Assembly: GCA_903926075.1 (NCBI GenBank)
Contig: CAIYHQ010000065.1
Span: forward strand, 1 to 34,010
Direction of reading: 5' to 3'
DNA from: an uncultured Methanomicrobiales archaeon
Lineage (GTDB): Archaea; Halobacteriota; Methanomicrobia; Methanomicrobiales; Methanospirillaceae
DNA: 34,010 bases
Below, piece by piece: positions 1 to 34,010 of the stretch. Numbering within the stretch: the stretch's first letter is position 1; every line of letters begins with the position of its first letter. A program made the translations under genes and the position numbers. Below the pieces are notes generated by a model. The model saw only the letters and a program-made list of their open reading frames with translations. It searched no databases and was not told where the DNA came from.

Positions 1-48
1 ACAATTCTGAAGCTGGAATGTGTTTTATAATCTCTATCTGTTCGACAT

Positions 49-1110
49 TTACCATATAGTAATATTAGACTTAATATTATAGAAAGTATTGCAATATACT
101 ATAATACATGAAGTCTGTGCTTGAATATCCGGATTCCATTTACATTTACTCCAGCATTGATCACACTTTTTTGGATCAGCAGGTTCACAATTTAACTTAA
201 TTGCACCACAATCTGTTATGCAGTTTAAATTCACATCAGGTAAGAAACCCTCACAATTTTTCAGACAGTACTGGCATGATTCATTATTTTTTGTTCGACA
301 ATTTTTAGTTGCTCCACAATTTTCTAAGCAATTCATCTGTTTATCTGCAACATTAAAGTCTTTGCAAAGTGACATACATTTATCGCAGTCCTGGCTGAGG
401 GGCTTACAATCAGAGAACATCGCTTCGCAATACTTATTCCATTTATTAACGAATGTAGTATTTTGATAAGCATATGGTTTTTCAAATTTACATTGAAAGC
501 ATGTCGAATGACCGCATAATGATTTTTCACATTTTTTAAGACAGTTTCCTGTATCTGAGCCGGCAGCACCAAGGAGCATCTCTGTTTTTACACATTGCAC
601 CATGCATGCAGTGCATTCTTTTGTGGGGTCATGGCAATTGACATCATAATCTTCACAAGTTTTGATACATCCTGGTTTCACATCTGGCCTAAGTCCTTCA
701 CAAAGTCCTTTACAATCATTACAGATATAATTCTGATAATCTTCGTTTTCAAGGGCACAATTCAATACACAATGGGTTTGTGCCGGAAAACTAGAATTAT
801 AATATGAATCTTGTTTACATTCCTTAAAACAACTATCCGTATTTTCCAGTTGTTTATTGATAGGTACTATTGGAACTTTTGGTACACTGGAACCGGGGAA
901 AATTGCAGGAGTATTCCTTATCAATCCAGGTTTAATTTCACCCATTGAAGAATCTAAAACACTTGTTGAGACAGTTGGGTTCAGGGTTGATTTTTCGTAT
1001 AGATTCAGATTCACTGATAATGGAACTGTTAAAACTGCAGCAATGCTACATGGAATTATCAGTATTGATATCAGAAGTGCCATTGCAAAAATCAGGTAGT
1101 ATAGTTTCAT
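49..1110 (-). CDS. secreted cysteine-repeat protein, 353 aa
   Basis: I do not recognise a named family. The protein starts with a hydrophobic signal segment (about residues 5-25), then a Pro/Ser/Thr-rich spacer to about residue 90. The rest holds about 37 cysteines arranged in roughly seven degenerate modules of 35-38 residues. The typical module reads C-x2-C-x3-C, about ten residues, C-x3-C, five or six residues, C. The best copies begin at CNDC, CTAC, CDKC, CQYC and CDQC. Even spacing and export suggest either a disulfide-rich extracellular protein or a metal-cluster scaffold; no CxxCH haem motif is visible, so it is not a multihaem cytochrome. The ATG at 1110 has no clear Shine-Dalgarno. 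An insertion sequence begins two bases upstream, so the native promoter has probably been displaced. Existence of the gene is well supported; its function is unknown. Confidence 0.72.
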   Translation of the reverse strand: MKLYYLIFAMALLISILIIPCSIAAVLTVPLSVNLNLYEKSTLNPTVSTSVLDSSMGEIKPGLIRNTPAIFPGSSVPKVPIVPINKQLENTDSCFKECKQDSYYNSSFPAQTHCVLNCALENEDYQNYICNDCKGLCEGLRPDVKPGCIKTCEDYDVNCHDPTKECTACMVQCVKTEMLLGAAGSDTGNCLKKCEKSLCGHSTCFQCKFEKPYAYQNTTFVNKWNKYCEAMFSDCKPLSQDCDKCMSLCKDFNVADKQMNCLENCGATKNCRTKNNESCQYCLKNCEGFLPDVNLNCITDCGAIKLNCEPADPKKCDQCWSKCKWNPDIQAQTSCIIVYCNTFYNIKSNITIW

Positions 1111-1112
1111 TT

Positions 1113-1135
1113 CTATGGCGTCAAAATCAGGTTAG
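1113..1135 (+). repeat. left terminal inverted repeat of the IS
   Basis: This 23-bp sequence starts CTATGGCGTC and matches the reverse complement of 3279-3301 at 20 of 23 positions. It marks the left boundary of the element, two bases from the start codon of the neighbouring minus-strand gene. Confidence 0.85.
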
Positions 1136-1548
1136 TTTTTAGGATACTAAAATTTCGCAACTGAACCCTGTTTTTCAGATTTATACCAAATATGAAATTT
1201 TTTTCGATGGATCCGTAGTGCTATATAGTAGTGGAACGTTACACTACGTTATGAGTTATATTCGAAAGAACATCCGTCACAACAAAAATGGCGAAATCAG
1301 AGTTTACTACAGCGAGGTGGAATCAATTCGAGTGGATGGGAAAGTAAAACAGCGGCATATCAGATCTTTAGGTAATGATCCGCTCGTCCCAACCAATTTT
1401 TCAATAAATGATGCACAATTCTCCTATTTAGCTGTTCGACTTATGCAGGGGAATTTATCTCCGACAGAGATTTTTGATATGCTAGAGGATATGGGACAAC
1501 CAGTTTTGCGGGATTCGCTGAAACGCATAGGCATCACCTACGATTTTG

Positions 1549-1557
1549 AAAAAAAAA
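1549..1557 (+). other. nine-A run, candidate -1 frameshift site
   Basis: Upstream of this run the transposase is encoded with codons at 1548, 1551 and 1554. Downstream, the homologous-looking sequence with the zinc motif uses codons at 1550, 1553 and 1556, a -1 change. A-runs of this type serve as programmed slippage sites in several IS families. A simple indel in a homopolymer would look the same. Confidence 0.5.
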
Positions 1558-3278
1558 CGTTCTTTATCTTCCTATTTTACCTGAAGAACTCGGAAAGGTC
1601 CAAGATGAATGCCCCATCTGCAAAAAAAAACTCCTCGTTAAACGAAACGACAAAAGAATAGTTAAAACATTGTCAGGAGAACTGAAATTAAATATACATT
1701 TTCGGCACTGTAAAGAACACGGTACATTTGATAAACCTTTGATTTCAGTCGTTAATCGGATATGTCCTACTGGTTGCAACTTTGACAGTAAAGTAATGAT
1801 TGCTATTGGCATTTTACGATGGTCTTTTGACTATCAACGAGAAGAGATTAAGAATATTCTATTTTCAAGAGGAATTTCAATTTCAACCGGTGAGATTTCT
1901 AATCTATCAGAAGAATTTCTTATAAGATTTTATGTTCTTCACAAAAAACATATCCCTCAAATGAAAGCCATTTTTGAAAAAAATGGGGGTGTACGGCTTC
2001 ATCTGGATGGAACAGGTGAGGCAGGTAACGAAATTGTGTTTATGGCAAAAGAAGGTGAGACAGGAATTACCTTGGATGCTCAGACCATCATCACAGAAAA
2101 CAAAAAATATGTAAAGACGTTCCTCGAAGGGTTGAATTTGTTATATGGAACTCCAATAGTTATTGTCAGGGATATGAGCAAACAGATAAGTGATGCTGCA
2201 ACAGACGTCTTTCCAGGGGTGCAGCAACAAATATGTCACTACCATTTCGTTAAAAATCTTGGGAAACTTCTTTTTAAAGAGAGATACGCCGCATTCAGAA
2301 AAAACATTGTAAATATGCGAATTTTGAGTCAACTCAAAAAAATGAAAGTTGATATTAGCACGAGATGAGGTAAAGATTCTGAAAACATTTTGGTCTTATC
2401 CGAGCGTAAATGGGTCATTCTTGCTATAGAACATCTCCTCATTTGCCGTGAACGGAGCTCGAATTACCCATTTATTCTTCCATACCTCGAAATCATGAAC
2501 AGGATTTTAGAACTAAAACGTTTGAATCGCCGAATCTTTGAGTGGAATTTATCCAATAACCTGGATTGTCAGGAAATAATTGAATTTACTGATAAATTAG
2601 AATCTATTATCGGTAATGCAGATGTAAACGCCCAATATGATAACACCAAACAAATATGGATTTGGTTTGAAAAAGTAAGGACAATTCTGCAGATTGGCAG
2701 GCACATGAGTCAGAATGGATGTGAGAAGGCGAAACCTGACAATTCCCAGAAAATGAAAAGTGATTTCATGATTGCCCTTTCCGATATTGATAACGAAAGT
2801 GTTGCGAGTGGAGAAAAACTCCTCCGGACGGCAAGTCAGATGACGAACAATTGCAGACAACATGTCGATGAGCTTTTTGTGGACGTGAGAGATCATTCGG
2901 GAAATGTAGTGGAAATTGTGCGGGACAATAACCTCGAAGAAAGAGGTCACAGATGGAGCAGAATGCATATAAGAAGACGGACTGGAAGAACACGAACAAC
3001 AAACGAAATGGCTCATTACGGCGCACTAACTGCTGTTTTTTCAAACATGGAAAATGAGACATACATTAGAGACGTTTTTTCTGAAGTTAAAGACTTTATT
3101 CGCGAGATGCAGGATATTAAGCGAGAAGAAATTTGTAAAACCTGGACCTTGATAAAACCTTATGCTAGCAAAGAAATAGTACGCTCTGACGTTAAAAGAT
3201 CAGAATTTTTAGAGAGATTTGTAACCTTACTCGAAGACGGTTGTTCAGTTGAAGATTCGTTTTTCAAACTTGAATTTT

Positions 3279-3301
3279 CTAACCCGATAATGACGCCATA
3301 G
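3279..3301 (-). repeat. right terminal inverted repeat of the IS
   Basis: This is the inverted partner of 1113-1135 with three mismatches, and it ends GACGCCATAG. The transposase stop codon TAG is formed by its last three bases. Confidence 0.85.
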
Positions 3302-3411
3302 GATTAAATTGTGTTTGTAACATTCGAAGAGTCATAATAATATAATCAGAAGACTTCATTAGGTTCCAGGACACACAAACAACTATCAAAATTTGAATGG
3401 ATTGAGAAATT

Positions 3412-3885
3412 ATGAAAAACATATGGATTCCCGGACTTCTTGCAATGTTAATAACAGGATTTTTACTTATGAGTGGATGTACAACAAATGCCCCTTCCAC
3501 GCAACCAGTAGAAACAGCAAATCAATTAAAAATTCCAAATCTGACCGGGACATGGAATGTAGAATCTCAAAGTGGTGTTATCCAGAAATCAGCAGTACCA
3601 GGACAATGGACTCATCAAAAGAGTCTGTATGATTCGCTTAGCGCCCAGGCTGTGATAACCGATCAAAAAGACAGAGTTATGCACGGAAAATTAAATGCAT
3701 CTTCAGGTGCTGATGAGAGTTTTGTTGCAGTAATTGGAATGGACAATAAAACGTTCTACTATGCCGATTATGATGGTATACTTGACGGACAAATTGTCAA
3801 TGATAATCTGATAAATGTAGTATACCGTCAGGTTACAGCAAATGATACTGTAATAGGCGTAGGAACCTGGACACGGGTAAAATAA
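3412..3885 (+). CDS. lipoprotein, small beta-rich domain (copy 1), 157 aa
   Basis: The N-terminus is a lipoprotein signal: a short charged start, a hydrophobic stretch and the lipobox LMSGC with the lipidated Cys at residue 23. A short TTNAPSTQP linker follows. The mature domain begins LTGTWNVES, contains FYYADYDG and GQIVNDNLI, and ends GTWTRVK. Alternating hydrophobic residues and conserved Gly-Thr-Trp at both ends suggest a small lipocalin- or avidin-like beta barrel; this is inference, not a family match. The protein would sit on the outside of the cell membrane. Its upstream region is cut by the right end of the IS about 110 bp before the start. It is nearly identical in plan to the next gene, its tandem paralogue. 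Ligand and role are unknown. Confidence 0.8.
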   Translation: MKNIWIPGLLAMLITGFLLMSGCTTNAPSTQPVETANQLKIPNLTGTWNVESQSGVIQKSAVPGQWTHQKSLYDSLSAQAVITDQKDRVMHGKLNASSGADESFVAVIGMDNKTFYYADYDGILDGQIVNDNLINVVYRQVTANDTVIGVGTWTRVK

Positions 3886-4167
3886 CCTTTTTTATTCTAA
3901 TTTTCCCAGTCTCGCGACTTAACTGTTCGAATGAGGGTCCCTGAGCGAAAAGGCCAGCTATCACAATTCGGAAATAAAAATCATACAGTTTTTACCGACT
4001 TCCAGGTCTCACTCAACCATAATCGGATAGAGACAGATATTCACTATTAAGAAAGCCAGGTTAATTTTTTTGAATAACAAAAGAAGAGTCATAAAAGTTA
4101 ATTCGAAGACTTCATTATGTCTTAAAACATACAAACAATTATTAAAAGCTGAATGGAATGTGAAATT

Positions 4168-4641
4168 ATGAAAAATTTATTGATTCACGGACTTCTTGCA
4201 TTGTTAATTACCGGATTTTTAATTATGAGCGGATGTACAACAAATGCACCTTCCACGCAACCAGTAGGAACAGCAAATCAATTAAAAATTCCAAACCTAA
4301 CCGGGACATGGGATGTAGAAACCCATGGTGGTGTTATCCAAAAGTCAGCAGTTCCCGGGCAATATACTCATCACAAGGGCAGGTATGATACACTTAGCGC
4401 CCAGGCAGTGATAACCGATCAAAATGGCAGAGTTATGCACGGAACATTAAATGCATCACTTGGTGCCGAGGAAAGTTTTGTAGGAGTAATTGGAATGGAC
4501 AACAAAACGTTCTACTATGCCGATAATGACGGTATAATCGAAGGACAAATTGTCAATGATGATCTCATAAATATGGTATACCGTCATGTTACCGCAAATG
4601 ATACTGTAATAGCTGTAGGGACCTGGTCAAGGGTAAAATAG
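4168..4641 (+). CDS. lipoprotein, small beta-rich domain (copy 2), 157 aa
   Basis: This is the tandem paralogue of the gene at 3412, with the same length, the same lipobox (IMSGC, Cys at residue 23) and the same mature domain ending in GTWSRVK. An in-frame ATG lies five codons upstream at 4153, but 4168 gives the start shared with copy 1. Differences between copies are scattered and mostly conservative (for example YFYADYDG-type versus YYADNDG), with no frame damage, so both genes look maintained. The intergenic 3886-4152 contains a T-rich stretch just after copy 1 and the duplicated upstream region, and I see no other gene in it. Confidence 0.8.
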   Translation: MKNLLIHGLLALLITGFLIMSGCTTNAPSTQPVGTANQLKIPNLTGTWDVETHGGVIQKSAVPGQYTHHKGRYDTLSAQAVITDQNGRVMHGTLNASLGAEESFVGVIGMDNKTFYYADNDGIIEGQIVNDDLINMVYRHVTANDTVIAVGTWSRVK

Positions 4642-5009
4642 CCTTTTTGATTTCAGGTTTGCTAGTATGGTCACTTAACTTCCAGAAAATGTAAACTATC
4701 CCAATTTGTTTTTTTCCTGAGGAAAAATGTGACAATCAACTAATTCTTTGTAAATTTTTCAGGGGAAAAAACTTTTTCCCAGAGAAATAGTTCTATTTCA
4801 ATTCTCACAAAATCGACCCTCCAAAATATCGCACCCGAAAACAATTTGATGACAATCAGTCATTTTCTTTCCATCAAAATATTATTCAGGATGGGATTCG
4901 GGTTGCCTGATTATGTGTCTGAAAAAAATATTAATAAAAGTGAAGCAGAAGCCACAGACTGAATAGTAACAAATCATTTAACCTCCGTTTATCCCCTTAT
5001 CAATCGCCC
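4642..5009. other. non-coding region with two near-identical palindromes
   Basis: I see no convincing gene here. There are two perfect 8-bp-arm palindromes about 50 bp apart: TTTTTCCT-G-AGGAAAAA at 4711-4727 and GGGAAAAA-AC-TTTTTCCC at 4763-4780. They share an A-run/T-run and C/G design and could act as terminators or be ends of a small decayed element. A 23-codon ORF at 4891-4962 is too short to support. Confidence 0.5.
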
Positions 5010-5152
5010 GTAAAAACAGATTTTGCGTTCAAAAAGGTCTTTGAAGGAGAAAGCTCGAAAGATATCCTGCTTTCGTTCATCAATGCAGTCATAGACTTTG
5101 AAGGGCATCGTGTCGGGAGTCTTTAAGATCCTTCCCCAGTACCAGATTCCTC
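5010..5152 (+). pseudogene. relic 5' fragment of a Rpn-type nuclease gene
   Basis: These 143 bp match 5709-5850, the start of the intact nuclease gene downstream, at roughly 85-90 percent by eye with one single-base indel. The translated relic reads VKTDFAFKKVF and ILLSFINAVIDFEG, and then hits a TAA where the indel shifts the frame. There is no start codon and nothing of the remaining 230 residues. It is a dead, partial duplicate, and the direct repeat suggests local duplication followed by deletion. Confidence 0.85.
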
Positions 5153-5394
5153 GCATCATTCTCTTCTTCATATTGGTCTTTAAAATTTATCTCTTCTTTG
5201 AGTTTTATCTTGACTATGCTAAAGAATTCAGTGGCAAAATCCTTACCTCGTTCAGATATAAGTATAATGTGGTCTGATTCTAACTCAAAGAAGAGTTGTT
5301 TCCCTACCTTGAGCCCTAAACGATCCCTGATCTCTTTTGGGATAACTATCTGCCCCTCTTCACCGATTAAAGATCCACATGTTAATTCACTCAT
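5089..5394 (-). CDS. AbrB/SpoVT-type DNA-binding protein with an antisense-derived tail, 101 aa
   Basis: Residues 7-45 are a swapped-hairpin AbrB domain: GEEGQIVIPKEIRDRLGL, then KVGKQLFFELESDHIILI. Such domains bind DNA as dimers and act as transition-state regulators or as antitoxins. No toxin gene is adjacent. Residues after about 50 form a charged, probably helical region (IVKIKLKEEINF). The last 20 codons (5092-5151) are read exactly antisense to the nuclease relic at 5010-5152, so this C-terminus was probably acquired after that fragment arrived. The start at 5394 is the only ATG ahead of the AbrB domain. Whether it still regulates anything nearby is unknown. Confidence 0.75.
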   Translation of the reverse strand: MSELTCGSLIGEEGQIVIPKEIRDRLGLKVGKQLFFELESDHIILISERGKDFATEFFSIVKIKLKEEINFKDQYEEENDARNLVLGKDLKDSRHDALQSL

Positions 5395-5693
5395 GATTTA
5401 AAGTCGGTGTAAGATAAGAAGAAAATGGTTGCATCTCCTGAAAATAAATGCATAATTATCCCTTATACTCATTCTCCAATCCATACGCAGGTATTAAACT
5501 TACATTTGATAGAGCTTTCCGGTACTGGATCTGCAGTTCCACCCACTCCGTTATGGGCAGGGTTTATCATTTGTCATTTTTTTATTTGGTATTATTACAA
5601 TCACGGTATATAAAGCCATTACCAGCCACTCTCCTTTCCTCCGATAGTTAGAAGGATAATGAAATCTATTAATTATACCAAATCTGGATCACT
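5395..5693. other. intergenic region without a supported gene
   Basis: Two overlapping short plus-strand frames (5425-5651) can be read here, but neither has a ribosome binding site or a recognisable domain, and both are interrupted soon. The region lies between the divergent AbrB and nuclease genes, so it should hold their promoters. Confidence 0.5.
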
Positions 5694-6533
5694 ATGCGGT
5701 TCTTAGATGTAAAAACAGATTTTGCGTTTAAAAAGGTCTTTGGGTCAGAAGGTTCGAAGGATATTCTGCTTTCGTTCATCAATGCAATCATAGACTTTGA
5801 AGGGCATAGTGTCGAGAGTCTTGAGATCCTTTCTCCGTACCAGATTCCTCTCCTCGCCGGGATGAAAGATTCCTATGTTGATGTAAAGGCCAGACTTGAA
5901 AGTGGTACTTTCGTGATAATCGAAATGCAGGTGCTCAATGTTGAAGGATTTGAGCAGCGAATCCTTTATAATGCAGCAAAATCTTATTCGACCCAGATAG
6001 TAAGGGGAGAAGAATATGCTGACCTCATGCCAGTGGTTGCATTGACCATAACTGACTTTATCATGTTCCCTGATCTTTCAGATGTGCGTTCGGAGTACCG
6101 GATGAAGGAAGTGAAGCATATGAGAGAATATAACGGAGATATCCGGCTCATCTTCTATGAACTCCCTAAATTCACAAAAACCATCAAAGAACTTGAAACA
6201 CTTCAGGACAAATGGCTCTTTTTTGTCCAGAGGGCAGGTAGCCTTGAAGTGAAACCAGTCACACTCTCATCTGTGCCTGAGATCGATCATGCACTCGAAA
6301 TAGCAAACGAAGCAGGACTTACCTGTACCGAACTTGAGGCTCAACATAAACGACGGGATTTTATTATGCTGCAACGAGGCTCTGTAAAAAAGGCATTAAA
6401 AGACGGGTATGAGAAAGGACGCGAGGAGGAACGGATGCTGATAGCGAAACGGTTGAAAGCATCAGGTTTGTCACCCATTGAGATCATGAAGGCAACCGGG
6501 TTGTCAGAGGATGAGTTACTTCAGATTGATTGA
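5694..6533 (+). CDS. Rpn-type PD-(D/E)XK nuclease / putative transposase, 279 aa
   Basis: The N-terminus DVKTDFAFKKVFG and the core YVDVKARLESGTFVIIEMQV are typical of the Rpn/PDDEXK_2 family (recombination-promoting nuclease, long annotated as transposase). The metal-binding residues would be Asp63, Glu77 and Gln79 (the ExQ variant of ExK). The family nicks or cleaves DNA and can promote RecA-independent recombination. The C-terminal third has a helical charged segment (GYEKGREEERMLIAKRLKASG) and a helix-turn-helix-like ending (SPIEIMKATGLSEDELLQI), both common in this family. Length is normal and the frame is intact. A partial relic of a sister copy lies 700 bp upstream. It ends 10 bp from the convergent permease gene. 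Confidence 0.88.
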   Translation: MRFLDVKTDFAFKKVFGSEGSKDILLSFINAIIDFEGHSVESLEILSPYQIPLLAGMKDSYVDVKARLESGTFVIIEMQVLNVEGFEQRILYNAAKSYSTQIVRGEEYADLMPVVALTITDFIMFPDLSDVRSEYRMKEVKHMREYNGDIRLIFYELPKFTKTIKELETLQDKWLFFVQRAGSLEVKPVTLSSVPEIDHALEIANEAGLTCTELEAQHKRRDFIMLQRGSVKKALKDGYEKGREEERMLIAKRLKASGLSPIEIMKATGLSEDELLQID

Positions 6534-6543
6534 TTTTATTACC

Positions 6544-7311
6544 TTAAGCCCGAATAAAATATGCAATCGAAATTGTCACCCCGATAATTACAACAAACCA
6601 GCGAAGAATGTTCGAATCGATCTTTCCTGTTAACTTACCTCCGGCCAGACCACCAGCTACCGAACCAAAGCTCATAACAAGCACAATCAACCACTCAACT
6701 CTCCCAAATAATATGAAATAAATTGCTGCTGTAATATTGATACTGAATGATATTGCTTGTTTTAAAACATTGAGACTTGTAAGTGAATCATCATATAAAA
6801 GTCCAAGCAGGGCTATCACCATCACACTCACTCCAGCCCCAAAATATCCACCGTATACCGATGCGAGGAAAAGAAGGATAAAACCACCGATAGTTACAAG
6901 TTTAGTTGAATCTGTTTTGTTTTCCCTTGACTTCAACCACTTTTTCAATGGAACTTGTACAGCGAGGAGGATAGACGCCATCAGGATAAGATATGGAACT
7001 AATATCTGAAATGAACTTTCCTTTGAATTAATTAATATCAGGCTACCGATTATACCACCAAGTATACTAATAGGTAAAATCCTGTAAAGGCGTTTTCTTT
7101 GGCTGGGGAAGTCCTTTCTCTGGGCAAAAATTCCTCCAAAATAACCTGGACATAGCGCTATTGTATTTGTCATATTCGCGATAACCGGGGGAATTCCCAT
7201 TGCAACAAGTGCGGGAAAACTTACAAGAGTACCTCCACCCGCGAGGGTATTAATAAATCCGGCAGCTAAAGCGGCTAAAAATGCAAGTATTAATTGTGTT
7301 TGATCAAGCAT
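6544..7311 (-). CDS. TSUP-family permease (TauE/SafE type), about 255 aa
   Basis: The sequence is a compact membrane protein with about eight hydrophobic segments in two related halves. The first half carries GFINTLAGGGTLVSFPAL and the second YGGYFGAGVSVMVIALLG, the paired glycine-rich signatures of the 4-toluene sulfonate uptake/TauE-SafE family. Members move sulfite, sulfonates, sulfoacetate or other small organic anions; the substrate cannot be told from sequence. I prefer the ATG at 7311. A TTG at 7332 would add seven residues, and neither has a strong ribosome binding site. The gene follows the isocitrate lyase-like remnant on the same strand by 25 bp, but a shared function is not evident. 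Confidence 0.85.
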   Translation of the reverse strand: MLDQTQLILAFLAALAAGFINTLAGGGTLVSFPALVAMGIPPVIANMTNTIALCPGYFGGIFAQRKDFPSQRKRLYRILPISILGGIIGSLILINSKESSFQILVPYLILMASILLAVQVPLKKWLKSRENKTDSTKLVTIGGFILLFLASVYGGYFGAGVSVMVIALLGLLYDDSLTSLNVLKQAISFSINITAAIYFILFGRVEWLIVLVMSFGSVAGGLAGGKLTGKIDSNILRWFVVIIGVTISIAYFIRA

Positions 7312-7356
7312 TGTTTCAACACTGATTATCAAAAAGTAAATCCGGTCATTAGCACA

Positions 7357-7779
7357 TTATTTATTTTTATGTTTATTATTTTCCTGTAAATTGACTGACC
7401 TTAAATTAGCATGATAATTCGGAGGCGAATAAAGAAGATTGACACAATCATGCATTTCACTCGTGTTTTCATCAGGTAGAACACCAGTTTCCATCATCTG
7501 ATCAAGGTATTTTTCCATCCCATATTGAGCTGCAAACAGGCAGGGTGTGCTGTATATAACTATAGATACCCCTACATCCTGCATTTCCTGGAGTGTCCAG
7601 TTGGGTGATTTGCCGCCGTGCAACTGGTTCACCATAACAGGAACAGAGGTCTTATCTACAACTTCAGAAACGAAATCCAGATCATTAACTGCTTCGACCA
7701 TAACGCCGTCGGCCCCGTCTTCTGCATAACCAAACAAAGGCGATGAAGATACATTCTTGAGTTTGAAACGTGGGTCCAC
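7357..7779 (-). pseudogene. isocitrate lyase/PEP mutase-family gene with an internal deletion, 140 aa
   Basis: Residues 18-100 match the C-terminal half of ICL/PEP-mutase superfamily enzymes: YAEDGADGVMVEAVNDLDFV, VPVMVNQLHGGKSP, and a helix YSTPCLFAAQYGMEKYL. Full-length members have about 280 residues, and the first barrel strands with the substrate- and Mg-binding motifs (KxCG or its equivalents) are absent. Yet a good ribosome binding site AGGAG sits 8 bases before the GTG at 7779. The first residues RFKLKNVSSSP resemble a normal N-terminus of this family. The simplest reading is an in-frame deletion of about 150 codons between residues 14 and 18. Catalysis is very unlikely. The frame is otherwise intact, so a short protein may still be made. 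Confidence 0.7.
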
Positions 7780-7811
7780 CGCAGATACTCCTAAAAATTA
7801 TTGATTATATC

Positions 7812-10394
7812 TTATTTAACAGACAAAAATATTTGTGTATTTGTCCATCCACCTCTTAACCGGAACATCATCCTGATAATAAAACCTACAATTAAAACTG
7901 ATGCGGTTGTTACAACAATTTTTACCCACTCGAATGGAGACAATGGTACCGTCTGAAAGAGAAGTCCCCCGTATTGAACTATTAATATCTGGACTGCAAC
8001 AATTAGCCCCATAACTGCAAAAAAAGTTGGATTCCCACGGAAGAAAGGGGGCATCTTCCCATCAAGAGCCCGGCAATTGATCCCGTTCCAGACTGCAGCA
8101 ATGATAAAAGCTGAGAATAACACCGTGTTTCGTTCAATCGGCGTACTTCCACCCAAAAAACCCGTTGCAATCTGATAAATGCCTCCAACAAGGAGGAACA
8201 CTCCGGTTATAATTATCGATGTCCACATAAACTGTGATATAATTTTTGCATCCCTTGAAACGGGTTTATGCTGCATAAGTCCTGAATGTGGTGCTTCGGA
8301 ACAGAGTGCAAATGCAGCGAGTGTATCCATTATGATATTTATCCAGAGTATCTGGATAATTGTAAGAGGTTCCGGGTAACCTAGAAGTGGTGCAACAAAA
8401 ACAAGGAAACATGCAGAAAAATTTATCGTAAGCTGGAAGAGGAGGAAACGCTGAATATTCTCATATAAAGACCTCCCCCACCAGACTGCATTTGTTATTG
8501 AAGCAAATGAATCATCAAGAAGGATAATGTCACTAGCTTCCCTTGCTACCTCGGTCCCTGCAATCCCCATGGCAAGACCCACGTCAGCATGTTTGAGTGC
8601 AGGTGCGTCATTAGTACCGTCGCCAGTTACTGCTACAACAGATCCTGTTTTCTGAAGCGCTTCAACGAGCAACAGTTTATCCATTGGCTCTGCACGTGCC
8701 ATTACGTCAAGGTTCTGTGCTGCTGTGACCTGATCTTCACGAGTGAGTTCCCTAAATGATGACCCGGTGATTACATCACCTCCCTGATAAATCCCGGACT
8801 CCTGAGCTATTGCACGGGCAGTCTCCGGGTTATCCCCGGTGACCATTCTGACCCTGATTCCGGCCTTTTGGCAGGTAGATACAGATTCTGCAATATTATC
8901 TCTTAAATGATCACGGATTCCTACAAAACCGTCCCACTCGAGATCGGTCTCATCCTCGTTACCATTCTTTATTTCTTTATGAGCAAAAGCAAGCGTCCGC
9001 ATCGCCCTTGCAGCAAGGGTGTTAACCCCAGTCAGGTCAGGAATTTCCTTACATCTGGATGCAAGTATTTCTGGAGCTCCCTTAACAAGTAAATAGCTTT
9101 TCCCTTCAATCATGACCACGGTTGACATCCTTTTCCGATTCCCGTCAAAGAAGTACTGTTTTGTCAGCTCGTATTCGGACCTTATCTTATCATAGTCAAG
9201 ATTGTGAAAGCGAAGCCACCTCAACAGGGCCCCTTCAGTTGAATTGCCAATAACAACAACTTTACCTTTTCTATCTTCAAGGTACGCTGTGCTATTAACA
9301 GAGGCATTAAGTGTTATCCATTCTGCGGGGGAATTGGAAAGTTTGTTGATATTTATCGGATTTCCAAAAGAGGATTCAACTACCTCCATCTGGTTTTTTG
9401 TGAGGGTCCCGGTTTTATCAGTACAGATTGTCGTTGCAGACCCGATTGTTTCACAGGCAATGAGCCTTCGGACGAGACAGTTAGCACGGGTCATCTTACG
9501 CATAGCAAGCGATAGTGAGAGTGCCACACTCATAGGAAGCCCTTCTGGGACTGCAGCAACGACGATTACAACTGCAAGCATGAAATAATGAAGGATGTTA
9601 TTTGCCGTTGTCAGGTTGAAACCTGTTACTTCACCATTCATTATTCCTTTAATAAACAATGATGAACAGATGAGTATTGCCATCGCATACCCGAATCTGC
9701 TGATGACCTTAGACAACTTTTCAAGCTTCTCTTCAAGTGGTGTCACTGTCGAATGATCAATTCCAAGTGAAGCTGCAATGAGACCCATCTGTGCCGAATC
9801 ACCTACGGCTGCGGCTATTATCTGCCCCTTTCCGGCAGTTACGAATGCTCCTTTAAGGACCTTCTCTCGCGTAGTTTTATTTACGGGTTCACTTTCTCCC
9901 GTAAACGATGATTCATCAATAGAAAGAGAAAACGCCTGGTTCACCCAGCCATCAGCAGGGATCGCGTCACCCGCTTCTAACAGGATAAGGTCTCCAGCCA
10001 CTACATCCCGCGAGGGGATGGATGTAGGATGGCCATCACGGATTACTTTTACTCCCATGTCATCCCGATGTGCATTTAATACATCAAACTCACGGCTGCT
10101 GCGGTATTCATTAATGAAAGAGATTGCTGTTGCAAGGAGTATTGCAATAATAATCCCAATAATATCTAAGTAACCACTCCCTTTGACAACAGAAACAACT
10201 GTGGAAATGGCGGCAGCAAGAAGAAGGATCTTAATTATCGGGTCATCAAAGTTTTTCAGGTACTGTCTCCAGATTGATTCCCGAACAGGAGGTGTCATGG
10301 CATTTGAGCCATAATTTTTACGCATTTCTGAGACTTGGCTGGACGATAGGCCGGATTCACCTGCGACATATACAATTTCTTTAAATGGGATCAT
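7812..10394 (-). CDS. calcium-transporting P-type ATPase, PMCA-like, 860 aa
   Basis: All P-type ATPase motifs are present: TGES at 165-168 (actuator), PEGLP at 283-287 (helix M4), the phosphorylated DKTGTLT at 326-332, KGAPE at 438-442 (nucleotide site), TGDN at 519-522 and TGDGTNDAPAL at 590-600. The M6 sequence NIIMDTLAAFALCSEAP is the pattern of plasma-membrane-type Ca2+-ATPases (NLIMDT.A.LAL.TE.P), which have a single Ca2+ site. The length fits a prokaryotic P2 ATPase without a long regulatory tail. It should expel Ca2+ at the cost of ATP. A TATA-like TTTTAAATA lies about 29 bases before the ATG, consistent with a nearly leaderless transcript. Substrate is inferred from the M4/M6 residues; Mn2+ transport is possible. 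Confidence 0.93.
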   Translation of the reverse strand: MIPFKEIVYVAGESGLSSSQVSEMRKNYGSNAMTPPVRESIWRQYLKNFDDPIIKILLLAAAISTVVSVVKGSGYLDIIGIIIAILLATAISFINEYRSSREFDVLNAHRDDMGVKVIRDGHPTSIPSRDVVAGDLILLEAGDAIPADGWVNQAFSLSIDESSFTGESEPVNKTTREKVLKGAFVTAGKGQIIAAAVGDSAQMGLIAASLGIDHSTVTPLEEKLEKLSKVISRFGYAMAILICSSLFIKGIMNGEVTGFNLTTANNILHYFMLAVVIVVAAVPEGLPMSVALSLSLAMRKMTRANCLVRRLIACETIGSATTICTDKTGTLTKNQMEVVESSFGNPININKLSNSPAEWITLNASVNSTAYLEDRKGKVVVIGNSTEGALLRWLRFHNLDYDKIRSEYELTKQYFFDGNRKRMSTVVMIEGKSYLLVKGAPEILASRCKEIPDLTGVNTLAARAMRTLAFAHKEIKNGNEDETDLEWDGFVGIRDHLRDNIAESVSTCQKAGIRVRMVTGDNPETARAIAQESGIYQGGDVITGSSFRELTREDQVTAAQNLDVMARAEPMDKLLLVEALQKTGSVVAVTGDGTNDAPALKHADVGLAMGIAGTEVAREASDIILLDDSFASITNAVWWGRSLYENIQRFLLFQLTINFSACFLVFVAPLLGYPEPLTIIQILWINIIMDTLAAFALCSEAPHSGLMQHKPVSRDAKIISQFMWTSIIITGVFLLVGGIYQIATGFLGGSTPIERNTVLFSAFIIAAVWNGINCRALDGKMPPFFRGNPTFFAVMGLIVAVQILIVQYGGLLFQTVPLSPFEWVKIVVTTASVLIVGFIIRMMFRLRGGWTNTQIFLSVK

Positions 10395-10418
10395 TTTATT
10401 TTTCCGGATTATGCTTGA

Positions 10419-10427
10419 TATTTAAAA
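10419..10427 (-). promoter_or_regulatory. TATA-like box of the P-type ATPase gene
   Basis: On the minus strand this reads TTTTAAATA, centred about 29 bases before the ATG at 10394. That is the archaeal spacing for a transcript starting at or next to the start codon. Confidence 0.4.
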
Positions 10428-10506
10428 TAAAAGCGGCATATAATAATGTTCTTGAAAGATAAATCAATTTTTCGAGAAAGAATATTAGATTATTGAATTT
10501 TGTGAT

Positions 10507-11265
10507 TCATTCTTTAAGGTACTCCTCAAGTTCAAATATCAGGAACAAATCGACATCGGCACAAGCTCCTACATTGACTTCAAATGGGTCATCCATATCT
10601 TTGATGAGGAAAATAAGTCCTGTCATAACCATTGTTATTGCAGAGATTAATACTACCATTTCAATCGTTGAATCACTCTTTGTAAAAAGAAGGATAAAAA
10701 TTACAAATGCAACCGATATCTCAGCAACCGCATAGGCCGCAGGAATGAAATCTGTGTCTTTGATCTGTTTTATCCTCTTTGAAATTTTCTCTATAACCGT
10801 AAGTTCATTTCGCAATTTTACAAGAATGGGCGGAGCAACATTATTATTGGCAAGCTCGATAATATTCGCGTTTATCTCTTCCATTGCCTCGTGAATAGAA
10901 CCCAGGTCCCAGAAATTTGAACGAAAATTTGCAACTATCGCATGATACAATTTTTTTATACCTCTCTTCCATTGATTTGTGAGATCTGGTCCGACCTGGG
11001 GAAACATCGAACTATCATAATATAGTGATTGTATCGAGGCAGCAAGATCGCCTGGAATTTTTTCACTTTCTTTATAATCTGTAAGTGTTCCCGTAAAAAT
11101 CACCGCTATTGTAAATATAACGCTTGTTACAAGAGCTGATATAACAGGAAGTATTGTTATTACATCCAGATTGTAATAATCAATAATAATTCTCAGGACT
11201 ATAAGGACTGGAATAAGTAATGCACTGATTCTAAGCATGTACCACTTTTTTTTCAGGGGATGCAT
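10507..11265 (-). CDS. four-helix membrane protein, possibly bestrophin-like (DUF4239-type), 252 aa
   Basis: Two hydrophobic helices at about residues 12-29 and 33-58, a soluble middle of about 110 residues, and two more helices at about 170-195 and 202-224 give a 2+2 topology. After the last helix comes KDMDDPFEVNVG, reminiscent of the Asp-x-Pro-Phe motif after the last helix in bestrophin-like DUF4239 proteins. The family assignment is tentative. The gene lies 112 bp upstream of the P-type ATPase on the same strand, but that ATPase seems to have its own promoter. Role unknown; an anion channel or membrane-stress protein would be the family guess. Confidence 0.6.
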   Translation of the reverse strand: MHPLKKKWYMLRISALLIPVLIVLRIIIDYYNLDVITILPVISALVTSVIFTIAVIFTGTLTDYKESEKIPGDLAASIQSLYYDSSMFPQVGPDLTNQWKRGIKKLYHAIVANFRSNFWDLGSIHEAMEEINANIIELANNNVAPPILVKLRNELTVIEKISKRIKQIKDTDFIPAAYAVAEISVAFVIFILLFTKSDSTIEMVVLISAITMVMTGLIFLIKDMDDPFEVNVGACADVDLFLIFELEEYLKE

Positions 11266-11332
11266 AATATCTCATTTTCTTTTAATATTACAATATTTAT
11301 GATTAGTGAAATGAACTACAATTGACCAAGAG

Positions 11333-11370
11333 TTATTTATCTTCCTGATACTATCTCTTTGAAAGTATCA
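11333..11370 (+). promoter_or_regulatory. TATA-like box and 7-bp inverted repeat over the ribonuclease start
   Basis: TTATTTAT at 11333-11340 lies about 34 bases before the ATG at 11370. Between it and the start is the perfect inverted repeat TGATACT (11346-11352) and AGTATCA (11364-11370), whose right arm includes the A of the start codon. It could be an operator just downstream of the TATA box or a hairpin at the mRNA 5' end. No Shine-Dalgarno is present. Confidence 0.4.
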
Positions 11371-12836
11371 TGGCTAAACAGAAAAAGATAGACCTGAAAG
11401 CGATTGCCTGGGATGCGATGGAGAGGTATGGATTCAAACCCAGGTTTCCAGATAAGGTGATGAGAGAAGGCGGGGATTTACATACCGATTCGTCAACCTG
11501 GATCCATATGGATGCAAAAGACCTCCGCACCCTGCTATGGTCATCAATAGACAATATTGATTCAATGGACCTTGACCAGCTGGAATATTGTGAACGTGGA
11601 CCTGAAAGGGAAATTATTGTAAAAATAGCAATTTCTGAGGTAGATTTTTTCGTCCCAAAAAACTCCTCCATCGACAGGCATGCGGCTTATAATGGGACCT
11701 CGGTCTACACCGGAGCTGTTATCTTTCCCCTGCTCCCGGACCGGCTCTCAAAAGGAATAACTTCATTATTGCCTGGACAGGACTCGTTGGCAATCGTAGT
11801 AGAGTATACCGTCCTGCCTGACGGACAGACAAAACCTATTGATATTTACAGGGCTGTAGTTTCAAACAAGGCAAAGCTTATCTATGAGGAGATTGGCGAC
11901 TGGCTGGAGGGTAAAACTGATGTGCCTGAACCTGTAAAAGAATACCCTGGACTAAAGGAGCAAATTTTACTCCAGAATGAAGTTATGCAGACATTAAAGA
12001 AGCACAGACGGGAGATGGGTGCACTCGACCTTGACACCCGCGAAGCACATGCTATTCTTGAGGGAGACACAGTAATTGATTTAGGAGTTCAGAGGCAGAA
12101 TACGGCACGCTGTATTATTGAAGAATTTATGGTTGCAGCAAACGGAACAATGGTAAATTTCCTTGAAAAAGCCGGGGTCCCGATGATCGAAAGAATCGTG
12201 CGAGTACCGAAATACTGGAGTGAAATACGATCTCTGGGGACTAATTTTGGTTTTTCACTTCCTCAAAATCCTGATGCAAACGCCCTTGCCAAATTTCTTA
12301 AGTTGAGACGTGAAGCCGATCCTGAAAGATTTCCGGACCTGTCACTCACAGTTGTTAAACTTATTGGGTCAGGAGAGTATGCACCATTTATCCCTGGAAA
12401 AGAACCAATTGGCCATTTTGCACTTGCAGTAACCGAATATACCCATGGGACCGCCCCGAACCGCAGGTATGTTGATCTTATTATTCAGAGGCTTTTAAAG
12501 TCTGTCCTTCTTAAGACCAGCACCCCATATAACCTGACTGAACTTATAGAGCTCTCTGCATGGCTCACTGACCGGGAAAAGGCATCGAAAAAAGTTGAGC
12601 GTTTTATGCTGAAAGCATCAGCGGCAATGGTACTCCACACAAGGATTGGAGAAATATTTGATGCACTCGTCACAGGTGCATCGCCAAAAGGAACATATGC
12701 AAGGCTTTTTAATCCTCCTGCTGAAGGTCGTGTCATGTCTGGAGAAAAGGGGTTGAAAATTGGAGAAAAAGTCAGGGTTCGCCTATTGAAAACAGACCCA
12801 TATAACGGTCATATTGATTTTGAACGTTTAAAATAA
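11370..12836 (+). CDS. RNB-domain (RNase II/R family) ribonuclease, 488 aa
   Basis: The N-terminal half is the RNB catalytic domain. SSIDNIDSMDLDQ (58-70) aligns with the four-Asp catalytic motif of RNase II, giving Asp61, Asp67 and Asp69, with Gln70 in place of the fourth Asp. IAISEVDFFVPKNSSIDRHA and NGTSVYTGAVIFPLLPDRLS follow as expected. The middle has ARCIIEEFMVAAN (helix of the RNB core) and HFALAVTEYTHGTAPNRRYVDLIIQ, the conserved HF..A...YTHFTSPIRRY..L region. The C-terminus is a short S1-like barrel (GEKVRVRLLKTDP). N-terminal cold-shock domains are missing, as in minimal forms. The DLDQ variant occurs, to my knowledge, in other archaeal and bacterial relatives. It should be a 3'-5' exoribonuclease. 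The gene stands alone and converges on livF. Confidence 0.87.
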   Translation: MAKQKKIDLKAIAWDAMERYGFKPRFPDKVMREGGDLHTDSSTWIHMDAKDLRTLLWSSIDNIDSMDLDQLEYCERGPEREIIVKIAISEVDFFVPKNSSIDRHAAYNGTSVYTGAVIFPLLPDRLSKGITSLLPGQDSLAIVVEYTVLPDGQTKPIDIYRAVVSNKAKLIYEEIGDWLEGKTDVPEPVKEYPGLKEQILLQNEVMQTLKKHRREMGALDLDTREAHAILEGDTVIDLGVQRQNTARCIIEEFMVAANGTMVNFLEKAGVPMIERIVRVPKYWSEIRSLGTNFGFSLPQNPDANALAKFLKLRREADPERFPDLSLTVVKLIGSGEYAPFIPGKEPIGHFALAVTEYTHGTAPNRRYVDLIIQRLLKSVLLKTSTPYNLTELIELSAWLTDREKASKKVERFMLKASAAMVLHTRIGEIFDALVTGASPKGTYARLFNPPAEGRVMSGEKGLKIGEKVRVRLLKTDPYNGHIDFERLK

Positions 12837-12884
12837 TATTGTTGAAAAAAAAGAGAGGCCTTCAAAATTTTTTACTTTGATTCC
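12837..12884. terminator. convergent intergenic region with T-runs for both strands
   Basis: Six T on the plus strand (12868-12873) follow the ribonuclease gene. Eight T on the minus strand (complement of 12845-12852) follow livF. Archaeal termination commonly uses such T-runs without a stable hairpin. Confidence 0.5.
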
Positions 12885-13577
12885 TTAAATTCCAAGATAA
12901 GCTTCTTTTATTGCATCGTCCTCAAGAAACATTTCAGCTGAACCCGACTTGACTATCTGCCCATTTTCAAGGACATAACCTCGATCAGAGATTTCAAGAG
13001 CCCTTCTGACATTCTGTTCAACAAGAAGGATGGTGAGACCTTCATCATTAAGCGACTTAACGGCTTCAAGCACATTATGGACGAATTTGGGTGATAATCC
13101 AAGAGATGGTTCATCAAGAATAATCATTTCCGGTTTCGACATAAGGCAGCGTGCAATTGCAAGCATCTGTTGCTGGCCTCCGCTCAATAGCCCTGCATTA
13201 CGGTCTTTTGCTTCTTTCAATGCTGGAAACAGGTGGAATATTTCATCTGTGCTACTTTCATCTTTCCTGAAATAAGCTCCCAGGGTAAGATTTTCAAGTA
13301 CTGTCATCCGCGAAAAAAGCTCACGCTTCTCAGGAACGAGTGATAAACCCTCCCGTACGATATCGTAAGGAGGCTCGCCCTGAATTTCTTTGCCTTTAAA
13401 TAGAATATTTCCTGAACTTGCCTTTGTAAATCCAAGGATAGAGGATACGAGAGTTGTCTTCCCAGCTCCGTTGGAACCGACAAGAGTGACTATTTCACCT
13501 TTTTGTATATCAATGTTGATGTCCCACAAGACCTGAAGGGCTGAGTATGACACATTAAGAGAACGGACCTGAAGCAC
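12885..13577 (-). CDS. livF: branched-chain amino acid-type ABC transporter ATPase (LivF), 230 aa
   Basis: This is a standard ABC ATPase of the LivF type. Walker A is GSNGAGKT (34-41), the signature LSGGQ is at 131-135, Walker B is IILDEP (152-157), and VEQNVRRALEISDRGYVLENG is the characteristic LivF ending. Length is normal. The GTG at 13577 follows GGAGGG by five bases, inside the 12-bp gap after livG, so the two genes are co-translated. LivF and LivG would pair to power uptake of branched-chain amino acids or related small molecules through LivH/LivM. No permease or binding-protein gene is in the window, so the partner proteins must be encoded elsewhere or be lost. Confidence 0.9.
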   Translation of the reverse strand: MLQVRSLNVSYSALQVLWDINIDIQKGEIVTLVGSNGAGKTTLVSSILGFTKASSGNILFKGKEIQGEPPYDIVREGLSLVPEKRELFSRMTVLENLTLGAYFRKDESSTDEIFHLFPALKEAKDRNAGLLSGGQQQMLAIARCLMSKPEMIILDEPSLGLSPKFVHNVLEAVKSLNDEGLTILLVEQNVRRALEISDRGYVLENGQIVKSGSAEMFLEDDAIKEAYLGI

Positions 13578-13589
13578 TAAAGCCCTCCA

Positions 13590-14321
13590 TCAGATGTGAT
13601 ATTTTTCACCAAGATACGAAGATATAACCCTTTCGTCGGATCCTACTTCTTTCGGTGAACCTTCAGCTATTTTTTCCCCGTTGTCAAGAACAACAATTCT
13701 ATCTGAAACATTCATGATAATCCGCATTACATGCTCTATCATCATTATTGTAATGCCTTCATCACGTATCTGTCTTATCAGGCGTATTGCTTCTTCGCCC
13801 TCGGTAGGGGTAAGACCTGTTGTAAGTTCATCAAGCAAAAGTAAATCGGGTCTTGAAGCAAGAGCCCGGGCGAGCTGGGTTCTTCGTAGTTCAATTGTGT
13901 TAAGGTTTTTTAACGGAACATTGAGTTTTGACTCTGGAAAGCCAACCTTGCTGAGACATTCTTTAGCTTCATGCCTCGCTTCTTTCAGACTGGGTTTATG
14001 TCCGTTTCCGTGTAGGGCACTTATCATTACACCTTCGCATGCACAAAGACCTGGGAATGATTGAGGGTGCTGAAATGTTTTTGCGATTCCCTTTTTACAG
14101 ATGGAGTTAAGTGAGAGACTGGTGATATTCTCATTATTAAAAAAAACTTCTCCATTGTTTGGTTTATAAACGCCGGAAATAATATTTAGAAGGGTACTTT
14201 TCCCAGCTCCATTAGGACCTACGAGCCCGAGAATCTCACCTTTTCTTACACTAACCGTAACGTCCTTTACTGCTACGAGACCCCCAAAATGCTTTGTTAC
14301 ATTCTTTACCTCAAGAACCAT
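13590..14321 (-). CDS. livG: branched-chain amino acid-type ABC transporter ATPase (LivG), about 243 aa
   Basis: Walker A GPNGAGKS, the LivG-type [19 protein letters not shown] and the switch [22 protein letters not shown] identify the LivG branch. The ABC signature is not LSGGQ: the segment reads [16 protein letters not shown], and Walker B is LLLLDEL rather than LLLLDEP. A group of LivG-like proteins with LTLAERKRLELARALA-type sequences shares this loss, so it is probably a subfamily trait rather than decay. I chose the ATG at 14321 (MVLEVKNV) over the GTG at 14339 because a TATA-like box at 14347-14358 would put the transcript start after 14339. It is first in a two-gene operon with livF. 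Confidence 0.87.
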
Positions 14322-14346
14322 TGATAAAACCCTTGACACACTTTAG

Positions 14347-14358
14347 CATGATATATGT
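14347..14358 (-). promoter_or_regulatory. TATA-like box of livG-livF
   Basis: The minus strand reads CATATATCATGC here, about 32 bases before the ATG at 14321. It lies in the 200-bp divergent region shared with the transporter gene on the plus strand. Confidence 0.4.
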
Positions 14359-14447
14359 TATCAAGCTACATATTAACCTATCTTTATCTGTATTAATAGC
14401 GAAATAACAATCATCATACCGATTTCTTACAAAAAAAGACATGATTA

Positions 14448-14456
14448 TCTATATTA
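14448..14456 (+). promoter_or_regulatory. TATA-like box of the lactate permease-family gene
   Basis: TCTATATTA follows a purine-rich stretch (AAAAAAAGA), which could serve as the BRE. It leaves a leader of about 40 bases before the TTG at 14521. Confidence 0.35.
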
Positions 14457-14520
14457 AGATCCCACACTTATTCTGCGCAAATTGAAATTATTGTTGCAGA
14501 CACATGGCAGGTGGAGTTAA

Positions 14521-16107
14521 TTGAGTCTTGAAGTTCAGTTTTTTCTTGCAATCTTACCCATACTGGTAATTTTCTGCGGACTTGTGATATTTAAACGGTC
14601 AGGAACACTTATGGGAGTGATAGGATGGCTGTTAACCGTTTTTTTAGCCATCTTTTTCTTTCAGACAAGCCTGGTTATAGCGTTATTTGCGTCTTTAATG
14701 GGGGTTCTTGCATCTTTCGGAATCTCATTAATGGTTCTTTTCACAATTCTCCAGGTCACATTAATGGATATCACAGGAGCCATTAAATGCATATCTGATT
14801 ATATAAAATCGATAGCTGCAGAGCGGTATGAACAGGTTATGATCCTGAACGTGGGGCTCGGGTCGTTTCTCGTTTCGATTGGAGCAACACCAGTTACAAT
14901 GCTTCCACCAATAATGATGGCACTAGGTTTTTCTCCTCTTGCTTCAATTGCACTGCCATGTCTAGGATACGACCCACTTACCTCTTTTTCACTTCTTGCA
15001 GTACCAATTACACTCCCCTCTTCAATATTTAATCTGGATGCAAGTGTATTTGGAGGAACAATCTCACTCTTCCTTCCATTAATTTCAACAGGTCTTTCAT
15101 TGGGGATGTTGTGGGTTGCAGATGGAATAGACGGAATAAAGAAAGGATTTCCAACAGCAGTCCTTGCAGGACTTACTCTTGGTTTTTCATGCATTTTTTT
15201 TGTCAGAATCCTGCCAACTTCTGCAATCGGACTGGTTGGTGTCTTTTCCGGGCTTCTAACTATCTTCGTCCTTATGATAGAGAAACATATAAGAGGGAAA
15301 AGAAACCGAAAATCTGGAAAAATATTAAATAACACTAAAAAATTTATAAAAAATCCCAATATGCCTTTATGGAAGGCGACATTGCCATGGACTCTTCTTG
15401 TAATATTCTGTATCCTTGTAAGTATTCCGGTAATCCAGTCAGGACTTTACAATCTCATTGGTCCCCTGCAAAACATAAAACTCTTCGCAAATAAATCAAT
15501 AGACCTCAAACTGCTTAACCAGGCTTATATCTGGGTATTAATCAGTACAATACTTGTAATTCCATTATTTATTAAAACAAAAGAGGAAGCAATTAAAGTT
15601 GCAGCCGTATGGATTAAACGTGCATGGAGTCCGACGCTTGCGGCAATGGTGTTTTTTGCAATATCGTATGTGATGGACTGGTCAGGACAGTCAGTTGTCA
15701 ATAATGCCCTTGTCTTCCCTCCCGGATCTGACCTCATCAATATGAATATGGTTATAGGACTTACGCTCGCACTAACTTTTGGAATCGCATTCCCCCTGAT
15801 TAGCCCCTCTCTTGGTCTTCTTGGAGCTTTTATCTCAGGTAGCGAAACATCCTCAAATGTGATGTTCTATGGAATTCTAAAAAAGGCATCTGAAGTACTC
15901 AACCTAGACTTCATGAAGGTATATTCAGGTCATGCTGTCGGGGGCGGGGTTGCATCCGGAATAGCTGTTGCAAAGATAATTAATGCTGCAGCAGTCATAG
16001 ATAAACTTGGGATGGAAGGAGAGGTTATACGAAAAGTGGCTCCTGTTGCAATTCTTCTGACAATCACTACTGGTATTCTGCTTACACTGATGATATATGT
16101 TTTTTAG
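14521..16107 (+). CDS. L-lactate permease-family (LctP) transporter, 528 aa
   Basis: The protein is almost entirely transmembrane with about 13 hydrophobic helices. The most telling stretches are ATPVTMLPPIMMALGFSP in the first half and SPSLGLLGAFISGSETSSNVMFYG in the second; the latter is the hallmark of the lactate permease family, followed by GHAVGGGVASGIAVAKI. Family members import lactate or glycolate with protons. The loop around residues 258-290 is short and basic (KHIRGKRNRKSG), so it should be cytoplasmic. Translation starts at TTG with GGTGGAG a few bases before it. The intergenic region to the divergent livG holds both promoters. Lactate is not a usual methanogen substrate, so the true cargo may be another 2-hydroxy acid or an assimilated organic acid. 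Confidence 0.85.
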   Translation: MSLEVQFFLAILPILVIFCGLVIFKRSGTLMGVIGWLLTVFLAIFFFQTSLVIALFASLMGVLASFGISLMVLFTILQVTLMDITGAIKCISDYIKSIAAERYEQVMILNVGLGSFLVSIGATPVTMLPPIMMALGFSPLASIALPCLGYDPLTSFSLLAVPITLPSSIFNLDASVFGGTISLFLPLISTGLSLGMLWVADGIDGIKKGFPTAVLAGLTLGFSCIFFVRILPTSAIGLVGVFSGLLTIFVLMIEKHIRGKRNRKSGKILNNTKKFIKNPNMPLWKATLPWTLLVIFCILVSIPVIQSGLYNLIGPLQNIKLFANKSIDLKLLNQAYIWVLISTILVIPLFIKTKEEAIKVAAVWIKRAWSPTLAAMVFFAISYVMDWSGQSVVNNALVFPPGSDLINMNMVIGLTLALTFGIAFPLISPSLGLLGAFISGSETSSNVMFYGILKKASEVLNLDFMKVYSGHAVGGGVASGIAVAKIINAAAVIDKLGMEGEVIRKVAPVAILLTITTGILLTLMIYVF

Positions 16108-16145
16108 GTCAACCATAATTAGGATTAATTACTAACCAATATGGA

Positions 16146-17477
16146 GTGAAGACAGTTATCCTTGGGGGTGGCCTTACCGGTGTTACTCTTGCCCGCCTAT
16201 TAAATGAAAGGCAGGAAGACACCCTTGTTCTTGAAGCACAGCCCCATATTGGCGGACTTTGCAGGTCGGTCAATATTGAGGGTTTTACTTTCGATTCTGG
16301 TGGCTCCCATATCATTTTTAGTCGTGATAAAGAAGTTCTCGGGTTCATGCATTCAGTCCTTAGCGACAACATCGGATTTCGGAACCGCGATACAAAAGTT
16401 TTCTATAAATCGAAATTTGTCAAGTATCCTTTCGAGAACGGCCTTTCAATGCTCCCAAAGGAAGATACCTTTTACTGCCTAAATGAATTTATCCGTACAC
16501 TCATAGAAAATGAAAAAGGAGAAGGAAATAAACCTGAAACATTTAAAGACTGGATAATTTCAAATTTTGGTAAAGGAATCGGAGAACTCTATCTTATTCC
16601 GTATAATGAAAAGATCTGGAAGTGCAAGACAGAAGACATGTCACTCCACTGGGTAGAGGGACGTGTCCCAAGCCCGCCTGTTGAAGATATCATTCGTTCT
16701 GCAGTTGGAATCGAGACTGAAGGTTACACTCACCAGTCAGTCTTTGCGTATCCCGTAAATGGAGGCATTGAAGCACTTATTCATGCTATTGCAGAGCCGG
16801 TTAAGGATTCAATACAAACAGAATATATAGTAAAATCAATCCGCAAAGATGGTAAAAACTGGATAATTTCTGATGGTGAAAAGACAGTTTATGCGGATAG
16901 TATAATCTCTACTATTCCACTTCAATCTTTAATCCCATGTCTTGAGGATGTTCCATTAGAAGTGAAGGATGCTCTTGCAAATCTAAGGTATAATTCATTA
17001 GTTTCAGTTTTTATCGGCCTCAAAGGTGAAACTTCACCTTACTCCTGGGTATACATACCAGGCAAAGAGGACGGCATGATGCACAGGGTCGCATATCTCT
17101 CAAACTACAGCACAAACGTAGCACCACCCGGGTATTCTGCCATTCTTGCCGAGATTACGTTTAACGAGGGGGATGAAGTTTCCAGTATGAATGACACGGA
17201 AATTATTGCTAATGTAATCGAGTCTATGGATAAACTTAATTTCATTAATAAAGAAAATGTCGTCTTTAGCGGCTCTGCACGGGAACCATATGCATATGTT
17301 GTTTATAATCTTCAATACGAAGAAAATTTGAAGGTCGTGAAAAAATTTCTCAAATTATTAGGAATACCACTTGTTGGCCGTTTCTCTCAGTTTGAATATC
17401 TCAACATGGATGCCTGTATCAGAAGTGTGATGGATTATCTCAAAGAGAGACCTGTGAAGGTGGCAGACCAAGAATGA
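16146..17477 (+). CDS. FAD-dependent oxidoreductase, protoporphyrinogen oxidase/UDP-galactopyranose mutase-like, 443 aa
   Basis: The N-terminus is a Rossmann nucleotide-binding motif, VILGGGLTGVTLARLL, with the ribose-binding Glu30 in LVLEAQ, then GGLCRSVNIEGFTFDSGGSHIIF. This is the amine oxidase/COG1232 layout. KYPFENGLSMLP and PYNEKIWKCKTEDMSLHWVEGR resemble UDP-galactopyranose mutase-like and glycan-linked flavoproteins, as does the C-terminal GRFSQFEYLNMDACIRS. Haem synthesis is a less likely role, because the next gene, overlapping by ATGA, is a glycosyltransferase. I infer a sugar- or lipid-modifying step in surface glycan synthesis. The GTG start at 16146 has GGA touching it, so translation may be leaderless or weak. 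No upstream in-frame start exists before a stop. Confidence 0.8.
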   Translation: MKTVILGGGLTGVTLARLLNERQEDTLVLEAQPHIGGLCRSVNIEGFTFDSGGSHIIFSRDKEVLGFMHSVLSDNIGFRNRDTKVFYKSKFVKYPFENGLSMLPKEDTFYCLNEFIRTLIENEKGEGNKPETFKDWIISNFGKGIGELYLIPYNEKIWKCKTEDMSLHWVEGRVPSPPVEDIIRSAVGIETEGYTHQSVFAYPVNGGIEALIHAIAEPVKDSIQTEYIVKSIRKDGKNWIISDGEKTVYADSIISTIPLQSLIPCLEDVPLEVKDALANLRYNSLVSVFIGLKGETSPYSWVYIPGKEDGMMHRVAYLSNYSTNVAPPGYSAILAEITFNEGDEVSSMNDTEIIANVIESMDKLNFINKENVVFSGSAREPYAYVVYNLQYEENLKVVKKFLKLLGIPLVGRFSQFEYLNMDACIRSVMDYLKERPVKVADQE

Positions 17478-18172
17478 TTTCAATTATTATTCCTTCATAT
17501 AATGAAGAAGAGTCAATTGAAAGGTGTCTGCAATCATTATCAAACCAGACAATTCCCCGTTATGAATATGAGATAATAGTGGTCGATGGAAACTCGGTTG
17601 ACAGGACTCGTGAGATTGCAGATAAATATGCCGACCTTGTTTTTATTCAGGAGTCAAAACTTGTAGGAGGTGCGAGAAATGATGGTTTCAAACGTGCCAG
17701 AGGGAATATTGTTGCGACAACCGATGCCGATTGTATAATTCCAAAGGAATGGGTTGAACGGGTCCTTATGGATTTTTCACACCCTGATGTGGTACAGATC
17801 TATGGTCCGGTTTATCCGGTTGAACCTGGTTTTAAACATAAAATATCACTCTTTCTTGCAAATAATTTTTCAAAGGCCGGATATTACCTGAAGATTTGGT
17901 ACTTCACTCTTGGCTGCAACACTGCTTTTCGAAGAGAGGCTTTCATTAAGGCGGGTATGTACCGGTGCATTGATGCAGGTGACGACCTTGAAATTGCAGT
18001 GCGTATGAAAAAAGAGGGTAAAGTACTGTTTGACAACTCGCTTCGGGTCGGGTTCTCAATGAGGCGGTATCAGAAATTCGGAACTTTAAAATCACTGTAC
18101 GAATGGCTTTACATTGTCCACTCAGGCGGTGCATCGGATAAGTACTCGTATTCACACAGGGAATATAAGTGA
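17474..18172 (+). CDS. family 2 glycosyltransferase, 232 aa
   Basis: The GT-A fold is evident: SIIIPSYNEEESIERCLQSL at the start, EIIVVDGNSVDRT, and GGARNDGFKRARGNIVATTDADC with the metal-binding Asp84-x-Asp86. GCNTAFRREAF follows, and DAGDDLEIAVRMKKEG holds the catalytic-base region. It should transfer a sugar from a nucleotide donor to a lipid or glycan acceptor on the cytoplasmic face. It lacks a C-terminal membrane segment. The start overlaps the stop of the flavoprotein gene (ATGA) and has GGTGG nine bases before it, so the pair is co-translated. Its last 21 bases overlap the 3' end of the convergent kinase gene. Confidence 0.9.
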   Translation: MISIIIPSYNEEESIERCLQSLSNQTIPRYEYEIIVVDGNSVDRTREIADKYADLVFIQESKLVGGARNDGFKRARGNIVATTDADCIIPKEWVERVLMDFSHPDVVQIYGPVYPVEPGFKHKISLFLANNFSKAGYYLKIWYFTLGCNTAFRREAFIKAGMYRCIDAGDDLEIAVRMKKEGKVLFDNSLRVGFSMRRYQKFGTLKSLYEWLYIVHSGGASDKYSYSHREYK

Positions 18173-19081
18173 GGGCTTCTCTGTTGCAACTGCTGCACCG
18201 ATGAGTGGAGCATCTCCATTAAGTTCACTTATAACTATATTGGGGAGGTTCAAGTACCTATCTGTATAATTATATATTTGTTTCAGGATTAGGTCACGGT
18301 TTGAAAGGACTACCGAGCCGTCAAGTACAATCATGTCAGGATTGTATGCCACAATAACGTCTGAAATTCCCCTTGCATGGATTTTACCCAACTCCTCAAC
18401 GAACTCTCCGGCAATTAAGTCTCCCTCCTTTGCTTTTTGATAAATAGAGGCTGAATTGATATCAGTCTCCGGTTCCAACCCTCTTTTTTTCAGCCATTCA
18501 CGGTAAAAAACCGGAGCATTTCTGCCTGAACCATATGCCTCCCAGTGCCCGAAAAAACCACATCCGCATTTAAGATTATATGTCGTATCCACAAGAAAAT
18601 GACCAATTTCTACTGCGTTCTTTTCTGAACCAAATAGGAGTCTCCCGTCACTTATAACTCCACCGCCTATCCCGGTTGAAATTGTAATGTACACGAGGTG
18701 ACTGGAACCACGACCCGATCCACAATAATATTCGCCTATTACACCTGCATGACAGTCATTGAGAAGTAGCACTCCGGTACCAAACCTATTCTGAAGCGGT
18801 CCCGCAATTGGGACAGATGGAAATGGGATATTGGGAGGATTGATTATCGAACCGGTTGCTATATCAACAGGTCCTGCTACCGAAAGTCCGATACCTTTCA
18901 GAGGTCCGGCAATATCTGGACCCAGTTTTTCGACAAGGGTGATAACGGATTTCACTAGATCACGAGGGTCATTACTCATGCTCATCGTGAGCCCTTCCAC
19001 TTTTGCTAAAATTTTTCCTCCGCTCCCAATAAGAGCGGCCCTTGTCCGTGTCGCTCCTAGGTCAATTGATATTACAGTCAA
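18152..19081 (-). CDS. ROK-family sugar kinase (glucokinase-like), 309 aa
   Basis: DLGATRTRAALI (7-18) is the phosphate-binding loop of the ASKHA fold. LNDCHAGVIGE contains the catalytic Asp109. ISTGIGGGVISDGRLLFG and EIGHFLVD are ROK signatures. The zinc site normally reads CxCGxxGC; here it is C172-G-C-G-F-F-G-H179, with His in place of the third Cys, followed by the usual WEAYGSG. His could still bind zinc. The enzyme would phosphorylate glucose or another hexose with ATP or ADP. It starts at TTG with GGGAG seven bases upstream. An inverted repeat CGGGA/TCCCG sits in its leader. It is tail-to-tail with the glycosyltransferase gene, overlapping 21 bp, which may couple the two by antisense read-through. 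Confidence 0.88.
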   Translation of the reverse strand: MTVISIDLGATRTRAALIGSGGKILAKVEGLTMSMSNDPRDLVKSVITLVEKLGPDIAGPLKGIGLSVAGPVDIATGSIINPPNIPFPSVPIAGPLQNRFGTGVLLLNDCHAGVIGEYYCGSGRGSSHLVYITISTGIGGGVISDGRLLFGSEKNAVEIGHFLVDTTYNLKCGCGFFGHWEAYGSGRNAPVFYREWLKKRGLEPETDINSASIYQKAKEGDLIAGEFVEELGKIHARGISDVIVAYNPDMIVLDGSVVLSNRDLILKQIYNYTDRYLNLPNIVISELNGDAPLIGAAVATEKPSLIFPV

Positions 19082-19105
19082 AATCTTTCTCCCGAAATAA
19101 TTAAG

Positions 19106-19122
19106 CGGGAAAACCTGTCCCG
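19106..19122 (-). other. small inverted repeat upstream of the ROK kinase
   Basis: CGGGA and TCCCG are separated by seven bases about 25-40 bp before the TTG start. It may be a leader hairpin or a regulator site. Support is only the symmetry and position. Confidence 0.25.
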
Positions 19123-19290
19123 TTTTAACAAATTAATTTAACAGATTTAACTTAGATTTATGGTAAGATAAATCCAAGGTTATTGGAGGATCTGTCACAG
19201 AATCTAACAATATAACTTAGAAAAGAATAAGGGCTTTCTTTCTGATAATAATTACATTAACAAATCCATACTTCATTCTCACTTGATAAT

Positions 19291-19518
19291 ATGACACAAA
19301 TATCTTCAATTATTAAAAAATTAACCCCTGATACTCGTATCAAAGGACCAATGTTCAATGAACCGGTTATAATTATCACTGTTACCGACCTTGGTGATTG
19401 TGCATCAAATCCGGTGATTCACATCATCAGGAATCCGGCATGCCTTGATTGGGTGCCGATAACACAAATTGCACATTATCATGTTGGTTCTGATGCCATT
19501 CTCGGAGCTACAAATTGA
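19291..19518 (+). CDS. short protein resembling a helicase N-terminus, 75 aa
   Basis: Residues 5-35 (IIKKLTPDTRIKGPMFNEPV, then IIITVTDLGDC) look like the first residues of large SNF2/DEAD-type helicases from defence loci. As I recall, these open with a pattern like L.PGT.I.GP.FPEPV.V......GD. After GDC the similarity ends, and the final 35 residues are of unknown kind (IRNPACLDWVPITQIAHYHVG). It may therefore be a severely truncated helicase gene or a genuine small protein. Its TGA overlaps the next ATG (TGATG), so it is translationally coupled to the AlbA_2 protein, which favours it being expressed. The start has no clear ribosome binding site. Confidence 0.5.
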   Translation: MTQISSIIKKLTPDTRIKGPMFNEPVIIITVTDLGDCASNPVIHIIRNPACLDWVPITQIAHYHVGSDAILGATN

Positions 19519-21200
19519 TGAACGAGGATCATATTCGTACAATTGCAGCAGCCGGGGAGGAGATTACAAGAGAGTTTAAATCTGAACTCTCCCGACTTCA
19601 GAATGATGATGAGATCGTTTCTGATATCGTTGCTATGGCGAATACCAATGGAGGAGTTCTCCTATTAGGGGTTGAGGATGACGGAAATATCACCGGTACT
19701 CCGAAACGTAAGGGAGCAACCATTGATCCCGTTAAGATTAGAGCGATGATCTACACAAGGACAGTTCCAGGAATAAATACCCGGGTTTCTGTCGTTCCTG
19801 TTGATGAGGTACAGATAGTAGCGATAGAAGTGGATGAACACCCTGAGATATGTTCAACCTCCCAGGGGAAGACACTCCATAGGATTACTGATACCCAGGG
19901 AAAACCTCAATCTGTACCATTCTACCCAAGGGATCATCTTTCACGAAGGATTCAGATTCAGTCACTTGATCTGACTGCTGAATTAATTCATGAACTTAGT
20001 TACGATGCATTTGATCCTGTTGCTTTTGCATGGATTCGTAGGATCATTAAGGTAAACAGAGGCGAACAGACACTCCTTGAACTGGGCGACGAAGAACTGG
20101 TAAAAGCCCTGAAACTTGTTGAGACCAAGGACGACGCACTAATCCCTAACTATGCGGGTCTCCTTCTCCTGGGGAAGGAAGATATAATTAATACATACCT
20201 TCCGACACATGAAGTGTTTTTTCAAATTATCGATGAACATGGCAATGTCAGGCTCAATGATGCATTTCGAGGTCCACTCTCACAAATTATTCCTGGAATC
20301 GAAGACCGGTTTCAAGCGAGGAATACTGAACGTGAAGTAATTGTCGGTCTCTTTCGGGTTCCTATCCCTGATTATTCAAAGGAAGGATTTCGCGAAGCAA
20401 TGATGAATTCCATCCTTCACCGTGATTATGCAAAGGATGGGTCGGTTTTTATTCAATGGCAGGCTGACCATTTACTTATGACAAATCCAGGTGGATTTCC
20501 TGAAGGAGTTACTCTTGATAACCTTCTTGTGCATGAGCCAAAACCAAGAAATCCAAGGCTTGCTGAAGTCTTCAGAAGAATTGGACTTGTGGAGACAACT
20601 GGTCGCGGTGTTGACAAGATATTCATGGGTCAGATAACGTATGGCCGACCAATCCCGGATTATTCCAGGACTGATGCTGATGCAGTACGTGTGGTCCTTC
20701 CTGGTGGAGAATCATCTCTTGAGTTTGCTGCCCTGGTGTTTGAACAGGACCGGAATGGTAAATCTTTGAAACTTGATGAATTATTAGTTCTGAATGCCCT
20801 TCATTCAGAACGACGGATCACAACAACCGAGGTAGGGCACTTGACTCAGAAAGGAGTGAGTTCAGCCCGGGCAACTCTTGAGCGACTTGTAGAACGGGGT
20901 CTTGTGCAAGGAGTGGGTGAGAAAAGTGCCAGGCATTACATTCTTTCACCTACTGTCTATCAAAGATTGAATGCATCATCAGAGTATGTCCGGACAAAAG
21001 GTTTTGATCGAATCCAACAAGAACAGATGGTTATTACCAGGCTCAAAGAACATGGAAAATTGACACGGTCAGATGTGATGGAATTGTGTACGATTACCGG
21101 ATCACAAACAACAAAAATGCTGAAAAAAATGACTGAAAAATATCCTACAATCCAACAAAGAGGGAAGGGTAAAGGAACTTACTATGTCTGGATAAACTAA
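19518..21200 (+). CDS. Schlafen AlbA_2 domain ATP-binding regulator, 560 aa
   Basis: The N-terminal domain is AlbA_2: EEITREFKSE with Glu19-Phe20-Lys21, then MANTNGGVLLLGVEDDG, the nucleic acid-binding and nuclease-like fold shared with Schlafen proteins. Around residues 290-380 is a GHKL-type ATPase domain (HATPase_c_4) with REAMMNSILHRDY, TNPGGFPEGV and RRIGLVETTGRGVDKIF. Two winged-helix segments end the protein (near RRITTTEVGHLTQKG and KLTRSDVMELCTITG). This layout is typical of ATP-dependent DNA-binding regulators often found near mobile or defence genes. I use the ATG at 19518, which overlaps the preceding stop; a TTG at 19515 is possible. The flanking sequence holds relics of defence-type genes. 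No catalytic mutation is evident. Confidence 0.87.
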   Translation: MNEDHIRTIAAAGEEITREFKSELSRLQNDDEIVSDIVAMANTNGGVLLLGVEDDGNITGTPKRKGATIDPVKIRAMIYTRTVPGINTRVSVVPVDEVQIVAIEVDEHPEICSTSQGKTLHRITDTQGKPQSVPFYPRDHLSRRIQIQSLDLTAELIHELSYDAFDPVAFAWIRRIIKVNRGEQTLLELGDEELVKALKLVETKDDALIPNYAGLLLLGKEDIINTYLPTHEVFFQIIDEHGNVRLNDAFRGPLSQIIPGIEDRFQARNTEREVIVGLFRVPIPDYSKEGFREAMMNSILHRDYAKDGSVFIQWQADHLLMTNPGGFPEGVTLDNLLVHEPKPRNPRLAEVFRRIGLVETTGRGVDKIFMGQITYGRPIPDYSRTDADAVRVVLPGGESSLEFAALVFEQDRNGKSLKLDELLVLNALHSERRITTTEVGHLTQKGVSSARATLERLVERGLVQGVGEKSARHYILSPTVYQRLNASSEYVRTKGFDRIQQEQMVITRLKEHGKLTRSDVMELCTITGSQTTKMLKKMTEKYPTIQQRGKGKGTYYVWIN

Positions 21201-21339
21201 TAATATGAACGGATTATATGCGGATATGAACTCCGCTCATATTCGATTGAATGATTATAAGCCGGATTGTATTTGGCACATATTTAAGAATAGAAATCCC
21301 AATTCAATCAATGACCTGGAAAACCAATGCAGGTTATAA

Positions 21340-21675
21340 TCGGAACAAGGGGATTTATCAGTCAATGAAATTCCAGGTGAATACCGGGTTACCTGTTCAT
21401 CAGGTGATATCTCCACAAGTATTCCCGTTACAGTTCAAAAGAAGGATAAAGTTAAACATGAACTCAAACCCGATGAAGAGTGGACTGGAGAACTTAGCCC
21501 AATTGACTGGATTACATTCTATAATAAAATAATAGAACAAGCAAGTGGTTTTGAAGAGAAAATAAAGATTGATCTTACTTTTCGGATAACTGATCCTTCA
21601 TCTATTGATCCAGAAAAACTTGAAAGCTTAAATCAGGCATTTAGAGAATTGAAACGGTTTAGAAGAGTGGAATGA
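21340..21675 (+). pseudogene. C-terminal relic resembling DUF499/COG1483 ATPases
   Basis: The frame is open from just after a TAA at 21337 to the TGA at 21673-21675 and has no usable start codon. The last 75 residues include EEWTGELSPIDWITFYNKII, IKIDLTFRI and LNQAFRELKRF. They match the way DUF499 (COG1483) ATPases end, with a W.G.....W..FY.K segment, a short beta strand and a final ALRELGL-like helix. The remaining roughly 900 residues of such a protein, including its Walker motifs, are absent. DUF499 proteins are core members of several archaeal and bacterial anti-phage gene clusters. This is therefore most likely the stump of a deleted defence gene. Family identity rests on recalled pattern only. 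Confidence 0.5.
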
Positions 21676-21755
21676 ATTTGAGGGCATGCGTCTTTGTTAA
21701 ACATGAAGATGGGACTGTTGTTTTATCTGAAACCAGATTTCGCTTAATGAAATAA
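21672..21755 (+). CDS. 27-residue ORF coupled to the DUF499-like relic
   Basis: An ATG overlapping the relic's stop (ATGA) opens MNLRACVFVKHEDG and closes at TAA 21753-21755, directly before a T-rich terminator. The overlap suggests it was once the start of the next gene in an operon, now cut short. It has no recognisable domain. Confidence 0.3.
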   Translation: MNLRACVFVKHEDGTVVLSETRFRLMK

Positions 21756-21793
21756 TTTTTCTTTTTTTACTTAAATATTTTGTTTTTTTTTCC
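21756..21793 (+). terminator. T-rich archaeal terminator
   Basis: Several runs of five to nine T (ATTTTTCTTTTTTTA, then TGTTTTTTTTT) directly follow the last frame of the AlbA_2/relic segment. No stable hairpin is needed for archaeal termination of this kind. Confidence 0.6.
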
Positions 21794-21891
21794 TGTTTAT
21801 TATGAAGTTTTCTTAATTGTTTTCTTGTTCGTTTTGTTCGGATTGGCCGGATTTTTGTAGATTTGACCAGAAAATTTACAGGAATCGGAAA

Positions 21892-21899
21892 TTTTATAA
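21892..21899 (+). promoter_or_regulatory. TATA-like box upstream of the giant surface protein
   Basis: TTTTATAA after the purine-rich GGAATCGGAAA is the best TATA candidate between the terminator and the giant gene. It implies a leader of about 100 bases. Closer AT-rich words (GATATATAGA at about 22003) are alternatives. Confidence 0.35.
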
Positions 21900-22016
21900 G
21901 GGTAAAACTTAAATAACAAAGTTAGTCAATCCCCAGCTTCTCTCTATAAGATTTTTGGTGTAAATCGGATATAAGATCCTATGGGGCTTCTATACTGTTT
22001 TTGATATATAGATTCA

Positions 22017-22021
22017 GGTGA
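22017..22021 (+). promoter_or_regulatory. ribosome binding site deciding the start of the giant gene
   Basis: GGTGA lies six bases before the ATG at 22028 and directly touches an earlier in-frame ATG at 22022. Normal spacing therefore selects 22028. Confidence 0.6.
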
Positions 22022-22027
22022 ATGACA

Positions 22028-25000
22028 ATGGATGGAAGTAAAAGGTACACGAATAAACGATTAGATCCGGATAAGATTATAATAATAGTGCTAATCTGTT
22101 CCTTTCTTTTTACCCCAGTTGTTGTTGCATCAGACGACCTTGCTTCAGGTTCTGATTTAATGTATATTCCAGAGGGCATAGTGACACCGGGTTTCACATA
22201 TTCAATATCTCATCCTATTGGTACATCTGAATTGCCAATAGAGACCCAGACCTTAATACAACCTTCAAATACACCAATACCTGAAATTCCAACAATCGCT
22301 ACAACACAACCGCCTGTAACCGTTGAAAATACCCCATATATCACTCCAACTGAAACTATTGTCAATACACCTACTATCGAACCTACCATTGAACCTCCTT
22401 ATGAGTTAAGGGGGTCTTCGTCTGAATTTAACTTAAGTACACCTACACAGGAATATGAATCATTTTCAATTCCAACATTAAATGAATCTGAAAATTTAGC
22501 AAACCCTTTTTCAGGTAGTTCAGGATCACCCCTTGTATCTGATAACGAAACCCGACCGGCATTGTATCTGGCTTCGCCTTCTCCAAATGCGACTGAATCA
22601 GATTCTATTGGCTCTTCTCTTCCAACTCTGTCATTGGATAATCCAGATAATATCAGTTCATATTCATCATCTCCAATCTCTGAAGAACTCATGTATGGCC
22701 TCCCGGACCCCTGGCTCAACACGAGCAACTGGCTGGGTGCTGATGGTTCGCATTATTGGGAAATAACCCAACCTGGAATATATGACTTTGATATTGATTC
22801 TGTTGGCAACATTTTCACGACACTCAGCCTTTTTGCCATTAATATTCTTACTTCAGATGTTGTAGTCCATGGAAATAATGCAACAATAAATGGAGCATCT
22901 GGTGCGGGTTCAGTAGGAATTTTTGCAAACCAAAGTACCAATATTTATATAGATTCATTTATCGTCCAGGACAAGGATTTTGGTGTCCTCTTTAACAATA
23001 TTGGTTATAATACTTCGATGCTTGTCCCAAACAAAATTGAAAATGTCGTAGCCGATCTGAACAACAATGGAATTTATGTTAAAAACTCGAATAATGTGAC
23101 AGTCAGCAGCTCTTCTGCCACAAATAACCAGAATGCAGGAATTACTCTTTACAATACCTCGTATAGCACAGTTTCAGGAAACCTGAACATAGTTAATAAC
23201 AGCATCGGTATCCAGTCAGTTTCATCGGATTTCAACACTATAACCGGAAACAATATCCAGAACAGCACTGGGACAGGCATTGTATTCACTGATTCTAGAA
23301 ATTCTACATTATCCAATACAAATGTCCTTTCAAGCCTCCAAAACGGTGTAACAATAACAAACGGCGTTAATATATCGCTCTCGCAAAACTTGATTGCAGA
23401 TAATACCCTTGCCGGGGTTGCAATAAGCGGGTCTGAAAAGACAAATATTTCAGGTAACCAGATTAAGAGGAACCTTGGAAACGGAATTTCACAGAGCCTC
23501 GGTGGTAATAGTAGTCTCTTTTCAAACACAGTTTCCAATAACCAGGGTAATGGAATTTCTTTATCCGGGTCCCATGGTGACAATATTACATCTAATACCA
23601 TAGAGAACAATGGTGCAAATGGGATTCTGCTATCCGGAATTACACAGTCGATCCTCTCAGGTAATCAGGTAAACTATAATGGTGGAGCAGGGATAAGCCT
23701 CGCTTCTACAACTCTCTCGAACCTGCTTTCGAATTACGCAACGCATAACTCAGGAAATGGTATTGTATTGTCAGATTCCTCCTCAAATAACCTCACAGGC
23801 AACACTGTTACTAGTAACCTGGTAGACGGAATCGATATTTCAAATTCAAGTAGCAATAATCTTTTTAACAATATAGCAGCCTCAAATTCATTCATCGGGA
23901 TACATGTCCGGGATGGGAGTACAGGGAATAACCTCACAGGCAATCAAATTTCTCAAAATAGCCAGTTTGGAGTCCAGATATTAAATGCCCCTTATAATAC
24001 GCTCCATTCAAACAATATGTCCAATAACTACCTTAATTTCAATGTAAAAGGGGTAAATGACTCGGATTACTATCAATATATCACAATGGATAACCTTGTA
24101 GGCGGCTCACCGCTTGCATATCTTCTTGACAGCGTTAATACTGAAATCAATGCATCATTAAATCCCCCTAAAACTATCTTTTGTATCAATTGTACAGACC
24201 TGCTTGTAAAGGATATTAACCTCTCTGGAAACGCTTATGGAATTTATCTTAGAAATTCCAGAAATTCCAATATCAATAATGTCACGGCCACAGGAAATCA
24301 GAACGGGATATACCTTACTTCGTCTTCAAATATTACGATTCAAAATAGTTTAGGTATAAATAACCTGCAGAATGGGATTTATCTGGATAATTCAAGTGGA
24401 AATAATTTGGGTTATTCCAATGCTTCCGGTAATGGCATAAATGGTTTTACTCTAACAAACTCCAATAATAATAACCTGAGTTTTTCCACTGCTTCCAGTA
24501 ATGGTATCAGTGGTTTTTCACTTGTAAACTCAAGCAACAACCTGATAAAGAACTCAACCAGTTCGAATAATCAATATGGCATCTATCTTTCGAATTCAAC
24601 AGACAATAGTCTTTCGGGCAATTTAGCAGAGTATAACCTCCAGCATGGGATGTATATCACACAAGGTAGTGTAAATACTACCCTTACTGATAATACCCTT
24701 TACAAAAACGCATATTATGGCATGTTTCTCGAAGCCTCTGGAAATGCAACTCTTGAGAGAAATAATTTCACGGAAAATCGTTTTAACTTTAAGATTGGCG
24801 GTCTGAACGACTCTGATTACTATCACACGATTGATACGTCAAATACGGTTGATGGAAGGCCGATTTGGTACTTTAAAAATGTGAGTGACACATTACTCGA
24901 TTCAACATCTAATGCAAGTACAGTCTATTGTATCAATTGCGTTAATTTTACAGCGAGGGATCTAAACCTTACACCTAATGGCTATGGGATTTATCTTAGA

Positions 25001-28000
25001 AATACGGTCAACTCTCTTATCGACAATGTCTCTGCAACATTCAACGAAGACGGAATCTCCCTATATAATTCTTCATTCAACATGCTCACAAATAATTCCG
25101 CAGAATCGAACCTTTTCAGCGGGATTTACCTTAACAACATGAGTGATACCAATACACTCCAGGGTAATTACGCAGAGAATAACACTGTTGGAGTCAATCT
25201 GACCGGCTCAAGTTATAACCTTCTCAATAACAACACTGCCAACGGAAATTATCACGGTTTTGTAATCCAGTCTGGAAGTAACTTTAACAATGTTACAAAT
25301 AACACTGCTGAAGGAAATTCGTATTACGGAATTCACATATCAGGTTCACAATGGAACAATCTTACCAACAACACAATGAACTCCAATAAGTACAATTTCC
25401 GTATTTCCGGGAGTTCAGATGAAGACTTCATGCAGTACATCGATGATATTTCAAACCTTGTGGATGGAAAACCGGTCTATTATTTCAGAAATAACAATGA
25501 TACAACACTTGACGAGACAGACAATGTCGGTACCGCTTATTGCATCAGGTGCAATAATTTTACAGCCCAGAATCTGACCTTGACCCATAATGGTTATGGA
25601 GTATATATACGGAACAACACTAATGCACTTGTAACAAACAACACGGCTTTTCTTAATGAGAATGGAATACTTCTTTATAATGTCAGGGACAGTGAAGTAT
25701 CGCTAAACAATGCAAGCTATAACAATGATAACGCTGGAAATGGAATATCATTGTTTGCAGGAAGCACCAACAATACCATAAGAGATAATATTGCAAATTT
25801 CAATCAGAACGTCGGAATTCTACTCTCCGATTCCGGGCTCAACAGAATATTTAACAGTACCGCTAACCTGAATGGCCATGATGGGTTAGAGCTTTCAAGT
25901 TCGGACACAAACACAATAACAAACATAACTGCAACCCATAATGGAGAAGACGGGGTCCACCTCATCAGTTCATCAGATAATTCGATTTACAATGTCAATG
26001 CAAGCTGGAACACATATAACGGCTTTGATTTACAGGGTTCATTAAGAAATACAATAAACGACAGTATTGCAAATAATAATTCCAGGAACGGAGCATATCT
26101 CCAGTCTGGAAGTAATGGGAACGTTATCAGGGAAGACTCATTTAGAGGGAATGGGGCAAATGGGATTGCAGTAGAGAGTGCAAATGACAATATTGTCACG
26201 AATGACACTGTAGCGTATAATAAAAATTCCGGAATATCACTATCAAGTGCCCGCAATAATACGGTAACAACAAATGAAATCTTCAGAAACACTGAATCCG
26301 GTGTCTATGCCTCCTCATCCACGAACAATCATATTTTTGTGAACAATATCACGAATAACTCGGGAGCCGGAGTATACCTGAGGTCTTCATCCGGAAATGA
26401 CATCCTCTCCAACAATATCTCGTCAAATCTCGCGAACGGGGTCAGATTTGAATTTTCAAATACTAACAACCTCTCGCTTAACAATATAACCTATAACCAG
26501 CAAAACGGGGTTTATTTCAACAATGCAAATTCAAATACTATCACTAATAATGAAGCGACAAATAACACCAAGAGCGGAATTTTTATCAATGGTTCATCCA
26601 CTAACGTCCTTACCGATAACACAGCTTCATTTAATAAAAATTCAGGAATTTTCCTGACAAATTCATCTTCAAACAGGGTCTTTTCGAATGATGCCAACAA
26701 CAATACCGCAAGCGGAATATCGCTTTTAAATGTAGTAAATGAATCAATATTCCTGAATTCGATTTCAGATAATGCTTTTGCAGGGATTAATGCTTATAAT
26801 GCAAGTGCTTCAAACTTCAGCAGTAATGTTGCAACAGATAATAAACTGTATGGACTCCTTATCTCAAAATCCAGTACCGACACGGTCTATAACAACACTG
26901 GTGGAAACACTACAGACCTTGTTAATGGAATAGGTATCGGAATAGTCGATTCAACAAGTATCACAGCATCCCATAATTATGCAAACAATAATAGCGGCAC
27001 TGGGATCCTGGTAAGCGGTGGTTCAAAGAACCAGGTCCTTTCAAACGATGTAACTGATAATATAAATTCCGGGATTAACCTGTCAAGTACTACAGATAAC
27101 ACAGTAAGAGGCAATGATGCCACCAACAACAGTGCGTATGGAATTTTCCTGAATTCTGCAAACCGCAACACTGTAAGTGATAATCAGGCATCAAATATGA
27201 CAGAAGGTGTTGGTGTTGGTGTCCTTAATTCTCAATCCAATACATTTACCAACAATACTGCAATCAACAATCTTATAGGAATTCTTGTCACTGGAGGAAG
27301 TTCAAACAATCTGAATTCCAACAATGCCAGTTTCAATTCTCAGGAAGGTGTTCTTATCACCTCTTCAACAGGCAATAAACTTTCCTCAAATGTTGTAATA
27401 AACAACTCCGCAAGTGGAATTGAAGTCTACCAGTCTTCAGGGAATGTGATTAATGGTACCATTGCAAAAAACAACACAGAACAGGGCATTTTCCTCTCGG
27501 GTGGGAGCGGAAATACCATTGGTGCTGGAAATACAATCAGGGATAATGGTCTTAATGGGATTCTTATAGATAACTCAAGCAGCAACCTGCTTGCTGATAT
27601 AACCACAATCCGGAATAATAGCTTAAGTGGAATTAATATTGAGGGTGCAGGGTCTAGTGGAAATATTCTCTCAAATGTACTTGGCGTAGAGTATAATGGG
27701 TTGAATGGAGTCTACTTAGGTAATTCAAGTGGAAACAGCATTAATGGTACACAGAGTGCTTATAACACGTTAAATGGGATTCAACTCTTCAATTCAAACG
27801 GAAACACAATAGGGACTGGAACAAACACCAGTTTCAATGAAGAAAACGGTATTTTAATCCTTAATTCATCAGGTAATATTGTTGACGGGCTTGGGGCTGC
27901 ATCCAATAACTTACTAAGTGGCGTAAACATTGAAAACTCGAACAATATTTTGGTTTTAAATTCGAATGGAATTACGAAGAACAATGAAAACGGGATCTAT

Positions 28001-31000
28001 GTAGGTAACTCTACTGGAACTGTAGTAAATAGCACATCTGTATATTATAACCAGCAAAACGGAATTGAATTCTTTAATACATCAACGAGCACCATCGGAA
28101 CTGGAACTAATTCGAGCTTCAACAAAGAAAACGGTATCCTTCTGTTAAATTCATCAGGAGATTCAGTTAATGGAATTATTGCAGCAGCAAACAACACGTT
28201 CAACGGGATTAATATTGAAAACTCAAATAATATTTTAGTATTTAACTCTAGTAGAATTACCGGTAACAGTGAGAACGGGGTTTACGTAGGTAACTCGACT
28301 GGAACCAAGGTCAATAGCACAAATGCATATAGCAACCTGCAAAATGGTATTGAATTCTTTAATACATCCACAAGTACCATTGGAACAGGAACAAATGCAA
28401 GCTACAATAAAGAAAACGGTATCCTCCTGTTAAATTCTTCAGGAGTTTCAGTTAATGGAATTGTATCAGCAGCAAACAACACGGTCAACGGGATTAATGT
28501 TGAAAACTCAAATAATATTCTAGTATTTAACTCAAGTGGAATTTCCGGGAACAGTGAGAACGGGGTCTATGTAGGTAACTCTACTGGAACCACTATCAAT
28601 AGCACATCGGTATATAGCAACCTACAAAACGGTATTGAATTCTTCAATACATCCGCAAGTACCATCGGAACCGGGACAAACGCAAGCTACAACACTGGAA
28701 GCGGGATTTTATTTGAGAATTCAGCAGGAAATAACATTATAAATATTTCCTGGGCAAGATACAATGGACAGAACGGGATAACTTTTGAAAATTCAAGCAA
28801 TAACCAGATAACAAATGCAGCCGGCATCTGGAACAACTCTGGAAACGGTATTTATATTGAAAATTCAATGGGGGATGTTATCAATGGCAGTAATACTTCA
28901 TATAATACGAAAAATGGTATAGAATTATTTAATGTATCTGGTAGTGCAATTGGTTCCGGGACTAATTCAAGTTATAATCTTCAAAGTGGGGTTCTTGTCC
29001 TGAGCTCAGATAACACTACAATCGCAGATGTATCATCAGTAAGAAATAACCAGCAGAACGGAATTTATATTGAAAATTCGGAGAATACAACTATAAAAAA
29101 CGCAAATAATATACGCAATAATACAAATAACGGTGTCCTTGTCAGCAACTCCTCATTTGCAACTATCAGTAACACAAATGCTTCTTACAACTCTGGGAAC
29201 GGGTTCTCTCTCTTCAACTCAACTGATGTATCTCTATCTCAGAATATTGCAGGTTACAACACACTTTCAGGTATATACCTTGATAATGCAGATAACAACA
29301 CACTGAGCGGAAACAATGCCTCTTTCAATAAAAAGAACGGTTTTGAAGTTTTTGAATCAGATAATGTAAGTTTGACAGGCAATTTCGCTACGAATAACAC
29401 CCAGAACGGATTTTATCTTAACAGCTCTGAAAACAGCAGCCTTTCCCAGAACACTGCCGCAAAAAATACCTGGAACGGAATTTCACTATTTAATTCTACA
29501 GGAATAACAGTCAGCTCAAATAATGCAAGTTATAACAGCCAGAGTGGGATCCTTCTTAACAATTCAGATAGCAATTCGCTCTCACTTAATACAATCAGCT
29601 TCAATAAAGACTCAGGAGTCAGAATAAACGAATCCGACAACAATAACCTTACAGGGAATATTGCAGCCAATAATACGCTTTATGGATATTCACTCGTCGA
29701 CTCCCAGGGAAACAACCTGACTTCAAATATTGCAAAGTACACAACCGACTTATCCGTAGGTACCGGGTTTTCACTTGTAAATTCAAGTAACAACATACTA
29801 CTCAATGATACGTCACTACATAACGCGTATTACGGACTTAACATTAGTGGGTCCAGCGGTACAACCATGAGAGACGATAATCTCTCGGGAAATAAATTTA
29901 ATTTCAAGATAGAGGGCACAAAAGATTCAGACTTTTATCAGACAATTGACACGAGCAACCTTGTTGATGGAAAGAAAATTTATTATTTCAATGACACAGG
30001 TAATGTTACCCTTGATTCGAGTTCCAATGCCGGAACTGTGTATGTTATCAATGGTAACAACTTCACACTAAAAGACCTGAATTTACCACAAAATGGATAT
30101 GGTGCGTATTTCAGAAATACAAATGACTCAACGATAGAGAATACCAAAGCAATCTATAACGAGGTCAATGGAATATGGTTGCAGAACTCAAACAATAACA
30201 CGGTTACAACAAGCAATACCAGTTTTAATTACGGAAATGGAATATTTGTATCTGACTCTGCAGGAAATAACATAACCTATAACTATGTCCTCTCCAACCA
30301 GAAAAACGGTATTTACATTAATGATTCTGTAGGAAGAGGTCTTGTATGTAACATTGTTGCAAACAATATTGCAAATGGTATCCTGCTTGATAACTCTACG
30401 AGTTATACTCTTGAATGTAACCAGGTATCCAATAATGGCGGAAACGGTATATCACTCATCAATTCTCCTGAAAACTATCTGAACAACAACACTGCAAGAA
30501 ACAATACCAATGGTTTCTACCTGTTCCAGTCAAATGATACACACATCGAGAATAGTACTTCAACTTTCAACCGGGCGAGCGGTACTGAGATTGCATATTC
30601 CCACAATATTACATTATACAACGATACACTATCATCGAACCACGATTATGGCATTTATCTTAACCATTCGTCTTTAATCAATATAATCAGTAACACAATA
30701 ACAAATAATTCGATAAATGGCATCGAACTAGGAAATTCCACTGATGTCACAATATCCGGCAGCAATTTAAGTTACAACGATGGTTACGGTATAGAATTCA
30801 AGGATTCATCCGGACTTAATTTCACCCATAACGATGCTTCTCACAACACCCTTTGCGGAATAATGCTCAGAAATGTCACACAGATGGATGTAAGTGACAA
30901 TACATTTAACTACAATGATCTATCCGGGATTTGCCTGGTTAACTCATATGAGAATCACATTGCCTCAAATAATGCCTCATACAACGAAAACAACGGAATA

Positions 31001-34000
31001 GTCTTCACAAATTCAAGCAACAATGATGTAATCAATAATAATGCTGCGAATAATGTTAAATATGGGATGTATCTGAATGAATCGAGCAACGCAAACAATA
31101 TTTCAGGAGATATTTTTGCCTCCAATGGAATATCCGGTATAAAAATTGTTGATTCCAACGCAAATAATCTCACGAATGTAACGGCAGTCAATAATATTGA
31201 CTACGGCATCAGTTTGTTCAATACAAGTTATACCGATATAACTGCAAGCAACGCTTCGAAAAACCGTGTCGGAATTGAACTATTAAATACCTCTAATACT
31301 GGCCTTTACAACAATACTGCCAATGATAACTCGTATTATGGTATAAACATCAGTGAATCGGTCCATTCAGTGATGAGAAACAATTCCATGTCTGGTAACC
31401 TCTATAATTTCAAGGTTGACGGTTCGAATAACGCATCTTTCTATCATGATATTGACAGCAGTAACACAGTAAATGGCAACCTCATCTATTACTTCACGAA
31501 CTCAACTAACGTTACTCTTGGAGCAGACTCAAATGCAGGCACAATATATTGCATCAACTGCACAAATGCTGACATTCGGGATGTAAACCTTACTCATAAC
31601 GGCTATGGCCTCTATTTACGTGGCACAAACAACTCTGTTTCTGAAAATGTAACGGCCGGATATAATGAAATTAATGGATTTTCACTGTATTACTCAAGAA
31701 ATGACACAGTTGATAACAGTACGTCTTTTTCAAACGGACAGAACGGATATGTACTCTCACACTCTTCCCAGATATCACTCTTTAATGATACTGCAGCGGG
31801 TAATGGTGGTTATGGTGTCCTTCTTAATGGTTCAAGCAGTGGAAATTCAATATTGAATACGACCGCTGAATATAACCAAAAGTCTGGATTTGGCCTGTTT
31901 GATGATTTAGATAATAATCTTACCGGAAATACTGCATTGGGCAATTTTGGCTCAGGTTTTGAACTTTCAAAATCGACACAGGACCAGCTTCTCGATAATA
32001 TTGTCACTAATAACAGTAAGTCTGGAATCTGGCTCTTCAATACGTCCCTCTCTACGCTTATTTCTAACAATGCCTCTTCCAATAAGGGGTATGGAGTGTT
32101 ATTGAACGGATCAAGCACGAATAACACTCTTACCGGCAATTCAGCGGGTTACAATGAAATGTCTGGTTTCGGACTATTGAATGTCACACGTAATAACCTG
32201 TCAGGCAATACAGCATTCTGGAACGGAGGTTCCGGTTTTGAATTATTAAATGTTACAAACTCAAACCTCTCTCTAAATACAGCATATGAGAATACAGGCA
32301 GTGGAATTTCTCTGCTTAATTCAACAGGAGACCTTCTCCAGTTAAATAATGCCTCATATAACCACGAGAATGGAATAGTCCTTACAGGTTCAGGAAACAA
32401 TAATGTCTCGTACAATACAGCCTGTTACAACTGGCAGAATGGAATTCTTTTAAACAGATCCAGCAATGACAACACCGTTGCGAATAACAATATCTGTTCG
32501 AATTCTGGTTCAGGAATAGGAATTTTTGATTCTTTACGAACGAATGTTACTTCGAATACTGCAACCGGAAACACGGGTCCAGGATTTAAACTATCAAATG
32601 CATCAAATACAAATCTAACCGGAAACTCAGCCTTGGACAATACCGGAGACGGGTTCTTAATCCTCAATTCAACTCAAGATCGTCTCTTAAACAACATTGC
32701 AACAAATAATACCCAGTCTGGAATACGCCTCTTTAATACAAGCTCAAGCACCCTGATATCGAATAATGCTTCGCTGAATGACGGTTACGGTATCCTGCTG
32801 AATGGATCAAGCAATTTGAACAATCTGACTAACAATATCGCAGACTATAATGAAAAGTCAGGTTTTGGTTTATTAGATATATCAAGTACAAATCTTACGA
32901 ACAACACTGCTATTGGAAATTCCGGATCTGGGTTCATCCTGTCTAATGTGACAAATACAAATCCTGTCGGAAACACAGCCCTTTCAAACAATGCAAGTGG
33001 GATTTGGGTCATCAATTCCAGCAGTATGAAACTAACTTCAAACAATGCTTCATATAACCATGAGGACGGAATTGTCCTGACCAATTCGGGTTCAAACAAC
33101 CTTACTGGTAACACTGCATGTTACAATTGGGAAAATGGAATTCTTTTAAACCGATCCAGTAATGATAACCTGCTCGTGAATAATAACGTTTGTCAAAATG
33201 GAGGTTCAGGTATTGGCATTTTTGACTCCATTCGTGATAATCTCACATCAAATACTGCAACCGGGAACTCAGGCTCTGGCTTCACACTTTCAAACACGAC
33301 AAATACAAACCTGACACTTAATACAGCATCGAATAATACTGCAAACGGTTACACAATATTCAACTCAACACAAGACCGCTTTATTAGCAATAATGCAGTT
33401 AACAACACTCAATCAGGATTCTTACTCACAAACTCAAGTAACAACAACCTACTCTGGAACAATGCTTCGTATAACCACGAATATGGGTTCCTGCTGAATA
33501 GTTCAAGCAATGCAAATACTCTCGGAAACGACACAGCTAATTATAATACTAAATCTGGTTTCGGAATCTTTGACGTTATTGGGACAAACCTCACGAATGA
33601 CACAGCATTAGGAAACAACGGCTCTGGGTTTATTCTTTCGAATGCTACGAACTCCAATCTCACGGGTAATAATGCATTACAAAACGGTGCTAGTGGAATA
33701 ACCTTACTGAATTCAACGAGCAACCTACTGCAACTGAACAATGCTTCATATAACCATGAAAACGGAATTGTGCTTACTAATTCCAGTTTGAACAACCTCA
33801 CAAGAAATACTGCCTGTTACAACTGGCAGAATGGAATATTACTTAACAGCTCAAGCAATGGGGATTTACTTTCAAATAATAATGCCTGTCAGAATGGTGG
33901 CTCTGGAATCGGTGTATATGATTCGATAAATAATAACCTTACATCGAACACTGCAACTGGAAATACAGGTTCAGGCTTTACTCTTTCTAACACGACAAAT

Positions 34001-34010
34001 ACAAACCTGA
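22028..34010 (+). CDS. giant secreted NosD/CASH-type beta-helix protein, partial (3' end outside window)
   Basis: One frame stays open for 3,994 codons to the last base, where it still reads GSGFTLSNTTNTNL, so the true protein is longer. Residues 17-35 are an export signal (IIIIVLICSFLFTPVVVAS). A Pro/Thr/Ser-rich stalk runs to about residue 220. From about residue 240 onward come well over 150 coils of roughly 23 residues with the pattern NNT....NGI.L.NSS.N.L..N.A, the CASH/NosD right-handed parallel beta-helix signature. Asn-Gly-Ile turns and Asn ladders recur every coil, and Asn-x-Ser/Thr N-glycosylation sites are extremely dense. Cysteines are rare and cluster in CINC or CYNW positions. 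It is probably an extracellular adhesin, sheath or S-layer-associated fibre. The frame was checked at several points and at the end. Internal duplications are listed separately. No anchor is visible because the C-terminus is missing. Confidence 0.93.
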   Translation, partial: MDGSKRYTNKRLDPDKIIIIVLICSFLFTPVVVASDDLASGSDLMYIPEGIVTPGFTYSISHPIGTSELPIETQTLIQPSNTPIPEIPTIATTQPPVTVENTPYITPTETIVNTPTIEPTIEPPYELRGSSSEFNLSTPTQEYESFSIPTLNESENLANPFSGSSGSPLVSDNETRPALYLASPSPNATESDSIGSSLPTLSLDNPDNISSYSSSPISEELMYGLPDPWLNTSNWLGADGSHYWEITQPGIYDFDIDSVGNIFTTLSLFAINILTSDVVVHGNNATINGASGAGSVGIFANQSTNIYIDSFIVQDKDFGVLFNNIGYNTSMLVPNKIENVVADLNNNGIYVKNSNNVTVSSSSATNNQNAGITLYNTSYSTVSGNLNIVNNSIGIQSVSSDFNTITGNNIQNSTGTGIVFTDSRNSTLSNTNVLSSLQNGVTITNGVNISLSQNLIADNTLAGVAISGSEKTNISGNQIKRNLGNGISQSLGGNSSLFSNTVSNNQGNGISLSGSHGDNITSNTIENNGANGILLSGITQSILSGNQVNYNGGAGISLASTTLSNLLSNYATHNSGNGIVLSDSSSNNLTGNTVTSNLVDGIDISNSSSNNLFNNIAASNSFIGIHVRDGSTGNNLTGNQISQNSQFGVQILNAPYNTLHSNNMSNNYLNFNVKGVNDSDYYQYITMDNLVGGSPLAYLLDSVNTEINASLNPPKTIFCINCTDLLVKDINLSGNAYGIYLRNSRNSNINNVTATGNQNGIYLTSSSNITIQNSLGINNLQNGIYLDNSSGNNLGYSNASGNGINGFTLTNSNNNNLSFSTASSNGISGFSLVNSSNNLIKNSTSSNNQYGIYLSNSTDNSLSGNLAEYNLQHGMYITQGSVNTTLTDNTLYKNAYYGMFLEASGNATLERNNFTENRFNFKIGGLNDSDYYHTIDTSNTVDGRPIWYFKNVSDTLLDSTSNASTVYCINCVNFTARDLNLTPNGYGIYLRNTVNSLIDNVSATFNEDGISLYNSSFNMLTNNSAESNLFSGIYLNNMSDTNTLQGNYAENNTVGVNLTGSSYNLLNNNTANGNYHGFVIQSGSNFNNVTNNTAEGNSYYGIHISGSQWNNLTNNTMNSNKYNFRISGSSDEDFMQYIDDISNLVDGKPVYYFRNNNDTTLDETDNVGTAYCIRCNNFTAQNLTLTHNGYGVYIRNNTNALVTNNTAFLNENGILLYNVRDSEVSLNNASYNNDNAGNGISLFAGSTNNTIRDNIANFNQNVGILLSDSGLNRIFNSTANLNGHDGLELSSSDTNTITNITATHNGEDGVHLISSSDNSIYNVNASWNTYNGFDLQGSLRNTINDSIANNNSRNGAYLQSGSNGNVIREDSFRGNGANGIAVESANDNIVTNDTVAYNKNSGISLSSARNNTVTTNEIFRNTESGVYASSSTNNHIFVNNITNNSGAGVYLRSSSGNDILSNNISSNLANGVRFEFSNTNNLSLNNITYNQQNGVYFNNANSNTITNNEATNNTKSGIFINGSSTNVLTDNTASFNKNSGIFLTNSSSNRVFSNDANNNTASGISLLNVVNESIFLNSISDNAFAGINAYNASASNFSSNVATDNKLYGLLISKSSTDTVYNNTGGNTTDLVNGIGIGIVDSTSITASHNYANNNSGTGILVSGGSKNQVLSNDVTDNINSGINLSSTTDNTVRGNDATNNSAYGIFLNSANRNTVSDNQASNMTEGVGVGVLNSQSNTFTNNTAINNLIGILVTGGSSNNLNSNNASFNSQEGVLITSSTGNKLSSNVVINNSASGIEVYQSSGNVINGTIAKNNTEQGIFLSGGSGNTIGAGNTIRDNGLNGILIDNSSSNLLADITTIRNNSLSGINIEGAGSSGNILSNVLGVEYNGLNGVYLGNSSGNSINGTQSAYNTLNGIQLFNSNGNTIGTGTNTSFNEENGILILNSSGNIVDGLGAASNNLLSGVNIENSNNILVLNSNGITKNNENGIYVGNSTGTVVNSTSVYYNQQNGIEFFNTSTSTIGTGTNSSFNKENGILLLNSSGDSVNGIIAAANNTFNGINIENSNNILVFNSSRITGNSENGVYVGNSTGTKVNSTNAYSNLQNGIEFFNTSTSTIGTGTNASYNKENGILLLNSSGVSVNGIVSAANNTVNGINVENSNNILVFNSSGISGNSENGVYVGNSTGTTINSTSVYSNLQNGIEFFNTSASTIGTGTNASYNTGSGILFENSAGNNIINISWARYNGQNGITFENSSNNQITNAAGIWNNSGNGIYIENSMGDVINGSNTSYNTKNGIELFNVSGSAIGSGTNSSYNLQSGVLVLSSDNTTIADVSSVRNNQQNGIYIENSENTTIKNANNIRNNTNNGVLVSNSSFATISNTNASYNSGNGFSLFNSTDVSLSQNIAGYNTLSGIYLDNADNNTLSGNNASFNKKNGFEVFESDNVSLTGNFATNNTQNGFYLNSSENSSLSQNTAAKNTWNGISLFNSTGITVSSNNASYNSQSGILLNNSDSNSLSLNTISFNKDSGVRINESDNNNLTGNIAANNTLYGYSLVDSQGNNLTSNIAKYTTDLSVGTGFSLVNSSNNILLNDTSLHNAYYGLNISGSSGTTMRDDNLSGNKFNFKIEGTKDSDFYQTIDTSNLVDGKKIYYFNDTGNVTLDSSSNAGTVYVINGNNFTLKDLNLPQNGYGAYFRNTNDSTIENTKAIYNEVNGIWLQNSNNNTVTTSNTSFNYGNGIFVSDSAGNNITYNYVLSNQKNGIYINDSVGRGLVCNIVANNIANGILLDNSTSYTLECNQVSNNGGNGISLINSPENYLNNNTARNNTNGFYLFQSNDTHIENSTSTFNRASGTEIAYSHNITLYNDTLSSNHDYGIYLNHSSLINIISNTITNNSINGIELGNSTDVTISGSNLSYNDGYGIEFKDSSGLNFTHNDASHNTLCGIMLRNVTQMDVSDNTFNYNDLSGICLVNSYENHIASNNASYNENNGIVFTNSSNNDVINNNAANNVKYGMYLNESSNANNISGDIFASNGISGIKIVDSNANNLTNVTAVNNIDYGISLFNTSYTDITASNASKNRVGIELLNTSNTGLYNNTANDNSYYGINISESVHSVMRNNSMSGNLYNFKVDGSNNASFYHDIDSSNTVNGNLIYYFTNSTNVTLGADSNAGTIYCINCTNADIRDVNLTHNGYGLYLRGTNNSVSENVTAGYNEINGFSLYYSRNDTVDNSTSFSNGQNGYVLSHSSQISLFNDTAAGNGGYGVLLNGSSSGNSILNTTAEYNQKSGFGLFDDLDNNLTGNTALGNFGSGFELSKSTQDQLLDNIVTNNSKSGIWLFNTSLSTLISNNASSNKGYGVLLNGSSTNNTLTGNSAGYNEMSGFGLLNVTRNNLSGNTAFWNGGSGFELLNVTNSNLSLNTAYENTGSGISLLNSTGDLLQLNNASYNHENGIVLTGSGNNNVSYNTACYNWQNGILLNRSSNDNTVANNNICSNSGSGIGIFDSLRTNVTSNTATGNTGPGFKLSNASNTNLTGNSALDNTGDGFLILNSTQDRLLNNIATNNTQSGIRLFNTSSSTLISNNASLNDGYGILLNGSSNLNNLTNNIADYNEKSGFGLLDISSTNLTNNTAIGNSGSGFILSNVTNTNPVGNTALSNNASGIWVINSSSMKLTSNNASYNHEDGIVLTNSGSNNLTGNTACYNWENGILLNRSSNDNLLVNNNVCQNGGSGIGIFDSIRDNLTSNTATGNSGSGFTLSNTTNTNLTLNTASNNTANGYTIFNSTQDRFISNNAVNNTQSGFLLTNSSNNNLLWNNASYNHEYGFLLNSSSNANTLGNDTANYNTKSGFGIFDVIGTNLTNDTALGNNGSGFILSNATNSNLTGNNALQNGASGITLLNSTSNLLQLNNASYNHENGIVLTNSSLNNLTRNTACYNWQNGILLNSSSNGDLLSNNNACQNGGSGIGVYDSINNNLTSNTATGNTGSGFTLSNTTNTNL
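24030..31626 (+). repeat. five copies of a ~75-residue non-coil module within the giant protein
   Basis: At about 24030-24260, 24779-25006, 25389-25620, 29892-30120 and 31401-31626 the coil pattern is broken by a conserved block. It reads roughly NFKI.G..DSDYY..IDTSN.VDGKPIYYF, then TLD..SNAGTVYCINC.NFT..DLNLT.NGYGIYLRN. Three copies keep CINC and one has CIRC; the 29892 copy has VING in its place. Related blocks are a known part of archaeal NosD-type proteins. They divide the helix into segments and each is followed by a fresh run of coils. Confidence 0.8.
27676..29100 (+). repeat. 285-bp (95-residue) tandem repeat array, about five copies
   Basis: The phrase encoding TIGTGTN.S.N occurs at 27806, 28091, 28376, 28661 and 28946, exactly 285 bp apart each time. 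Other words keep the same spacing, such as GTAGGTAACTC near 28000 and GAAAATTC at 28787 and 29072. One unit equals four beta-helix coils. The middle three copies are most alike, and the outer ones have drifted. Confidence 0.9.
31727..34010 (+). repeat. 696-bp (232-residue) tandem super-repeat, three clear copies plus one diverged
   Basis: The codons for QNGI/ENGI in the phrase CYNWQNGILL lie at 32435, 33131 and 33827, spaced 696 bp, and an eroded match is at 31739. A second anchor (GGTTT.GG before a FGL/FGI strand) is at 32165, 32861 and 33557, again 696 bp apart. One unit equals about ten coils and contains one Cys pair region. The array runs off the end of the window. Confidence 0.88.

What the first reader, a model, noticed from the sequence alone, without database searches (positions are those of the whole stretch)
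19291..21755. Apparent remains of a defence locus around an intact AlbA_2 regulator
A helicase-like N-terminal stump, an intact Schlafen-AlbA_2/GHKL protein, a DUF499-like C-terminal stump and a tiny coupled ORF share one strand and end at a strong T-rich terminator. The pattern suggests that a larger system (DUF499 ATPase plus helicase type) lost its big genes while the AlbA_2 gene was kept. That makes the AlbA_2 protein, with its 75-residue partner, a candidate two-gene system of its own.
Basis: inference. Interest (0 to 1): 0.6.

Follow-up and report, generated by a model that had tools for sequence, protein, structure and literature searches.

The report
Lone Schlafen-type gene in Hma ruins
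In a methane-producing archaeon, a three-gene antivirus system has been cut down by two deletions to scraps around one intact gene for a Schlafen-like protein, and the same lone gene, in one group clearly kept by natural selection, is found in similar ruins in related archaea.

Summary
The locus is real and most of the inference holds. The large system was Hma (HmaA helicase, HmaB DUF1156 methylase, HmaC DUF499 ATPase), also called a Type-1 BREX-related system. One deletion (3.2 kb) fused the first 36 and last 39 codons of hmaA in frame: this is the 75-aa ORF, so not just an N-terminal stump. Another joined the region behind AlbA_2 to the end of hmaC, now a pseudogene. AlbA_2 is intact (Schlafen AlbA_2, GHKL, winged helices; Schlafen-13 triad conserved).

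The pattern recurs: of 14 close Methanomicrobiales homologues (window included) none lies in an intact Hma locus, nine follow a clear hmaA tail, with at least three different junctions. In three Methanoregula genomes sharing one scar, AlbA_2 is under purifying selection (pn/ps about 0.1) but the helicase stub is not (1.1-1.8; Fisher p about 5e-4 and 3e-4). AlbA_2 is thus a selected solo gene there, and the stub is no protein partner.

The protein family and its link to Hma/BREX are published; selected persistence as a solo gene with exchanged C-terminal halves seems undescribed. Its function (RNase effector or regulator) is inferred.

The parts
19217..19290 (+). retained upstream (promoter/leader) region of hmaA
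   Evidence: DNA homology to L028 begins at 19217, upstream of the hmaA start (71% over 183 columns)
19291..19398 (+). first 36 codons of hmaA (SNF2/NOV_C helicase)
   Evidence: 78% identical to codons 1-36 of L028 hmaA
19398..19399 (+). deletion junction 1: 3201 bp (1067 codons) of hmaA missing, frame kept
   Evidence: L028 positions 1683|4885 adjoin here
19399..19518 (+). last 39 codons and stop of hmaA; the stop TGA overlaps the ATG of the AlbA_2 gene (TGATG)
   Evidence: 72-77% identical to the hmaA C-terminus
19518..21200 (+). intact AlbA_2 (Schlafen) - GHKL ATPase - winged-helix protein, 560 aa
   Evidence: Pfam PF04326, PF13749, PF22168 above cut-off; DIP2311 fold; triad E14/E19/D54 invariant in 17 homologues
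21212..21283 (+). native spacer behind the AlbA_2 gene
   Evidence: 68-69% identical to the spacer behind AlbA_2 in G101 and G109
21284..21288 (+). deletion junction 2: hmaB, any other slot gene and about 840 codons of hmaC missing
   Evidence: spacer homology ends at 21283 and hmaC homology begins at 21288
21288..21675 (+). hmaC (DUF499) 3' end, pseudogene without start codon
   Evidence: 70% DNA identity to L028 over 400 columns; 61-66% protein identity over 110 residues
21756..21790 (+). T-rich run, possible transcription terminator
   Evidence: read from the sequence; not tested

Best explanation
Shown: the locus is a decayed Hma (Type-1 DUF499 BREX-related) defence operon, with AlbA_2 directly behind hmaA and hmaC last. 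Two deletions took the catalytic body of hmaA and everything from behind the AlbA_2 gene to near the end of hmaC. The operon's upstream region and the AlbA_2 gene with its overlapping start remain. Shown in relatives: the same kind of remnant arose separately in other Methanomicrobiales, and in Methanoregula the AlbA_2 gene is held by purifying selection after the loss while the helicase stub is not. Inferred: the AlbA_2 protein is a self-contained antiviral effector. Its Schlafen domain (E14/E19/D54) would cut tRNA or other RNA and stop translation in infected cells, while the GHKL ATPase and winged helices sense infection or hold the nuclease off. With sensor and effector in one chain it can work without the Hma core that it once backed up. 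The stub survives because it lies between the old promoter and the AlbA_2 start, where it may help translational coupling.
For: Stub equals both ends of hmaA. hmaC tail and second junction. PADLOC identifies HmaA, HmaB, HmaC in intact relatives. AlbA_2 within Hma loci in L086 and L089. Nine of 14 close homologues have an hmaA tail upstream; best score of 210 null sequences 8.0 bits against 26.7 or more. AlbA_2 pn/ps 0.09-0.10 against stub 1.1-1.8. DIP2311 and Schlafen 13 fold matches, conserved triad. Published link of Schlafen-kinase-wHTH proteins with BREX/BR cores in at least 1017 taxa, proposed as suicide RNases (PMC12839542).
Against: No RNase or antiviral activity of this subfamily was tested here. 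The triad alone does not prove activity: hSLFN5-N and mSLFN1 keep the two glutamates yet did not cleave the tRNAs tested (PMC5862951). The winged helices fit a regulator as well. For the window itself the deletion may be recent, so intactness proves little. Two of 14 copies are broken. The selection test uses three related genomes and 30 stub codons.
Confidence: 0.55

Rival explanations
1. The AlbA_2-GHKL-wHTH protein is a transcription regulator of the Hma operon that binds the retained upstream region. It survives as an autoregulated regulator, perhaps acting on other genes, with no nuclease role.
For: Winged helices (Pfam HTH hits), Pfam's name 'Transcriptional regulator DIP2311-like', and strong conservation of the leader in front of it: 87-98% at -150 to -100.
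Against: A regulator of a lost operon has no evident reason to persist or to move to new sites. The catalytic triad of the Schlafen domain is invariant in 17 diverse homologues. Exchange of the C-terminal part behind a constant head fits a sensor-effector better.
Confidence: 0.25
2. Neutral decay: the AlbA_2 gene in the window is simply the part not yet lost, and intact copies in other ruins are recent losses too.
For: In the window, the hmaA and hmaC remnants still look little decayed. Two other solo copies are broken (G109 stop, G190 frameshift).
Against: In Methanoregula genomes sharing one scar, the AlbA_2 genes differ at 14-30% of synonymous sites yet have pn/ps of about 0.1, while the stub beside them has 1.1-1.8.
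Confidence: 0.14
3. Two-gene system: the 75-aa ORF is a real partner of AlbA_2.
For: The ORF is open, in frame and overlaps the AlbA_2 start (TGATG); tails of the same helicase lie upstream of AlbA_2 in other genomes.
Against: It is the two ends of hmaA. Other stubs differ in length and frame or are missing, and the Methanoregula stub has pn/ps 1.1-1.8.
Confidence: 0.03
4. Assembly error: an intact Hma locus was collapsed in this draft genome.
For: The genome is a 134-contig draft and no reads could be inspected.
Against: The assembly is 97% complete and no other contig holds the missing parts (the only other piece is an unrelated, 50%-identical DUF1156 stub on C9). The hmaC remnant is out of frame and startless. 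Similar scars occur in other assemblies.
Confidence: 0.03

Closest known systems
Hma system (PADLOC, PMC8565338) = Type-1 DUF499-centred BREX-related system (PMC12839542)
   Same: The remnants are its hmaA ends and hmaC end; AlbA_2 lies in the place it has in L089
   Different: All three core genes are destroyed or gone; not a working member
Schlafen RNase fused to a minimal histidine kinase and wHTH, accessory of BREX/BR systems (PMC12839542); DIP2311 (PDB 3LMM)
   Same: Same three-part protein, same genomic association, same fold (E=3e-32)
   Different: Here and in relatives it stands alone, without any core gene
Schlafen 13 N-domain (PDB 5YD0)
   Same: AlbA_2 fold match (E=5e-6) and aligned carboxylate triad
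   Different: Only a short first part aligns; the GHKL and wHTH parts are outside the match

Membership tests
Hma / Type-1 BR system | complete HmaA helicase, HmaB methylase and HmaC ATPase in one locus | tested here: not met
   only the hmaA ends and hmaC end remain; no hmaB in the locus
Hma / Type-1 BR system | remnants derive from Hma genes | tested here: met
   the intact counterparts are HmaA, HmaB, HmaC by PADLOC
Schlafen-AlbA_2 / GHKL / wHTH proteins (DIP2311-like) | AlbA_2 domain, GHKL domain and C-terminal winged helices | tested here: met
   PF04326, PF13749, PF22168 above cut-off; model matches 3LMM
Schlafen-AlbA_2 / GHKL / wHTH proteins (DIP2311-like) | Schlafen catalytic carboxylate triad | tested here: met
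   E14, E19, D54 align with rSLFN13 E205, E210, D248 and are invariant in 17 homologues
Schlafen-AlbA_2 / GHKL / wHTH proteins (DIP2311-like) | RNase and antiviral activity | not testable with these tools
   needs biochemistry and phage challenge
two-gene system of AlbA_2 with a small partner | recurrence of the small gene next to AlbA_2 with protein-level constraint | tested here: not met
   stubs differ between lineages or are absent; Methanoregula stub pn/ps 1.1-1.8

The most novel reading that the evidence does not exclude
Schlafen-AlbA_2-GHKL-wHTH genes are a free-standing antiviral effector class in archaea. They arise repeatedly when Hma operons lose their core, keep the operon promoter, move between genomic sites, and exchange sensor halves behind a constant nuclease head.
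Probability: 0.3. Interest if true: 0.6.

Novelty: new variant of a known kind. Interest (0 to 1): 0.42.

Why it matters
It offers a natural deletion series showing which part of a multi-gene defence operon can live alone. If the solo protein protects cells, the proposed 'backup effector' of BREX-related systems is an independent defence gene with sensor and effector in one chain, testable with one gene. It also warns that short ORFs beside defence genes can be in-frame deletion scars rather than partners.

Tried and rejected
Direct profile searches of the two stumps: no hit in Pfam, PADLOC or NCBIfam; they were identified only by comparison with whole genomes. Partner-gene idea for the 75-aa ORF: rejected. 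First genome-contig scan with the single AlbA_2 protein: nothing; repeated with an alignment. Plasmids hold only distant AlbA_2 proteins (25-27%) and helicase C-termini; the phage search (AlbA_2 only) gave fragments. A helicase tail upstream of the bacterial homologues: only L089 is clear; L092 (6.0 bits) lies within the null range, as do the 12-codon traces in G101/G109 (0.8-1.6 bits), which rest on reading plus, in G101, the hmaB remnant. pn/ps of the window's own stub and hmaC tail: uninformative because most divergence predates the deletion. The 167-aa neighbour gene family near several loci turned out to be multicopy and absent from this genome. A homologue with an internal stop was left out of the alignment.

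Full report
What is there. On the + strand, 19291-19518 is a 75-codon ORF, 19518-21200 an intact 560-codon gene, and 21340-21675 an open frame without a start codon. None of the short pieces hits Pfam, PADLOC or NCBIfam. Against 199 genomes of the class, the 75-aa ORF matches both ends of one 1142-aa helicase: residues 1-38 and 36-74 hit places 3.2 kb apart in the same gene in G115 and G177. DNA alignment puts the junction at 19398|19399, equal to positions 1683|4885 of L028, so 3201 bp (1067 codons) are missing and the frame is kept. The C-terminal piece matches residues 859-972 of a 972-aa DUF499 protein; homology begins upstream at 21288, out of frame with the rest.

What the system was. 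In G115 (L028) the order is helicase, DUF1156 methylase, a DUF4062 protein, DUF499 ATPase. PADLOC calls the three core proteins HmaA, HmaB and HmaC with E=1.7e-181, 3e-126 and 1.4e-126. Hma was proposed in PMC8565338 and is called a Type-1 DUF499-centred BREX-related system in PMC12839542. Other relatives carry different slot genes: SIR2-like in G073, TIR-like in G189, an OLD-like ATPase with a TOPRIM-like gene in G177 (these slot-gene names are my reading of the sequences, not profile hits).

Where AlbA_2 belongs. In L089 (Competibacteraceae) the helicase C-terminus, AlbA_2 gene and methylase N-terminus follow directly; in L086 (Falkowbacteria) AlbA_2 lies between complete methylase and DUF499 genes. 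Relatives also sit beside other restriction genes (type III in L096, type IIG in L097, a type I methylase some 5 kb away in L092). PMC12839542 reports Schlafen-kinase-wHTH proteins closely linked to BREX/BR cores in at least 1017 taxa and proposes them as backup suicide effectors.

The second deletion. The spacer at 21212-21283 is homologous to the sequence behind AlbA_2 in G101 and G109, and hmaC homology starts at 21288. A deletion joining these removed hmaB, any further slot gene and about 840 codons of hmaC. No other contig of this 97%-complete assembly holds the missing parts.

Recurrence. A search of the 232 held genomes of the order finds 14 close AlbA_2 genes in 13 genomes, the window's included. 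None lies in an intact Hma locus as far as the contigs reach. Nine have a clear hmaA tail directly upstream: the window, G198, G135 (two copies), G106, G190, G049, G073, G209 (26.7-58.2 bits; best of 210 null sequences 8.0). G101 and G109 show what reads as the last 12 codons of hmaA, but at null-level score; in G101 the first 78 codons of hmaB lie downstream, which supports a relic there. G137, G017 and G145 show none. Junctions differ: in Methanoregula (named) the hmaA leader is joined to its last 30 codons or so; in Methanoculleus, N-terminal and C-terminal pieces are in different frames. The Methanoregula stub is 70-89% identical to a Methanoregula helicase and only 41-52% to the window stub, while the window stub is 74-79% identical to the G115/G177 helicase. 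The AlbA_2 tree puts the window clade and the Methanoregula/Methanoculleus/Methanocalculus clade apart. The losses are therefore at least two independent events and probably three or four.

Selection. G198, G135a and G106 share one scar, so their divergence followed the deletion or a spread of the deleted form. Their AlbA_2 genes show pn/ps 0.09-0.10. The helicase stub shows 1.09 and 1.81 in the two informative pairs; Fisher tests of nonsynonymous against synonymous differences give p=5e-4 and 3e-4 (the two pairs share a genome and are not independent). Intact hmaA tails show 11 synonymous and no nonsynonymous differences between G115 and G177. The AlbA_2 protein is kept; the stub is not kept as a protein. 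The -150 to -100 leader is 87-98% identical among five Methanoregula loci while sequence further out is mostly much less alike, so the unit seems to sit at several sites. Identity holds from the leader to about AlbA_2 codon 73 and then drops to about 60% between two types; G017 and G145 are about 97% identical to about codon 365 and then about 60-70%. This looks like exchange of the C-terminal part by recombination.

The protein. AlphaFold (17 sequences, mean pLDDT 84, pTM 0.62) matches DIP2311 over the chain (E=3e-32, TM about 0.5) and the Schlafen 13 N-domain over the first part (E=5e-6). E14, E19 and D54 align with E205, E210 and D248 of rat SLFN13 (the chain index is offset by 13, my count), whose mutation diminishes nuclease activity, and are invariant in 17 homologues. 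Fold and triad are compatible with an RNase effector with a built-in sensor; the activity itself is inference. PMC12839542 cites a preprint on phage defence by bacterial Schlafens (bioRxiv 2025.07.24.666596), which I could not read.

Limits. For the window alone the deletion may be recent, and intactness of AlbA_2 there proves little; the claim of function rests on its relatives. Two of the 14 copies are broken. The selection test uses 30 codons and three related genomes. The literature library is partial, so 'undescribed' means not found in my searches.

Noticed in passing
own genome G000:C9 = L118:6556-6783 (-) and 4621-5628 (-): A lone 75-aa ORF resembling the HmaB (DUF1156) N-terminus (50%) is followed on the same strand by a 335-aa ORF like the GHKL half of AlbA_2 proteins (31%): a possible second relic in the same genome.
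   Followed up: partly
L119, L120, L121, L122, L123, L124, L125, L126, L036, L067: Lone N-terminal stubs of DUF1156 methylases (about 35-80 codons) recur in Methanomicrobiales genomes, often behind a helicase or AlbA_2 gene.
   Followed up: partly
L036:8202-10630: In G001 an hmaA tail of about 110 codons is fused to an unrelated N-terminal sequence and an hmaB head lies 1.8 kb away, with two genes on the opposite strand (one PIN-like by eye) between: a relic without AlbA_2.
   Followed up: partly
L032:15034-15537 (-), L069:10509-11012 (+), L070:7430-7933 (-), L077:7753-8256 (-): A 167-aa protein family starting MADFVQ, with no Pfam match, has up to 16 matches per genome in relatives (none in this genome) and often lies beside Hma or AlbA_2 loci.
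   Followed up: partly
L068:8166-9845 (-) and L077:8583-10264 (+): Two solo AlbA_2 copies are broken: one in-frame TAG in G109 and a frameshift near codon 100 in G190.
   Followed up: yes
window about 22030-34010: No + strand ORF of 100 aa or more is listed here because one frame opening with a signal-peptide-like, Thr/Pro-rich start seems to run off the contig end; it may be a very large surface protein (the extent was not checked).
   Followed up: no
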